From: Prescottella soli
Lineage (GTDB): Bacteria > Actinomycetota > Actinomycetes > Mycobacteriales > Mycobacteriaceae
Length of the DNA stretch: 64,000 nt
Direction of reading: 5' to 3'
Assembly: GCF_040024445.1 (NCBI RefSeq)
Contig: NZ_CP157276.1
Location: 5,270,001 to 5,334,000 of the forward strand
Part shown: piece after piece, positions 1 to 64,000 of the stretch
Numbering within the stretch: position 1 is the first letter of the stretch
Layout: every line of letters starts with the position of its first letter
The notes under the pieces: model-generated
Seen by the model: the letters and a program-made list of their open reading frames with translations, nothing else
Databases searched by the model: none
Told to the model about the DNA's origin: nothing
Made by a program: the position numbers and the translations under genes

Positions 1-1
1 G

Positions 2-337
2 GCACTCGCGGAAACCGTCCTCGAACGGCTCGAGCCGATCCTGCAGAAGGTCGCCGCACCGGTGCCCGCGGAGCAGGTCGGGGACGCCGATTCCGGTCCC
101 GCGTGCAGCACCTGCTCGTGGTGCCCGCTGTGCGCCCTGGCCGCCCTGATCCGTGGTGAACAGCACGATCTCGTGACGCTGCTCGCCGGTCAGGCGTCGG
201 TGTTGCTCACTGCGCTGCGCGAGGCGCTCGACGCCCACGATCGCGCCGCCGGCGAGGCCGCAGCGGCGCCGTCCGACTCGTCGGCGTCGGCGTTCGTGCC
301 GATCTCGGTGACGATCAAGGATCGCGAGCCGAGATAG
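2..337 (+). CDS. Conserved actinobacterial protein, Rv2183c-like (5' end outside window)
   Basis: The reading frame is open to the left edge, so the start is missing; 111 codons are visible before the TAG. The visible part begins with an amphipathic helix-like stretch and holds a compact cysteine cluster, CSTCSWCPLC, which could bind a metal. A helical segment (LLAGQASVLLTALREAL) and a low-complexity Ala/Ser tail follow. It lies upstream of an acyltransferase orthologous to Rv2182c, which is where Mycobacterium carries Rv2183c; that positional match is the main reason for the assignment. I do not know its function. The cysteine spacing is seen directly; metal binding is inference. Confidence 0.6.
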   Translation, partial: ALAETVLERLEPILQKVAAPVPAEQVGDADSGPACSTCSWCPLCALAALIRGEQHDLVTLLAGQASVLLTALREALDAHDRAAGEAAAAPSDSSASAFVPISVTIKDREPR

Positions 338-386
338 GCGGTACCCGGCGTACCGCCTCCGGGTCCGGGTCGGCACAATCAGCGAG

Positions 387-1364
387 GTGGACAGCACCGA
401 ACTTCTCACCGTGGGCGTCGACGTCGGGGGAACGAGCATCCGGGCATCCGTCGTCGACGGTGACGGTGAGGTGCTCGACGTGACGCACGTGCCGACGCCG
501 CACTCCGAGGACGCCCTCGAACACGGCATCGACCGGGCCGTCCGGGAACTCACGAACCGTCACGACGTCGCGGCGGTCGGCCTCGCGGTGGCGGGATTCG
601 TCGACTCCGACCGCACCACGGTCCGGTTCGCCCCGCACCTGCCCTGGGTCGACGCGCCCGTCGCGCGCAGCCTCGGGAACCGTCTGGGCCTGCCCGTCGT
701 CCTCGAACACGACGCGAATGCCGCGGCGTGGGCGGAGTGGCGCTTCGGCGCGGCCGCGGGCGGGCGCAACGTCGTCGTCGTCGCGATCGGCACCGGGATC
801 GGGGCCGCACTGCTCATCGACGGCAGCCTCTACCGGGGAAGCTTCGGGGTGGCTCCGGAACTGGGACACCTGCAGGTGGTTCCGGAAGGCCGCGCGTGTG
901 CGTGCGGCAAGCGGGGCTGCTGGGAGCGGTACTGCAGCGGCACGGCCCTGGTCGACACGGCGTTGGAGCTGCTCGCCGCGGACCCGTCCGCATCGACGGT
1001 CCTGGCCCGCGACGTCGCGGTCGATCCGGGCACGTTGACCGGCCGCCGGATCGCGGCGGCCGCCTCCGACGGGGACTCGTTGGCGCTGGCCACGTTTACG
1101 GATTTCGCGAAGTGGCTCGGGGTGGGCCTGGCCACCGTCTCGGACGTCTTCGACCCCGACCTGATCGTGATCTGCGGCGGCGTCGGCAGCTCCGCGCCGC
1201 TGTTCCTCGACGACGCCCGCGAGCACTATGCGCGACTGGTCACCGGTTCCGGGCATCGCCCGCTCGCCCGGATCAGGCACACCCTGCTCGGCGAGGCTGC
1301 CGGGATGATCGGTGCCGCGGACCTGGCGCGCGCGTCGTTGCGGGATCGCGCGCGCGGGAACTGA
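387..1364 (+). CDS. ROK-family glucokinase
   Basis: ATP-dependent sugar kinase that probably phosphorylates glucose to glucose-6-phosphate in the cytoplasm. The 325-residue protein has the N-terminal phosphate-binding loop DVGGTSIRA (residues 12-20), the catalytic aspartate in EHDANAAAWAE (Asp109), the second ATP loop GTGIGAA (135-141), ELGH (158-161) and the ROK zinc motif CACGKRGCWE (171-180). These motifs and the length match actinobacterial ROK glucokinases. There is no N-terminal winged helix, so it is an enzyme and not a ROK repressor. The GTG start follows the preceding stop by 49 bases. Other hexose or N-acetyl-hexosamine substrates cannot be excluded from sequence alone. Confidence 0.88.
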   Translation: MDSTELLTVGVDVGGTSIRASVVDGDGEVLDVTHVPTPHSEDALEHGIDRAVRELTNRHDVAAVGLAVAGFVDSDRTTVRFAPHLPWVDAPVARSLGNRLGLPVVLEHDANAAAWAEWRFGAAAGGRNVVVVAIGTGIGAALLIDGSLYRGSFGVAPELGHLQVVPEGRACACGKRGCWERYCSGTALVDTALELLAADPSASTVLARDVAVDPGTLTGRRIAAAASDGDSLALATFTDFAKWLGVGLATVSDVFDPDLIVICGGVGSSAPLFLDDAREHYARLVTGSGHRPLARIRHTLLGEAAGMIGAADLARASLRDRARGN

Positions 1365-1513
1365 ACCCGGAACCGCGCATCCGGGTAGAAGCGGGCGTCG
1401 CCCGGCCACCTGTGGCAGCGGTCGAGACTGCTGAGTACAGTCTTGGGCAAGGCGAGTCCGGGTCGAAGCCGGGGCGAACCCGAGGGGACTGAGCGCTCGG
1501 ACGGAAGGACACC

Positions 1514-2251
1514 ATGTGGTACTGGCTGTTTAAGTACGTGTTGTTGGGTCCTGCGTTGTGGCTCCTCAGTCGACCGAAAATCGAAGGCGCCGAGAACATT
1601 CCGACGGACGGCCCGGCGATTCTGGCCAGCAATCACCAGGCAGTGCTCGATTCCTTCTTCCTCCCGCTGCGGTGCCCGCGGCGCATCACGTTCCTCGCGA
1701 AGAGCGAGTACTTCACCGGCACCGGATTCAAGGGTCGGTTTCAGAAGTGGTTCTTCTCGGCCGTCGGCCAGGTGCCGATCGACCGCACCGGCGCTTCCGC
1801 CGCGAAGGACGCTCTCGACGCCGGCCTGCGGGTCCTCGCCCAGGGCAAGCTGCTCGGTATCTACCCGGAGGGCACCCGCTCGCCCGACGGTCGGCTGTAC
1901 AAGGGCAAGACCGGGATGGCCCGTCTCGCGCTCGAGTCCGGCGTCAAGGTCATCCCCGTCGCGATGATCGGTACCGCGAAGGTCAACCCGATCGGCTCGC
2001 GCGTGTGGCGGCCCGCGAAGGTCACCATCCGCATCGGCGAGCCGATCGACTTCTCCCGCTTCGAGGGCATGGGCGGCAACCGGTTCGTCGAGCGTGCCGT
2101 CACCGACGAGGTCATGTACAAGCTGATGCGCCTGTCGGAGCAGGAGTACGTCGACATCTACGCGGCGACGCTGAAGAACCAGCCGTCGGACGCGAACCCG
2201 GCCCAGTCGGCCGCCGACGTCGCCCGCGTGCCCGACACCCAGGCCGGCTAG
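1514..2251 (+). CDS. plsC: 1-acyl-sn-glycerol-3-phosphate acyltransferase (PlsC family)
   Basis: Transfers an acyl chain to lysophosphatidic acid, or a related acceptor, at the inner face of the membrane. The 245-residue protein has the catalytic HX4D box, NHQAVLDSFF (His41, Asp46), the FTGTGFKG/QVPIDR region, and the EGTRSPDG substrate-binding motif near residues 119-126. An N-terminal hydrophobic stretch (WYWLFKYVLLGPALWLL) suits membrane association. It corresponds to Rv2182c by sequence and by its neighbours. The ATG start follows a GGACGGAAGGACACC ribosome-binding region. The true acyl acceptor is not determined by the sequence; phosphatidylinositol mannoside synthesis is possible because mannosyltransferases lie nearby. 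Confidence 0.88.
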   Translation: MWYWLFKYVLLGPALWLLSRPKIEGAENIPTDGPAILASNHQAVLDSFFLPLRCPRRITFLAKSEYFTGTGFKGRFQKWFFSAVGQVPIDRTGASAAKDALDAGLRVLAQGKLLGIYPEGTRSPDGRLYKGKTGMARLALESGVKVIPVAMIGTAKVNPIGSRVWRPAKVTIRIGEPIDFSRFEGMGGNRFVERAVTDEVMYKLMRLSEQEYVDIYAATLKNQPSDANPAQSAADVARVPDTQAG

Positions 2252-2265
2252 TCCTGACGCCTGCG

Positions 2266-2928
2266 GTGCCGCGCCCGAACCGCCGCACACTGCGCCGGAT
2301 CGTTCTGTTCGCCGCGTCCGGGGCGTTCGCCGTCGTCGGCGCGCCGGCAGCATGGATCCGGATCACGGCCGCCGGACACCTCTACGACGTCGACGGCGCG
2401 CCCGATGCGCCCGTCGCGATCGTGCTCGGCGCGCGGGTGCGCGACGGACGACCCATGAAGTTCCTCCGCGGCCGCCTCGACGCCACCGCAGCCCTCGTCC
2501 GGGCCGGCGCGGTGTCCGTCGTCCTCGTCTCCGGCGACGCCCGGGGCCGGTCCGGCGACGAGATCGCGGCGATGACCGAGTACCTCGTCGAGGCCGGGGT
2601 GGACCCGCGCCGGATCGTCGCCGACCCGTACGGGCTCGACACGTACGACACCTGCGTGCGGGCGTCCCGGACGTTCGGGATCCGCCGCGCTCTTGTCGTC
2701 ACCCAGCCGTTCCACCTGGCGCGCACCGTCGCGCTCGCCCGCCGCGCCGGCATCGACGCCGACGGTGTCCGGGCCGGCCGGGCCGGTGGCCGCAGGTCGA
2801 CGCTGGTGAAGAACTCGATCCGCGAACTGTTGTCGTACCCCAAGGCGGCGCGGGACGTCCTGCGGGGACGGGATCCGAAAGTGGTGTCGGCGCCGGTGGA
2901 TTCGGTGGCCGACGCGCTCGCGCGATAG
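2266..2928 (+). CDS. YdcF/SanA-like DUF218 membrane-anchored protein
   Basis: A 220-residue protein with one N-terminal membrane anchor (RRIVLFAASGAFAVVGAPAAW) followed by a DUF218 domain. Domain signatures are VAIVLGARVRDGRP, a VLVSGDARGRSGDE segment, DTYDTCVRASRTFG and ALVVTQPFHLARTV. DUF218 proteins of the SanA/YdcF group are linked to envelope barrier function, but their reaction is not established. The frame stays open far upstream through the acyltransferase in another phase, so that upstream part is a shadow. I place the start at GTG 2266, 14 bases after the plsC stop, because the basic n-region and anchor begin there. Co-transcription with plsC is likely. Confidence 0.82.
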   Translation: MPRPNRRTLRRIVLFAASGAFAVVGAPAAWIRITAAGHLYDVDGAPDAPVAIVLGARVRDGRPMKFLRGRLDATAALVRAGAVSVVLVSGDARGRSGDEIAAMTEYLVEAGVDPRRIVADPYGLDTYDTCVRASRTFGIRRALVVTQPFHLARTVALARRAGIDADGVRAGRAGGRRSTLVKNSIRELLSYPKAARDVLRGRDPKVVSAPVDSVADALAR

Positions 2929-2962
2929 CAGCCCCGCAGTTCGGACGCCGGGTATCTTCCCA

Positions 2963-4159
2963 GTGGTGTCAGCAGTGTCGTTCGCACGCACCCGGCCCCG
3001 CCTGTTCTGGTCGTTCGTGGCGGCCGTGATGGCGATCCTGTACGCCGGGTCGCTGCTCGTGTACGGGCTGACGGAGCCCGACCCGGACGGCGATTCGACG
3101 GCCGAGTCGGTCGGGGACGACGAGGTGGTCGTGATCGTGACCCCGAAGGCGATGCACCCCACGGCCGATCGGCTCGACGCGGAGGTCAGCATCGCGCCGG
3201 GCGCGAACTTCTACACTCCGCGCGGCGACACGCTGGCGGCGCCGATCAGCCTGCACATGTCGCCGACCACGGCCCGTACGGAGTTGGTGTTCCCGGCCGG
3301 ATCCGTGCCCACCACGCGCGACGTGCAGTTGATCGTCGACGGTCAGTCGGGGAAGTGGCCGTTCGACCTGTTCGGCATCGAACCGCTGGTCGTCGAGGCC
3401 TACCGTGGGGTGGGGGACGAGGTCGAGGTCCACCGCACCCGGGTCGTGGTCGACGAGCGGATCGAGGGATGGCAGCTGAGCTACGACCCCGTCACCGTCG
3501 AGAAGGAACTCTCCCTGACCGGCAGCGGTCTCGCCGTGAGCGTGTACCGATCGGCCGGCACACTCGTCTACGCGCTGATCCTCCTGGCGATGATGATCAT
3601 CCTGGCGGTGCTCGCGGCGTTCGTCGCGATCCAGACCGCGCGTCGTCGTCGACTGGTGCACACCGACATGCTCGGGTGGATGGCCGCGATGCTGTTCGCG
3701 GTCGTACCGATGCGCGGGATCCTGCCCGGCAACCCGCCGATCGGCTCGTGGGTCGACATCGCGGTGACCCTGTGGGTCGTGGTGACCCTCGTCGGCGCGC
3801 TGGCCGTGTACGTGTTCTGCTGGTGGCGTGATACCGCGGCCGAGGACGCGTCAGGCCACCGGCGAGAGGTGCGCGGTCCCGTCGACGCCGCTCCGGTCGG
3901 CGGTGGCGAGCCGTCCGACGAACACGGCGATGGCCACGATCACCGCGAGGGCCCACCACACGTACGACGACGCCAGGAACTGGTCCCACAGCGGCCAGTC
4001 GGTGCCCTCCCAGCGCCCGTGACCGAGCCGCCAGTGCGGTGCGGTCACGAACAAGGCCCAACTGGCCGCGACACCGACGCCGAGGACGATGCTGCGCCGT
4101 CGGTACGCCTCGACCCCGACGAGCAGCAGCAGCGGAGCGACCCAGACCCAGTGATGTGA
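2963..4159 (+). CDS. DUF4436-like integral membrane protein with anomalous 3' extension
   Basis: The first ~295 residues look like a real membrane protein. They comprise an N-terminal anchor (residues ~13-35), a ~160-residue exposed domain, and three hydrophobic helices (about 198-222, 238-256, 266-290) ending in VYVFCWWRD. By sequence character and location it resembles the DUF4436/Rv2180c membrane protein that lies beside the Rv2181 mannosyltransferase. The last ~100 residues are charged and rich in Gly, Pro, His and Arg, and are encoded antisense to the end of the convergent mannosyltransferase. This tail is probably not ancestral. A one-base phase change before 3830 would expose a TGA right after the last helix. 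Function is unknown. Confidence 0.7.
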   Translation: MVSAVSFARTRPRLFWSFVAAVMAILYAGSLLVYGLTEPDPDGDSTAESVGDDEVVVIVTPKAMHPTADRLDAEVSIAPGANFYTPRGDTLAAPISLHMSPTTARTELVFPAGSVPTTRDVQLIVDGQSGKWPFDLFGIEPLVVEAYRGVGDEVEVHRTRVVVDERIEGWQLSYDPVTVEKELSLTGSGLAVSVYRSAGTLVYALILLAMMIILAVLAAFVAIQTARRRRLVHTDMLGWMAAMLFAVVPMRGILPGNPPIGSWVDIAVTLWVVVTLVGALAVYVFCWWRDTAAEDASGHRREVRGPVDAAPVGGGEPSDEHGDGHDHREGPPHVRRRQELVPQRPVGALPAPVTEPPVRCGHEQGPTGRDTDAEDDAAPSVRLDPDEQQQRSDPDPVM

Positions 4160-5188
4160 CCACGACACCGGGGAGACGAGCAGCCCGAGCAGCGCGTTGA
4201 CGAACAGCGCCAGCGCCGTCGCCCCGGCGGCGAAGGCGCGGTACATCGCGACGGCCGCGAGCACGAGTACCGCGGCGCTCAGGGCCAGCCACAGCACGCT
4301 GCGCAGCGACGGATCCATGCCGAGGCGTGCGAGGACACCCGTGATGCTCTGGTTCGCCGGGTACGCGGGCCCGCCGATCCGGCCGGAGTCGAACAGCGTG
4401 TCCGTCCAGTACTGCCACGAATCCGCACGCGTGAGCACGAACCCGAGCGCCCCGAACGCGACGAAGCTCAGCCCCGTCGTCACGACCGCGCGGAAGTCCT
4501 TGCGCACCAGGAAGAACAGCACGAACACCGCGGGCGTGAGCTTGACCGCGGCGACGAACCCGATCAGCACACCGCGCGGCCACGGGGTCTTCTTCAACAG
4601 GCAGTCCGCCGCGACGAACGTCATCAGCAGGATGTTCACCTGGCCGTAGTCGAGCGTCGAGTACACCGGCTCGAGCGTCAGCGCGGCCCCGGCGGCGGCC
4701 AGCGCCGTCCACAGCAGTGTCGTGCGCGGTGCGACCCCGATCGACGCGAGCGTGAGCACGAGCGTCGCGAACAGCGCCACGAGCGACAGCGCGGTGAGCA
4801 CGATCCCCGCCGCCTCGAGGGAGATCGCCGACATCGGGCTGAACACCACCGCCGCGAGCGGGGGATACGTGAACGGCAGGCCGACGCCCGACAGCGTCGG
4901 CGGCATCGCGCCGTACAGGGGACCTCCGTCGGCGAACACCGACCCGCCGAGACGGTAGACGTCCAGGTCGATGCGGTAGTAGAAGCCGACGTCGCGCAGC
5001 CCCGGGATCCCGACGAGGTGGTAGGTGGCGCCGAAGGCGCAGGCCAGCACGATCACGACCCGTGCGGCGATGCCGAGCGGTGAACGCCACCGAGACGGCG
5101 TCGTCGAGGGGTCGCCGCCCTCGGCGGGGGGCCTGCCGGCCGGGGCGGCTGAGTCGCTTGCGGAGTCGTCTCGGGGGGTGCGCACCAA
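3851..5188 (-). CDS. GT87 polyprenyl-phosphomannose-dependent mannosyltransferase (Rv2181-like)
   Basis: A polytopic membrane glycosyltransferase of the GT-C fold, GT87 (DUF2029) family. It is expected to add alpha-1,2 mannose branches to the lipomannan/LAM backbone on the outer face of the membrane, using polyprenyl-phosphate mannose. The 445-residue protein has about ten hydrophobic helices, the typical early motif DLDVYRLGGSVFADGGPLY with an aspartate pair, FTYPPLAAVVF, and SPVSWSHHWVW. These match the Rv2181 family. The start is TTG 5188 or the adjacent GTG 5185, which a GAAGGA precedes at short spacing. It lies divergent from the exoribonuclease gene and its 3' end overlaps the convergent DUF4436-like gene by 309 bases. 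Confidence 0.85.
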   Translation of the reverse strand: MVRTPRDDSASDSAAPAGRPPAEGGDPSTTPSRWRSPLGIAARVVIVLACAFGATYHLVGIPGLRDVGFYYRIDLDVYRLGGSVFADGGPLYGAMPPTLSGVGLPFTYPPLAAVVFSPMSAISLEAAGIVLTALSLVALFATLVLTLASIGVAPRTTLLWTALAAAGAALTLEPVYSTLDYGQVNILLMTFVAADCLLKKTPWPRGVLIGFVAAVKLTPAVFVLFFLVRKDFRAVVTTGLSFVAFGALGFVLTRADSWQYWTDTLFDSGRIGGPAYPANQSITGVLARLGMDPSLRSVLWLALSAAVLVLAAVAMYRAFAAGATALALFVNALLGLLVSPVSWSHHWVWVAPLLLLVGVEAYRRRSIVLGVGVAASWALFVTAPHWRLGHGRWEGTDWPLWDQFLASSYVWWALAVIVAIAVFVGRLATADRSGVDGTAHLSPVA

Positions 5189-5253
5189 TCCATCCTTCTA
5201 CGAACAGGGGGCGCGGTGTCGAGTGCCCCGGCGCGCGGGCATAGGCTCCCCCC

Positions 5254-5745
5254 GTGCGCTACTTCTACGACTGCGAGTTCATCGAGGATGGTCGCACAAT
5301 CGAGCTCGTCTCGATCGGTGTGGTTTGCGAGGACGGACGCGAGTTCTACGCCGTGTCCACCGAGTTCGATCCGGAACGGGCCGGTAAGTGGGTGCGCCGC
5401 AACGTGCTGCCCAAGCTGCCCCCACCGGCGTCGCCGTTGTGGAAGAGCCGCGCGCGGATCCGCGACGACCTGATGAAGTTCCTCGTCCCGCGGCCCGGCA
5501 TCGAACCGGAACTGTGGGCCTGGGTCGCGGCGTACGACCACGTTGCGCTGTGCCAGCTGTGGGGTGCGATGACGGAACTGCCGTCGAACATGCCCCGCTA
5601 CACCCGCGAGCTGCGCCAGCACTGGGAGTACCACGGGTGCCCGCCGCTGCCGCCGGTGCCGGACGACGCGCACGACGCGCTCGCCGACGCCCGCCACAAC
5701 CTTGCGAAGTTCGAGGCGATCGAGGCTTTTCGCGCCGTTCGGTGA
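5254..5745 (+). CDS. DEDD-type 3'-5' exoribonuclease (Rv2179c family)
   Basis: A 163-residue RNase H-fold exoribonuclease expected to trim 3' ends of single-stranded RNA in the cytoplasm. The acidic residues are visible: Asp6 and Glu8 in FYDCEF, Asp95 in AAYDHVALC, and His140 with Asp145 in HDALADARHN. This gives the DEDDh pattern with two metal ions. Length and sequence correspond to Rv2179c, for which 3'-exoribonuclease activity has been described. It starts at GTG 5254, directly after a purine-poor leader, in the 65-base gap divergent from the mannosyltransferase. The aroG start is 90 bases downstream, the same neighbour as in mycobacteria. Confidence 0.88.
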   Translation: MRYFYDCEFIEDGRTIELVSIGVVCEDGREFYAVSTEFDPERAGKWVRRNVLPKLPPPASPLWKSRARIRDDLMKFLVPRPGIEPELWAWVAAYDHVALCQLWGAMTELPSNMPRYTRELRQHWEYHGCPPLPPVPDDAHDALADARHNLAKFEAIEAFRAVR

Positions 5746-7221
<1,476 letters not shown>

Positions 7222-7237
7222 GTCCCACCGACGGCCG

Positions 7238-7284
7238 CCGAAGGGCCCCTTCCTACGCGTACAGCGCGTGAAGGGGCCCTTCGG
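7238..7284. terminator. Bidirectional terminator between aroG and pknL
   Basis: Perfect 15-bp inverted repeat: CCGAAGGGCCCCTTC at 7238-7252 and its complement at 7270-7284. Within the 17-base loop ACGCG/CGCGT (7255-7259 and 7265-7269) can extend pairing. It sits between two convergent genes and can serve both strands. There is no T-run, as is common for actinobacterial terminators. Confidence 0.75.
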
Positions 7285-7316
7285 CTGTCAAGGGGGGTCC
7301 GGGCTCGTCCCGACGA

Positions 7317-9368
7317 TCAGAGCAGCGACGTGAGGGTGACGGTGCTGCCGGGTGCCACACGGTCGCCGGCGCCGGGGGTCTGCGAGATGATCAGCGACCG
7401 GTCCGAGCTCACGATCTGACGCACCTCGTAGGGCAGGCCCAGCCGGTCCAGTTCGGCCTTCGCGGCGGACACCGAGCGGCCCAGCAGCGACGGGACCTTC
7501 ACCGCGTTGGACACCGTCAGCACCACGCTGGCGCCGGCCTTGACGGTCGTGCCCACCGCCGGATCGGTTCCGACAGCGTTACCCGCGTCGACGTTGCCGG
7601 CGAAGACCTGCTGCACCTCCCGCACCGTGATCCCCACCGAATCGAGGGTCTTGCGGGCCGCGTCCTCGGACTTGCCCGACACGTCGGGGACATCCACGGG
7701 CGGGGCGCCCTTGCTGCGGATCATCCGGACCTGTGAGCCGACGGAGAGCATCGTGCCCGGCGCCGGTTCGAGGGCCGCGACGGCGCCGACCGGCACCCGC
7801 GCACTGAACGCCTCCCCACCGTCGACGGGAACGAACGTGCGCTCGCGCAGTCCGGCCTCCACCGCGGCGACGTCGCCGCGGCCGGTCACCTCGGGCACCG
7901 TCGGCCGGCCCAGGGACACGAGCAGCGTCACCACCGACCCCCGCCGGACCTTCTCGCCGCTGCCAGGATCTGTCCCGACGAGCGAGTCCACCGCGACGGT
8001 GTCGGAGTACGTGCCCTTCGTCTCGGTCGACAGTCCCGCGGCCTCGATGGTCTGCGTGGCGGCGGCGGTGTCCTGTCCGTCGATCACGGGGATCGCCGCG
8101 TACCGGCCGGAACCGAGCCACCATCCGCCGAATCCGACGGCGACCGCGATGAGCAGTACCACCAGCAGCCACACGAGAACCGTCCGCCGGGACCCGCGCA
8201 GACGGGCCTCGATGTCGCCGAACGGGCGCGAGGTGGGGCGGTCGGAGTCGTCGGATCCCGCCTCGGGTGGTCGCGGCGTGACGGTCGTGACGACCTTGGT
8301 GTGCTGCACCGCGTGCGGACCACCCGCGTCGGCCGCCGGCGTCGGCATCACGGTCGTCGGATCGTGCCCGGGCGCGGCGTCCGGCTGCGGGGCGGGAGGC
8401 AGCTGGCGGGTGGCGGCGCCGTTCGCGGTGTCCGCGGCGATCGGGACACCCGACGGCTGGACCGTGCGGCGCGGGGCGGGCACCCGGTAGTCGGGCAACT
8501 GCAGCCGGGTGCTCACCGACCGCAGCTGCGTCGCCATCGCACCGGCGTCGGCGAAGCGTTCGTCAGGGTCACGCTCGGTCGCCCGGACGACGAGCTCGTC
8601 GAACTCGGGCGGTACCCCCTCGATGAGCGTGCTCGGCTCCGGGACGTCGTTGTCGATGCGCTGATACGCGATCGACAGCGACGTGTCACCCGTGAACGGG
8701 GTGGCGCCGGTGAGCATTTCGAACAGCAGCACACCGGCCGCGTAGACGTCGCTGCGGGCGTCGGCGGTGCCGGTGGTGACCTGCTCGGGGGAGAGGTACT
8801 GGGCGGTGCCCAGGATGACGCTGCGGGAGGTGGTGTTCGACGCGGCGATCGCTCGCACGAGCCCGAAGTCGGCGATCTTGACGTCGCCGGCGTGCGAGAT
8901 CAGCACGTTCTCGGGCTTGATGTCGCGGTGCACCAGGCCCGCACGGTGCGCGACCGCGAGGGCCTCGAGGACCGGCCGGGCAACCGCCGCGGCCGCGTGC
9001 GGGGGCATCGGGCCACGCTCGCGGAGCAGTTCGCGCAGCGTGCCGCCCTCGACGAGCTCCATCACCAGGAACGCGTGCTCGCCGTCGCTACCCTGGTCGT
9101 GGACGCCGACCAGACCCGGATGATTGAGCCGGGCCACGGCCCGCGCCTCGAACTCGAAGCGCGCGAGGAACTGGGGATCGGCCGCGAACTGCGGATCCAT
9201 GACCTTGATCGCGACGGGACGGTCCAGTCGCAGGTCCATGCCGCGGTAGACGGTCGACATGCCACCGCGCGCGATCGGTGCATCGATGCGATAGCGCCGA
9301 TCCAGCACCACACCGATCAACCCTCGACCTCCGGGATTCAAGCTCGCGCCCCCTAGCCTTTCGTGCAC
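7317..9368 (-). CDS. pknL: Ser/Thr protein kinase with four PASTA domains (PknL type)
   Basis: A 683-residue transmembrane eukaryotic-like kinase. The kinase domain covers about residues 21-290, with glycine loop ARGGMSTVYRG, Lys55 in VAIKVMD, HRDIKPEN with catalytic Asp149, DFG at 167-169 and the activation loop up to SPEQ. A Pro/Thr-rich juxtamembrane linker precedes one membrane helix (VLVWLLVVLLIAVAVGF, near 395-415). Four PASTA repeats follow outside the cell, each with the PDVSGK/DPAVGTTV-like pattern, and may sense peptidoglycan or lipid II. It is divergent from an Rv2175c-like gene, the same pairing as pknL in M. tuberculosis. Mycobacterial PknL is much shorter and lacks the PASTA part, so this copy has a sensor architecture like PknB. 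Confidence 0.92.
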   Translation of the reverse strand: MHERLGGASLNPGGRGLIGVVLDRRYRIDAPIARGGMSTVYRGMDLRLDRPVAIKVMDPQFAADPQFLARFEFEARAVARLNHPGLVGVHDQGSDGEHAFLVMELVEGGTLRELLRERGPMPPHAAAAVARPVLEALAVAHRAGLVHRDIKPENVLISHAGDVKIADFGLVRAIAASNTTSRSVILGTAQYLSPEQVTTGTADARSDVYAAGVLLFEMLTGATPFTGDTSLSIAYQRIDNDVPEPSTLIEGVPPEFDELVVRATERDPDERFADAGAMATQLRSVSTRLQLPDYRVPAPRRTVQPSGVPIAADTANGAATRQLPPAPQPDAAPGHDPTTVMPTPAADAGGPHAVQHTKVVTTVTPRPPEAGSDDSDRPTSRPFGDIEARLRGSRRTVLVWLLVVLLIAVAVGFGGWWLGSGRYAAIPVIDGQDTAAATQTIEAAGLSTETKGTYSDTVAVDSLVGTDPGSGEKVRRGSVVTLLVSLGRPTVPEVTGRGDVAAVEAGLRERTFVPVDGGEAFSARVPVGAVAALEPAPGTMLSVGSQVRMIRSKGAPPVDVPDVSGKSEDAARKTLDSVGITVREVQQVFAGNVDAGNAVGTDPAVGTTVKAGASVVLTVSNAVKVPSLLGRSVSAAKAELDRLGLPYEVRQIVSSDRSLIISQTPGAGDRVAPGSTVTLTSLL

Positions 9369-9459
9369 AGATTCCTCTCGATCGTAGTCAGCCGCGGCCG
9401 CCCGCCCGATTCCGCGATGCGGGCCGTGGTCAAACGGGGGTCCAGGACCGGATAACGTA

Positions 9460-9834
9460 ATGGGAGTGAGTGCTATCCCTTACTGCGATGACGTGTTGGA
9501 CCGGTCGATTCCGCTGCTGCAGTTGGCAGACGTGTCGAAGGGGATGGGTCTCGCGGTCACCCGCGTGCACCAACTGCTGCGCGACCATCACCTGATCGCC
9601 GTCAAGCGTGACGGCGTGCTCGGCATCCCCGAGGCCTTCTTCGGCGACGACGGGCAGCCCGTCCGGTTGCTGTCGGGGCTGATCATCGTCCTGCGCGACG
9701 GCGGATACGAGGACGAGGAGATCGTGTGCTGGCTCTTCACCGCCGACGACACCCTCCCGGGAACGCCGATCGACGCGATGCACGGAGACCGGGCCCGTGA
9801 GGTTGTCCGCCGTGCCCAGTCGATGGCCTTCTGA
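9460..9834 (+). CDS. Rv2175c-like DNA-binding regulator (likely PknL substrate)
   Basis: A 124-residue protein with an N-terminal winged helix-turn-helix region (LQLADVSKGMGLAVTRVHQLLRDHHLIAVKRDG, given here as residues ~20-52) and a helical C-terminal part ending RAREVVRRAQSMAF. M. tuberculosis Rv2175c has this fold, binds DNA and is phosphorylated by PknL on an N-terminal threonine. In this copy the N-terminus is short and Ser/Asp-containing, so the equivalent phosphosite is not obvious. The gene is divergent from pknL across 91 bases and ends six bases before the convergent crtB stop. ATG 9460 or GTG 9466 could start it. Confidence 0.85.
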   Translation: MGVSAIPYCDDVLDRSIPLLQLADVSKGMGLAVTRVHQLLRDHHLIAVKRDGVLGIPEAFFGDDGQPVRLLSGLIIVLRDGGYEDEEIVCWLFTADDTLPGTPIDAMHGDRAREVVRRAQSMAF

Positions 9835-9840
9835 CGGGTC

Positions 9841-10776
9841 CTACCGCGAGCCGGTGACCGTCCGGGCGAGCAGCGGCAGCGCGACGGCCAGGCGCCGGTG
9901 CCGCGGCACCGTGGCCCGGCGGTCGAGCACCCGGAACCCGCCGTCCTCGATCCGATCGAGGATCTCGGCATACAGCACGTATGCGGCGCGCATGCCCGGC
10001 CGGACCCGAGGCTCGAGCATGTCGAGCCCGGGTTCGGCCCGGCGATACTGCGCACGGGTGACCGCGACGAGATGCGCCAGCGCCCGGCGCAGGCGCGGAT
10101 CGACGGTGCCGGTGCGGCGGCAGTGGCGCATCAGGTCGACGTCCACCCCGAACGCGCCGAGTTCGTCGGCGGGAAGGTAGACGCGTCCCCGGTCGAGATC
10201 CTCGCCGACGTCGCGGAGGAAGTTGGTCAGCTGGAACGCCTCGCCCAGCGCGGCCGCGTACGGCTCGGCCACCGCGCGGGGCACGGTGGTCCCCAGGACC
10301 GGGAGCATCTGGAGCCCGATCACCGCGGCCGACCCGTACATGTACCGGCGCAGCTCGGCCATGTCCGGGTACTCCGCCCGGAACCCCGGCGTGCCCGGAA
10401 TGTCCATCCGCATCGAGTCGAGGAACGCCCGGAAGTACGCGGGCGGGATCTCGTACTGCCGGACGGTGTCGGCGAGCGCGTGAACGACGAACCCGGTGCG
10501 TGCATCGTCCACCGGGCGACCGTCGAGCGCGTCGTCCAACTGTGCTTCGACGACGTCCAGCGCGGCCGCCCGCTCCGCGGGTGAACGGCCGGCACAGTCC
10601 ACGTCCACGATGTCGTCGACGGTGCGCGCGAATCCGTAGAGCGCGTACACGGCCGGGCGCCGCTCGACCGGCAGGAGGCGGGTGGCCAGGTAGTACGTGC
10701 GTCCGTGCTCGGCAGCCAGTCGCCGACAGCGGTGGTACGCCGAAGGTAGATCGTGGACCGGAGCGGTGTGGGTCAC
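9841..10776 (-). CDS. crtB: Phytoene synthase
   Basis: Condenses two geranylgeranyl diphosphates head-to-head to phytoene, the committed C40 carotenoid step. The 311-residue protein has both aspartate-rich motifs of squalene/phytoene synthases: TVDDIVDVD early and NFLRDVGEDLDRGRVYLP late, with YGSAAVIGLQMLP between them. The frame extends farther upstream, but GTG 10776 begins 13 bases after the mptA stop at 10790 and gives a family-like N-terminus (THTAPVHDLPSAYHRCR). It is the last gene of the idsA2-crtI-mptA-crtB operon, with a likely supply of substrate from idsA2. A squalene-type product is less likely given the adjacent CrtI. Confidence 0.9.
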   Translation of the reverse strand: MTHTAPVHDLPSAYHRCRRLAAEHGRTYYLATRLLPVERRPAVYALYGFARTVDDIVDVDCAGRSPAERAAALDVVEAQLDDALDGRPVDDARTGFVVHALADTVRQYEIPPAYFRAFLDSMRMDIPGTPGFRAEYPDMAELRRYMYGSAAVIGLQMLPVLGTTVPRAVAEPYAAALGEAFQLTNFLRDVGEDLDRGRVYLPADELGAFGVDVDLMRHCRRTGTVDPRLRRALAHLVAVTRAQYRRAEPGLDMLEPRVRPGMRAAYVLYAEILDRIEDGGFRVLDRRATVPRHRRLAVALPLLARTVTGSR

Positions 10777-10789
10777 GGCGCTCGAAGGG

Positions 10790-12412
10790 TCACAGCGGCG
10801 ACGAACGCCGCTCGGGCGTCGCCTGTGCCAGCTGATCCACGACGTGCGCGGTCGCATCGGGCACCTTCTCCGAGACCGATCGCAGCCGCAGCGGATCCAC
10901 CGTCTTCAGCGCGACCGCGGCCACGACCGCGACGAACGTGGCGAGCGCGACGTGGAAGAACGTGTACAGGCCGATCGACCCGTCCGGCTGGAACACCAGC
11001 ATCAGCCACGTCGAGAGGCCGACGAGGACCTGCAACGTCTTCGTCGACATCGAGAAGCCGGCGGCGATCGCGAGCGGCCACGAGTAGTACCACGGCAGGG
11101 CGGCCGGCGACAGGACGACGATCGCCACCAGGGCGACCAGTATGCCCATCACGGCGTCGCGCTCGGTCTTGCGGAACCGCCACCAGATCCAGACCAGCAG
11201 GACCGCGAGCGCGACCGCGCAGATGGTGCGGGTGACCTCGAGGACCGGTGATCCCGCGTAAACCGAGCTCAGCCCGGTGAACCACCCGGTCCCGATGGTC
11301 ACGATGTGCGCCATGATCGTCGGCAGCGACAGCCAGTTGATGATCTTCGCGGATCCGGAGAGCGCCGTCAGCCAGCCGAGGCCGACGCCGGCGATCGCGG
11401 ACGCGGCCGTGAAGATGGCCGCGAACACCGCGACCCCGATGCCCGCCGCCCGGACGAACGACGCCAGCGGGGTCGCCGGCTCCCGGCCCTCCGCCAGGGC
11501 ACGCTCGCGCTCGTGGATCATCCAGATCCACACGATGAACGGCAGCGCGATCCCGGCCATGGCCTTGACCGCGACACCGAGCGCGATTACCGCGACGGAC
11601 GCCACGTGCTTGCGGTCGAGGGCCAGCGTGATCCCGGCGACCATCAGGCCGACCATGAGCAGCTCGTTGTGCACGCCGCCGATGAGATGGATGAGCACCA
11701 GCGGATTGAGCACCGCCAGCCACACCGCGATCGTCGGCTTGCCGCCCAACTGACGAGCGAGCCGTGGCAGCGCCCACATCATGAGCGCGAGACCGGGGAG
11801 GAACGCCACACGCAGCAGCATCGTGCCCGCGATGACGTTGTCACCGGTGATCGTCGTGATGCCCTGGCCGATCAGCAGCGAGACCGGGCCGTACGGCGCC
11901 GTCGTGGTCGTCCACACGTTGCTGACGTTGTCGAGCAGGATGCCGGGGTTGACCACCGGCCCCACCGCGTACGGGTCGAAGCCGTCGCGCAGCAACGCAC
12001 CCTGCGCCAGGTACGAGTACGCGTCTCGGCTGAACATCGGAACCGCTAACAGCATCGGGGCCGTCCACAGCGGCACCGTCCACAACAGGGAGCGCAGCCC
12101 GACTCGGCCGCCTATCGTCGATCGGCCCAGCCGCACCCACGCGATGATCATCGACAGGACGCCGCCCCAGATGACGATCGTCGACAGGGCGTAGCCGTGG
12201 CCGAACCGCAGCCACGACAGGCGCATCTCCTCGAGCAGCGGGTCGTGCCGGCGCACGCTACCGGCGCCGAAACCGCCGAACGTGATCATCACCGCACCGA
12301 CGAATCCGAGGATCGTCGAATGTCCTTCGGGGGTCCGCAGGTAGTCGGCGCTCGCGCGCAGCCAGGACCGTTGGTTGACCGTGGCGTCGGGGATTCCGGA
12401 AGAGGCCGACAT
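10790..12412 (-). CDS. mptA: Alpha-1,6-mannosyltransferase MptA
   Basis: A 540-residue polytopic membrane protein with about 12 hydrophobic helices, orthologous to Rv2174/MptA. Using polyprenyl-phosphate mannose, it elongates the alpha-1,6 mannan core of lipomannan and lipoarabinomannan. GT-C features include a first-loop acidic region (RRHDPLLEEM), MFSRDAYSYLAQG, DPYAVGP and GGVHNELLMVGLMV. The start at ATG 12412 is preceded by a strong GGGGAGGAAC ribosome-binding site; the frame upstream of it is a shadow. It lies between crtI (103 bases upstream) and crtB (13 bases downstream), so a cell-wall lipoglycan gene is embedded in a carotenoid operon. Confidence 0.92.
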   Translation of the reverse strand: MSASSGIPDATVNQRSWLRASADYLRTPEGHSTILGFVGAVMITFGGFGAGSVRRHDPLLEEMRLSWLRFGHGYALSTIVIWGGVLSMIIAWVRLGRSTIGGRVGLRSLLWTVPLWTAPMLLAVPMFSRDAYSYLAQGALLRDGFDPYAVGPVVNPGILLDNVSNVWTTTTAPYGPVSLLIGQGITTITGDNVIAGTMLLRVAFLPGLALMMWALPRLARQLGGKPTIAVWLAVLNPLVLIHLIGGVHNELLMVGLMVAGITLALDRKHVASVAVIALGVAVKAMAGIALPFIVWIWMIHERERALAEGREPATPLASFVRAAGIGVAVFAAIFTAASAIAGVGLGWLTALSGSAKIINWLSLPTIMAHIVTIGTGWFTGLSSVYAGSPVLEVTRTICAVALAVLLVWIWWRFRKTERDAVMGILVALVAIVVLSPAALPWYYSWPLAIAAGFSMSTKTLQVLVGLSTWLMLVFQPDGSIGLYTFFHVALATFVAVVAAVALKTVDPLRLRSVSEKVPDATAHVVDQLAQATPERRSSPL

Positions 12413-12515
12413 CGTTGCAGGTTCCTCCCCCGGAAGAAGCGATCGGTGACGCCCGGCCGCATCGCGGCGGCCGGACAGCATGGGACGGGTAGACAGTTTA
12501 GTGTGTCGTCCGAGA

Positions 12516-14045
12516 TTATCCGGCAAGCCCTGCCTCCGAGCGGCCGCAGATGCGCTGCGCAGCCAGTTTCCCCGAGATCAGGACGGTCGGCACCCCGACG
12601 CCGGGGGTCGTTCCCGATCCGGCCAGAACGATGTTCGTTCCGGGTGAGGCCAGGTTGCGGCGCCGGAAGGGCCCTGTCTGCCTGAAGATGTGCGCCGGCG
12701 CGAACGGACTACCGGCCGCCATGCCGCGTGCAGCCCAGGTCACGGGCGTATCGATGTGATCAACGACATAGTCGCTGGTGATCCCGTGGTAGCCGCGGGA
12801 CTCGAGGGTCTGCAGCAGCTCCCGGCTGTACGCGCCCGTGAGTGCCCCCCAGTCGAGCGGGGCGCTGTCCAGGTTGGGGCACGGCGCCAGCACCGACAGC
12901 GGTTCGTGGGGAACGCCGTCGCGGATGACCTCGAGTCCGGGGTCGGTGACCGCGGGCCTCGTGACGAGCAGCGACGGGTCGCTCATCAGGCGACCGTGAC
13001 CGGGCCGGGCCGCAATCTCGGCGAACGTGCGTTCCCACTCGGCACCGAAGTCGATCGTGTGGTGATGCGCCGCGCCCCACCGCGCCGTCGTCGCTCGCGG
13101 GACCGTCCCGTGCAGGACCACCGCGGAGGGCGAGATGCGCTGTCGGCGCGGACGCCGCGTGCGCAGCAGATCGTCGACGATCGGCAGGTCCGGGGTGAGC
13201 ACCAGGGCGTCGCACGGAAATGTCAGGCCGTCGGCGGTGTGCACCGCGCGGGCCCGCCCGCCGGAGCGCTCCACACGGACGACGTCGGCGCCGAAATGCA
13301 GGTGCCCGCCCGCCGAGGCGAACGCGTCGGCCATCGACTCGGCGATCGCGTGCATGCCGCCCTCGGGGAACGAGACGCCGAGCGAGGTGTCCATGTGGGC
13401 GATCGCGCCGTACACCGCGAGCGCCTTCGCCGGGGCCACGCCCGCGTACAGGGCCTGGAACGTGAAGATCCGGCGCAACCGCGGATCGGTGATCCGGCGG
13501 CCCACCTGTCGGCCGAGCCGGCCGAACCCGCCCGCCGCCAGGAGGCGCGCCAGGTCGGTCGCCGACTTCCGGGTCGAGAACAGGTCCAGCGGCGAATCGA
13601 AGTTCGCATCGATGAACGTGTCGAACTCGGCGTCGAACACCCGGGCCAGCCAGCGGCGCAGGTCGAGGTACCGGCGCGCCTCGTCCGGCCCGCAGGCGCG
13701 CGCCACCTCGGCGGCCATCCGCTGCGGGTCGGAGTGCACGTCGATCGCCGAACCGTCGGCGAACCGCGCGTGATACGCCGGGTCCAAACGGTGCAGGCGG
13801 AGCGGGGGAGTCGTCGTGTCGAAGTCGGCACCGACCGCGGCGAGCGCGCCGCGCACCAGTTCCGGCATCGTCAGGACGGTCGCGCCGTTGTCGATGACGT
13901 ACCCGGGCCCGCGATACGTCCCGACCCGGCCTCCGGGACGAGCGTCGCGCTCGAGCAGCGTGACGTCGCGGCCGCTACCACGCAGGTACAGCGCGGCCGA
14001 CAGCCCGGCGAGCCCGGCGCCCACCACGACGACGCGGTCGGTCAC
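12516..14045 (-). CDS. crtI: Phytoene desaturase
   Basis: FAD-dependent desaturase of the CrtI family, converting phytoene stepwise towards lycopene. The 509-residue protein has an N-terminal dinucleotide-binding motif (VVVVGAGLAGLSAALYLRG), the acidic strand end plus DARPGGRVGTY, the internal signature LYAGVAPAKALAVYGAIAHM, and the C-terminal CrtI signature GSGTTPGVGVPTVLISGKLAA. GTG 14045 is chosen because the FAD motif begins at once and a GGGAG lies upstream; the longer open frame above it is antisense-like. It follows idsA2 by 29 bases. The number of desaturation steps cannot be read from sequence. Confidence 0.9.
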   Translation of the reverse strand: MTDRVVVVGAGLAGLSAALYLRGSGRDVTLLERDARPGGRVGTYRGPGYVIDNGATVLTMPELVRGALAAVGADFDTTTPPLRLHRLDPAYHARFADGSAIDVHSDPQRMAAEVARACGPDEARRYLDLRRWLARVFDAEFDTFIDANFDSPLDLFSTRKSATDLARLLAAGGFGRLGRQVGRRITDPRLRRIFTFQALYAGVAPAKALAVYGAIAHMDTSLGVSFPEGGMHAIAESMADAFASAGGHLHFGADVVRVERSGGRARAVHTADGLTFPCDALVLTPDLPIVDDLLRTRRPRRQRISPSAVVLHGTVPRATTARWGAAHHHTIDFGAEWERTFAEIAARPGHGRLMSDPSLLVTRPAVTDPGLEVIRDGVPHEPLSVLAPCPNLDSAPLDWGALTGAYSRELLQTLESRGYHGITSDYVVDHIDTPVTWAARGMAAGSPFAPAHIFRQTGPFRRRNLASPGTNIVLAGSGTTPGVGVPTVLISGKLAAQRICGRSEAGLAG

Positions 14046-14074
14046 CCCACGGACGGTACGAACTCCCACGTCGA

Positions 14075-15196
14075 TCAGGCGTCCCGGCGGGTGACCGCGA
14101 TCGCCATCTCCCGCAGCCGACGCTTGCCGTCCTCGGTCGCGGTGCTGCCATCGAGCGCCGCGAGCGCACTGTCGGTGAGCTCGGCGATGCGGCGCTCGGC
14201 GTCCTCCACCGCGCCCAGGTCGGTGATCACCGATCGCAGCCGTTCGACCTGCGCGTCGGTCAGGTCGGTGCCGATCGCCTCCCGCAGCACCGCCGCGGCC
14301 GCCGGATCCGTCTCGTCGGCGCGCTGGAGCGCGACCGCGAACAGCACGGTGCGCTTGCCGGCCCGCAGGTCGTCCCCGGACGGCTTGCCCGTCACGTCGG
14401 GATCGCCGAACACGCCGAGCAGGTCGTCGCGCAGCTGGAACGCGACGCCGATGTCGGTGCCGAACGTCCGGTACGCCTCGACGAGGGCGGCGTCGGCGCC
14501 GGCGATCGTCGCGCCGAGGTGCAGAGGGCGCTCGATCGTGTAGGCCGCGGTCTTGAACCGGTTGACGCGCAGCGCGGACTCCACGGACTCGTCCGCGCGC
14601 ACCTCGTTGCTGATGTCGAGGAACTGACCACCGAGCACCTCGGTGCGCATCGCCGACCACACCGGGGAGATGCGGGTGAGGGTCTCGTGGTCCAGCCCGG
14701 CCTCGCGGACCATGTCGTCGGCCCACGCCAGCGCGAGGTCGCCCAGCAGGATCGCCACGGCGCGACCGAACTCGGCCGAGCCGCCGCTCCACTGCTGCGC
14801 GCTGTGCTGCTCGGCGAACTCGACGTGCACGGTCGGGTACCCGCGGCGCGTCGTGGACGCGTCGATGATGTCGTCGTGCACCAACGCGCACGCCTGCACC
14901 AGCTCGAGCGCGGCCGCGGCCTGCAGCGCGGCGGGTGCCTGCGGGCCCTGCGGGTCGCCGCCGGCACCGAGCCAGCCGGTCCACGCGAACACCGGGCGCA
15001 CCCGCTTGCCGCCGCGCAGGACGAAGCTCTCGAGCGCGGCGACGGCATCGGCGTAGCCGCCGCCGACGGCCCGGACCGTGTCGGCGCGGGAGGCGAAGAA
15101 CCCGCGGAGCGACTCCTCGACCAGATCGGTGAGCGGCGGGGTGGACTGGGTCGGGCGAGTGGACTCACCGGCTCCGGCGGACAGGACTGCCTCCAA
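14075..15196 (-). CDS. idsA2: Geranylgeranyl diphosphate synthase (IdsA2 type)
   Basis: Trans-prenyltransferase that elongates allylic diphosphates with isopentenyl diphosphate, most likely to geranylgeranyl diphosphate. The 373-residue protein has the first aspartate-rich motif HDDIIDASTTRRG, the second motif FQLRDDLLGVFGD, GGKRVRP near the N-terminus and KTAAY in the core. It corresponds to Rv2173 by context (next to mptA and the metF-like Rv2172c). It is the first gene of the crt operon and is divergent from metF over 173 bases, where the operon promoter must lie. Product length is inferred from the carotenoid context. Confidence 0.92.
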   Translation of the reverse strand: MEAVLSAGAGESTRPTQSTPPLTDLVEESLRGFFASRADTVRAVGGGYADAVAALESFVLRGGKRVRPVFAWTGWLGAGGDPQGPQAPAALQAAAALELVQACALVHDDIIDASTTRRGYPTVHVEFAEQHSAQQWSGGSAEFGRAVAILLGDLALAWADDMVREAGLDHETLTRISPVWSAMRTEVLGGQFLDISNEVRADESVESALRVNRFKTAAYTIERPLHLGATIAGADAALVEAYRTFGTDIGVAFQLRDDLLGVFGDPDVTGKPSGDDLRAGKRTVLFAVALQRADETDPAAAAVLREAIGTDLTDAQVERLRSVITDLGAVEDAERRIAELTDSALAALDGSTATEDGKRRLREMAIAVTRRDA

Positions 15197-15369
15197 ATTG
15201 ACTCGAGGACTCGATGTCGAGCACAGACTGCTGCGCGGCGGCCAGGCCCGCGCGGAAAAAGCCTCGCCCCCACCTTAGTGGTCGTCGCCGACGGTCCCCG
15301 AAGCGGTGACCGAGGCCCGAGCGTCGACGCGATGCGGGCGGCCAGCGCTGGTCAACCTATGCTTGGTCG
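15197..15369. promoter_or_regulatory. Divergent promoter region idsA2-operon / metF
   Basis: This 173-base gap separates the start of the idsA2-crtI-mptA-crtB operon from metF and must hold a promoter for each. I see no clear operator, riboswitch or hairpin in it. Confidence 0.45.
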
Positions 15370-16341
15370 GTGACATTCGATGCCGTTCGGGGGCGCAACA
15401 GCGCGGGTTGGGTGACCCAGACCCCTTCGATCGTGGACCGTATCCGCTCGTCCGACAGCGGTCGGATCCCCTTCTCGGTCGAGTTCTCGCCGCCCCGCGA
15501 CGAGGCCGCCGAGGCGCGGCTGTGGCGCGCCGTCCGTGCGTTCGAGCGGCTGAATCCGGCCTTCGTGTCGATGACCTACGGCGCCGGCGGTTCGACGCGC
15601 GATCGCACCGTACGCGTCACCGGGCAGATCGCCGAGGAGACCACCCTGCTGCCCGTCGCGCACCTGACGGCGGTCGGGCACAGTGTCGACGAACTGCGCG
15701 CGATGTGCGGGGCGTACGCCGACCGGGGGATCAGCAACATCCTGGTGCTGCGCGGCGACCCGCCGGGCGATCCACTCGGCGAGTGGGTCAAGCACCCCGA
15801 AGGTGTCGAGTACGCCGAGGACCTCGTCCGGCTCGTGCGGGACATGGGTGACTTCCATGTCGGTGTCGCGTCCTTCCCGGAGGGCCACTACCGGGCGCCG
15901 GATCTCGAGCACGACACCAAGTACCTCGTGCAGAAGTTGCGCGCCGGCGCCGAGTACTCGATCACCCAGATGTTCTTCGACGTCGAGGACTACCTGCGGC
16001 TGCGCGACCGGGTCGCGGCATACGACCCGGAGCAGGGCGAGAAGCCGATCATCCCGGAGATCATGCCGATCACGTCGCTGCGCTCGGCCCGCCGCAGCCT
16101 CGAGCTGTCCGGGTCGCGCCTGCCCACCGAGCTCGACGAGCGGCTGCGCCGCGCCGCCGGTGACGGTCCGGAGGAGAACCGTGCCGCGGTGCGCGAGATC
16201 GGCATCGAGATCGCGACCGAGATGGCGGAGCGGCTGATCTCCGAGGGGGCGCCGTGCCTGCACTTCATCACCCTCAACTTCGCCCGCGCCACCAGCGAGG
16301 TGCTCGCCAACCTGGGAATGTCGGCGTCGGCCACGGTGTGA
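15370..16341 (+). CDS. metF: 5,10-methylenetetrahydrofolate reductase
   Basis: Flavoprotein reducing methylene-THF to methyl-THF for methionine synthesis. The 323-residue protein shows the family strand with the catalytic glutamate in IPFSVEFSPPRDE, SMTYGAGGSTRDRT, LVLRGDPPGD, HVGVASFPEGHY, and QMFFDVEDY. It corresponds to Rv2172c, a divergent mycobacterial MTHFR. The start is GTG 15370, which opens a 29-residue leader before the first core strand. It stands alone on the plus strand between two minus-strand operons, and its stop lies 21 bases from the convergent GT2 stop. Confidence 0.9.
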   Translation: MTFDAVRGRNSAGWVTQTPSIVDRIRSSDSGRIPFSVEFSPPRDEAAEARLWRAVRAFERLNPAFVSMTYGAGGSTRDRTVRVTGQIAEETTLLPVAHLTAVGHSVDELRAMCGAYADRGISNILVLRGDPPGDPLGEWVKHPEGVEYAEDLVRLVRDMGDFHVGVASFPEGHYRAPDLEHDTKYLVQKLRAGAEYSITQMFFDVEDYLRLRDRVAAYDPEQGEKPIIPEIMPITSLRSARRSLELSGSRLPTELDERLRRAAGDGPEENRAAVREIGIEIATEMAERLISEGAPCLHFITLNFARATSEVLANLGMSASATV

Positions 16342-16362
16342 CGCCGCCCAGGCCGTCCCGGC

Positions 16363-17562
16363 TCAGGTGACGGCCCGGCCCTTCCACCGCAGCCGTCCGC
16401 GGTGGCGCTCACGGTGCGAGGCAGCGGTCAGGTGGATCAGCCCGACGATCGACGCCGGGTGCGCGAGCGCGTCCACCACGTCCCCGACGCCCGGGCGGGC
16501 GCCCGTCTCGACGGCGCGCGCCGTCAACCTCGACACGGCGGCGGCGGCGTACCCCGCCGCGCCCCACGTCCGGGTGCGTCCGCGCCCGAACACCGCGGCC
16601 GCCGGTGGCAACAGGTACGCGAGCGCGGCGACGCCCGACACCGCAGCCGACCCGGCGGGGGATCCGAACGCCGTCCACAACCACCGCGTGTATCCCGCGC
16701 GCAGCGCCGTCGGACTCGTGTACATCCGGCACGACGCCAGGTGCTGGGCGGCGGCCACGGCGGTCCGCTCGCCCCGACGTCGCAGCGCCCGCGCGATGTC
16801 GAGGTCCTCGGTGAGACTGTCCGCGACGGCGGCGTGGCCGCCGAGGCGGTAGTACGCGGCGGCGTCGAACACGAGGAACTGCCCACACGCGACGACCATC
16901 GACGGGCGGATGTTGCGGGCCGCGACCGCGGTGGGCAGCGACGCGAACCACGACCAGCACAGCAGCGGCTGGATCAGGCGTTCGACGGTGGAACCGGCGT
17001 CCTGCCGGGGCCACGGAGACAACAGGTCGGCGCCGCTGCGGCGCAACTCGGTGACCGCGGCCGCGAGAGCATCGGATTCCAAGCGGACGTCGGCGTCGAG
17101 GAACACCAGCACGCCGGGCCGTCGCGGATCCATCAGCCGTGTCGCGTGCTCGGCGGCGCGGCGGCACGCGGCGGTCTTGCCGAGCCAGCCCGGCGGCGGT
17201 GCGTCGGTGCTGCGAATCGTCGCGAATCGGCCGTCGCCGTCGAACGCCTGTCGGGCGACGTCCGCGGTCGCATCGGTGGAGTCGTCGTCGAGGACGAGGA
17301 CCCGCAGGGTGCTCAGTCCGCGCTGGCCGCGCAGGTCCGAGACGAGTGCGCCGATCCGATCTGCCTCGTTGCGGGCGGGCACGACGACGGTGACCGGCTC
17401 GGTGATCGGTTCGAGGACCGGACCGGCGTGCAGTCGGGGCAGCGTGGCTGCGTTCGCGGCGGCGACTGCCGCGCCGGCGATCGCCAGGCCGGCGCCGACG
17501 CGCGTCGCCCCGGCGACGGGGTCGAAGCGGTGGAGCGGTGGAACCACGAGGTGCAGGATCAC
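16363..17562 (-). CDS. Family 2 glycosyltransferase, probably carotenoid glycosyl transfer
   Basis: A 399-residue GT2 enzyme with an N-terminal hydrophobic segment. The GT-A domain carries TVVVPARNEADRIG, LDDDSTDAT, FLDADVRLE (the DxD) and EDLDIARALRRRGERT, and further hydrophobic helices sit near the C-terminus. Related proteins (HpnB/CrtQ/CruC-like) glycosylate hydroxylated carotenoids or hopanoids. It starts at GTG 17562, overlapping the lppM stop by four bases (GTGA), and is the last gene of the operon that also holds crtO and cruF. A role in glucosylating the 1'-hydroxyl made by CruF is inferred from context. Lipoglycan-related transfer is the main alternative, because lppM is the immediate neighbour. 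Confidence 0.8.
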   Translation of the reverse strand: MILHLVVPPLHRFDPVAGATRVGAGLAIAGAAVAAANAATLPRLHAGPVLEPITEPVTVVVPARNEADRIGALVSDLRGQRGLSTLRVLVLDDDSTDATADVARQAFDGDGRFATIRSTDAPPPGWLGKTAACRRAAEHATRLMDPRRPGVLVFLDADVRLESDALAAAVTELRRSGADLLSPWPRQDAGSTVERLIQPLLCWSWFASLPTAVAARNIRPSMVVACGQFLVFDAAAYYRLGGHAAVADSLTEDLDIARALRRRGERTAVAAAQHLASCRMYTSPTALRAGYTRWLWTAFGSPAGSAAVSGVAALAYLLPPAAAVFGRGRTRTWGAAGYAAAAVSRLTARAVETGARPGVGDVVDALAHPASIVGLIHLTAASHRERHRGRLRWKGRAVT

Positions 17563-18296
17563 CGCGCCGACGTCGTGACCGGTGTCTTGGCGGGAGGTCC
17601 CTGCGGCTTCGTGCGGTTGCGTGTCGCCCACGCCATCACGCCGACGATCGCCGCGACCGCGACCGCGACACCGGCGGCCATCCCGGCCCAGCCGGCGAAG
17701 CTGCGGGTGGCGGGATCGGCGTAGCGGACCTCGGCGCGCAACGTGCTGACGTCGCCGGCCGGCAGCTTCCACGTGATGGTCGACTCGCCCTCGCGGGTGC
17801 CGTTGGTGGTGGCCACCCGGGCGGGGAACGCGATCGTGAACTGCACATCGGTGCCCTGCGCGGGGACGTTCTCCAGATCGACGCGGCCGTCCAGCGTCAC
17901 CAGGTCGCCGGCGCGCCGCAGCGACAACTGCAGCGCGGTGCCCGTCTCGCTGTACATCGAACCGAGCTGCTGGATGTCGCCGAACGACAGGCCGCTGAAG
18001 AACGCCTGCGTGCCGACGTAGCCGTCCTTGCGGTACTCCTGCACCCGGATCCGACTGGAGAGCGAGTCCGGTGGGGTCAGCTGCGGACCCTTGTCGTTCT
18101 CGTCCTTCGGCACGGTGGCCGCCACGATCTGACCGGAGACCTTGTCGTCGGCGGACACGCCCATCGACACCTGGACTCGGAGGCACCCGGCGAGCAGCGG
18201 AACGAGGAGCAGCGCGAGAGCTGCGGTGACGAACACGCGGAGGCGGGAGCGGGAACGGACCGAGGGGCCAGATGTGGACGACTGCACGGGGAACAT
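17559..18296 (-). CDS. lppM: Lipoprotein LppM
   Basis: A 245-residue lipoprotein with a basic n-region, hydrophobic core and lipobox LLAGC, a ~150-residue exposed domain, one C-terminal membrane helix (WAGMAAGVAVAVAAIVGVMAW) and a short cytoplasmic tail. Sequence and neighbours match Rv2171/LppM, which has been linked to lipoglycan production and phagosomal behaviour in M. tuberculosis. A TTG at 18326 extends the frame by ten codons; ATG 18296 gives a normal signal peptide, though its ribosome-binding site is weak. It follows cruF by 46 bases and overlaps the GT2 gene by four. Confidence 0.87.
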   Translation of the reverse strand: MFPVQSSTSGPSVRSRSRLRVFVTAALALLLVPLLAGCLRVQVSMGVSADDKVSGQIVAATVPKDENDKGPQLTPPDSLSSRIRVQEYRKDGYVGTQAFFSGLSFGDIQQLGSMYSETGTALQLSLRRAGDLVTLDGRVDLENVPAQGTDVQFTIAFPARVATTNGTREGESTITWKLPAGDVSTLRAEVRYADPATRSFAGWAGMAAGVAVAVAAIVGVMAWATRNRTKPQGPPAKTPVTTSAR

Positions 18297-18342
18297 CGTG
18301 CCAGGTATGGCGAGATCATCGTGCAAGGCACGGATATTCGTG

Positions 18343-19158
18343 TCAGGCCGCGGGCGTAGTGTCCGATTCGGCGCTGTGCGAGCCCGCCGATCGCAGCAGC
18401 AGTGGGGCGCCGACGACGCCCATCGCCACCAATCCGTAGACCGCCGAATACCGCAGTTCGGGCGCGTCCAGGAACACCGCGTGTGCGAGGGCGGACCCGA
18501 GCCACGTCCACAGGAACAGCGCGATCGGCACGGCGTCGCGCGCGAGAGATGTCGGCGCGGGACGAACGCGACGGTCGAGCAGGTCGACGAGGATCGTCAT
18601 CACCGCGGCCACGACCACCCAGCCCGCGTAGTTGGTCAACGGGATGTGTTCGATCCCGGCCAGTCCGGCGTCGGTGACGCACCACCGCCATTGCCCGTCC
18701 GCGACCATCTGGGGATCGAGGTAGAGGTCCCAGCCGACGACGCCGACGGTCGCGAGGGCGATGCGCGGCAATCTGCTGCGGGTGATCAGCGACGCGGCGC
18801 ACCACACCGGGTAGAAGCCGGCCGTCCACGCGAGTGGCACCACCAGCGGCACGTGCGCGATCGCCGGCCCAAGCCGTCCGGACGCGTATTCGTAGCAGCC
18901 GTACGGGATTCCCGTCGCGACCCCGACGATCTCCGAGGCCAGTCCCATCCCCGCGGTGGCCAGCACCATGCCCGACGCCCACCGACCGCCCCGGACAGCG
19001 ACGGCATGCACGATCGACGCGGCGGCCAGCAGCGCGACCACCGCGACGGTGACGAGGTCCCGGGACCGACCGTCGACGAGGGGATACGCGATCTGCGCCG
19101 CGATCGCCGTCGCCGCGATGATCGCGGACGCTCGCACGAGCGGGGGCGCGGTCCTCAT
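18343..19158 (-). CDS. cruF: Carotenoid 1'-hydroxylase CruF (DUF422)
   Basis: A polytopic membrane protein of 271 residues with about seven hydrophobic helices. Signature elements of the CruF/CrtC2 (DUF422) family are visible: SEIVGVATGIPYGCYEYAS, RLGPAIAHVPLVVPLAW, and WDLYLDPQMV with the conserved aspartates. The family adds water across the psi-end double bond of gamma-carotene or lycopene to give the 1'-hydroxy carotenoid. It overlaps the crtO stop by four bases (ATGA). The large open frame that continues upstream is antisense-like and not part of the gene. Confidence 0.9.
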   Translation of the reverse strand: MRTAPPLVRASAIIAATAIAAQIAYPLVDGRSRDLVTVAVVALLAAASIVHAVAVRGGRWASGMVLATAGMGLASEIVGVATGIPYGCYEYASGRLGPAIAHVPLVVPLAWTAGFYPVWCAASLITRSRLPRIALATVGVVGWDLYLDPQMVADGQWRWCVTDAGLAGIEHIPLTNYAGWVVVAAVMTILVDLLDRRVRPAPTSLARDAVPIALFLWTWLGSALAHAVFLDAPELRYSAVYGLVAMGVVGAPLLLRSAGSHSAESDTTPAA

Positions 19159-20738
19159 CGGAAGGTCTTGCGCAGCACCCGACGTAGTCGTCCGCCGCGG
19201 GCGTCCGCGAGCGCGACCCGGGCCGCGCTCCGCCCGCTCGATCCCGACACCCCGCCGCCCGGGTGCGTCGATGCGCCCGTCAGGTACAGGGTGTCGGCGT
19301 TCGGGACGCGGTGCGCGCCCAGTTCCGGAATCGGCCGCCACATGAACATCTGGTCCAGCGACATCTCCACGTGCATCACGTTGCCACCGATCAGGCCCAT
19401 CTCGCGTTCGATGTCGGCTGGTGTCTGCACGAATCGGTGGCGGACGCTGTCGGCGAACCCGGGCGCCAGGGCGTCGACGTTCGCGACGATGCGGTCGGCC
19501 TCGCTCTCGCCGAGATCGGCCCAGCTGCGGCCGCCGGAGAGTGCGTACGGGTGCCACTGCGACCACAACGTCACCTGGTGCTCGCCGGCGGGGGAGATCG
19601 TGGGGTCGATGCCGCTGAAGCTCATCGCGAGCACCGCCGGTTCCGGCGGCAACTCCCCGGCGAGCGCGGCGCCGTGTGCTGCCCGGAGTTGTGCGCGGTC
19701 GGAGACGAGCAGTTGCAGCCCCGACGTCGCAGTAGCCCCGGTGGGTGCGCTCGGGTACGACGGCAACGCGTCGGTGCCCAGCCGCAGCACCATCCCGATG
19801 CCCGGGCCGACACGGATCCGCCGACGCCACCCGGCGAGCGTGTCCCGGTCGTATCCGCCGCGTTCGAGTAGGTCGAGCGTCGTCAGCACGTGACAGCCGG
19901 CGACGATGGCGCGGGCCCGGACGCGACGGCCGGACTCCGTGACGACGGTCCACCCGTCGTCGTCGCGGCGGAGCTCGGTGACACCGTCTCCGAGCGTGAC
20001 AGTGCCGCCGTCGGACTCGAGACGCGAGGCCAGCGCGGCCGTGAGCGCGCCGCTGCCGCCGACCGCGCGACCCGGCGGAAGCGTGTGCATCAGTGCCGCG
20101 AACCCGACCATGGGGGCGGTACCCGGCTCGGACATCGGCGGACCCGACTGGGCGCCGAACCACGCGAGGGCGGCCTTGAGCGGTTCGCTGTCGAAGTACT
20201 CGTCGAGCAGCGCGTCGCCGGTCGTGAGGAACTCCCGCGAGATCGCGCTGCCCCCGCCCGACGTGTCCAGCCCCCAGAACGAGCGCAGCAGGTGTCCGCC
20301 GGTCGGCGGCGCCGAGAAGGCGCGCATGACGCGCTCGGTGCGCGGGCCCCACGTCTGCACGAAGCGCCGGTACGCTTCCGCGTCGGCGGCGCCGCAGGAT
20401 TCCTCGATGGACCGGCACGTGCGATCCAGGCTGCGGTGGAACACGATGCCCGGTCGGCCCGAACCGGCGGGGGCGGGCGCGAACGCCCACGGATCGCAGT
20501 CGATGTAGCGCAGCCCGTGGGCGGCGAGATCGAGTTCCTCGATGATCCCGGTGTGGCGGATCATGATGTGCGCAGACGATCCTCGGTCCACCCGGTGCCC
20601 GGGGAACCGCTCGACCGTCGAGACCGCGCCACCGAGCACGGTGTCGCGTTCGAGAACCTCCACCGACCAACCCGCGCGAGCGAGGTAACAGGCCGACACG
20701 AGGGCGTTGTGGCCCGAGCCGACGACGATCGCGTCCAT
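19155..20738 (-). CDS. crtO: CrtO-type carotenoid 4-ketolase
   Basis: A 527-residue FAD-dependent oxidoreductase related to CrtI. It begins with the dinucleotide motif IVVGSGHNALVSACYLARAG and ends with the conserved block YLTGASTHPGGGVSGSSGR. Internal stretches such as VDRGSSAHIMIRH and GIGMVLRLGTDALPSYP match, from memory, the Rhodococcus CrtO ketolase that introduces the 4-oxo group on a beta ring. It starts at ATG 20738, one base into the stop of the upstream GNAT gene, and overlaps cruF downstream. Ring ketolation requires a cyclised substrate, so a lycopene cyclase must be encoded elsewhere. Confidence 0.9.
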   Translation of the reverse strand: MDAIVVGSGHNALVSACYLARAGWSVEVLERDTVLGGAVSTVERFPGHRVDRGSSAHIMIRHTGIIEELDLAAHGLRYIDCDPWAFAPAPAGSGRPGIVFHRSLDRTCRSIEESCGAADAEAYRRFVQTWGPRTERVMRAFSAPPTGGHLLRSFWGLDTSGGGSAISREFLTTGDALLDEYFDSEPLKAALAWFGAQSGPPMSEPGTAPMVGFAALMHTLPPGRAVGGSGALTAALASRLESDGGTVTLGDGVTELRRDDDGWTVVTESGRRVRARAIVAGCHVLTTLDLLERGGYDRDTLAGWRRRIRVGPGIGMVLRLGTDALPSYPSAPTGATATSGLQLLVSDRAQLRAAHGAALAGELPPEPAVLAMSFSGIDPTISPAGEHQVTLWSQWHPYALSGGRSWADLGESEADRIVANVDALAPGFADSVRHRFVQTPADIEREMGLIGGNVMHVEMSLDQMFMWRPIPELGAHRVPNADTLYLTGASTHPGGGVSGSSGRSAARVALADARGGRLRRVLRKTFR

Positions 20739-21361
20739 CACAGCGGCAACCCCCGGCCCAGCACGGCGAACGGGCGGCGGTCGCCCGCGAAGGTGAAGTG
20801 GCGGACGACGTCCCGGAAACCGGTGCGCCGATACAGGCGCCACGCCCGATTGTTCTCCTGGTCCACCTCGGGGGTGGACAGGAGCACGCCCCGTTCCGGC
20901 CGGTCTTCGAGAAGCCGCCGCAGGAGCTGTTCGCCGAGCCGGTGCCCCTGTGCACTCGGGTGGACGTGCAGTTCGGTCAGCTCGAAGTAGTTGCCCAGGA
21001 CGTACTCGATCTGGTCGCGGCTCCAGCCCGTCGCCTGCATGCCGTGCCGTACCTGCTGCTGCCACCACTGGTCGGGGGAGCCGCGGTAGCCGTACGCGAT
21101 CGCGACGAGGGGAGCCGGCCGGTCCGGATGCGTCGGATCGGCCTGGACAGCGCCCACCGCGCGCCAGCCGGGCCGTGCCGTGTGCTCGGTCCACATCGGC
21201 GCGCGGTGGTACTCGGTCCCGCGGGGATAGCCCATCGCGGCCACGTAGATCGCCAGCGCCTCCGGCAGTCGAGCGCGCATCTCGGACACCGACAGATCGA
21301 CCACGACCGGCGTGCCGGGAGTCGTGCCGGGGCTCTCGCCGGGGCTGCCGGTGCTGTCCAT
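20738..21361 (-). CDS. GNAT acetyltransferase (Rv2170-like)
   Basis: A 207-residue GCN5-related N-acetyltransferase. The acetyl-CoA binding region is ELHVHPSAQGHRLGEQLLRRLL, with the C-terminal LLSTPEVDQENNRAWRLYRRTGF block usual for GNATs. It is orthologous by sequence and position to Rv2170, reported to acetylate isocitrate dehydrogenase in M. tuberculosis. I choose ATG 21361; GTG 21373 with AGAGAGAAGAGG before it is an alternative, and the extension to 21430 runs into the promoter region. It heads operon B, and its TGA overlaps the crtO ATG by one base, so it is translated with the ketolase. Confidence 0.85.
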   Translation of the reverse strand: MDSTGSPGESPGTTPGTPVVVDLSVSEMRARLPEALAIYVAAMGYPRGTEYHRAPMWTEHTARPGWRAVGAVQADPTHPDRPAPLVAIAYGYRGSPDQWWQQQVRHGMQATGWSRDQIEYVLGNYFELTELHVHPSAQGHRLGEQLLRRLLEDRPERGVLLSTPEVDQENNRAWRLYRRTGFRDVVRHFTFAGDRRPFAVLGRGLPL

Positions 21362-21422
21362 GCTCGGGCTCACCCTCTTCTCTCTTGACGACGTGTCGGT
21401 GGGGCCAGCTATATTGAATAGG

Positions 21423-21438
21423 TCGAACACGTGTTCGA
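21423..21438. promoter_or_regulatory. Perfect LexA/SOS box
   Basis: TCGAACACGTGTTCGA is a perfect 16-bp palindrome and an exact match to the mycobacterial LexA consensus TCGAAC-N4-GTTCGA. It lies in the divergent gap, 62 bases from the GNAT start and 88 bases from the HEPN start. For the plus strand it sits inside the 17-base spacer between TTGAAT (21414-21419) and GATATC (21437-21442), a good place for repression of the HEPN gene. Control of operon B is also possible. Confidence 0.8.
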
Positions 21439-21526
21439 TATCGGCGATCCGGTGATGTTCGAGGGAAGCGAATCATCGCCGGATCGCCGGCCCTGAACTT
21501 CGGAGCGGTGGGAGGTGCTCGGAGTC

Positions 21527-22138
21527 GTGTCGGAAGTCGAGTCGGTCATACCGGTCGCATCGAGGATGCGGCCGCGGACGTCGTCGGGAATGTCGGGGGG
21601 CGCGGTCGGATGCGGATCCTCCGACTGGCCACCGGTGTCGATACAGGCGGTGACATTGCTCCGGCGTGCAGACCGTCTGTTGTCGGAGGCGGCGGGCGCG
21701 GGGGAGTCCGCGGAGCGCTTCCGTTGCGCCTATGTCGCGGCCCTCCGGGGCGCCGCGGCTGTCCTCGCCGCGGCGGACGGGAAGGCGCGCGCCGCGTCGC
21801 GACGGCCGCACTCCCGAAGTGCGTGGGTGCTCATGGCGCGCGCGGCCCCGGAGTTCGCGGCATGGGCCGACTACTTCGCCGAGCACTCGGCCTTGCGTGC
21901 GTCGATCGAGGCCGGCGTCACGCGGGCGATCGCGGACGTCGATGCCGACGGGTTCTACGGAGCGGCGGGGCGGTTCCTCACTGAGGTGGAGGATTTCCTG
22001 GCGGAGGTGGGCCGAAAAGACGGTGATCGAGGTATCTTGGCACCGCGTTCGGTGGGTGATTCCGGACACGTTCGTGGAGTGGCGGGTCGCGGCGCCCCAG
22101 ATCGTCATCGATTCGTCGGCAACTCGTCGATGGAGTAG
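21527..22138 (+). CDS. SAV_6107-type HEPN domain protein
   Basis: A 203-residue protein whose middle part (about residues 38-160) is an all-helical HEPN-like domain of the SAV_6107 group. Markers are TLLRRADRLLSEA, AERFRCAYVAALRGAAAVLA, the basic stretch SRRPHSRSAWVLMARAAPEFAAWADYFA and a C-terminal helix GRFLTEVEDFLAEV. HEPN proteins are often RNases or RNA-binding stress effectors, but a clear catalytic R-x4-6-H motif is not evident here. GTG 21527 with GGAGG eleven bases upstream is preferred over GTG 21515. The last ~35 residues are low-complexity and may be non-ancestral. The perfect SOS box at 21423-21438 suggests DNA-damage induction. Confidence 0.72.
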   Translation: MSEVESVIPVASRMRPRTSSGMSGGAVGCGSSDWPPVSIQAVTLLRRADRLLSEAAGAGESAERFRCAYVAALRGAAAVLAAADGKARAASRRPHSRSAWVLMARAAPEFAAWADYFAEHSALRASIEAGVTRAIADVDADGFYGAAGRFLTEVEDFLAEVGRKDGDRGILAPRSVGDSGHVRGVAGRGAPDRHRFVGNSSME

Positions 22139-22250
22139 GTGGTAAGGGGCCGACTCTCCTCGTATTATTGAATTCAGGTAACCGTCAGTCCGTTACCCAC
22201 CTCGCCGCACCGCGGATGAGGTGCCAACTCTTAGTGCCGGGGGAGGTACC

Positions 22251-22679
22251 GTGCCACTCTCCGAGCACGAGCAGCGCATGCTCGACCAGATCGAGAGCGC
22301 GCTCTACGCCGAGGATCCCAAGTTCGCGTCCACTGTGAGGGGCGGGCGAATGCGTGCCCCCTCCGGTAAGCGTCGGTTGCAGGCGGTGGCCCTCTTCGTT
22401 TTGGGTCTCGTTCTCCTCGTCGTGGGCGTGGCTGTGAATGTGAGGTTGGGCGAATTCCCGATCATCAGTCTGATCGGATTCGTCGTGATGTTCGGTGCCG
22501 GAATCCTCTTTCTCCTCGGCGGGGGAAAGAGCCATCTGGCGGCGGTTCCCGACGGGGACGGCTCTCCGGGCGCGTCGGGCGGATCGCATCCGCGTAAGTC
22601 CCATGGCGGTAAGAAGTCGGGTGGCGGCTTCTCTTCCCGCATGGAAGATCGATTCCGTCGGAGATTCGATCAGGAGTAG
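22251..22679 (+). CDS. DUF3040 membrane protein (Rv2169c-like)
   Basis: A 142-residue protein with the DUF3040 start PLSEHEQRMLDQIESALYAEDPKFA, two adjacent hydrophobic helices (AVALFVLGLVLLVVGVAVNV and IISLIGFVVMFGAGILFLLGG) and a basic, Gly/Ser-rich tail. It matches Rv2169c, located upstream of mraZ in mycobacteria. GTG 22251 is preferred because GGGGGAGG precedes it at normal spacing and the family N-terminus begins there. The 112-base gap before it contains an inverted repeat, GGTAAC/GTTACC (22177-22182, 22192-22197). Function is unknown. An intrinsic terminator follows at 22699. Confidence 0.87.
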   Translation: MPLSEHEQRMLDQIESALYAEDPKFASTVRGGRMRAPSGKRRLQAVALFVLGLVLLVVGVAVNVRLGEFPIISLIGFVVMFGAGILFLLGGGKSHLAAVPDGDGSPGASGGSHPRKSHGGKKSGGGFSSRMEDRFRRRFDQE

Positions 22680-22698
22680 ATCGTAGGTTTTCGAAACG

Positions 22699-22734
22699 GT
22701 GATGGCGTGGCCCTCGGGTCACGCCATCACTGTT
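22699..22734 (+). terminator. Intrinsic terminator after the DUF3040 gene
   Basis: Perfect 11-bp stem, GTGATGGCGTG (22699-22709) and CACGCCATCAC (22720-22730), with a 10-base loop followed by TGTTTTCT. It separates the DUF3040 gene from the mraZ-led cluster. Confidence 0.85.
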
Positions 22735-22777
22735 TTCTCGCCCCTCTTTCGTGGGGCCCGGCGGATGCGACACGGAC

Positions 22778-22839
22778 TCCCCACATCTCTCCACCCTGAT
22801 TCCCCACCGTTCCCCACCGTTGTTCCCACGGCGCCCCAC
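22778..22839 (-). repeat. Array of six reverse-oriented CC(C)CAC boxes
   Basis: The core CCAC recurs with its A at 22783, 22793, 22806, 22816, 22828 and 22838. The spacing is 10, 13, 10, 12 and 10 bases, giving three pairs each 10 bases apart. TCCCCACCGT is repeated exactly at 22801-22810 and 22811-22820. The complement, GTGG(G), is the same core as in the mraZ-proximal boxes, but on the other strand. Confidence 0.6.
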
Positions 22840-23063
22840 CCGGTGGCGGCGGGAGTCGGTCTGCGCGGTTCACGATTCGGCCGAACCCGCCGGCGGCGCT
22901 TGGAGCTGGGAATTCGTTGATCTTGAAATGCGCAGACCGGAGTTGATAGGCGCCCGTGCGCGTGTTCGCCATCACGCCCGGATGTTTCCCCCCACTTCGC
23001 CCCGTGGCTGTGAGCTGCACTTATCGGGCGAAACTTGTCAAATCACGGGTCTGATCGGATTGA

Positions 23064-23089
23064 AAGTGGAGGGAAGTGGGGTAAAGTGG
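23064..23089 (+). promoter_or_regulatory. Triple AAGTGG box, probable MraZ operator
   Basis: AAGTGG occurs at 23064-23069, 23074-23079 and 23084-23089, with exact 10-base periodicity, each as TGG-N-G. MraZ proteins bind tandem TGG-type repeats with this periodicity upstream of their own gene, so autoregulation of the dcw promoter is expected. The array lies 100-126 bases before the mraZ start. Confidence 0.78.
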
Positions 23090-23189
23090 CGGACAGCGGA
23101 TCGTGCAAGCGACCCGCAAGAAATGCGGGACGGTACCAACCGGTATCGACCCACATGTTCGCCACAGGGCCCCGGTGGGAGGTGTCGAG

Positions 23190-23621
23190 ATGTTTCTCGG
23201 TACCTACACGCCGAAGCTCGACGACAAAGGGCGGCTCACGTTGCCCGCGAAGTTCCGGGACGCGTTGGCGGGAGGGTTGATGGTCACGAAAGGGCAGGAC
23301 CACAGCCTTGCGGTGTATCCCCGTGAGGAGTTCACCGCACTCGCGCGTCGTGCAGCAGCGGCCTCCCGCAGCAACCCGCAGGCACGTGCGTTCGTGCGCG
23401 GGTTGGCGTCGGGAACCGACGAGCAGCACCCCGATGCCCAGGGGCGGATCACGCTCTCCGCGGACCATCGCCGCTATGCGGGACTGTCCAAGGACTGCGT
23501 CGTGATCGGATCGGTCGACTTCCTCGAGATCTGGGACGCCCGAGCTTGGGAGTCCTACCTCGCGGAGCACGAAGAAAGCTACTCACAAGCCAGAGACGAG
23601 GCGCTCGAGGGGATCTTCTAG
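23190..23621 (+). CDS. mraZ: Transcriptional regulator MraZ
   Basis: A 143-residue protein with two SpoVT/AbrB-like swapped-hairpin domains. The first is [24 protein letters not shown], and the second repeats the D-x-x-GR pattern in [20 protein letters not shown]. MraZ forms ring-shaped oligomers, binds tandem TGG repeats and regulates the dcw cluster. Length equals the mycobacterial protein. ATG 23190 is preceded by GGTGGGAGG; the frame upstream is non-coding leader. The triple box at 23064-23089 is its probable own operator. The gap to rsmH is 274 bases and contains a tandem repeat. Confidence 0.95.
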
Positions 23622-23663
23622 CCCACCGACGCCGCGAGTGCCGCGAGGCCTCTGCCCGAGTGT

Positions 23664-23733
23664 GACCCTGACGCACTTCCCCAGCGCCAGGTTCACCACC
23701 GGGACCCTGACGCTCTTCCCCAGCGCCAGGTTC
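23664..23733 (+). repeat. 31-bp tandem direct repeat between mraZ and rsmH
   Basis: Copy one is 23664-23694 and copy two 23703-23733, offset by 39 bases and identical at 30 of 31 positions. The unit begins GACCCTGACGC and ends CCAGCGCCAGGTTC. It lies in non-coding sequence inside the dcw cluster. Confidence 0.85.
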
Positions 23734-23895
23734 CTCGATCGGACAGGGACCTCGAGGCATTCGCTCTCCCCGGAGAAGTGACGTTCGCGAGTTTCGTTGC
23801 AGGACAGACCAGCTGCCGACGATTTCGCCAACTCACACCTCCGCCACCCGAACAACGCACACCCGCAGAGTTATCGAGCAGGAGCCGGAGGAATC

Positions 23896-24912
23896 ATGGT
23901 CGACGGCGAGGACGACAACCAGTCCGTCCCCGGCGAGTTCGGTCATGTCCCGGTTCTACTGCACCGGGCGGACGAACTGCTGGGGCCGGCCATCACGGCC
24001 GACAACCCGCGCGGCGACGGCGCGGTGATGATCGATGCCACCCTCGGTCTGGGCGGACACTCGGAGTACTTCCTGCGCACCTATCCCGGTCTGCACCTGA
24101 TCGGTCTCGACCGCGACCCGGAGGCGCTGCGCATCGCGTCCGGACGACTGGCTCGGTACGCCGACCGCACGACGTTCGTGCACACGCGATACGACGGCAT
24201 CGTCGACGCGCTCGACCAGGCCGAGCTCGATTCGATCGGCACCGTGCACGCCATCCTCTTCGATCTCGGTGTGTCGTCGATGCAGCTCGACGAGGCGGAC
24301 CGCGGATTCGCGTACTCCGTCGACGCGCCGTTGGACATGCGGATGAACCCCACGACGGGGATCACCGCCGCCGAGGTGCTGAACACGTACAGCCACGGCG
24401 AGCTCGCTCGGATCCTGAGCACCTACGGCGAAGAGCGCTTCGCGGGCCGGATCGCGTCGGAGATCGTGCGGCGCCGTCAGAAGCAGCCGTTCACCACCAG
24501 CGCCGCGCTGGTCGAACTCATCTACGACGCCATCCCGGCCGCGACCCGCCGCACCGGTGGCCACCCCGCCAAGCGGACGTTCCAGGCACTGCGGGTCGAG
24601 GTCAACGGCGAACTCGATTCGCTACGGGCCGCCGTCCCGGCGGCGCTCGACGCCCTGGCGGTCGGCGGTCGCGTCGTCTTCATGTCCTACCAGTCCCTCG
24701 AGGACCGCGTCGTCAAGCAGGAGCTGACGCCGCTGTCGAAGTCGAAGACGCCCGAAGGTCTGCCGGTGGAGTTGCCGGGCATGGGTCCGGAGTTCCGGAT
24801 TCTCACCCGTGGCGCCGAGCGCGCGTCCGAGCAGGAGATCGAGGACAACCCGAGAGCAGCGCCGGTGCGTTTGCGCGCGGCGGAGCGAATCGCGAGGAGG
24901 GAGACGGCATGA
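23896..24912 (+). CDS. rsmH: 16S rRNA (cytosine1402-N4)-methyltransferase
   Basis: SAM-dependent methylation of C1402 in the ribosomal decoding centre. The 338-residue protein begins [14 protein letters not shown] and has the SAM motif [14 protein letters not shown], then [34 protein letters not shown] and the C-terminal [10 protein letters not shown] equivalent ([14 protein letters not shown]). ATG 23896 follows GGAGGAATC closely; upstream codons in the same frame are leader. The gene is the second of the dcw cluster and its stop overlaps ftsL by four bases (ATGA). Confidence 0.96.
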
Positions 24913-25616
24913 CTGTTCAGGTGGCTTCCACCACGCGGGTCCGACGGTCCACCGCGGCGCAGCGGGCGTACGACCGTCGTCGGCAGCGTTCCACGGTGAC
25001 CGCCGGCGGAGGTGTCGGCGCGGTATCGCCGTCGGCGTCGGCTTCGCGCCGGTCGTCGTTCGGATCCTCGTCGCGCACCTTCGTGGCGCGCGTCCCGTTC
25101 GTGGCCACGATCCTCGGTCTGCTGTGCATGGGGCTCGCGACGACGCTGCTGCTCACGACCCGGTCGGCCGAGGACTCGTACCAACTGGCCGACGCCCGGG
25201 CGCACAACCAGAGTCTGCGGGAACAGACGGCGGCACTGCAGCGTGAAGTTGCTGCGGGCAATTCGGCCCCCGTTCTCGCCGAGAAGGCGGCCGAGCAGGG
25301 GCTGATCCCGGCGAAGGATCCCGCGCGCCTGCTCCTCGACACCGACGGCACCGTGCACGTGATCGGCACCCCGAAGCCCGCTGAGGGCAAGCCCGTCGCG
25401 CCGCTGGACCGGACTCCCGCGCCGGCTCCCGCGGCACCGGCCCCGCAGGTCCAGGCATCGCAGCCGTCGTCGCAGGCGGCGCATCCCGCGACGCCGTCAC
25501 CCACGACGGCGCCCGCCGCACCGCAGTCGGCCAATGACGGTCGAATCCAGGCGCGCGGTGAACAATCGACTCTCGTGACGGTCATCACTCAGCCCCCGGC
25601 GGGTGCGCGGCAGTGA
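24909..25616 (+). CDS. ftsL: FtsL-like division protein (Rv2164c type)
   Basis: A 235-residue bitopic membrane protein in the ftsL position between rsmH and pbpB. It has a basic cytoplasmic N-terminus, one membrane helix ([22 protein letters not shown], about residues 60-81), a coiled-coil-like periplasmic segment ([22 protein letters not shown] region) and a [16 protein letters not shown] block typical of actinobacterial FtsL. A Pro/Ala/Gln-rich tail of about 80 residues extends beyond the core and is longer than in enterobacterial FtsL. It should act with FtsQ and FtsB-like partners to recruit FtsW/FtsI. It overlaps pbpB by four bases. Confidence 0.85.
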
Positions 25617-27514
25617 CCCCCCCGGGTGGACGCGCTCCAGCCCCCCGTCGGCGCAGGCCGGCGTCGCCGCCCCCGCGCAGGTCCCGGGGGCGGAAGGCGT
25701 CACAGAGGCGTGTCGATTCGTTCGGGTTCCGACTCAAGTACGGGCGCGCGACCATGCTCGGTGCCCTCGGCGTCGTGGCCCTGCAGCTGTTGTGGGTGCA
25801 GGGCGTCGACGCGCCGCGACTGTCGGCGGAGGCGGCCAACCAGCGGGCCACGACCGTCATCCTGCCGGCCGTGCGCGGCGCGATCGTCGACCGCAGCGGA
25901 AACAAGCTTGCCTACACCCTCGATGCGAAGGCGCTCACCTTCCAGCCGGTGCGGGAGCGCAAGAACATGGAGGACCTGCGCGCCAAGGACGAGACCGCTC
26001 CCGATCCGGAGACCCGGTTGAAGGAGATCGCGCGGGGTATTCACGAGCGACTCGGCGACGCGGCGCCGGAGAGCGATCTTCTGAAGAAGCTGCAGAGCAA
26101 CGAGACGTTCGTCTACCTGGCGCGCAGCGTCGACCCGGCGGTGGCCGCCGACATCGCCGACGAGTTCCCGGAGGTCGGACTCGAACGGCAGGACATCCGT
26201 GAATATCCCGGTGGTTCCCTCGCAGCGAACATCGTCGGGGCCACCGGGTGGGACGGCCACGGTCTGCTGGGGCTCGAGGACTCCATGGATTCGACGCTCG
26301 CGGGCAAGGACGGCTCGGAGACGCACGACCGCGGTTCGGACGGTGCGGTGATCCCCGGCAGCCGGCGCGACCTGCAACCGGCGGTCGACGGGTCCACGGT
26401 GGAACTCACCCTCGACTCCGATCTGCAGTACTACGTGCAGCAGCAGGCGCAGCAGGCGAAGGACCTGTCGGGCGCGAAGAACGCATCGGTCGTGGTGCTC
26501 GACGCGAAGACCTCCGAAGTGCTCGCGATGACCAACGACGGCACCTTCAACCCGGCGATCGGAGTCGGCAACAACCCGCCGACCGCGCAGATGGGCAACC
26601 TGCCGGTGAGCTCGCCGTTCGAGCCGGGCTCGGTCAACAAGATCATCACCGCGGCCGCCGCGATCGAGTACGGGCTGACCACGCCCGAAGAGGTGCTTCA
26701 GGTACCGGGCTCGATCCAGATGGCCGGGGTGTCGGTCAGGGACGCGTGGGCGCACGGCGTCGCGCCGTACACGACCACCGGAGTATTCGGGAAGTCGTCG
26801 AACGTCGGGACGCTGATGCTTGCCGACCGTGTCGGCGAGGAACGGTTCGCCGACATGCTGCACCGATTCGGCCTCGGCCAGGCCACCGGTGTGGGCCTTC
26901 CCGGCGAGAGCGCCGGCAACGTCCCGGAACTGGACGAGTGGTCCGGCGGTACGTTCGCCAACCTGCCGATCGGGCAGGGCCTGTCGATGACGTTGCTGCA
27001 GATGACCGGCATGTACCAGGCGATGGCGAACGACGGCGAACGCATTCCGCCGCGGATCGTCAAGGCGACCGTCGCGCCGGACGGCACACGCACGGAGACC
27101 GAGCGGCCGGAACCGGTGCACGTGGTCAGCGAGCAGACGGCACGCACCGTGCGCGACATGTTCCGCGCGGTGACCCAGAAGGATCCGATGGGTTACCAGC
27201 AGGGCACCGGTCCGCAGGCCGCGGTCGAGGGCTACCAGATCACCGGCAAGACCGGCACGGCGCAGCAGGTCGATCCGGTGTGCAAGTGCTACTCGAACTC
27301 GAACTACTGGATCACGTTCGCCGGCATCGCTCCGGCCGACGATCCCCGCTACGTCATCGGCATCATGCTCGATGCGCCGGTGCGTGGCGTCGACGGCGGT
27401 GGGGGCCAATCGGCCGCTCCGCTGTTCCACAACATCGCGTCGTGGCTGCTGCAGCGCGAGAGCGTGCCGTTGTCACCGGACCCGGGTCGGCGGTTGGTGC
27501 TGCAGGCCGACTGA
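25613..27514 (+). CDS. pbpB: Septal peptidoglycan transpeptidase (PBP3/FtsI)
   Basis: A 633-residue class B penicillin-binding protein that cross-links septal peptidoglycan. It has a Pro/Arg-rich cytoplasmic tail, one anchor (TMLGALGVVALQLLWVQG, ~47-64), the PBP dimer domain from RGAIVDRSGNKLA, and the transpeptidase domain with active-site SVNK (Ser340, Lys343), SSN (395-397) and KTGTAQQ (546-548). GTG 25613 overlaps the ftsL stop by four bases. Length and motif spacing match mycobacterial PbpB. A 181-base gap separates it from murE, the widest between rsmH and ftsQ. Confidence 0.96.
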   Translation: MTPPGGRAPAPRRRRPASPPPRRSRGRKASQRRVDSFGFRLKYGRATMLGALGVVALQLLWVQGVDAPRLSAEAANQRATTVILPAVRGAIVDRSGNKLAYTLDAKALTFQPVRERKNMEDLRAKDETAPDPETRLKEIARGIHERLGDAAPESDLLKKLQSNETFVYLARSVDPAVAADIADEFPEVGLERQDIREYPGGSLAANIVGATGWDGHGLLGLEDSMDSTLAGKDGSETHDRGSDGAVIPGSRRDLQPAVDGSTVELTLDSDLQYYVQQQAQQAKDLSGAKNASVVVLDAKTSEVLAMTNDGTFNPAIGVGNNPPTAQMGNLPVSSPFEPGSVNKIITAAAAIEYGLTTPEEVLQVPGSIQMAGVSVRDAWAHGVAPYTTTGVFGKSSNVGTLMLADRVGEERFADMLHRFGLGQATGVGLPGESAGNVPELDEWSGGTFANLPIGQGLSMTLLQMTGMYQAMANDGERIPPRIVKATVAPDGTRTETERPEPVHVVSEQTARTVRDMFRAVTQKDPMGYQQGTGPQAAVEGYQITGKTGTAQQVDPVCKCYSNSNYWITFAGIAPADDPRYVIGIMLDAPVRGVDGGGGQSAAPLFHNIASWLLQRESVPLSPDPGRRLVLQAD

Positions 27515-27695
27515 CCACCAGCTGGGGTGACGATTCCCACGCGAGCGCGCGAGCTGTACGTGCTGGCTCGTCTGTCGGGCCTCCCCGCCGGTAATCTGAC
27601 ACGTCGATCCGCGTCGAACGTATCGGCGACGATCACGCGACAACCACGAACAGCCTTCCCGTACCCACCGACCGACCCGAGAGGACATATCGCCT

Positions 27696-29357
27696 GTGCT
27701 TCCGAGTCCGCAGCCTTCCACACCGGACACGGCGCCGGGGAGCGGTCTTCGCCCCACGCACCCGCCGCTGACCGATCTCGCGGAGCTCGCGGCGAGGGTC
27801 GGTGCCCGGATCGAATGGGTGCCGTCGGTCCCGCTGCGCGGAGGTGAACCGGCGACCGTCACCGGTGTCGAGCTGCGCGCGCAGGCGGTGCGGCCGGGCG
27901 ACCTGTTCGCGGCGTTGCCCGGGGCGCACACGCACGGTGCCGAGTTCGTCTCGACCGCGCTCGACGCCGGCGCGGCGGCCGTGTTCACCGACGACGCCGG
28001 GCTCGCATCGGTCGCCGCTCGTCTCGGTTCCGTCGGCTCGGTCGTGCCGCTCCCGGTCGTCGTGCATCCCGATCCGCGCCGCGCGCTCGGGGAGGTCTCG
28101 GCCACCATCTACGGGCACCCGTCCGAGCAGATGCAGGTCATCGGGATCACCGGCACGTCGGGCAAGACGACCACGTCGTATCTGGTCGAGGCCGGGCTCG
28201 CCGCCGCCGGACGGAGCATCGGCCTGGTCGGCACCATCGAGACCCGCGTCGAGGGCCACCGCGTCCCGAGTGCCCTCACCACCCCCGAGGCCCCGCAGCT
28301 GCACGCGTTGTTCGCGGCGATGCTCGAGCGGGGCGTCGACACCGTCGTCATGGAGGTGTCGAGCCATGCGCTGGCGCTCGGACGCGTCGACGGGGTGCGC
28401 TTCTCGATCGGCGCGTTCACGAACCTGTCCCAGGATCACCTGGACTTCCACAAGGATTTCGACGACTACTTCGGCGCCAAGAGCCGGCTGTTCGCGGCCG
28501 ACTCGACGGTGCGCGCCGAGCGCGCGGTGATCTGCGTCGACGACGAGTGGGGCGTCCGCATGGCCGCGATCGCGCGCGGCGCGCACCCGGACCGGCCCGA
28601 CGCGGTCGCGACGGTGTCGACGCGCGCCGCCGGCGACTGGACGGCCGGACCGCCCGAGGTCGAGCCGTCGGGCAGCCAGGTCTTCGCCCTCACCGGACCT
28701 AGCGGTGCGTCACGCGAGGTGTCGCTGCGCCTGCCGGGCGACTACAACGTCGCCAACGCGGCACTCGCCGTGGCGGTGTGCGTGGCCGCCGGCGCGGACG
28801 CGGATGCGGTGCTCACCGGGATCGCCCGGGTGGATGTGCCCGGGCGGGTGCAGCGCGTCGAGCGTGGGCAGGACTTCCTCGCCGTCGTCGACTACGCGCA
28901 CAAGCCTGCCGCGCTCGAGGCGGTCATCGCGACGCTGCGCGGTCAGACGGACGGCCGGATCGCGGTCGTGGTCGGCGCGGGCGGGGACCGCGACAGCGGC
29001 AAGCGGGTGCTGATGGGGGAGGCCGGTGCCCGCGGCGCAGACCTGTTGGTGATCACCGACGACAATCCGCGCACCGAGGACCCGGGCGGGATCCGGGCCG
29101 CACTGGTGCAGGGCGCACTGGCAGTCCCGGTGACCGAGCGCGGCGAGGTCCGCGAGATCGGCGACCGCGGCGAGGCGATCGCCGCGGCGGTCGCTTGGGC
29201 GCGTCCGGGCGATGTGGTCCTGGTAGCCGGCAAGGGCCACGAGACCGGCCAGGAGATCCACGGGGTGAAGTACCCATTCGACGACCGCGAGGTCCTGGGA
29301 GAGGCGATCGATCGGATCGTTTCCGGAGAAGGCCCCGCACACGGAGGAAACGCATGA
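27696..29357 (+). CDS. murE: UDP-MurNAc-L-Ala-D-Glu:meso-DAP ligase
   Basis: Adds the third residue of the stem peptide. The 553-residue Mur ligase has the ATP loop GTSGKTTT (153-160), a central domain with MEVSSHALALGRVDG and NLSQDHLDFH, and the DNPR motif (456-459), which is diagnostic for meso-diaminopimelate specificity. The GTG 27696 start follows GAGAGGACAT. The first ~25 residues are Pro-rich and outside the fold. The stop overlaps murF by four bases (ATGA). Confidence 0.95.
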   Translation: MLPSPQPSTPDTAPGSGLRPTHPPLTDLAELAARVGARIEWVPSVPLRGGEPATVTGVELRAQAVRPGDLFAALPGAHTHGAEFVSTALDAGAAAVFTDDAGLASVAARLGSVGSVVPLPVVVHPDPRRALGEVSATIYGHPSEQMQVIGITGTSGKTTTSYLVEAGLAAAGRSIGLVGTIETRVEGHRVPSALTTPEAPQLHALFAAMLERGVDTVVMEVSSHALALGRVDGVRFSIGAFTNLSQDHLDFHKDFDDYFGAKSRLFAADSTVRAERAVICVDDEWGVRMAAIARGAHPDRPDAVATVSTRAAGDWTAGPPEVEPSGSQVFALTGPSGASREVSLRLPGDYNVANAALAVAVCVAAGADADAVLTGIARVDVPGRVQRVERGQDFLAVVDYAHKPAALEAVIATLRGQTDGRIAVVVGAGGDRDSGKRVLMGEAGARGADLLVITDDNPRTEDPGGIRAALVQGALAVPVTERGEVREIGDRGEAIAAAVAWARPGDVVLVAGKGHETGQEIHGVKYPFDDREVLGEAIDRIVSGEGPAHGGNA

Positions 29358-30862
29358 TCCCGATGACGCTCGCCCAGATCGCACAGGCGGTCGGCGGGAC
29401 GCTTCACGACGTCGACGATCCGTCGGCCACCGTCTCGGGAACGGTGGAGTTCGATTCCCGTAAGGTCACCCCGGGTGGGCTGTTCCTGGCGTTGCCGGGC
29501 GCACGGGTGGATGGACACGACCACGCGGCCGCCGCCGTCGCTGCCGGTGCGGTCGCGGTGCTCGCGGCCCGTCCTGTCGGTGTCCCTGCGATCGTGGTCG
29601 AACCGCTCGGCCCGTCGGGCAGCGCGGCGCTGGCCCTCGAACACGACCGTGACGGCTCCGGTGCCGCGGTGCTCGAGGCGCTGGCCAGGCTGGCTCGCGC
29701 CAGCGTCGACCGGCTCACGGCCGAGTCGGGGCTGACCGTCGTGGGCGTCACGGGCTCGTCGGGCAAGACGTCCACGAAGGACCTGCTCGCGGCCGTGCTG
29801 GCTCCGCTCGGTGCCGTCGTCGCGCCGCCCGGCTCCTTCAACAACGAACTCGGTCATCCGTGGACCGCGCTGCGCGCCGACGCCGACACCCGGTTCCTGG
29901 TGCTGGAGATGTCGGCCCGCGGTCGCGGGCACATCGCTGCCCTCGCGAAGACCGCGCCGCCGCGTATCGGTGTGGTGCTCAACGTCGGCACCGCGCACCT
30001 CGGTGAGTTCGGGTCGCGCGAGGCGATCGCCGAGACCAAGGGCGAGCTGCCCGCGTCGCTGCCGTCGGCCGCCGACGGGGGCGTCGCCGTGCTGAACGCC
30101 GACGACCCGCTGGTGGCCGCGATGGCGAAGCGCACCAAGGCCCGCGTCGTGCTGGTCGGGTTGTCCGGCAACGCCGACGTCCGCGCGAGCGACGTCGAGC
30201 TCGACGACCAGGCCCGCGCCAGCTTCACGCTCACGTGCTCGGCCGGCAGCGTCCCGATCACCCTCGCGGTGCACGGTGAGCACCACATCGGCAACGCGCT
30301 CGCGGCCGCCGCCGTCGCGCTCGAGTGCGGCGCGACGCTCGAGCAGATCGCCGCGGCGCTCGGCGGTGCGGCACCGGTGTCGGCCCGCCGGATGGAGGTG
30401 GCCGACCGCGCCGACGGCGTCACCGTCGTCAACGACTCGTACAACGCCAACCCGGACTCGATGCGCGCGGCGATCAAGGCGCTGGTGTCCATGGCGAAGT
30501 CCGGGCGCGGCCCGGCACGCCGGACGTGGGCGGTCCTCGGTGAAATGGCCGAACTCGGGCCAGAATCAGTCGTCGAGCACGACGCGATCGGACGGTTCGC
30601 GGTGCGCTTGGACGTGACGAAGCTGATCCTCGTGGGACCGGGCCGTCCCGTGCGCGCGATGTACCAGGGAGCGGTGATGGAAGGTTCGTGGGGTGACGAG
30701 GCGGTCCACGTTCCCGACGGTGCGAGCGCGATCGCTCTGCTGGAGGGGGAACTGCAGGCCGGTGACCTCGTGCTGGTGAAGGCCTCGCAGTCGATCGGGT
30801 TGTGGGAGGTCGCGGACGCTGTGCTCGCCGCGCCGGTGACGGATTCGGAGGCGTCGCAGTGA
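29354..30862 (+). CDS. murF: UDP-MurNAc-tripeptide:D-Ala-D-Ala ligase
   Basis: Adds D-alanyl-D-alanine to the UDP-MurNAc tripeptide, the last cytoplasmic step on the nucleotide precursor. The 502-residue protein has [16 protein letters not shown] in the N-domain, the ATP loop [37 protein letters not shown] and [18 protein letters not shown] 29354 overlaps the murE stop and has GGAGGAAAC at ideal spacing. It overlaps mraY by four bases. Confidence 0.95.
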
Positions 30863-31953
30863 GGCAGATTCTCTTCGCGGCGGGCATCGCGCTCGCCGTC
30901 TCGATCCTGCTGACGCCCGTGCTGATCAAGGTCTTCTCGCGGCAGGGCTTCGGGCAGGAGATCCGGGTCGAGGGTCCGGCGAGCCACCAGGCCAAGCGGG
31001 GCACGCCGACGATGGGCGGCGTCGCCATCCTCGCGGGAATCTGGGCCGGCTACTGGGGCTCGCACCTCATCGGGATCGGCTACGACGCGGAGGGCCCGAC
31101 GGCGTCGGGTCTGCTGGTGCTGGGCCTGACGACCGCGCTCGGTGGTGTCGGCTTCCTCGACGACTTCATCAAGATCCGCAAGCAGCGGAATCTCGGACTG
31201 AACAAGACGGCCAAGCTGGTCGGCCAGCTCGTGGCCGCGGTCCTGTTCGGCATCCTGGCGCTGCAGTTCCGCGGCGGCAACGGCCTCACCCCGGGCAGCG
31301 TGCACCTGTCGTACGTGCGCGACATCGCGACCGTGAGCATGGGCTCGATCGTGTTCATCCTGTTCTGCTACCTGCTGGTCAGCGCGTGGTCGAACGCGGT
31401 GAACCTCACCGACGGCCTCGACGGGCTGGCTGCCGGCTCGATGAGCCTGGTGCTCGGCGCGTACGTGATCATCACGTTCTGGCAGTACCGCAACGCGTGC
31501 AGCACGGGTCCGGGCAGCCTCGGCCCGGCCAAGGGCTGCTACGACGTGCGCGATCCGTTGGATCTGGCGTTGCTGTGCGCGGCGGGCGCCGCGGCCTGCA
31601 TCGGCTTCCTGTGGTGGAACGCGGCTCCGGCGAAGATCTTCATGGGCGACACCGGTTCGCTCGCGCTCGGCGGCATGCTCGCGGGTCTGTCCATCACCAC
31701 CCGCACCGAGCTGCTGATGGTCGTCATCGGCGCGCTGTTCGTCGCCGAGGCCGCTTCGGTGGTCATCCAGGTGGCGGTGTTCCGGTCCAGCCGGCGGCGC
31801 GTGTTCCGGATGGCGCCGTTCCATCACCACTTCGAGCTGGGCGGCTGGGCGGAGACCCAGGTGATCATCAGATTCTGGTTGCTGGCCGCCATCGCGTCGG
31901 CGATCGGTCTGGCGCTGTTCTACAGCGAGTACCTCGCGGCGATCGGGGACTGA
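30859..31953 (+). CDS. mraY: Phospho-MurNAc-pentapeptide transferase
   Basis: Integral membrane enzyme making lipid I from UDP-MurNAc-pentapeptide and undecaprenyl phosphate. The 364-residue protein has about ten helices and the catalytic-site motifs [15 protein letters not shown] (the aspartate pair), [25 protein letters not shown] and [12 protein letters not shown] 30859 overlaps the murF stop. The gene ends three bases before murD. Confidence 0.96.
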
Positions 31954-31956
31954 CAC

Positions 31957-33486
31957 ATGCAGTTCGAGCAGACGTACCTCGACGAGGCGGGCCTGGGCCG
32001 GCTGCGGGACGCGGACGTCCTGGTGACCGGCGCCGGGATCTCGGGACGCGCGGCCATCGCGCCACTGCTCGACCTCGGTGCCAGGGTGACGGTCACCGAC
32101 ACCAACGACGACGCCCTCGCGCGGTGTGCCGAGCTGGGTGCGGCGACGGTCCGGATCGACGAGCTGGTGGCGGATCCGCAGCGGGTGGCCGAGTTCGCGC
32201 TGGTCGTCACGAGTCCTGGCTTCCGGCCCGACGCGCCGGTCCTGTCGGCCACGGCGGACGCGGGTGTCCCGGTCTGGGGCGACATCGAGTTCTCGTGGCG
32301 GGTCGACCGGGCCCGGATGTACGGGCCGCCGCGGCGCTGGCTGGTCGTGACCGGCACCAACGGCAAGACCACCACGACGTCGATGCTGCACTCGATCCTC
32401 GAGGCCGCCGGGATGCCGTCGGCGGCGTGCGGGAACATCGGGCTGCCGGTGCTCGACGCGCTGCGGGCGCAGGAGCCCCGCGCAGACGTGCTCGCAGTCG
32501 AGCTGTCGTCGTTCCAGCTGCACTGGGCGCCGTCGGTGCGCCCCGACGCGGGTGTGGTGCTGAACATCGCCGAGGACCATCTGGACTGGCACGGCGGCAT
32601 GCCGGGATACATCGACGCCAAGGCGCAGGCGCTGACCGGTGACGTCGCGGTCGTCGGTCTCGACGACGAGATCGCCGCAGGACTGGCATCGCGCCCGCGC
32701 GACGGGCACACCGTCGGATTCCGGCTCGGCGCCCCCGACACCGGGGAGCTGGGTGTGCGCGGCGGAATGCTCGTCGATCGGGCGTTCGCGGATTCCGTCC
32801 CGCTGGTCGCGGCCGACGAGATCAGTCCCGCCGGACCGGCCGGCCTGTGCGACGCGCTCGCGGCGGCCGCGTTGGCCCGCGCGATCGGCGTCTCACCGGC
32901 GGCGGTGGAGGCCGGCCTGCGGGCCCACCGGGTGGGTCCGCATCGTGCGCAACTGGTGCGCACCGTCGGGAACGTCGCGTTCGTCGACGACTCGAAGGCG
33001 ACCAATCCGCACGCGGCACGCTCGTCGATCATCGCGCACGAGTCGGTCGTGTGGATCGCGGGCGGCCTGCTCAAGGGTGCGCGGATCGACGACCTCGTCG
33101 AAGAGGTCGCGGACCGACTGGCCGGCGCCGTCCTGATCGGACGCGACGCGGACCAGATCGCGGACGCGCTGGAGCGACACGCCCCCGAGGTCCCGGTCGT
33201 GCACGTTCGGTCGGGAGACGATGCATCCATGGGTGCTGGGAACCCCGACTCGGTGCGGCTCGACCTTCCGGGCGCCGACGCCGACACCGTGATGGCGGAG
33301 GCCGTGCGTGCCGCCGCGGCGCTGGCTGCGCCGGGCGACGTCGTCCTGCTCGCACCCGCGGCCGCGTCGCTCGACATGTTCGACTCGTACGGTCACCGGG
33401 GCCGCAGCTTCGCCTCGGCCGCCACCGGCCTGTCGGACGAACAGATCGGGCCGTCACATTCCGCGGGGGAGCCCGGATCCCACTGA
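31957..33486 (+). CDS. murD: UDP-MurNAc-L-Ala:D-Glu ligase
   Basis: Adds D-glutamate as the second stem residue. The 509-residue Mur ligase has an N-terminal Rossmann-like domain ([14 protein letters not shown]), the ATP loop [10 protein letters not shown] (133-142), [19 protein letters not shown], and [11 protein letters not shown] in the C-domain. It is longer than E. coli MurD, as is usual in this order. ATG 31957 follows the mraY stop by three bases. Its TGA overlaps the ftsW ATG by one base. Confidence 0.95.
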
Positions 33487-34982
33487 TGAGAGACGAGACC
33501 GAGCGCCGCACCGAGAAGGCCGACCGTGGGCCACGGACCCGGATCGGTGCGTGGCTGGCGCGTCCGCTGACGTCGTTCCATCTGGTCGTCACCATCGCGA
33601 TCCTGCTGACGGTGCTGGGCCTGGTGATGGTGCTGTCGTCGTCGAGCGTGGAATCCGTGGCGCAGGACGGTTCGGCGTACGGGAAGTTCGTCTCGCAGCT
33701 GATCTTCGCGACGCTCGGTTTCGTGATCTTCTACATCGCGTTGCTGATCCCGGTCCGGCTGCTGCGCAAATGGTCGCTGCCGGCGTTCGGTGTCACGATC
33801 ATGATGCTGGTGCTGGTGCTCATCCCCGGCATCGGCACGAAGTCGCAGGGCACGCGGGGCTGGTTCGTGATCGGCCCGATCTCCTTGCAGCCGTCCGAGC
33901 TCGCGAAGATCGCGTTCGCGGTGTGGGGTGCGCACCTGCTCGCGACGCGCCGACGCGACAGTCAGTCGCTCAAGGAGATGCTGATCCCGCTGGTGCCGGC
34001 GGCCATGGTGGTGTTCGTGCTGATCGTGCTGCAGCCGGACCTCGGCACGACGATCTCGCTCGCGATCATCCTGCTGGCGCTGTTGTGGTTCGCGGGCCTG
34101 CCGCTGCGGATCTTCCTGGGCGTACTCGGCGCGGGTGTGATCGGCGCGGTCACCCTCGCGCTCACGGCGGGCTACCGGTCCGCTCGCATCCAGGCGTTCT
34201 TCAACCCGGGCGACGACCCGCAGGGCTTGGGCTACCAGGCCCGGCAGGCCAAGTACGCCCTCGCCGACGGCGGCCTCTTCGGTGAGGGATTGGGGCAGAG
34301 CCGCGCCAAGTGGAGCTATCTGCCCAACGCGCACAACGACTTCATCTTCGCGATCATCGGCGAGGAGCTCGGCTTCATCGGCGCGGTCGCAGTGATCGGA
34401 TTGTTCGGTCTGTTCGTGTACACGGGACTGCGAATCGCGAGGCGATCGGCGGACCCGTTCCTGCAGTTGCTCACCGCGACCGCGACGGCCTGGATCACCG
34501 GTCAGGCCTTCATCAACATCGGTTACGTCGTCGGCGTCCTGCCGGTGACGGGCCTCCAGCTGCCGCTGGTCTCGGCGGGCGGTACCTCGACCGCCACGAC
34601 ACTTCTCATGTTCGGTCTCGTCGCGAACGCGGCCCGGCACGAACCGGAGGCGGTCGCGGCGTTGCACAGCGGTCAGGACGGACGCGTGTCGCGGATGCTG
34701 AGGCTGCCGAAGCCGGCGCCGTACATTCCGCCGCGGCCGCGGGGCGCGGCCGTCGTGCGGCGAGCGGAGAACAAGCGAGTGCAGCCGGCCCGTGCCGAAC
34801 GGGCACCGCGGCCGCAAGCTCGGGGCGTGCGCCACGACGACCCCCGACGGCGCCAGCCGGACGGAGGCCGCGAACGGGTGGACGACAATCGAGGACATCG
34901 GGGATACGACCCGGTTTCGGAACGTGGGCGGGCGGCGCGATCGCGTGACGCCCGTCCGGGAGAGCGAGGAATGCGCAGGTGA
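33486..34982 (+). CDS. ftsW: SEDS peptidoglycan polymerase FtsW
   Basis: A 498-residue SEDS-family glycosyltransferase that polymerises lipid II at the septum with PbpB. It has ten hydrophobic helices, [29 protein letters not shown], the extracellular [20 protein letters not shown] region with the catalytic-loop aspartate, and [16 protein letters not shown] long basic, Arg/Pro-rich C-terminal tail (about 100 residues) is cytoplasmic and typical of mycolata FtsW. It starts at ATG 33486, inside the murD stop; a longer open frame upstream is a shadow within murD. It overlaps murG by four bases. Confidence 0.95.
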
Positions 34983-36124
34983 ACGGCGACAACCGCGAGA
35001 ATGCCGCACTGTCGGTGGTGGTGGCCGGTGGCGGCACCGCAGGCCACATCGAACCCGCGATGGCGGTAGCGGATGCGATCCGTGCCCTCGATCCGTCGGC
35101 GGTGGTGTCGGCTCTCGGAACCGAGCGTGGCCTCGAGACGAAGCTGGTGCCGGAGCGCGGATATCCGCTCGAGCTGATCCCGCCCGTGCCGCTGCCGCGC
35201 AAGCCGACGATGGACCTGCTCCGGCTGCCCGGGCGTATCCGGCGCTCGGTAGCCGCCACCCGTGAGGTCCTCGATCGGACGAATGCGGACGTGATCGTCG
35301 GCTTCGGCGGCTACGTGGCTCTACCGGCCTACCTGGCGGCGGGTTCGGGACTGTTCGGTCGGCGCCGGAAGATCCCGATCGTCATCCACGAGGCGAACGC
35401 CAGCGCCGGCATCGCCAACAAGATCGGTGCCCGGCGCGCCCGACGAGTGCTGGCCGCGGTCGCCGGGTCGGGCGTTGCCGCGCGCGGCCGTGAGGACGCG
35501 GAGATCATCGGTATCCCGGTCCGGTCGTCGATCACCGGTCTGGATCGAGCCGCGCTGCGGGCGAAGGCCCGCGAGCATTTCGGGCTGCCCGCCGAGGGCC
35601 CGGTCCTGCTGGTCTTCGGAGGCTCTCAGGGCGCCCGTTCGCTCAACGAGGCGGTTGTGGGAGCGGCGCCGAAGTTGGCCGCGGCCGGTATCTCCGTCCT
35701 CCACGCGTACGGCCCCAAGAACTCGGTCGACGTCGCATCCGATCCGGCCGCACCGTACGTCGCGGTGCCGTACCTGACCCGGATGGACCTCGCCTACTCG
35801 GCCGCCGACGCGGTGATCTGCCGATCCGGTGCGATGACGGTCGCCGAGGTGTCGGCCGTCGGGTTGCCCGCGGTCTATGTGCCGTTGCCACACGGAAACG
35901 GCGAACAGGAACTCAACGCGCGGCCGGTCGTGGCCGCGGGTGGTGGGATGATCGTCGCGGACGCGGACCTGACGCCGCAGTACGTGTCCGACACCGTCGT
36001 CCCGCTGCTCGGTGATCGCGCGCGGCTCGACGAGATGGGTCGGGGCGCGGCCGGTGCGGGCCACCGCGGTGCGGCCGACGCGGTCGCGCAGATCGTTGTA
36101 GACGTAGCAAGGGGAAATCGATGA
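34979..36124 (+). CDS. murG: UDP-GlcNAc:lipid I N-acetylglucosaminyltransferase
   Basis: Peripheral membrane GT28 enzyme converting lipid I to lipid II. The 381-residue protein has the glycine-rich donor-site loop [44 protein letters not shown], the second glycine loop [15 protein letters not shown], and [15 protein letters not shown] with [16 protein letters not shown] 34979 overlaps the ftsW stop by four bases, and its stop overlaps murC by four. Confidence 0.96.
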
Positions 36125-37620
36125 GCGAGCAGTTGCCCGTAGGTCTCGAGCGGGTGCACATGGTCGGCATCGGCGGCGCCGGGATGTCCGGTATCGCGCG
36201 GATCCTGCTGGCGCGTGGTGGGCAGGTGTCGGGGTCGGACGCGAAGGAGAGCCGCGGCGTCCTCGCGTTGCGGGCGCGCGGCGCCGTGGTCCGGATCGGG
36301 CACGACGCCAGCGCACTCGATCTGCTGGCGGGCGGCCCGACGGCGGTGGTGACCACGCACGCCGCGATCCCGAAGGACAATCCCGAGCTCGTCGAGGCCC
36401 GGCGCCGCGGCGTCCCCGTGATCCTGCGGCCCGCGGTCCTGGCGTCGCTGATGCGTGGACACCGGACGCTGCTGGTGTCGGGCACGCACGGCAAGACGTC
36501 GACGACGTCGATGCTCGTGGTTGCGTTGCAGCACTGCGGATTCGATCCGTCCTTCGCGGTCGGCGGGGAGCTGAACGAGGCGGGAACCAACGCCCACCAC
36601 GGTTCGGGCAAGGTCTTCGTCGCCGAGGCCGACGAGAGCGACGGATCGCTGCTCCAGTACGACCCGGACGTCGTGGTCGTCACCAACATCGAGGCGGACC
36701 ATCTCGACTTCTTCGGCAGCAGCGAGGCGTACGTCCAGGTGTTCGACGACTTCGTCGCGCGCATCGCGCCCGACGGGCTCCTCGTGGCGTGCCTCGACGA
36801 CCCGGGTTCGGCGGCGCTCGCGCGTCGCACGGTCGAGTCCGGGAGCGGCGATGTCCGGGTGCTCGGCTATGGAACCTCCGAGGCCGTCGCGGCGGCGCAG
36901 GGGGTTTCGGTCGGTGTGGAACTGGTGTCGTGGACGGCGCGGGACGTCGGGGGAGTGGCCGTCATCCGGCTGGCCGGCGAGTCCGAGCCGCGCACGCTCC
37001 GACTGGGGGTCCCCGGAAAGCACATGGCGCTCAACGCCCTCGCCGCGCTGCTGGCCGCGCTGGATTCGGGCGCGCAGGTCGACGAGCTGCTCGAGGGACT
37101 CGCGGGTTTCGGCGGTGTGCATCGTCGGTTCCAGCTCACCGGCCGGGAGCGCGGCGTGCGGGTGTTCGACGACTACGCCCACCATCCGACGGAGGTCCGG
37201 GCGGTGCTGGGCGCCGCGCGCGAGCTCGTCGCCGAGGACCCGCAGCGGGGCCGCGTCGTCGTGGTCTTCCAGCCGCACCTGTATTCGCGGACGGTGACGT
37301 TTGCGCAGGAGTTCGGTGAGGCGCTCGATCTCGCCGACGAAGTGGTCGTGCTCGACGTGTACGGCGCCCGCGAGGAACCGATCCCGGGCGTCAGTGGCGC
37401 GTTGGTTGCGCAGGGCATGACGAAACCCGTTCACTATCAGCCCGATCGGTCCCAGGTGCCGCGTCAGGTCGCGGGCATCGCCGAACCTGGCGACGTCGTG
37501 ATCACGATGGGGGCGGGTGATGTGACGATGCTCGGCGGGCAGATCCTCGACGCGTTGCGCGCGCACCCCAATCACGTTCGCCGTTCGGGGGCAGCGGGAT
37601 CCGGTTCGGGGTCGCAGTGA
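36121..37620 (+). CDS. murC: UDP-MurNAc:L-alanine ligase
   Basis: Adds L-alanine to UDP-MurNAc. The 499-residue Mur ligase begins with [19 protein letters not shown] and has the ATP loop [10 protein letters not shown] (121-130), [25 protein letters not shown], and [12 protein letters not shown]. All are family signatures. It overlaps murG upstream and ftsQ downstream by four bases each, so translation of murG-murC-ftsQ is coupled. Ser/Thr kinase control of MurC is known in corynebacteria but no specific site can be assigned here. Confidence 0.96.
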
Positions 37621-38444
37621 CGGTCGACGGTCGGGGTCGATCGCGCGGCGGACGTCCGGACGCCCGCCGTGAGCGGCGCGGCGGCACCCGCACGAGTACC
37701 CGCGAGCGTTCCGCGCCGACGGAGCGTGCGAGCGGCGACGGCCGTCCCGGTCGCGGTTCGGCGGACCGCGAGCGAGCGCGCTCGTTGCGTCGCAAGGTCT
37801 TCCTGATCGTCGTCGCGTCTGTGACGGTTCTCGCCGCGTTGTTCGCGACACTGTGGTTCAGTCCGCTGATGTCGGTCCGTCAGATCGAGTTCGTGGGTGA
37901 CGGGGTGGTCACCGAGGAAGAAGCGCTGGCGGCCCTCGACATCGCCGAGGGCACGCCGCTGCTGCAGGTCGACACCGGGGCGGCCGCACAGCGGGTCGCC
38001 GAGATCCGGCGCGTGGCCGAGGCGCGCGTGCAGCGGGAGTATCCGTCGACGGTGAAGCTCACGGTCGTCGAGCGGATTCCCGTGGTGTTCTTCGATTCCC
38101 CGGACGGACAGCATCTGGTGGACGCCACCGGCGTCGACTACGCCGTCGAGCCACCGCCGTTCGGTGTGCCGAGGCTGGTCACCCCCACCCCGAGCCACGA
38201 CGACCATGCGACGCAGGCGGCGTTGCAGGTATTCGAGGCGCTTCCGGAATCGATTCGAGTGCAGGTGTCCGAGGTTGCGGCACCGACGATTTCGAGTGTT
38301 TCGGTTACGCTTGTGGACGGCCGTGTCGTGGTGTGGGGCGGCGTCGACGGTTCCGAGAGGAAGTCGGCGGTCGTCTCCGTGCTGCTGACACAGCCCGGCC
38401 GGATCTTCGATGTGTCGAGTCCCGAGTTGCCCACAGTAAAGTGA
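37617..38444 (+). CDS. ftsQ: Division protein FtsQ
   Basis: A 275-residue bitopic division protein. A basic Arg/Gly-rich cytoplasmic region of about 60 residues precedes one membrane helix ([21 protein letters not shown]). It is followed by a POTRA domain beginning [18 protein letters not shown] and a beta domain with VERIPVVFF and [10 protein letters not shown]. It links FtsL and FtsB-type partners to the FtsWI synthase. GTG 37617 overlaps the murC stop. It is the last gene of the tightly coupled run; ftsZ follows after 220 bases with its own leader. Confidence 0.94.
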
Positions 38445-38571
38445 TGGGCGACGCGAAGGCTCGCACCGATACCGGTTCGGGGGCTTCGTGCCCGCAAAAA
38501 CTTGGCGCGTGTCGGCGCGCCTGCTGGCGGAACGCTCCGGCACTGCATAGCGTTTCGCACCAATGGACTAC

Positions 38572-38606
38572 TTGACATAACCTTGACCCTGTGGTTGAGG
38601 TTGAGG
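38572..38606 (+). promoter_or_regulatory. Candidate ftsZ promoter/operator with TTGAGG repeats
   Basis: In the 220-base ftsQ-ftsZ gap, TTGACA (38572-38577) resembles a -35 hexamer. An imperfect inverted repeat overlaps it downstream: AACCTTGACC (38579-38588) and GGTTGAGGTT (38593-38602), 8 of 10 matching. GGTTGAGGTTGAGGGTT also forms a short direct repeat. No matching -10 is clear, so the promoter call is tentative. Confidence 0.4.
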
Positions 38607-38664
38607 GTTTTCCGACACTGACCCCAGAACGAGCGCGAAACCCACTCACGGAAGGCGAGAGCCC

Positions 38665-39894
38665 ATGACGCCCCCGCACAACTACCTCGCCGTCATCAAG
38701 GTCGTCGGTATCGGCGGCGGCGGCGTCAACGCGGTCAACCGCATGATCGAGCAGGGACTCAAGGGAGTCGAGTTCATCGCGGTCAACACCGACGCGCAGG
38801 CGCTGCTGATGTCCGACGCCGACGTCAAGCTCGACGTCGGACGTGAACTCACCCGTGGCCTCGGCGCCGGCGCCGACCCCGAGGTGGGGCGCAAGGCCGC
38901 CGAGGACCACAAGGACGAGATCGAAGAGGTCCTCAAGGGCGCCGACATGGTGTTCGTCACCGCCGGCGAGGGCGGCGGCACCGGAACCGGCGGTGCGCCG
39001 GTCGTCGCGAGCATTGCGCGCAAGCTCGGTGCCCTCACCATCGGCGTCGTCACCCGCCCGTTCTCCTTCGAGGGCAAGCGTCGCGGCAGTCAGGCCGAGG
39101 CCGGCATCGCCGCGCTGCGCGAGTCCTGCGACACCCTGATCGTGATCCCCAACGACCGCCTGCTCCAGCTCGGTGACGCGGCCGTCAGCCTGATGGACGC
39201 GTTCCGCAGCGCCGACGAGGTGCTCCTCAACGGTGTCCAGGGCATCACCGACCTGATCACCACGCCGGGCCTGATCAACGTCGACTTCGCGGACGTCAAG
39301 AGCGTCATGTCCGGCGCGGGCAGCGCCTTGATGGGCATCGGCTCCGCGCGGGGCGAGGGCCGGTCGATCAAGGCCGCCGAGACGGCGATCAACTCACCGC
39401 TGCTCGAGGCGTCGATGGAGGGCGCCCGCGGGGTGCTGCTGTCGATCGCCGGTGGCTCGGATCTGGGTCTGTTCGAGATCAACGAGGCGGCGTCGCTGGT
39501 CCAGGAGGCCGCGCACATCGACGCCAACATCATCTTCGGAACCGTCATCGACGACTCGCTCGGCGACGAGGTTCGTGTGACAGTCATCGCGGCCGGCTTC
39601 GACGGCGGTGCACCGGTCAAGCGTCCACTGGAAGTCCAGTCCGCGATCGGCCGCGGCAACATCGGTGCCGGGCGCGCCGGTGAGGTCGGGCAGTCCGAGC
39701 GTCCTGCGGCGCCTGCCGCGGCCGCTCCCGCCGAGCCGGCGCCGGCCGCCCCCGCGGCTCCTCGCGAGCCGGTCGGGGCGCCCACCGGGTCGAGCCTGCC
39801 GCCGCTGGGGAGCCCCGCGCCCCGTGTCGTGCCGGTCAGCAACGAGGAAGGCGAAGACGACGACGTCGATGTTCCTTCCTTCATGCGCCGTTGA
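38665..39894 (+). CDS. ftsZ: Tubulin-like division GTPase FtsZ
   Basis: Polymerises into the Z-ring at midcell. The 409-residue protein has [17 protein letters not shown], the tubulin signature [34 protein letters not shown] with the T7 loop following in the activation domain, a ~55-residue Ala/Pro-rich linker, and the conserved C-terminal peptide [11 protein letters not shown] that binds SepF and FtsW. The ATG follows GGAAGGCGAG. Its stop TGA overlaps a TTG that may start pgeF. Confidence 0.97.
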
Positions 39895-40631
39895 GCGGGG
39901 TCTCCGTGACGGGTGTCCGGGTCCGGCGGGTCGTCACGACCCGTGCCGGTGGTGTGTCCGCGGCGCCGTACGAGTCGTTCAACCTCGGTGACCACGTCGG
40001 TGACGATCCGGCGGCCGTCGAGGCCAATCGTCGCCGTCTCGCCGACGGGATCGGGCTGCCGTTCGAGCGGCTGGTGTGGATGGAGCAGATCCACAGCCGC
40101 AACGTGACGGTGGTCGACGGTCCGGTCGACGGTCCGGTGCCGGCGACGGACGCCCTGGTGACCAAGGAGCCCGGTCTCGCGCTCGTGACGTTGAGCGCCG
40201 ACTGCGTGCCGATCCTGCTCTCCGACGACGAGGCGGGCGTGATCGCGGCGGTGCACGCCGGCCGGATCGGCGCCCGGATCGGCATCGTGCCCAAGGTGAT
40301 CGGCGCGATGATCGAGCAGGGCGCCCGGCCCGAGCGGATCGGTGCCTTCCTGGGCCCGGCCGCGAGTGGCCGCCAGTACGAGGTGCCGGCCGCGATGCAG
40401 GCCGACGTCGAGAAGTTCCTGCCCGGCAGCGCGACGCGCACCGCCAAGGGCACGCCCGGACTGGATCTGCGTGCGGGACTGCGTCGGCAGTTGCTCGCGG
40501 CGGGGATCTCCAGCGTCGCGGAGGATCCGCGGTGCACGATCGAGGACCCGACGCTGTTCAGTCACCGTCGAGGAGCCCCCACCGGCCGGTTGGCTGCCGT
40601 GATCTGGATGGATCCGTCCGGAGACGAGTGA
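39891..40631 (+). CDS. pgeF: PgeF/YfiH peptidoglycan editing or multicopper purine phosphorylase-like protein
   Basis: A 246-residue protein of the YlmD/YfiH (DUF152) family. Zinc-site motifs are visible: [22 protein letters not shown], and [14 protein letters not shown], with [14 protein letters not shown] and [17 protein letters not shown]. Members act on purine nucleosides and, in E. coli, prevent misincorporation of L-Ser into UDP-MurNAc. Its place directly after ftsZ is conserved (Rv2149c). TTG 39891 overlaps the ftsZ stop by four bases; GTG 39906 is an equally plausible start. Confidence 0.88.
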
Positions 40632-40657
40632 CGGGATCGACGTGGACGAGGGCACCG

Positions 40658-41386
40658 ATGAGTAGGCACGAAGAGATCGCGTCGGCGCTGACGGAGGTGC
40701 GCGCCAGGCTCGAGGCCGCCTGCCTCGCTGCCGGCCGCGACCCGGCCGACGTGATGCTGCTGCCGGTGACGAAGTTCTTCCCGGCATCGGACGTCGGGAT
40801 CCTCTACGACCTCGGCTGCCGGGAGTTCGGCGAGTCGCGCGAGCCGGAGGCCGGCGACAAGATCGCCGAGTTCCGGTCGGCACCGGAGGCGATGGATCCG
40901 GTTCGCTGGCACATGATCGGTCGACTGCAGCGGAACAAGGCCCGCTCGGTCGCCCGGTGGGCAGACACGGTCCATTCGCTCGACAGTGGCCGACTGGCCG
41001 ACGCGCTCGACACCGCGGTGGGCGCCGCGCGGGACGAGGGCGCGCGCTCGGGCCCGCTCCGCGCCCTGATCCAGGTGAGTCTGGATGCCGATCCGGCCCG
41101 CGGGGGTGTTCCGGTAACGGAGCTGGCCCCTCTCGCCGATCACATGGCGGGTTCGTCGAATCTGACCCTCGGTGGACTGATGGCGGTGCCGCCGCTCGGG
41201 TCCGATCCGGACGAGGCGTTCGAACGTCTCCAGGCCGCGCACGCCGACCTGCTGGTTTCCCATCCGGAGGCAACCGTGTTGTCGGCCGGAATGACGGGAG
41301 ACCTGGAGGCGGCGGTCCGGCACGGGTCGACGTGTGTGCGTGTCGGAACTGCGATCCTCGGCCGCCGCCCGATAGTCTCGGAATAA
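40658..41386 (+). CDS. PLP homeostasis protein, YggS/PLPBP family
   Basis: A 242-residue TIM-barrel PLP-binding protein without known catalytic activity, involved in vitamin B6 balance. The PLP lysine is Lys39 in LLPVTKFFP. Other motifs are [42 protein letters not shown] and the phosphate-binding end [14 protein letters not shown][14 protein letters not shown]. ATG 40658 follows GAGG at six-base spacing; GTG 40628 would overlap the pgeF stop by four bases and is an alternative. The Rv2148c position between pgeF and sepF is conserved. Confidence 0.9.
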
Positions 41387-41504
41387 TCACCAGTCACACC
41401 ATGAACACCAGCCACACAAAGATCGTCAGTCCATCCGCCAAGATCTCTGCGGTCGACCGCAGGTTCCATCAGTACCCGTCCGCCGCGCCCAGGAAGGTCG
41501 ATCA

Positions 41505-42110
41505 ATGAGCACTCTGCACAAGTTCAAGGCTTACTTCGGCATGGTTCCCCTCGAAGACTTCGAGGATGACTACATCGACGAGCCCGGGCCGGCTCGCCGT
41601 GAGTACGCCGAGCCCGGATACCCGTCGAGCCGTCGTGACGAGGTCGAGGACGACTTCGACCGCTACGAGCCGGCGCCGCGCCAGTCCGCGCGGGTCGAGC
41701 CGCTGCCGGCGCGCCCGTCCCGTCCGGCGCCGAGTGCGGGTGCGCGCGGCGCAACCCGGGGTGCACTGGCCGTCGACGCCCGGATGGACCGGCTCGAGAG
41801 CCGTCGTTCGGTGGTGGACGAGGGCGGTCCGCTGTCGAAGATCACGACGCTGCGCCCGCGCGACTACGGCGAGGCCCGCACCATCGGCGAGCGGTTCCGT
41901 GACGGCACGCCGGTGATCATGGATCTGGTCGAGATGAGCAACGCCGACGCCAAGCGGCTCGTGGACTTCGCGGCCGGGCTCGCGTTCGCGCTCCGCGGCT
42001 CCTTCGACAAGGTCGCGACCAAGGTGTTCCTGCTCTCGCCGGCCGACATCGACGTGTCCGCGGAAGAGCGTCGCCGGATCGCCGAGACCGGCTTCTACAA
42101 CCAGAAGTAA
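41505..42110 (+). CDS. sepF: Cell division protein SepF
   Basis: A 201-residue cytoplasmic Z-ring membrane anchor. It has an N-terminal amphipathic helix ([17 protein letters not shown]) for membrane binding, a disordered acidic/Arg linker, and a C-terminal SepF domain (about residues 105-195) with the conserved [32 protein letters not shown] and [22 protein letters not shown]. The last block forms the dimer interface that binds the FtsZ C-terminal peptide. A good GGAAGG site precedes ATG 41505. The 118-base gap upstream may hold a promoter. Confidence 0.94.
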
Positions 42111-42131
42111 CCGTTGCGACCGAGAATCTTG

Positions 42132-42148
42132 TCACACCTCGCGTGTGA
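42132..42148. promoter_or_regulatory. Inverted repeat in the sepF-yggT gap
   Basis: TCACAC (42132-42137) and GTGTGA (42143-42148) flank five bases, with a further TGTGACG just downstream. It may be an operator or a weak hairpin in the 104-base gap before yggT. It is not in the arrangement of a CRP/GlxR site, whose half-sites run TGTGA then TCACA. Confidence 0.3.
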
Positions 42149-42214
42149 TGTGACGCGTGCCTCGGCTCGTCGAATGGTTTTGATCGACCGGTTGTCGTCA
42201 GGCAGAGTGAAGGT

Positions 42215-42517
42215 GTGGCCGTGTTCTCGGTGATCTACGTGATCCTGTTCATCTTCTGGTTGTTGCTCATCGGACGGATCATCGTCGAGTTCATCCGGGT
42301 ATTCGCAAGGGACTGGCACCCGACGGGATTCGTCGTGGTCGTGCTGGAGGTGATCTTCACGGTCACCGACCCGCCGGTGAAGCTTCTTCGTCGGCTCATC
42401 CCGCCGATCTCGCTCGGCGGGGTCAGGCTCGATTTGTCGATCATGGTGCTGCTTTTCCTGCTGTTCATCCTCATGCAGGTCGTGTCAGGACTGGCGTCAC
42501 CTTCGGGGTTGGTGTGA
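42215..42517 (+). CDS. YggT family membrane protein
   Basis: A 100-residue protein with two membrane helices (FSVIYVILFIFWLLLIGRIIVEF and LSIMVLLFLLFILMQVVSG). Between them is the YggT signature TDPPVKLLRRLIPPISLGGVRLD. This family sits between sepF and divIVA in many Gram-positives (Rv2146c) and is thought to help division or osmotic resistance, without a known mechanism. GTG 42215 follows a GTGAAGG site. Confidence 0.9.
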   Translation: MAVFSVIYVILFIFWLLLIGRIIVEFIRVFARDWHPTGFVVVVLEVIFTVTDPPVKLLRRLIPPISLGGVRLDLSIMVLLFLLFILMQVVSGLASPSGLV

Positions 42518-42631
42518 CAGAATGACCCGCAGTTACAGTGTGACGAGTAACGAAATGGTTAACGAGTACGCGCAACGCGCTAGAACTGAATGCGTGCTAG
42601 ACCGCCAAATGATGTGTGAAGGGATCCTTCC

Positions 42632-43465
42632 ATGCCGCTGACTCCAGCTGATGTGCACAACGTCGCGTTCAGCAAGCCCCCGATCGGGAAGCGTGGCTAC
42701 AACGAGGATGAGGTCGATGCCTTCCTCGATCTCGTCGAGCAGGAGCTGACGCGGCTCATCGAGGAGAACGCTGATCTCCGTCAGCGCGTTGGCGAGCTCG
42801 ATCAGGAGCTTGCCGAGGCCAAGAAGGCTCCGCGTCCTGCCGCTGCCGCTGCCGCGGCGCCGCCGGCACCCGCGCCGAAGCCGGAGCCGGTTCGTGTCGT
42901 CGAGCAGCCCAAGCCGGAACCGGTGCCTGCCGCGGCGCCGCGTCCGTCGGAGGACGCCAACATGCAGGCCGCCAAGGTCCTGGGTCTCGCGCAGGAGATG
43001 GCGGACCGCCTGACCGGCGACGCCAAGGTCGAGGCAGAGCAGCTGCTCGGCGATGCCCGCACCAACTCGGAGCGTCTGGTCACCGACGCCCGCACCAAGT
43101 CGGAAACGATGGTGGCGGACGCCAAGCAGAAGTCCGATTCGCTCCTCTCGGATGCGCAGACCCGCTCGGAGAGCCAGCTGCGCCAGGCCAAGGAGAAGGC
43201 CGACGCGCTGCAGGCGGACGCCGAGAAGAAGCACACCGAGATCATGGCGACGATCAACCAGCAGCGCTCCGTCCTGGAGGGCCGCATCGAGCAGCTGAAG
43301 ACGTTCGAGCGCGAGTACCGTGTGCGGCTCAAGTCGTACCTGGAGTCGCAGCTCGAGGAGCTGGAGCAGCGCGGCTCGGCGGTGCCGGTCGACGGTGGCC
43401 AGGACGCCTTCGGGCAGTCTGGTTCGCAGTCGGGCTTCAGCCAGTTCGCCAAGGGAAACAACTGA
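42632..43465 (+). CDS. wag31: Polar growth scaffold Wag31 (DivIVA)
   Basis: A 277-residue coiled-coil scaffold that marks poles and directs apical growth and cell-wall synthesis. The N-terminal DivIVA domain ([20 protein letters not shown], then [15 protein letters not shown]) binds curved membrane. A Pro/Ala/Glu-rich linker (about residues 65-105) follows, then a long coiled coil with repeated DARTxSE-type heptads (about 115-250). The mycobacterial PknA/B phosphosite lies in the linker; an equivalent threonine is not evident here. A 114-base gap upstream contains GTTAC/GTAAC arms (42532-42536, 42547-42551) and probably its promoter. Confidence 0.95.
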
Positions 43466-43505
43466 CCGAGCCGACGCCGGCCGGCTCTCGAGCAGAGGGT
43501 GAATC

Positions 43506-43784
43506 GTGCTGGTCATGACGCTGGTCCTCGCGGCAGTGGGGTTTACGCTGCTGGTGATCGCCCTGATGACGGGTTCCGTGGTCTGGGCGTGGGGATGCAT
43601 CGCGATCTGTGTCGCGGGTGCCGTCCTCCTGCTCGTCAGTGCGTTGGCGAGCAGGAAGGCGGCACCTGTCGCGGATTCGACCGGTGCGGCACCGGAGCGG
43701 GAGACCGGGAATCGGTCGTTCGGCAATGGCCGCGACGTCGAGTCGGATTCGGGCGATTCCGGGTGGAACTCGTCTCAGGGCTAG
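43506..43784 (+). CDS. Small membrane protein (Rv2144c-like)
   Basis: A 92-residue protein with two hydrophobic helices (MTLVLAAVGFTLLVIALM and AWGCIAICVAGAVLLLVSAL) and a polar, acidic tail. It follows wag31 by 40 bases, as Rv2144c does in M. tuberculosis. GTG 43506 has GAGGGTG upstream. Function is unknown. It is the last gene before the ileS T-box leader. Confidence 0.8.
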   Translation: MLVMTLVLAAVGFTLLVIALMTGSVVWAWGCIAICVAGAVLLLVSALASRKAAPVADSTGAAPERETGNRSFGNGRDVESDSGDSGWNSSQG

Positions 43785-43794
43785 ACTGAAGCGC

Positions 43795-44033
43795 ACACAT
43801 GGCGTCGATCCGGCCATCACCGGGGAGCCTTCGGAAGAACGGTCGACGATGCGCATCGCAACGCGCGATGGGCATCCGACTCACTAGACCCGAACGGGTG
43901 GGCCCGTCACAGCCTTGATCGAGTGGCTCGTCTCGCATACGCGACGGCGGGCAAGCGGGGTGGTACCGCGGCCGCGGCGCACAGGGCGTCGTCGTCGTCC
44001 CCGTGCCGGCAGATGGGCACGAGGAGCCACGCG
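43795..44033 (+). promoter_or_regulatory. T-box riboswitch of ileS (translational type)
   Basis: The T-box core TGGTACCGCG is at 43961-43970. An ultrashort Stem I is formed by ATGGC (43799-43803) and GCCAT (43813-43817), with the isoleucine specifier ATC (43808-43810) in the loop. A conserved CCGGGGAGCCTTCGGAAG-type stretch follows. The sequestrator hairpin pairs CGTGCC (44002-44007) with GGCACG (44016-44021) and continues TCC (43998-44000) with GGA (44023-44025), covering the Shine-Dalgarno GAGGAG (44021-44026). Uncharged tRNA-Ile should free the site. This architecture is known for actinobacterial ileS leaders. Confidence 0.9.
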
Positions 44034-47000
44034 GTGACAAGTAACGAATCCACCTCTCCCCAGACGAACGACGGGTACCCCCGCGTCGATCTCGTCGGCG
44101 GTCGCGCAACCGGCGCCGTCTCCTTCCCGGACCTCGAGCAGAAGGTGCTCGCGGCGTGGGAGGCGGACGACACCTTCCGCGCCAGCATCGCGAACCGCGA
44201 GGGATCCGAGGAGTTCGTCTTCTACGACGGCCCGCCGTTCGCGAACGGCCTGCCGCACTACGGCCATCTGCTCACCGGCTACGTCAAGGACCTGGTGCCG
44301 CGCTTCCAGACGATGCGTGGCAAGAAGGTCGACCGCCGGTTCGGCTGGGACTGCCACGGCCTGCCCGCCGAGCTCGAGGCGGAGAAGCAGCTCGGCATCA
44401 AGGACAAGTCGCAGATCGACGCGATGGGTCTCGCGGAGTTCAACGCGTACTGCAAGCAGTCCGTGCTGCGCTACACCGACGAGTGGCGCGACTACGTGAC
44501 CCGTCAGGCCCGCTGGGTCGACTTCGACAACGACTACAAGACCCTGGATCTGGACTTCATGGAGTCCGTGATGTGGGCGTTCAAGGAGCTCTACGACAAG
44601 GGCCTGATCTACCAGGGCTTCCGCGTGCTGCCGTACAGCTGGTACGAGCAGACGCCGCTGTCGAACCAGGAGACCCGCCTCGACGACGCCTACAAGATGC
44701 GCCAGGACCCGGCCGTCACGGTCGACATGGTCCTGCAGGCACCTGGCAGTGACCTCGACGGCGCGAATGCGCTGATCTGGACCACGACGCCGTGGACGCT
44801 GCCCTCCAACCTGGCGATCGCCGTCCACCCGGACGTCGACTACGTGCAGGTGCGCGGCGCCGACGACAAGCGCTACGTGCTGGCCGCGGCCCGCGTCGGG
44901 CACTACGCGCGCGAGCTGGGCGAGGCGCCGGAGGTGCTGGGCGAGTACAAGGGCGCCGACCTGGTCGGCCTGTCGTACCTGCCGCCGTTCGACTTCTTCC
45001 ACGGCCCCGGCAAGGGACACGAGGAAGCGCATCGCGTGCTCTCCGCCGACTACGTCACCACCGACTCCGGTACCGGTGTCGTCCACCTCGCGCCGGCCTT
45101 CGGTGAGGAGGACATGGAGTGCGCGACGGCGAACGGCATCGAGATCGTGCAGCCGCTGGACCCGGGCGGCAAGTTCACCTCGATGGTCCCGCCGTACGAG
45201 GGCCTGCAGGTGTTCGACGCGAACCCGGTCATCATCAAGGACCTCAAGGCGGCCGGAAAGCTGCTGCGTCACGAGACGATCGAGCACTCGTACCCGCACA
45301 GCTGGCGCTCCGGCCAGCCGCTGATCTACATGGCGGTGCCGTCGTGGTTCGTCGCCGTCACCAAGTTCCGTGACCGCATGGTCGAGCTCAACCAGGAGAT
45401 CACCTGGGTGCCGGAGCACATCAAGGACGGCCAGTTCGGCAAGTGGCTCGAGGGTGCCCGCGACTGGAACATCAGCCGAAACCGCTACTGGGGCAGCCCG
45501 ATCCCGGTGTGGGTGTCGGACGATCCGTCGTACCCGCGGGTCGACGTCTACGGCTCGCTGGATCAGCTCGAGGCGGACTTCGGTGTGCGCCCGACGGACC
45601 TGCACCGCCCGATGATCGACGAGCTGGTCCGCCCCAACCCGGACGACCCGACCGGCAAGTCGATGATGCGCCGCGTCCCCGAGGTGCTGGACTGCTGGTT
45701 CGAGTCCGGCTCGATGCCGTACGCGCAGGTGCACTACCCGTTCGAGAACCGGGACTGGTTCGACTCGCACTACCCCGGCGACTTCATCGTCGAGTACAAC
45801 GGCCAGACCCGCGGCTGGTTCTACACGCTGCACGTGCTGGCGACCGCGCTGTTCGACCGGCCCGCGTTCAAATGCGTTGCGGCGCACGGCATCGTGCTCG
45901 GCGACGACGGCCTCAAGATGAGCAAGTCGAAGGGCAACTACCCGGACGTCAAGGAGGTGTTCGACCGCGACGGCTCGGACGCCATGAGGTGGTTCCTGAT
46001 GTCGTCGCCGATCCTGCGGGGCGGCAACCTGGTCGTCACCGAGCAGGGCATCCGTGAGGGCGTCCGGCAGGCGCTGCTGCCGATGTGGAACGCGTGGAGC
46101 TTCCTGCAGCTGTACGCGTCCAAGCCGGGGCAGTGGCGGACCGACTCGCCGAACGTGCTCGACCAGTACATCCTGGCGAAGCTGGCGGCCACCCGGGACG
46201 CGATCACCGACGCGCTCGAGGTCACCGACATCGCGGGGGCGTGCGACGAGCTGCGCACCTTCTGCGACGCGCTCACCAACTGGTACGTGCGCCGCTCGCG
46301 CAACCGGTTCTGGGACGAGGACCGCGACGCGATCGACACGCTGCACACGGTGCTCGAGGTGGTCACCCGCCTCGCGGCGCCGCTGCTGCCGATGGCGTCC
46401 GAGGTGATCTGGCGCGGGCTGACCGGTGGTCGTTCGGTGCATCTGGCCGACTGGCCGTCCGAGACCGAGCTGCCGGCCGATCCGGAACTGGTCGCCGCGA
46501 TGGACGACGTGCGCAGCGTGTGCTCGACGGTGCTGAGCCTGCGCAAGGCGCAGAACCTGCGGGTGCGGCTGCCGCTGCCCGAGGTCACCGTCGCGTCGCC
46601 GGATGCGGAGAAGATGCGCCCGTATGTCGGCCTGATCGCGGACGAGGTGAACGTCAAGAAGGTCGATCTCACCGACGACGTCGACGTGCACGGCCGGTTC
46701 GAGCTCGTCGTCAATGCCCGTGCTGCCGGTCCGCGCCTGGGCAAGGACGTCCAGACCGTCATCAAGGCGGTCAAGGCCGGCGACTGGACCGAGACGGACG
46801 GTGTGGTGTCGGCGGCGGGCATCGAACTGCTGCCCGAGGAGTACACGCAGCGCCTCGTCGCGGCCGAGCCCGAGTCGACGGCGGCGCTGCCGGACGGTGC
46901 GGGTCTCGTCGTGCTGGACTCGCAGGTCACCGAGGAGCTCGAGGCCGAGGGGTGGGCCAAGGACCGGATCCGCGAGTTGCAGGATGCGCGCCGGAACGCG

Positions 47001-47189
47001 GGACTCGATGTCTCCGACCGCATCTCGGTCACGCTGCAGGTACCGACCGAGCGCCTCGAGTGGGCGACGCGCCACCGGGACCTGATCGCGGGTGAGGTCC
47101 TCGCGACGACGCTCGAGATCGGCGAGGTCAGCGGTGACGCCGTGGTCGAGCTCGGCGAGGGCGTGCGCGTCGTGATCGTCAAGGCCTGA
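44034..47189 (+). CDS. ileS: Isoleucyl-tRNA synthetase, eukaryotic-like type
   Basis: Charges tRNA-Ile and edits valine. The 1051-residue class I synthetase has the HIGH motif as HYGH (75-78) in [12 protein letters not shown], the WDCHGLP block, a CP1 editing domain, and KMSKS (628-632). A long C-terminal anticodon-binding region follows. Length and motif variants match the large eukaryotic-like IleRS of mycobacteria. The frame is open to 43923, but that extension runs through the T-box; GTG 44034, seven bases after GAGGAG, is the true start. A terminator follows at 47206. Confidence 0.95.
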
Positions 47190-47205
47190 TGGACCGGTAG
47201 CGCTT

Positions 47206-47247
47206 CGGGCGGACGACGGGACTTCCTGTCGTCCGCCCGGCGTAGTT
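47206..47247 (+). terminator. Intrinsic terminator after ileS
   Basis: Perfect 12-bp stem, CGGGCGGACGAC (47206-47217) and GTCGTCCGCCCG (47228-47239), with a 10-base loop. The downstream GCGTAGTTTTC provides a short T-run. The dinB start lies 15 bases beyond the stem. Confidence 0.82.
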
Positions 47248-47254
47248 TTCAGGC

Positions 47255-48601
47255 ATGGTTTCCGCTGATCCCACCCGCAGCCGCCGGTGGGTCCTGCACC
47301 TCGACATGGACGCATTCTTCGCGTCCGTCGAGCAGCTGACCCGTCCCACGTTGCGCGGCCGTCCGGTCCTCGTCGGTGGGCTCGGGGGTCGGGGCGTGGT
47401 TGCCGGTGCCAGCTACGAGGCGCGGGTGTTCGGTGCGCGGTCGGCGATGCCGATGCACCAGGCCCGGCGCCTGGTGGGGGCGGCTGCCGTCGTGCTTCCC
47501 CCGCGCGGTGCGTTGTACGGGCACGTGAGCCGGCAGGTGTTCGATGCGCTGCGTGTGAAGATGCCGGTGCTGGAGCAGCTTTCGCTCGACGAGGCGTTCG
47601 GCGAGCCGACCGAGTTGGCCGGCGCCACGAAGGCCGAGGTCGAGCGGTACTGCGAGGACCTGCGCGCGCTCGTCCTGGCGGAGACGGGGCTGGTCGCGTC
47701 GATCGGGGCCGGCGCGGGCAAACAGGTCGCGAAGATCGCGTCCGGGCTCGCCAAACCGGACGGGATCACGGTGGTCTCCCCGGACGTGCAGCAGGAGTTG
47801 ATGAGCGCGCTGCCGGTCCGGAAGCTGTGGGGTGTCGGGCCGGTCGCGGAGGAGAAGCTCAAGCGGCTGGGGATCGAGACGATCGGTGCGCTCGCGGCGT
47901 TGCCGGACCCCGAGGTGATCTCGGTGCTCGGCGCGACGATCGGGCCGAGCCTGCAGCGCCTCGCGCGCGGCATCGACGACCGTCCGGTGGCGGAGCGTGC
48001 CGACGCGAAACAGGTCAGTGCGGAAACGACTTTCGCGCAGGACATCGTCACGTTGGGGGAGTTGCGGCGCGCGGTCGAGTCGAGTGCCTCGGCTGCGTAC
48101 CGGCGCCTGGAGCGGGATGGACGCGCGGCCCGCACGGTGGTGCTCAAGCTGCGGAAGTCGGACATGAGCATCGTCACGAGGTCGCTCACGCTGCCGTACG
48201 CGACGACGGATCTGCAGGTCCTCACAGCGACCGCGCAGCGGCAGGTGATCGACCCGCTCGAATTGGGGCCGATCCGGCTCGTCGGGGTGGGGTACGGCGG
48301 CCTGTCGGCGGCGAGCCAGGGATCGCTGTTCCCAGAACTCGATCAGGCCGCCCCCGACGGGGACGACGAAGAGGCGGTGAGTGATTCGGGTCCCGGACCG
48401 AGCGCGGGGACGTCGCCGCAGTGGCGACCCGGGCTGGACGTGTCGCACCCCGAGTACGGTCACGGGTGGGTCCAGGGGGCGGGGCACGGGGTGGTGACGG
48501 TGCGGTTCGAGACACGCAGCACCGGGCGGGGGCCGTCACGTACATTCGTTGACAACGACTGCGACCTGGTGGTCGCGGACGCGACCGACAGCCTCAGGTG
48601 A
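47255..48601 (+). CDS. dinB: Y-family DNA polymerase IV (DinB/DinX)
   Basis: Translesion polymerase. The 448-residue protein has the catalytic start [44 protein letters not shown] with the second acidic pair, the helix-hairpin-helix region [21 protein letters not shown], and a little-finger domain. A clamp-binding motif, QGSLFPEL, lies near residue 352. After it comes a ~65-residue tail with [17 protein letters not shown], resembling the Tudor-like C-terminus of UvrD/PcrA. It corresponds to Rv1537 (DinX) by position after ileS. No SOS box is seen in the 65-base gap upstream. Confidence 0.92.
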
Positions 48602-48713
48602 GGTGGGCCTGACCGGTACTCTTGCTGTGAACTGGCGTCATAGCTGGGACTGGGGGACACCGACCCGGCTGATGCGTGAACGATGTTCGACCGAGAATGA
48701 AAAGGACAAGCAC

Positions 48714-49202
48714 TTGAAGCTTCGGAAGATGACCATCGCCGGTGTGGCGATCGCCGCTGCCCTGACCATGTCGGCCTGCTCGAACGACAGCAGCAGCACC
48801 GAGCGCACCACCGCGCAGCAGACCACCACCGCGGCCGCGACCACGCCGGCGGTGGCCCCGCCGACCGCGGACCAGCTCAACGCCGCACTGTCGAAGGCGT
48901 TCGACGAGAGCGTTCCGCTGGATCAGAAGGTTGCGCTCGTTCAGGGTGCCGAGGCCGATCCGGAGCTGATCAACCAGGTCGTCAAGGCCGCGAAGGACGC
49001 CGGCGCCACGATCCAGGTCGTCGACGTCACCCCCACCGGTGACGACACCGTCACCGCGGGTGTCACGCTCACGATCAACGGCCAGGGCAACCCCGGCACG
49101 GTCGAGTTCGTCGCCGAGAACGGCGTCTGGAAGATGTCGAAGCAGTACGCCTGCAACCTCGTCGGAATGGCGAACCTCACCTCGCCGGCTTGCCCCGCGT
49201 AG
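48714..49202 (+). CDS. Lipoprotein related to low-molecular-weight antigen MTB12
   Basis: A 162-residue lipoprotein. The signal peptide MKLRKMTIAGVAIAAALT ends in the lipobox MSAC (Cys22), followed by a Ser/Thr-rich spacer. The C-terminal ~105-residue domain begins PTADQLNAALSKAFDESVP and contains GAEADPELI, TVTAGVTLTINGQ and GTVEFVAENGVWKMSKQYAC. This resembles MTB12/Rv2376c-type domains. TTG 48714 with AAAAGGA seven bases upstream is the only start that gives a signal peptide; the frame above it belongs to leader. Function is unknown, cell-envelope exposed. A strong terminator follows. Confidence 0.82.
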   Translation: MKLRKMTIAGVAIAAALTMSACSNDSSSTERTTAQQTTTAAATTPAVAPPTADQLNAALSKAFDESVPLDQKVALVQGAEADPELINQVVKAAKDAGATIQVVDVTPTGDDTVTAGVTLTINGQGNPGTVEFVAENGVWKMSKQYACNLVGMANLTSPACPA

Positions 49203-49217
49203 TTCCTCGTTCTTGCG

Positions 49218-49263
49218 CCGATGCCGGCGCCACCCGCTCGGGTGGCGCCGGCATCGGTGTTTT
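49218..49263. terminator. Strong terminator between convergent lipoprotein genes
   Basis: Perfect 18-bp stem (49218-49235 and 49240-49257) with a GCTC loop, beginning CCGATGCCGGCG, followed on the plus strand by TGTTTTT. It can stop transcription from both sides. Confidence 0.93.
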
Positions 49264-49268
49264 TCGCG

Positions 49269-50009
49269 CTATGTCGTCGGGGACGCCGCGTGCACCCGGT
49301 CCGCGGTGGTGTGCGCGACGCCGGTCGCGACGTCGCCATCCAAGCCGTCGGGTCCGGTCGCGATCACCTGAACCACCGTCGAATCGACGACGGCGAGGAC
49401 GACGTCGGACACGAGCGTGAATCCGTCGCTGGTCGTGGTGAGCCGTATCGCGGTCGACGCGTCCCCGACGGCGGGTTGCGGACGGGGCTCGATCCGGTAC
49501 TGCACCGACGTCCCGTCGGCGTCCGTGCCGGTGAACGTCGTGCACTCGCGCAGCGTGTCCTGGACGGCGGCGAAGGCGTCCGCGGCGCCGGTCCCCGCGT
49601 ACCCGGCGGCGTCGACGTCGATGCTCGTGAATCCGGGACCGGTGAAGTTCTCCTCGGCCGAGGCCGCGGCCCCGGGGACCTGACGGGCCACCGTGTCGGC
49701 CACGTTCGCGCAACGGGTGGGGTTCGTCGTGGACCGATCGGTGCCCGGGTCGCTGTCGGACTGGCCCAGGTCGGGGATCGCGGGCAGGCGGGCGTATCCG
49801 GCGGGCAGGTCCGTGGCGTCGGGCAGCGCGGCCTGCAGCGTGGCGGCGTCCGGGATCGGACCGGCCGATGGGGTCCCGGGCGCCGTCACCGCGGGGCCCA
49901 GGTCGACCGCCGCGGGCGCCGACTCGTCGGAGGATCCGCACGCGGCCAGCGGCGTCCCGAGAGCGACGAGGGCCGCCGCCGCGGCCGCCGTCCGGGTCAG
50001 CCGATCCAC
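49269..50009 (-). CDS. Lipoprotein of unknown function, possible PknH_C-like domain
   Basis: A 246-residue lipoprotein with signal peptide RTAAAAAALVALGTPLAAC (lipobox LAAC) and a ~200-residue exposed domain. The domain has two cysteines (TRCANVADTVA and LRECTTF) that may form a disulfide, and beta-rich segments such as TSVQYRIEPRPQPA and VDSTVVQVIATG. The cysteine pattern is reminiscent of the PknH-type extracellular sensor domain, but I cannot confirm that. GTG 50009 overlaps the 3' end of the upstream lipoprotein gene by 13 bases, so the two are co-transcribed. Confidence 0.78.
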   Translation of the reverse strand: MDRLTRTAAAAAALVALGTPLAACGSSDESAPAAVDLGPAVTAPGTPSAGPIPDAATLQAALPDATDLPAGYARLPAIPDLGQSDSDPGTDRSTTNPTRCANVADTVARQVPGAAASAEENFTGPGFTSIDVDAAGYAGTGAADAFAAVQDTLRECTTFTGTDADGTSVQYRIEPRPQPAVGDASTAIRLTTTSDGFTLVSDVVLAVVDSTVVQVIATGPDGLDGDVATGVAHTTADRVHAASPTT

Positions 50010-50950
50010 TGGACCTTCTCGCCGGTGGTCTGCTGCAGCCGCATCGAGCCCGCGGGATCGCTGAACGACTGGGTGCCCTCGACGGAGACGGAGCCGTCGA
50101 CCGGGAGCGGTGAGCGGAGGTCGACGACGACGGTGCCGCCCCCACGTAGCGCGTAGGAGTCGACGTTGAGTGTGCCCGCGCCGTTCGGCAGTTCGAATAC
50201 GGGGGACTTGGGGAACTGCTCCACCTGGACGTCGACCGTGAGCCGGTCGCCGTCGCGGGCCGACAGGGTGGCGGTCGTCACCTGGTCGAGGGCGATCGCG
50301 CTCATCACCTGCTGATGGATCTTCCACACCGCGCCGACGCCGATCGGCTCGACAGGGAAGGCGACCATGCGGTAGACGGCCTGGTAGAACGCCTGCTCGA
50401 TCATCGACCGGGCCTTGTTCTGAGCGTCGGGGTCGGGCCGCAGGCGCAGCGCCGTGATGGCCCCGGACGAGTTCATCGTGAACCCCGCATGCGAGTTGGT
50501 GGCGGGCGTGAGGAGATCGTTCGTGTCACTGTCGGGGGTGGTCGGGGTGCCGAGCGTGAGATCGACCGTCGTGGCGGGGGTGGTGTCCGTCGCGGCCTGG
50601 GTGACCAGCGCCGTCAACGGCATCGTCAGCTGCGGGGTGGAGAAGTTCTGGGCGGCCTGGCCGTCGATCTGCTGCGACACGTCGGCGGTCGTCACCAGCC
50701 GGGCCTGCTGCTGGGTTCCCTGCCCGGGGCGAAGTTGCACCACCGCCCGCGGCTCGGCCCCGGCGTCGACGATCTCGGTAGTGGCGGTCGTCACCGGGAC
50801 GGTGACCTCGTCGGATGCTGCCCCGACCGCATCGGGGCTGGCTGGGGCGGCGTCACCGCCGCTGCTGCACCCGGCGACCAGCACCGAAAGGGAGAGCGTC
50901 ACCGCGACGAGCGCGGATCCGGTGTGGAAGAGTTTCGAGGACAGTGGCAC
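49997..50950 (-). CDS. Lipoprotein of unknown function
   Basis: A 317-residue lipoprotein with signal peptide [21 protein letters not shown] (lipobox LVAGC near residue 28) followed by a Ser/Ala/Asp-rich linker. The large beta-rich domain has repeated Thr-rich strands and the segments [20 protein letters not shown] and [20 protein letters not shown]. It resembles DUF6263-type lipoproteins, at low certainty. GTG 50950 is divergent from lspA over 65 bases. It overlaps the next lipoprotein gene by 13 bases. Confidence 0.78.
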
Positions 50951-51015
50951 GCCAACAGGTTAGTCGGCGTGGGTTGCATGACCGGTCTGTCTCCCGAGTA
51001 GGGGATGATGGCGGG

Positions 51016-51621
51016 GTGAGTGACGACCGCGCCGACAGCGACGACCGTGCAGTGAAGGGCGAATCGATTTCCGAGCCAGCCGTGCCCGAACCCGACGAGG
51101 CTGCCGGGTCGGTGTCGGCCGGGCCGCGTCGGATGGTGCTGCTCGTCGTTGTCGCGGTGGTCGTGCTCGGACTCGACCTGCTGACCAAGGTGCTCGCCGT
51201 CGCGTTCATCGATCCGAAGAATCCGGTCGAGATCATCGGTGACACCGTCACCTTGACGCTGATCCGCAATCCGGGCGCGGCGTTCTCGATGGCCACCGGG
51301 ATGACGTGGCTGCTGACGCTGGTCGCGGTCGGCGTCGTGATCGGCGTGATCAGGATTGGGCGCACGCTCAGCTCGCCGTGGTGGGCGCTGGGTCTCGGTC
51401 TCGTCCTCGGTGGCGCGCTCGGTAATCTGATCGACCGGATCTTCCGCTCGCCCGGCCCGCTGCAGGGTCACGTCGTGGACTTCGTTTCCGTGGGCTGGTG
51501 GCCCGTGTTCAACGTCGCCGACTCGTCGATCGTGTGCGGGGCGATCCTGCTGGTGGCACTCACGCTGTTCGGGATCGAACCGAGCGGCGCCAAGACTTCT
51601 GGAAAGGGGGATGCGGCTTGA
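51016..51621 (+). CDS. lspA: Lipoprotein signal peptidase (SPase II)
   Basis: Aspartic membrane protease that cleaves prolipoprotein signal peptides after lipidation. The 201-residue protein has a ~35-residue acidic cytoplasmic leader, four helices, [21 protein letters not shown], the catalytic aspartates Asp140 in GNLIDRIF and Asp169 in FNVADSSI, and [10 protein letters not shown] between them. GTG 51016 follows GATGGCGGG. It overlaps the pseudouridine synthase gene by four bases (TTGA), as lspA-Rv1540 do in mycobacteria. Confidence 0.95.
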
Positions 51622-52544
51622 GGGAGACGCGTTCGATGCCGGTTCCCGACGGACTCGACGGGATGCGGGTGGATGCCGGGCTCGCCCGGCTGCTCGGGCT
51701 GTCGCGCACGGCGGTGGCGGCTCTGACCGAGGAGGGTGCCGTCCTCGTCGACGGGGCACCGGTCGGCAAGTCCGACCGCCTCGCGGCCGGCACGTGGCTC
51801 GAGGTCGAGCTTCCCGAGCCGCCGCGTCCGCTGACGATCGAGGCGGAGCCGGTCGAGGGCATGGAGATCCTCTACGCCGACGACGACGTCGTCGCGGTCG
51901 ACAAGCCCGTGGGAGTCGCGGCGCACGCGAGCGTCGGCTGGACGGGACCGACGGTCATCGGTGGTCTCGCCGCCGCCGGCTTCCGCATCTCGACGTCGGG
52001 CGCGCACGAGCGGCAGGGCATCGTGCACCGTCTCGACGTCGGCACGTCCGGAGTCATGGTGGTCGCGACGTCGGAGCGCGCGTACACGGTCCTCAAGCGG
52101 GCGTTCAAGCAGCGCACCATCGACAAGCGCTATCACGCGCTGGTGCAGGGGCACCCCGATCCGAGCAGCGGCACGATCGACGCGCCGATCGGCCGGCATC
52201 GCAGCAACGACTGGAAGTTCGCGGTCACGGCCGACGGCAAGCCGAGCATCACCCACTACGACACGGTCGAGGCGTTCCAGGCGGCGAGCCTGCTCGACAT
52301 CCACCTCGAGACCGGCCGCACGCACCAGATCCGGGTGCACTTCTCGGCACTGCGCCACCCGTGCTGCGGAGACCTGACGTACGGCGCCGATCCCCGCCTG
52401 GCCGAGCGGCTGGGTCTCGAGCGTCAGTGGCTGCATGCCCGGTCGCTGGGGTTCGCGCATCCGGCCGACGGACACTGGGTCGAGATCACCAGCGAGTACC
52501 CGAAGGATCTGCAGCACGCGCTCGGAGTTCTGCGGGGCACGTGA
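51618..52544 (+). CDS. RluA/RluD-family 23S rRNA pseudouridine synthase
   Basis: Converts uridine to pseudouridine in rRNA. The 308-residue protein has an N-terminal S4 domain ([31 protein letters not shown] region) and the catalytic motif HRLDVGTSG with Asp140, followed by [11 protein letters not shown] and [25 protein letters not shown] 51618 gives a length and N-terminus ([11 protein letters not shown]) like Rv1540, and overlaps the lspA stop by four bases; ATG 51636 is the alternative. Target position in rRNA is not known. Confidence 0.92.
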
Positions 52545-52545
52545 G

Positions 52546-53214
52546 ATGAGTTCGCGGACCTGGCCGACCGTCCTCGCGGCGCTCGTGCTGGCGGGCACGA
52601 TCGTGGGGCTCGGGGTGGCGAATCCCGTTCCGGTCGGCCGGATCTCGACCGACCGGCTGGGGCCGGACTCCGGCGAGCAGGTGTCGGCGTACCTCGATCG
52701 TGCGCGTGCGACGCTCGGTTCCGAAGGTGACTCGGAACCGGGGACGCAGCACTGGGCGCTGGTGTCGCTGGACGCGCCGGTGACGCCGTCGCAGTTGCTC
52801 GACGTCGTCGGGGACGTCCGGGTGTCGCAGGTGCTCTTCCGAGTGCCGCTGGATCGGGTGCAGACCCCGATGGTGGCGATCCCGGTCGCGGCGAACCGTA
52901 CGGCCGTGGAGCGGGCGCCGTCGGTTGCGGCCGCGCGGTTGCAGTCGTCGGTGGTCGGACACGACCGGCCGTCGCTGCTCGCCGCGCATTCGGCCACCGA
53001 GCTGTCTGCGGGCTGCGCGTGCGTCGTGGGCGCCACGGTGCGCGGTTCGCTCGATCAGTTGCGCGCACTCGACACGGTCCCGGGGGTACGGGCGGTCGAG
53101 GCGCTGCCCGCGGACGCGGTCGCCGGTTCCTTCGCGGTCAGTCCACTGCTGCCGTCGCAGACGTCGATCGTCGTGCCGGGCCCCGACGACGGACCGATAC
53201 CGGGTCTCGCCTGA
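52546..53214 (+). CDS. Exported or membrane-anchored protein of unknown function
   Basis: A 222-residue protein starting one base after the rRNA synthase stop. It has an N-terminal hydrophobic helix (PTVLAALVLAGTIVGLGVA) without a lipobox. The exposed part has a two-part look: QHWALVSLDAPVTPSQLLDVV with RVSQVLFRVPLDRVQTPMVA, then the cysteine pair SAGCACVVGATVRGSLDQLRAL and VPGVRAVEALPADAV. I do not recognise the family. Its tight spacing to lspA-rlu suggests co-transcription. A related protein follows Rv1540-type genes in other mycolata, as far as I recall. Confidence 0.72.
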   Translation: MSSRTWPTVLAALVLAGTIVGLGVANPVPVGRISTDRLGPDSGEQVSAYLDRARATLGSEGDSEPGTQHWALVSLDAPVTPSQLLDVVGDVRVSQVLFRVPLDRVQTPMVAIPVAANRTAVERAPSVAAARLQSSVVGHDRPSLLAAHSATELSAGCACVVGATVRGSLDQLRALDTVPGVRAVEALPADAVAGSFAVSPLLPSQTSIVVPGPDDGPIPGLA

Positions 53215-53260
53215 GCAATTCGCCGGCAGTCGCTGGCTCCGCCCGACAGCGGGTGACCGT

Positions 53261-54319
53261 TCAGGCCTCGGACGTCTGCTTGCGCAGGAAGTCGATGGTC
53301 TGGGCCAGCGCGTTCATGCCGTCGGCGTTGTCGAGGTCGAACTGGTACTCGTGCTCGAGCGGCGGCTGGTGGTCGTCCGGGTAGAACAGCGTGGTCACGT
53401 CCACACCGAGGCCCGTCAGCTTCGCCGCCAGCGCCTTGGACTGCTTGTCGGTCAGGGGATCCGCGTTGCCGCCCGAGATGTACGTCGGCGGGAAGTTCTC
53501 GGTGACGTGGCGGAGCGTCGACATCTGGGCCACCGCCGGCGAGTTCGTGAGGTCCTTGGTTCCCGTGTAGGCCCAGAGCGACTTGTCGGCGCCCCAGCCG
53601 ACGATGCCGGGACCGCCGACCATCTCGGTGATCTCGTAGATGCCGCAGTTCAACACGACACCCCTCAGCTGCTCGGGGCGCAGTGCGGACTCGATCCCGA
53701 CCGCGCGGGCGTAACCGGGGTCGGTGGCGATCGCGGCGAGCTGACTCGACAGCTGCGCCCCGGCCGAGTCGCCGGCGAGGACGATCCGATTCGAATCCAC
53801 GTGCAGGCGTTCGGCGTTCGCGAGGACGTAGGCGTGCGCGTCGCGCAACTGCTCGACCGCGGTCGGATACGTGCGTTCGGGTCCGAGGGAGTAGTCGAGG
53901 GAGACCACGGTGAAGTCGGCGTCGGCGAGCAACTGGTAGTACGCCGCGTAGTCGGTGCGGTGGCCGGAGATCCAGGCGCCGCCGTGCGTCCAGATCACCG
54001 TCGGCAGCGTGTGGGTGGTGTCTGCGACGGTCTCCGGGAAGTGCACGTCGAGGAAGGCGTCGTCGTCGCCGTCGCGGTACTGCTGGTCCGGGATCGACGC
54101 GACCCCGTCGGGCGCGTGTTTCCGCAGGGCGTCGGTGGTCTTCTGGGCGCCGCGATCGAACACCGTGCGCACGAGCATCGCCCCGGGCCACGGGCTGGAG
54201 ACGAACGCGACGACGCCGACGAGCACGATGCCGAGGAGCCCGGCCAGCGTCCAGAGAACGCGTCGGCGCCACGGTCGCGCCGCGACCCCGGTCCCGGGCG
54301 ACTCGGTGGTGGGCGTCAC
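53261..54319 (-). CDS. Membrane-anchored alpha/beta-hydrolase esterase
   Basis: A 352-residue HSL/BD-FAE-type esterase. One N-terminal anchor (RRVLWTLAGLLGIVLVGVVAFV) is followed by an extracytoplasmic hydrolase domain. It carries the oxyanion HGGAW (112-116), nucleophile Ser185 in AGDSAGAQLS, an acid in SGGNADPLTD, and a candidate catalytic His in FYPDDHQPP. GTG 54319 with AAGGAG eight bases upstream is clear; the open frame above it overlaps the divergent rarD promoter. Natural substrate is unknown. It is convergent with the preceding unknown gene. Confidence 0.88.
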   Translation of the reverse strand: MTPTTESPGTGVAARPWRRRVLWTLAGLLGIVLVGVVAFVSSPWPGAMLVRTVFDRGAQKTTDALRKHAPDGVASIPDQQYRDGDDDAFLDVHFPETVADTTHTLPTVIWTHGGAWISGHRTDYAAYYQLLADADFTVVSLDYSLGPERTYPTAVEQLRDAHAYVLANAERLHVDSNRIVLAGDSAGAQLSSQLAAIATDPGYARAVGIESALRPEQLRGVVLNCGIYEITEMVGGPGIVGWGADKSLWAYTGTKDLTNSPAVAQMSTLRHVTENFPPTYISGGNADPLTDKQSKALAAKLTGLGVDVTTLFYPDDHQPPLEHEYQFDLDNADGMNALAQTIDFLRKQTSEA

Positions 54320-54395
54320 AGGGAATCTCCTTGGCGGCGGGTGCAGTTCGATGCAGTGGCGAGTCAGCGTAGCCCGGCGGCTATCGTGGCGGGAC

Positions 54396-55328
54396 GTGAC
54401 ACAACGGACCCGCTCGGAGGATTCCACCGGACTGCTGGCGGGCGTCGGTGCCTACCTGATCTGGGGCATGTTCCCGATCTTCTTCGGTCTCCTCGCACCG
54501 GCCGGTTCGCTCGAGGTGCTGGCCCATCGGATGGTGTGGACCGTTCTGCTGATGCTCGGGGTGCTCGCGGTGCTGGGCCGGCTCGGGTCGTTGCGGGGCA
54601 TGGGTGCGCGGGCGTGGGGACTGGTGTCGGCGGCGACGGTAGCGATCGGGATCAACTGGGGCGTCTACATCTATGCGGTGACGTCCGGCCACGTCGTCGA
54701 AGCCGCCCTCGGCTATTTCGTCAATCCGCTCGTGAGCGTCCTGCTCGGTGTCGTGCTGTTCCGGGAGCGGCTGCGTCCGGCCCAGATCGCCGCGCTCGTC
54801 CTCGCCGCGGTGGCGGTGGTCGTCATCACCGTCGACTACGGGCGCCCGCCGATCGTCGCGCTCACGCTGGCGCTGTCGTTCGCGCTGTACGGGGTGATCA
54901 AGAAGGTGGTGCCGCTCGATCCGCGCACGAGCCTCACGGCGGAGGGCGTGGTGGCGGCGCCGTTCGCGGTGGGGTACCTGGTCGTGCTCGCGGCGACCGG
55001 CACGGGATCGTTCCTCGGCAACGGGGTCGGGCACAGCCTGCTGCTCATGGCGGCCGGGCCGGTCACGGCCGTGCCGTTGTTGCTCTTCGGTGTCGCGGCC
55101 CAGCGGATCCCGCTGACGACGCTCGGCATCCTCCAGTACCTCACCCCGGTGCTGCAGATGATGTGGGGCGTGGTCGTCATGCACGAGGTCATGCCCCCGT
55201 CACGGTGGGTCGGATTCGCCCTCATCTGGGTGGCGTTGGTGGTGTTCACCACCGACGCACTGGTTCGTGCACGTCGGGTTCGCCGCGGCGCGTCGCGGGA
55301 CACCGAGACCGTCGGTGCGAGGGCATAG
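54396..55328 (+). CDS. rarD: RarD-type EamA/DMT permease
   Basis: A 310-residue ten-helix transporter of the drug/metabolite superfamily. It begins GLLAGVGAYLIWGMFPIFFGLLA and has the RarD signatures EVLAHRMVWTVLL, INWGVYIYAV, HVVEAALGYFVNPL and LGILQYLTPVLQMMWGVVV. The two EamA halves are visible. GTG 54396 starts it, divergent from the esterase. RarD substrates are not established. The dnaE1 start lies 60 bases downstream. Confidence 0.9.
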   Translation: MTQRTRSEDSTGLLAGVGAYLIWGMFPIFFGLLAPAGSLEVLAHRMVWTVLLMLGVLAVLGRLGSLRGMGARAWGLVSAATVAIGINWGVYIYAVTSGHVVEAALGYFVNPLVSVLLGVVLFRERLRPAQIAALVLAAVAVVVITVDYGRPPIVALTLALSFALYGVIKKVVPLDPRTSLTAEGVVAAPFAVGYLVVLAATGTGSFLGNGVGHSLLLMAAGPVTAVPLLLFGVAAQRIPLTTLGILQYLTPVLQMMWGVVVMHEVMPPSRWVGFALIWVALVVFTTDALVRARRVRRGASRDTETVGARA

Positions 55329-55388
55329 ACTCAGTGACTGCTGGATCCACCGATACTCGCGTATCGGGCGAAATACAGAGAGGCGCGC

Positions 55389-58300
55389 GTGGCTGACTCG
55401 TTCGTTCACCTGCACAACCACACCGAGTACTCGATGCTCGACGGTGCGGCAAAGGTCGGCCCGTTGTTCAAGGAGGCCGAGCGCCTCGGGATGACGGCGG
55501 TCGGCATGACCGACCACGGCAACATGTACGGCGCGAGCGAGTTCTACAACGTCGCCAAGAAGCACGGGATCAAGCCGATCATCGGCATCGAGGCGTACAT
55601 CGCGCCGGAGTCGCGGTTCAACACCAAGCGCGTGCTGTGGGGCGACCCGAGCCAGAAGTCCGACGACGTCTCGGGTAGCGGTGCATACACCCACATGACG
55701 ATGGTCGCCGAGAATTCGACCGGACTGCGGAACCTGTTCAAGCTGTCGTCGCTCGCGTCGATCGAGGGTCAGCTCGGCAAGTGGCCGCGCATGGACGAGG
55801 ACCTGATCGCCCACCATGCCGAGGGCATCATCGCGACCACGGGTTGCCCGTCCGGCGAGATCCAGACCCGGTTGCGCCTCGGCCACGACCGCGAGGCCCT
55901 CGAGGCCGCCGCGAAGTGGCAGGAGATCTGGGGCAAGGACAACTTCTTCCTCGAGTTGATGGACCATGGGCTCTCGATCGAGCGGCGCGTGCGCGAGGGT
56001 CTGATCGAGATCGGCAGGAAGCTCGACATCCGGCCGATCGCCACCAACGACTGCCACTACGTCACGAAGGACGCCGCCGAGAACCACGAGGCTCTGCTGT
56101 GCATCCAGACCGGCAAGACGCTGTCGGACCCGACGCGATTCAAGTTCGACGGTGACGGCTACTACCTGAAGTCCGCCGAGGAGATGCGAGCCATCTGGGA
56201 CGAGGAGGTCCCGGGCGCGTGCGACAACACGATGCTTATCGGCGAGCGGGTGCAGCCGTACGAGGACGTGTGGCAGCACCGGGACCGGATGCCGATCTTC
56301 CCGGTCCCCGAGGGACACACGCAGCAGACGTTCCTCCGACACGAGGTGCTGCGCGGCCTCGACCGGCGTTTCCCGTCCGGGCCGCCGCAGGAGTACCTCG
56401 AGCGTGCCGACTACGAGATCGGCGTCATCAACGAGATGGGCTTCCCCGCCTACTTCCTCGTGGTCGGCGACCTCATCAACCACGCCCGCGAGGTCGGCAT
56501 CCGCGTCGGCCCCGGCCGAGGCTCGGCGGCCGGTTCGCTCGTCGCGTACGCGATGGGCATCACCAACATCGATCCCATCCCGCACGGCCTGCTGTTCGAG
56601 CGGTTCCTCAACCCCGAGCGTGTGTCGATGCCCGATATCGATATCGACTTCGACGATCGCCGCCGCGGCGAGATGGTCCGCTACGCCACCGAGAAGTGGG
56701 GCAACGACAAGGTTGCGCAGGTCATCACGTTCGGCACCATCAAGACGAAGGCCGCGATCAAGGACTCCGCGCGAGTCCAGTTCGGCCAGCCCGGTTTCGC
56801 GATCGCCGACCAGATCACCAAGGCGCTGCCGCCGCCGATCATGGCGAAGGACATCTCGGTGTCGGGCATCACCGACCCCGAGCACGAGCGGTACAAGGAG
56901 GCCGTCGAGGTCCGTGCCCTCATCGACTCCAACCCCGATGTCGCGAAGATCTACCAGACCGCGAAGGGCCTCGAGGGCCTGATCCGCAACGCAGGCGTGC
57001 ACGCCTGCGCGGTCATCATGTCGTCGGAGCCGCTCACCGACGCGATCCCGGTGTGGAAGCGCGCCCAGGACGGCGCGATCATCACCGGCTGGGACTACCC
57101 GTCGTGCGAGGCCATCGGCCTGCTGAAGATGGACTTCCTCGGTCTGCGCAACCTCACGGTCATCGGTGACGCGATCGAGAACATCAAGGCCAACCGCGGC
57201 ATCGACATCGATCTCGACACCCTGCCGATCGAGGACCCCGCCACCTACGAGTTGCTCGCCCGCGGCGACACGCTCGGCGTGTTCCAGCTCGACGGCAGCG
57301 CGATGCGCGATCTGCTGCGGCGCATGCAGCCCACGGGCTTCGAGGACATCGTCGCAGTCCTGGCGCTGTACCGGCCCGGTCCGATGGGCATGAACGCGCA
57401 CAACGACTACGCCGATCGCAAGAACGGCCGCCAGGACGTCAAGCCGATCCACCCGGAGCTCGAGGAGCCGCTGAAGGACATCCTGAAGGACACCTTCGGT
57501 CTGATCGTCTACCAGGAGCAGATCATGCAGATCGCTCAGAAGGTGGCCGGCTACTCGCTCGGACAGGCAGACCTGCTGCGTCGAGCGATGGGTAAGAAGA
57601 AGAAGGAGATCCTCGACGAGGCCTACGACGGCTTCGCCGACGGCATGAAGGCCAACGGTTTCTCGCAGGCGGCGATCACCGCGCTGTGGGACACGGTTCT
57701 GCCGTTCGCCGGCTACGCGTTCAACAAGTCGCACGCCGCCGGCTACGGCCTCGTCTCGTTCTGGACCGCGTACCTCAAGGCCAACTACCCGTCCGAGTAC
57801 ATGGCGGGCCTGCTCACCTCGGTCGGTGACGACAAGGACAAGGCCGCGGTGTACCTGTCGGACTGCCGGAAGATGGGCATCACCGTGCTGCCGCCGGACG
57901 TCAACGCGTCCCGCGTCGACTTCGCGTCCGTCGGCGAGGACATCCGGTTCGGCCTCGGCGCGGTGCGCAACGTCGGCGCCAACGTGGTGGGGTCGATCAT
58001 CGCGGCCCGTGAGGAGAAGGGGAGCTTTACCGACTTCTCCGACTACCTCAACAAGATCGACGCGCTGGCCTGTTCCAAGAAGGTCACCGAATCTCTCATC
58101 AAGGCAGGCGGATTCGACTCCCTCGAGCATCCGCGTAAGGGTCTGATGCTGGTGCACGCCGACGCGATCGACGCGGTGATGGGCACCAAGAAGGCCGAGG
58201 CGATGGGACAGTTCGACCTGTTCGGCGGCGAAGACGCCGACGAATCGATCGCGTCCGTGTTCAACGTCAAGGTGCCCGACGAGGAGTGGGATGCCAAGCA

Positions 58301-58925
58301 CAAGCTCGCCCTCGAGCGGGAGATGCTCGGTCTGTACGTGTCCGGCCATCCGCTCAACGGTGTCGAGCACGTGCTGGCGGCGCAGTCCGACACCTCGATC
58401 CCGGTGATCCTCGAGGGCGACATCAAGGACGGCACCCAGGTCACCGTCGGCGGCATCCTCGCGTCGGTCAATCGGAGGATCAACAAGAACGGCCTGACGT
58501 GGGCGTCCGCCCAGCTCGAAGACCTCTCGGGCGGCATCGAGGTACTGTTCTTCCCGCAGGCGTACTCGGTGTACGGCATGGACGTCGTCGAGGACTCGGT
58601 GGTCCTGGTCAAGGCGCGTGTGTCGATCCGCGACGATCGGGTGTCGCTGATCGCGAACGATCTTGCGGTGCCGGACCTTTCGGCGATCGGCGTGGCGAAG
58701 CCGGTGTCGGTGAGCCTGCCGGTGCGGCAGTGCACCAAGGAGAAGCTCGGTGCGCTCCGGCAGGTGCTCTCGCGGCATCCCGGGACTGCGGACGTGCACG
58801 TCAAGCTCATCGGATCGCGCGGCACCTCCCTGTGGAAGGTGGACGAGGTACTCCGGGTGGAGCCGTCGTCGTCGCTGATGGGTGATCTGAAGGCGCTGCT
58901 CGGGCCCAGTTGCCTGGCGGGCTGA
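55389..58925 (+). CDS. dnaE1: DNA polymerase III alpha subunit
   Basis: Replicative polymerase catalytic subunit. The 1178-residue protein starts with a PHP domain ([18 protein letters not shown], then TDHGNMYG), which in actinobacteria provides proofreading. The palm has [15 protein letters not shown] and PDIDIDFDD (415-423) with catalytic Asp416 and Asp418, and the third acid Asp582 in [10 protein letters not shown]. Fingers, tandem HhH, an OB domain ([12 protein letters not shown]) and a C-terminal clamp/tau region follow. Length matches Rv1547. GTG 55389 follows GAGAGGCG. Confidence 0.97.
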
Positions 58926-58939
58926 CCTCCTGACAGGAC

Positions 58940-58970
58940 GCTGCCCGGACCTCGTAGCGGTCCGGGCAGC
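58940..58970. terminator. Bidirectional terminator after dnaE1
   Basis: Perfect 12-bp stem GCTGCCCGGACC (58940-58951) and its complement (58959-58970) with a seven-base loop, between the dnaE1 stop and the convergent His-rich peptide gene. There is no T-run. Confidence 0.8.
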
Positions 58971-58991
58971 CCGTGCGCCGGCGCGGTGCGG

Positions 58992-59258
58992 TCACCGACG
59001 GTGGTGATGATGCTGGCACATCCAATGCCAGTTCCCCTGCTGGTCGCGCTGCATGCAGCAACCCTTGTGGTGCCCGTGGTGATGATGAACCTGGGTCACC
59101 GCGACCACGGCCGGGCTCGCTGCCGGCGTCGTGGTGTCTGCGAGTGCCGGTGCTGCGGCCAACCCGAGCGGGACGGCCGTGAGCGACAGCGTGACGAGGA
59201 TTTTGGCGAGTGTGCGCCGCATCGAGCGCACTCGTGGTGTTCCGTTCTCCTGTTCCAT
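58992..59258 (-). CDS. Small exported histidine-rich, Cys/Met-containing peptide
   Basis: An 88-residue precursor. The signal peptide RRTLAKILVTLSLTAVPLGL ends in AAAPALA, predicting cleavage before DTTTP and a mature part of about 45 residues. The mature C-terminus is VTQVHHHHGHHKGCCMQRD followed by QQGNWHWMCQHHHHRR, with twelve His, three Cys and two Met in about 32 residues. That composition suggests binding of Ni, Zn or Cu outside the membrane. ATG 59258 has GGAGAGG at seven-base spacing; ATG 59204 is an alternative. I recognise no family. It is convergent with dnaE1. Confidence 0.75.
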   Translation of the reverse strand: MEQENGTPRVRSMRRTLAKILVTLSLTAVPLGLAAAPALADTTTPAASPAVVAVTQVHHHHGHHKGCCMQRDQQGNWHWMCQHHHHRR

Positions 59259-59486
59259 GCGAGATCCTCTCCGCACGGCCGACCACCGGGGACGTCTGCC
59301 GCCGGCGACCGACCACCGGATGGTGATCCGGCGGTCGAAGGGCCGTTGCGGTGCGTCGGGTACCGTCGTCGCGACGCTCGGCGCATCGCTGCTTGTCGTG
59401 CACCTCCCATGCTATTGCCGGATTTGTCCGCTATCCGAAACTCGTAGGAGATTCACAGGTGGCCGTGACCTGGCCCGTCGGCGTGC

Positions 59487-60380
59487 TCAGAGTCCGCCGA
59501 GGTCGGACAGGACCTCGAGCGCGTGGTCGGTGGCCCGCCACAGCGCGTCGATCTCCTGCTCCGCGGCCGGTCGCGTCTGCGGGTTCTGCAGCGCGAACCC
59601 GTTCGCCAGGGTGATGGTGTTGTAGCCGGTGTCCGCCGCGCGCAGCAGTTGGCGCGACGGCTGGTCGTTGCCCGCCAGCCGGTCCAGTCCCTCGCCCACG
59701 AAGTAGAACCGCCACAGTGGGCCGAGGTCGCCGCCGTAGAGCGCCTTGGTGAGCGTCACGATCGAATCACCCTTGACGGCAATGGAATCGACGATCTTGT
59801 AGTAGTCGGGGATGTTCTGGGGTCGGGTGCCGCTGGAGTCGACCGCGTAGGCGAGGTCGACGGTGAGGTGGGCGTTGTAACCGGCCATCGCAACGCGGGC
59901 GGGGCTCTGCGTGCACTGTCGGGTCAGCGTGAAGTAGTTGGCCCACGGCGGATCGACCGGTGCGCCGGTGAATTCGGCGTGGAGATTGCGCAGGTACCGG
60001 GCGAGCAGGTCGTAACTGATCTTCGGGGACCACGCGCGGTCGGGCAGCGCGGCCGGGTCGCGTTGCAGCGGCAGAACGACCTCGTACTCGACGGCATTCA
60101 GCCCGACCGAGAACAGGCCCCTCCAGTCTCGATGTGCGACAAGGATGTCCGTGATCCGGCGGTGCCGGTCGATCGCCGTCTCGAGTCGCGCCAGTCCGGA
60201 ACCGGACAACGTGGACGTATCGCTCAGATCGGTGATGTGCTCGATCTCGGTCGCGCTCAACGGTGTTCCGCACGCCGTTGCGACCGGGGTGGCGACGGCG
60301 GCGGCTGCGGGGCCGGGGGAGAGGAGCACGAACGATGCGGCGAGCGTGGCGGCGGGTGCATACAGCCGGCGGAAGCGCAT
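59487..60380 (-). CDS. Exported DUF5995 family protein
   Basis: A 297-residue exported protein with a signal peptide (RRLYAPAATLAASFVLLSPGPAAA) and an all-helical mature domain of the DUF5995 type. Recognisable pieces are RLETAIDRHRRITDILVAHRDWRGLFSVGLNAVE, PPWANYFTLTRQC, AGYNAHLTVDLAYAV and DYYKIVDSI. The AHLTVDL histidine/aspartate is conserved in this group as I recall. Function is unknown. It lies 228 bases upstream of the His-rich peptide start on the same strand; that gap shows no clear promoter motif. Confidence 0.8.
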   Translation of the reverse strand: MRFRRLYAPAATLAASFVLLSPGPAAAAVATPVATACGTPLSATEIEHITDLSDTSTLSGSGLARLETAIDRHRRITDILVAHRDWRGLFSVGLNAVEYEVVLPLQRDPAALPDRAWSPKISYDLLARYLRNLHAEFTGAPVDPPWANYFTLTRQCTQSPARVAMAGYNAHLTVDLAYAVDSSGTRPQNIPDYYKIVDSIAVKGDSIVTLTKALYGGDLGPLWRFYFVGEGLDRLAGNDQPSRQLLRAADTGYNTITLANGFALQNPQTRPAAEQEIDALWRATDHALEVLSDLGGL

Positions 60381-60462
60381 CGCACGAGCCTAGAGGGCCG
60401 GACGTGATTTCCGTCCGAACGTCGGTGGGGTGTCGCGCGACTCGCGGGTGTCCGCGTGGGTG

Positions 60463-60693
60463 CTATCGACGGCGGTGCGCGAGCGCGGCGCGCCGGGTCC
60501 ACCACACCACGACGGCGGTGCCGGCGGCCGTGAGCACGGCCGTCTGCAGGACCTGGGTGACCGCGAGGATCAGCAGGAACACCAGCACACCGGCGGCGAT
60601 CGCCTCGAGCTTGTAGACCGGCCACGCGGTGCCGGCGATGTCGACGGTGACGTGCGCACGACGCGGGGCGTGTCCATGCAGTACCGCGGTCAT
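60463..60693 (-). CDS. Small two-helix membrane protein
   Basis: A 76-residue protein. After a basic leader (MTAVLHGHAPRRAH) come two hydrophobic helices (LEAIAAGVLVFLLILAVTQVL and TAVLTAAGTAVVVWWT) and a basic end. ATG 60693 follows GAGGTGC; the frame open to 60861 overlaps the divergent gene's start region. I do not recognise it. It is divergent from the F420 enzyme gene, with an inverted repeat between them. Confidence 0.62.
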   Translation of the reverse strand: MTAVLHGHAPRRAHVTVDIAGTAWPVYKLEAIAAGVLVFLLILAVTQVLQTAVLTAAGTAVVVWWTRRAALAHRRR

Positions 60694-60755
60694 GTGTGCA
60701 CCTCGTCCGTGTTCGGCTACCTCGTCGGCGTTGTTCAGAATACCGGCACATCCGA

Positions 60756-60771
60756 GTTCGGTCCACCGAAC
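60756..60771. promoter_or_regulatory. Inverted repeat in divergent promoter region
   Basis: GTTCGGT-CC-ACCGAAC is an exact inverted repeat with 7-bp arms and a two-base centre, 62 bases from one start and 79 from the other. It is a candidate operator; the regulator is unknown. Confidence 0.4.
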
Positions 60772-60850
60772 AATTCCCGTCGAAGCGTGAAAGTCCCGCT
60801 TTCCGGTCATCCGGGTGGTCAAGATCATGTGCGGGGTGTTGACTGGGCGC

Positions 60851-61288
60851 ATGCCACTCACCGGTGAATACGAGCCCAGTCCCTCGTCCTGGGCCGCGGA
60901 CCAGGTCGACCTCTACGAACGCTCCGGCGGCACCGAGGGGACGATGTTGAACGGCAAGCCCGTCATCATCCTCACCACGAAGGGTGCGAAGTCCGGCAAG
61001 CTCCGCAAGACCCCGCTCATGCGCGTCGAGCACGACGGGCAGTACGCGGTGGTCGCGTCGCTCGGCGGCGCCCCCAAGCATCCGGTCTGGTACCACAACT
61101 TGGTTGCCGACCCGCACGTCGAGCTGCAGGACGGCACCGTCAAACAGGACATGACCGCGCGTGAGGTGACGGGCGACGAGAAGGCCGTGTGGTGGCAGCG
61201 TGCGGTCGAGGCCTGGCCGGACTACGCGGAGTACCAGACGAAGACCGACCGGCAGATCCCGGTCTTCGTGCTCAGCCCGCAGAAGTAG
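60851..61288 (+). CDS. Ddn-like deazaflavin (F420)-dependent nitroreductase family protein
   Basis: A 145-residue split-barrel protein of the Ddn/FDOR-A family, which reduces quinones or other substrates with reduced coenzyme F420 in mycolata. Family signatures are [66 protein letters not shown] and [33 protein letters not shown] 60851 starts at the conserved [13 protein letters not shown]; twelve upstream codons are not conserved. The substrate is unknown; quinone protection is the usual proposal. Confidence 0.9.
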
Positions 61289-61381
61289 GCGTCAACCGTC
61301 GTCCCCGGCCGCCGTGCGTGATTTCCGAGTAGCCTGCGAGAAGTAGGGCCACGAATCCGGATCTCGCGGGCGGAGGCTGAC

Positions 61382-63157
61382 ATGGCGGCGAAAACTGTTG
61401 CAGATCAACTTGTTTCCCAACTCCTGGACGCGGGAGTGCGGCGCATCTACGGGATCGTGGGAGACAGTCTCAATCCAGTGGTCGACGCCGTCCGCCGGAC
61501 CGGAGGGTCGGCGGCGGGCGGCATCGACTGGGTGCACGTCCGGCACGAGGAGACGGCGGCGTTCGCCGCGGCCGCCGAGGCCCAGGTAACCGGTCGCCTC
61601 GCGGTGTGCGCGGGCTCCTGCGGTCCGGGCAACCTCCACCTGATCAACGGCCTGTACGACGCGAACAGGTCCGGCGCCCCGGTGCTGGCGATCGCGTCCC
61701 ACATCCCGAGCGTGCAGATCGGCACCGGCTACTTCCAGGAGACGCATCCCGATCGTCTGTTCGTCGAATGCTCGCGCTACACCGAGATGATCGGCGCACC
61801 GGCGCAGTCGGCGCGGGTGGTCCAGAGCGCGATGCAGCACGCGCTCGCGCTGTCCGGCGTCGCGGTCGTCACGCTGCCCGGCGACGTCGCGGAGGAGGCC
61901 GCCGTGGGCAAGCCGCCGCCGCTGGTGCGGACCGGGCGCCCGGACGTCGTTCCGGCGGAGGCGGACGTGCGCGCCCTCGCGGACGCGATCAACACAGCGT
62001 CGGCCGTGGCGATCTTCGCCGGCGCCGGGGTGCGGGACGCGCGCGACGAGGTCCTGGCGCTCGCCGACACCATCGGCGCGCCGATCGGGCACACCCTCCG
62101 CGGCAAGGAGTTCATCCAGTACGACAACCCGTTCGACGTCGGCATGACCGGACTACTCGGCTACGGCGCCGCACACGACGGCATGCACGACGCCGATCTG
62201 CTGATCCTCGTCGGCACGGACTTCCCGTACAACCAGTTCCTGCCCGACGACGTGCGCACCGCGCAGATCGACGTCGCCGCCGAGACTCTGGGTCGGCGCA
62301 CCGGTGTCGACCTGGCCGTGCACGGGGACACCAGGTCGGTCCTGCGGGCGCTGGCGCCGCTGGTCCGGTGCAAGACCGACCGCGGCTTCTTGGAGAAGTC
62401 CCTCGACCGGCACGCGAAGCTCATGACCAAGGTCGTCGGCGCCTACACCGAGCCCGTCAAGCAGCGGATCCCGATCCACCCCGAGTACGCCGCGTCGATC
62501 CTCGACGATATCGCCGCCGAGGACGCGGTGTTTGCCGCGGACACCGGCATGTGCAACGTATGGGCCGCGCGGTACCTGAACCCCAACGGCCGCCGCAGGT
62601 TCCTGTCGTCGGCCCTGCACGGGTCGATGGCGAATGCGTTGCCCCACGCGATCGGTGCGCAGTTCGCCGAGTCGGGGCGGCAGGTGGTGGCGATGTCCGG
62701 CGACGGTGGATTGTCGATGCTGCTCGGTGAATTGATCACGGTCGCGATGTACAGGCTGCCGATCAAGGTCGTCGTGTTCGACAATTCGACACTGGGCATG
62801 GTCAAACTCGAGATGCTCGTGGACGGTCTGCCCGATTTTGGGGTGGATGTTCCGTCTGTTGACTACGCCGCTCTCGCAACGGCTTTGGGGATATTCTCCC
62901 GTCGTATCGAGGACCCCGCGGACGTCGAGTCGGGGCTCCGGGCGGCCTTCGAACACGACGGCCCGGCGCTGGTCGACATCGTCACCGATCCGAACGCGCT
63001 GTCGTTGCCGCCGGCGATCACCGGCGAGCAGGTGCGCGGGTTCGCGCTCGCGATGTCCAAGATGGTGATGAACGGCGGTGTGGCAGAAGCGGTTCAGATG
63101 GCCAAGTCGAATCTGCGCAACGTCCCGCGGCCGTCGCAGTTCACGCCGCGTGGCTGA
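61382..63157 (+). CDS. poxB: Pyruvate:quinone oxidoreductase (PoxB/Pqo type)
   Basis: Thiamine-diphosphate and FAD enzyme oxidising pyruvate to acetate and CO2 with electrons to the quinone pool. The 591-residue protein has the ThDP glutamate in HVRHEETAAFAAAAEA, SCGPGNLHLINGLYDANRSGAPVLAIASH, a middle FAD domain (IFAGAGVRDAR, VGTDFPYNQF), and the ThDP-binding motif MSGDGGLSMLLGELITVAMYR ending FDNSTLGMV. The C-terminus (RGFALAMSKMVMNGGVAEAVQMAKSNLR) resembles the lipid-activated membrane-binding end of PoxB. ATG 61382 follows GGCGGAGGCTG. Acetolactate synthase is excluded by this C-terminus and context. Confidence 0.9.
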   Translation: MAAKTVADQLVSQLLDAGVRRIYGIVGDSLNPVVDAVRRTGGSAAGGIDWVHVRHEETAAFAAAAEAQVTGRLAVCAGSCGPGNLHLINGLYDANRSGAPVLAIASHIPSVQIGTGYFQETHPDRLFVECSRYTEMIGAPAQSARVVQSAMQHALALSGVAVVTLPGDVAEEAAVGKPPPLVRTGRPDVVPAEADVRALADAINTASAVAIFAGAGVRDARDEVLALADTIGAPIGHTLRGKEFIQYDNPFDVGMTGLLGYGAAHDGMHDADLLILVGTDFPYNQFLPDDVRTAQIDVAAETLGRRTGVDLAVHGDTRSVLRALAPLVRCKTDRGFLEKSLDRHAKLMTKVVGAYTEPVKQRIPIHPEYAASILDDIAAEDAVFAADTGMCNVWAARYLNPNGRRRFLSSALHGSMANALPHAIGAQFAESGRQVVAMSGDGGLSMLLGELITVAMYRLPIKVVVFDNSTLGMVKLEMLVDGLPDFGVDVPSVDYAALATALGIFSRRIEDPADVESGLRAAFEHDGPALVDIVTDPNALSLPPAITGEQVRGFALAMSKMVMNGGVAEAVQMAKSNLRNVPRPSQFTPRG

Positions 63158-63159
63158 CG

Positions 63160-63181
63160 GTGTCCGGCCGCGTCCGGACAC
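63160..63181 (+). terminator. Weak hairpin after poxB
   Basis: GTGTCCGG (63160-63167) and CCGGACAC (63174-63181) form an 8-bp stem with a six-base loop, two bases after the poxB stop. There is no T-run. Confidence 0.5.
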
Positions 63182-63231
63182 GCGGGTGGGGTGGTTGCGC
63201 GCGGTGCGGTGCGTAGTGGGAAAATGGCTGG

Positions 63232-64000
63232 GTGTCTAACTCGCCGGAACTCGCAGAACTGAAGGTAACCTCGCCCGCGCTCACCGCGGACGAGATCGAT
63301 GCGGCTGCCGAGCGAATTGCGCACATTATCGACGCGACACCCCTCCAGCCGAGTGATCGGCTGTCGGCGCTGACCGGCGCGAAGGTCTACCTCAAGCGCG
63401 AGGACCTGCAGGTGGTTCGGTCGTACAAGCTGCGCGGCGCCTACAACCTGATCATGCAGCTCAGCGACGTCGAGCGGGCCGCGGGTGTCGTCACGGCCAG
63501 CGCCGGCAACCACGCCCAGGGTGTGGCGTTCGCCTGCCGGGCGATGGAGATCCGTGGCCGCATCTACGTCCCGGCCAACACCCCGAAGCAGAAGCGTGAC
63601 CGGATCATGGTGCACGGCGGCGGGTTCGTCGAGCTCATCCCGACCGGGGAGACCTACGACGCCGCGGCCGCGGCCGCGGCGGCCGACGTCGAGCGGACCG
63701 GGGCGACGATGGTCCCGCCGTTCGACGACCCCCGCACCGCCGCCGGCCAGGGCACCATCGCGGCCGAGATCCTCGAGCAGCTGGGCGAGGCGCCGGACTG
63801 CGTCGTCGTCCCGGTCGGTGGTGGCGGCTGCATCGCCGGCATCGCCACCTACCTGCACGAGCGGGCGCCCGAGACCACCATCATCGGTGTCGAGCCGGTG
63901 GGTGCGGCGTCGATGACCGCGGCCCTGGTGGCCGGCGGTCCGGTGACGCTCCCGGAGGTCGACCCGTTCGTCGACGGTGCCGCGGTCAAGCGGGTCGGCG
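63232..64000 (+). CDS. ilvA: Threonine dehydratase, 5' part (cut by window edge)
   Basis: PLP enzyme deaminating threonine to 2-oxobutyrate for isoleucine synthesis. The visible 256 codons have no stop and run off the right edge. Motifs are ATPLQPSDRLSA, YLKREDLQVVRSYKLRGAYN with the PLP lysine Lys66, TASAGNHAQGVAFA, and the phosphate-binding VVPVGGGGCIAGIA. The start GTG 63232 gives MSNSPELAELK. Whether the C-terminal regulatory ACT-like domain is present lies outside the window. Tail sequence PFVDGAAVKRVG suits the biosynthetic type. Confidence 0.93.
   Translation, partial: MSNSPELAELKVTSPALTADEIDAAAERIAHIIDATPLQPSDRLSALTGAKVYLKREDLQVVRSYKLRGAYNLIMQLSDVERAAGVVTASAGNHAQGVAFACRAMEIRGRIYVPANTPKQKRDRIMVHGGGFVELIPTGETYDAAAAAAAADVERTGATMVPPFDDPRTAAGQGTIAAEILEQLGEAPDCVVVPVGGGGCIAGIATYLHERAPETTIIGVEPVGAASMTAALVAGGPVTLPEVDPFVDGAAVKRVG

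Follow-up and report, generated by a model that had tools for sequence, protein, structure and literature searches.

The palindrome at positions 21423 to 21438 of the window (the whole stretch of 64,000 nucleotides of Prescottella soli DNA that was analyzed) is likely to be the LexA operator of the HEPN_SAV_6107 gene that follows it. On the sequence evidence, this gene would be an ancient member of the SOS response, and its product would probably serve as an accessory of damage tolerance. The observation of an SOS box at this place was confirmed and is broader than the preliminary description of the DNA had supposed.

SOS box and predicted promoter of the HEPN gene

The consensus of the actinobacterial LexA (SOS) operator is TCGAACN4GTTCGA, the form also supplied with the preliminary description, which had claimed a perfect palindromic LexA box at 21423 to 21438. 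The claim was confirmed, since TCGAACACGTGTTCGA is a perfect palindrome and, read on the plus strand, matches the consensus exactly. A scan of the window allowing up to three mismatches returned two sites against 0.49 expected, of which TCGAACACGTGTTCGA was the exact one. The genome (5.48 Mb in a single contig) was found to contain four exact sites and none of a reversed control pattern; with no more than one mismatch allowed, there were 85 sites, compared with 12 for the control pattern. Ten stretches around box-like sites in this genome served as a comparison set. Near or exact boxes were also found before lexA (two boxes), recA, ruvC, and dnaE2, the family identities of which were confirmed by family searches. 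The dnaE2 gene lies elsewhere in the genome behind a box of its own, and this site has a similar TTGAC...box layout. The genome encodes both LexA and RecA, each with its own boxes, and the palindrome in the window resembles other LexA operators of Actinobacteria in sequence, palindromic symmetry, and promoter position. It differs from them in its target, which is a HEPN_SAV_6107 gene and no classical repair gene. Two further SOS-like boxes with one mismatch each were observed 35 bases apart at genome positions 679846 to 679896 (L227, 2047 to 2097), somewhat like the lexA pair.

The exact operator lies at a predicted promoter, following a probable -35 element TTGACG (21385 to 21390, plus strand), a spacer of 19 bases, and a probable -10 element TATATT (21410 to 21415, plus strand). 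TTGAC was present in 14/14 Prescottella genomes, as was TATATT at the same offset. Because both elements are conserved upstream of the box, transcription would be expected to start near the box's first base, a classical arrangement for a repressor site. Across Prescottella, conservation covers the segment TTGAC...TATATTGAATA(G/T)G ahead of the box and the box itself apart from its four central positions, which vary, as do the bases immediately 3' of the box. The preliminary description had placed the box in the spacer of a different plus-strand promoter, TTGAAT-GATATC. This promoter was rejected since GATATC was found in 4 of the 14 Prescottella genomes and is not conserved, and it was dropped in favor of the TTGAC and TATATT elements upstream of the box.

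It was also considered whether the palindrome could have arisen by chance or could serve a different regulator. Such half-sites are common in the genome, as the 85 sites found when one mismatch is allowed show, and of the four exact sites, two (genome positions 53623 and 5250162; L224 and L226) seem to be located within an open frame or at its end and not in promoters. However, the place of the box before HEPN is conserved across 37 families with controls near zero, its four middle bases change freely, and the same motif precedes lexA, recA, ruvC, and dnaE2 in the same genome. A chance or unrelated site is therefore scarcely credible.

The gene downstream of the box (21527 to 22138, plus strand) had been described as a SAV_6107-type HEPN gene, and this identification held. 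Its product matches PF18726, the HEPN-M (SAV_6107) family of the HEPN superfamily, at 100.7 bits, above the curated gathering cut-off of 27.2, with an E value of 7.1e-29 over positions 1 to 98 of 98. The start codon is probably the GTG at 21527 and not the alternative GTG at 21515, because several relatives carry ATG at the former place. The C-terminal tail (window 22000 to 22138) was unconserved, and in two Prescottella genomes (G003 and G009) the match was split into two pieces. The next gene on the plus strand toward mraZ belongs to the DUF3040 (SCO2097) family (22251 to 22679; PF11239, NF058603); its frame is open from 22221, and 22251 is its presumed start. It is followed by the flanking gene mraZ (23190 to 23621, plus strand; PF02381), which is the first gene of the division cluster, and then by rsmH on the same strand. 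An mraW RNA (RF01746) was detected between mraZ and rsmH at 23630 to 23772 (plus strand) with 50.3 bits against a cut-off of 50. On the minus strand, a divergent GNAT acetyltransferase gene (20738 to 21361; PF00583 and others) has its ATG 61 bases from the box, and beyond it lies a crtO-like carotenoid gene (19155 to 20735) whose best NCBIfam match, NF045689, is below the cut-off and which Pfam assigns to the amine oxidoreductases. Both are flanking genes; the GNAT gene was not judged the main target of the box, nor was the crtO-like gene judged part of the SOS unit.

Conservation of the box with the HEPN gene

The HEPN gene was found in 14/14 Prescottella genomes, 239/298 genomes of the order set, 270/301 genomes of the family set, 80/81 genomes of genus g7 (probably Corynebacterium), and 171/246 sampled genomes of the class. 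The preliminary description had named conservation of the box in relatives, upstream of the HEPN ortholog, as a check, and the result was positive: an exact box was present upstream of HEPN in all 14 Prescottella genomes, and a box with at most one mismatch was present in 73 of 79 sampled loci representing 37 families. In a separate set of 73 loci (14 from the genus, 29 from the order, and 30 from the family searches, with at least six genomes counted twice), no locus needed more than two mismatches for its best site in the 700 bases preceding HEPN, and a control palindrome never reached fewer than three. The 79-locus set, covering 37 families and 72 genera, consisted of 60 newly fetched stretches and 19 of 20 earlier stretches, all oriented; the loci were hand-picked from among matches listed by score, mostly one or two per genus, with low-scoring genera under-represented. 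Within 1.2 kb upstream of HEPN, 61 of these hand-picked loci had an exact box, 12 had one mismatch, two had two, three had three, and one had four. The six loci lacking a box with at most one mismatch were L258, L290, L205, L218, L220, and L221. In the downstream control, such a box was found in 0/79 loci, and 60 shuffled palindromes used as a further control reached at best 1/79 loci.

At the level of the class, 15 of 30 loci had a box with at most one mismatch, and 14 of the remainder came from genus g116 (probably Streptomyces); one stretch of this set, L158, starts at a contig end, and the region upstream of HEPN is absent from it. None of the 14 sampled g116 loci had a box with at most one mismatch, and eight had a CCGAAC-type site with two mismatches. 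In seven probable Streptomyces loci (L147, L156, L160, L164, L166, L168, and L171), the block TTGAACTGACTGGTCAGTGCAAAA was observed, followed by a weak CCGAAC-type SOS-like site, about 280 to 330 bases before HEPN. The 30 probable Corynebacterium loci comprised 11 with at most one mismatch, 11 with two, and eight with three or four; since the control palindrome reached two mismatches in 3 of these 30 loci, the weak corynebacterial sites are near background. By sequence, an SOS box commonly precedes the HEPN gene in this class, though there are exceptions, and this conservation strongly supports the predicted SOS control of the gene that the preliminary description had put forward.

The accompanying statement that no SOS control had been described was wrong for the likely ortholog in Corynebacterium glutamicum, cg2381. 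In the accessible part of a study of ciprofloxacin treatment, cg2381 is a "conserved hypothetical" gene of the LexA regulon with an M value of 3.86, second to divS (5.38) in the table of unknown genes, and mraZ (cg2378) has an M value of -1.13 (PMC5055667). The accessible parts of two other papers describe cg2380 as a putative membrane protein (PMC5711897) and place an RNA between cg2378 and cg2380 (PMC4046766). In the corynebacterial loci in which mraZ was found (L218, L220, and L221), the gene order was HEPN, DUF3040, mraZ, and a control search for the HEPN family gave a match in C. glutamicum. Because this match exists and the position beside cg2380 and mraZ fits, cg2381 is very probably the HEPN gene, an identity that is based on position and not on its own sequence. 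Like the HEPN gene of the window, cg2381 is the second gene before mraZ, and it is LexA controlled according to the accessible report; the difference is that corynebacterial boxes are often weaker than the box in the window. Since cg2381 was reported there as LexA regulated and ciprofloxacin induced, SOS control of the HEPN gene is not wholly new. It was in effect reported earlier, with the HEPN domain unnamed in the accessible text. Of two fast-growing evolved lines, one has a frameshift in the adjoining cg2380 and the other a stop, according to the accessible part of the source (PMC5711897).

Genus g2 (probably Mycobacterium) was the only one of 31 genera in the family search without a HEPN match. 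DUF3040 was found in 31/31 g2 genomes searched, and the g2 loci had GNAT divergent upstream in 30/30 and mraZ downstream of DUF3040 in 30/30. None of these 30 loci contained a HEPN match. The 1.4 kb preceding DUF3040 likewise contained no box with fewer than two mismatches in any of them, and the closest site in the interval from GNAT to DUF3040 differed from the consensus at three or more positions in 30/30. Since g2 keeps these genes without HEPN or box, it is HEPN that the box accompanies; it is not tied to GNAT, DUF3040, or the pigment genes. The alternative raised in the preliminary description, SOS control of the pigment operon, is not supported by this comparison, and the pigment operon was rejected as the main target.

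A broader form of this alternative, in which the box is a LexA operator of both divergent genes and damage control of the GNAT and pigment genes is its main or an added effect, could draw on the distance of 61 bases between the box and the GNAT start codon and on the presence of a divergent GNAT gene in 13/13 loci of the window's family and 22/66 loci outside it. Yet GNAT is kept without a box in the 30 g2 loci, about 720 bases separate the box from the GNAT match in L216, where the box is still placed before DUF6504-HEPN, and the conserved promoter is oriented toward HEPN, so that control of both genes appears highly unlikely. A similarly low probability is given to the proposal that SOS control is aimed at DUF3040, co-transcribed with HEPN, with damage altering wall growth. 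DUF3040 does follow HEPN in 13/13 loci of the window's family and in 18/66 outside it (in L269 on the other strand), and the accessible literature describes SCO2097 as part of an MreB complex, but g2 has DUF3040 without box or HEPN (31/31 genomes with DUF3040; 30/30 loci without the box), and 48/66 loci outside the window's family have no DUF3040 downstream within the stretch read.

Polymerase neighbors and the R-x4-H signature

The stretches around the 79 loci reach about 4.5 kb downstream of HEPN, and counts of neighboring genes are therefore lower bounds. Outside the window's family, at least 40 of the 66 loci had a gene for a DnaE- or Y-family polymerase downstream on the same strand; a DnaE-type polymerase lay directly downstream in at least 23 and a Y-family polymerase downstream in at least 24. 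The other 26 of the 66 had no polymerase gene in the stretch read. A DUF6504 match was found upstream in at least 26 of the 66. At least one HEPN locus with a downstream polymerase gene was present in 29/37 families. The names DnaE, DinB, ImuA', DnaE2, and DUF6504 rest on example loci scanned with NCBIfam and Pfam, four loci in the case of DUF6504. The HEPN-linked DnaE scored below the cut-offs of both DnaE and DnaE2 and was 31 to 34% identical to DnaE2. In 4 of the 79 loci (L208, L259, L268, and L276), HEPN was followed by matches to ImuA', ImuB, and DnaE2, all downstream of a box that deviates from the consensus in no more than one base. NCBIfam verified ImuA' in L208 and L276, with scores of 180 and 178 bits, and DnaE2 in L276, with 969 bits. 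These four loci resemble the LexA-controlled imuA'-imuB-dnaE2 mutagenesis cassette. In three loci of family f46 (L287, L293, and L212), a DnaE-family gene was observed upstream of the SOS box and HEPN and not downstream.

The window locus differs from this cassette in having no polymerase, HEPN being followed by DUF3040 and mraZ. Within the stretch read, a polymerase gene was found in 0/13 loci of the window's family; GNAT and DUF3040 were present in 13/13, and mraZ was seen in 12/13 (not in L219). The occurrence of three polymerase architectures with one and the same type of SOS box points to a functional link, as context and not as proof. The HEPN protein may aid translesion synthesis or damage tolerance, a proposal drawn from gene context to which we assign about an even chance. 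In a survey of Y-family polymerases there was no mention of HEPN, and a search of the literature on SAV_6107/HEPN, DUF6504/PF18726, and LexA with translesion in Actinobacteria found no link of HEPN_SAV_6107 to translesion synthesis.

The preliminary description had favored a stress RNase and a division checkpoint. In the accessible part of a survey of HEPN proteins, SAV_6107 has the entry "No" under "Conservation of Rx4-6H," and the residue after Arg in active HEPN domains is typically N, D, or H (PMC3710099). In our alignment, an R-x4-H pair, possibly the catalytic one, was found at one place in 48 of 80 proteins, and 33 of the 35 families other than f1 and f14 contributed at least one such row. 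Because the pair recurs at one place, an ancestral RNase is possible despite the "No" in the accessible table. The window protein has R64..Y69, with Tyr in place of the His of the R-x4-6-H signature that characterizes catalytic HEPN RNases, and in this it departs from most of the family that it otherwise matches. Tyr was also found at the His place in 13/13 further f1 rows, seven of which keep the Arg, and in 14/15 f14 rows. The residue after Arg in the HEPN_SAV_6107 alignment was mostly Tyr or Phe. The fold predicted for HEPN with a six-row alignment as input had a mean pLDDT of 44.6, too low for a fold search. No polymerase was seen in 27/27 Tyr rows, compared with a polymerase in 39/51 His rows and in one Gln row. 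As one or two changes on the tree suffice for this pattern, the change from His to Tyr and the absence of a polymerase amount to about one event and are not independent evidence. The HEPN protein of the window's clade probably lacks RNase activity.

If DNA damage induced the HEPN protein to act as an RNase and thereby arrest growth or division, the protein could be a checkpoint placed before the division cluster. SOS inhibitors of cell division of the DivS or SulA type act by blocking septation once induced. The HEPN family match would fit such a role, as would the R-x4-H pair in the 48 aligned proteins and the arrangement in the window's family, in which DUF3040 follows in all 13 sampled loci and mraZ in 12. 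We nevertheless consider the checkpoint unlikely. Tyr replaces His in the window protein and in nearly all of its f1 and f14 counterparts, and the residue after Arg is usually Tyr or Phe and not the polar residue usual in active HEPN domains according to the accessible survey text. Outside the window's family, the gene often stands beside translesion polymerases. Furthermore, in the accessible C. glutamicum data, mraZ falls while cg2381 rises, and the division cluster is therefore not induced by read-through in that species. Both claims are accordingly weak for the window protein, that of a stress RNase because of the R..Y pair and the published "No," and that of a checkpoint because of the polymerase neighbors and the opposite responses of mraZ and cg2381.

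The leader hairpin and the proposed SOS unit

A leader RNA hairpin with the loop AGGGAAG (21462 to 21468) was predicted at 21441 to 21490 on the plus strand, the fold z-score for 21422 to 21535 being -4.44. An RGGGAAG loop within a stem was found in 60/193 leaders with a box, a count that pools overlapping sets with some genomes included twice, versus 8/852 control windows; the reversed loop was found in a stem in none of the leaders. In the same scan, the hairpin lay on the opposite strand in 12 leaders, and a g2 locus, L174, scored as well. In an alignment of 23 sequences, 17 of 18 pairs had changed on both sides and the covariation score was 0.863, compared with at most 0.214 when slid; because the sequences were hand-chosen from loci with the loop motif, a good stem, and few bulges, the covariation count leans toward structure.

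Searching the same genome with model R1 gave one match with an E value below 0.05, located at the HEPN leader (E value of 1.1e-4; 150 of 2697 first-look candidates were scored). In Prescottella, the model found the HEPN leader in 12/14 genomes, with five weaker matches elsewhere in four of these. With stricter filters it matched one place each in 12/121 genomes of the order, eight of which were matched to the HEPN place and the other four not. Of the 79 loci, 11 that had not been used to train the model gave a match between box and HEPN with an E value below 0.05, and in L205 matches were found elsewhere than in this interval. The best match in 31 g2 loci had an E value of 0.12. Rfam gave no match at the hairpin, either in the window (E value up to 5) or in eight other loci (E value up to 1). 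The mraW RNA (RF01746) is likewise a structured leader in the same gene cluster, but the HEPN leader differs from it in that it forms one long hairpin, has an RGGGAAG loop, and matches no Rfam family in the stretches searched. A simple terminator is unlikely, as no U run follows the hairpin in the window sequence. Possible roles are self-control by HEPN, control of message stability, or control of translation, and we suggest that the hairpin may tune HEPN expression. The leader hairpin follows the box in some lineages, in a patchy manner. In leaders of other families (L148, L150, L157, L162, L170, and L172), a different motif, approximately CTCGACCC, was observed after the SOS box, apparently in hairpins, and several f16 leaders contain CTTCCC, the reverse complement of the GGGAAG loop.

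In the SOS response, DNA damage leads to RecA-driven cleavage of LexA. From the position of the box and this mechanism, LexA bound across the transcription start would shut the HEPN promoter, which would open on LexA cleavage after damage, and HEPN would then be made, with or without DUF3040. The unit appears to be an old one in actinomycetes, consisting of an SOS box, in some lineages a hairpin leader, and then HEPN, which often seems to share an operon with DUF6504, a polymerase of the DnaE type, DinB, or the ImuA'-ImuB-DnaE2 set. In Prescottella, this unit would be reduced to the box, the leader, and HEPN, with DUF3040 and mraZ as neighbors. A LexA-controlled HEPN gene with a role in damage tolerance is more likely than an RNase checkpoint or than control directed at the pigment genes or at DUF3040. 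More tentatively, HEPN_SAV_6107 could be a core SOS mutagenesis factor and a partner of DUF6504 and the three polymerase sets, possibly binding RNA or, where R-x4-H is kept, cutting it, with its own RGGGAAG leader as the target; the window's family, probably Mycobacteriaceae, would then have lost the His and the polymerase neighbors and kept the SOS switch. The link of HEPN_SAV_6107 to translesion operons and the covarying leader hairpin are new with respect to the literature searched.

Damage-induced mutation drives adaptation in Actinobacteria. The present data suggest that the list of parts for this mutagenesis (ImuA', ImuB, and DnaE2) may be incomplete, and they make the HEPN protein, which is encoded in 171 of the 246 sampled class genomes, usually behind an SOS box and often beside damage-copying polymerases, a candidate for one of the absent components. 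The structured leader is a candidate for a second layer of control over HEPN.
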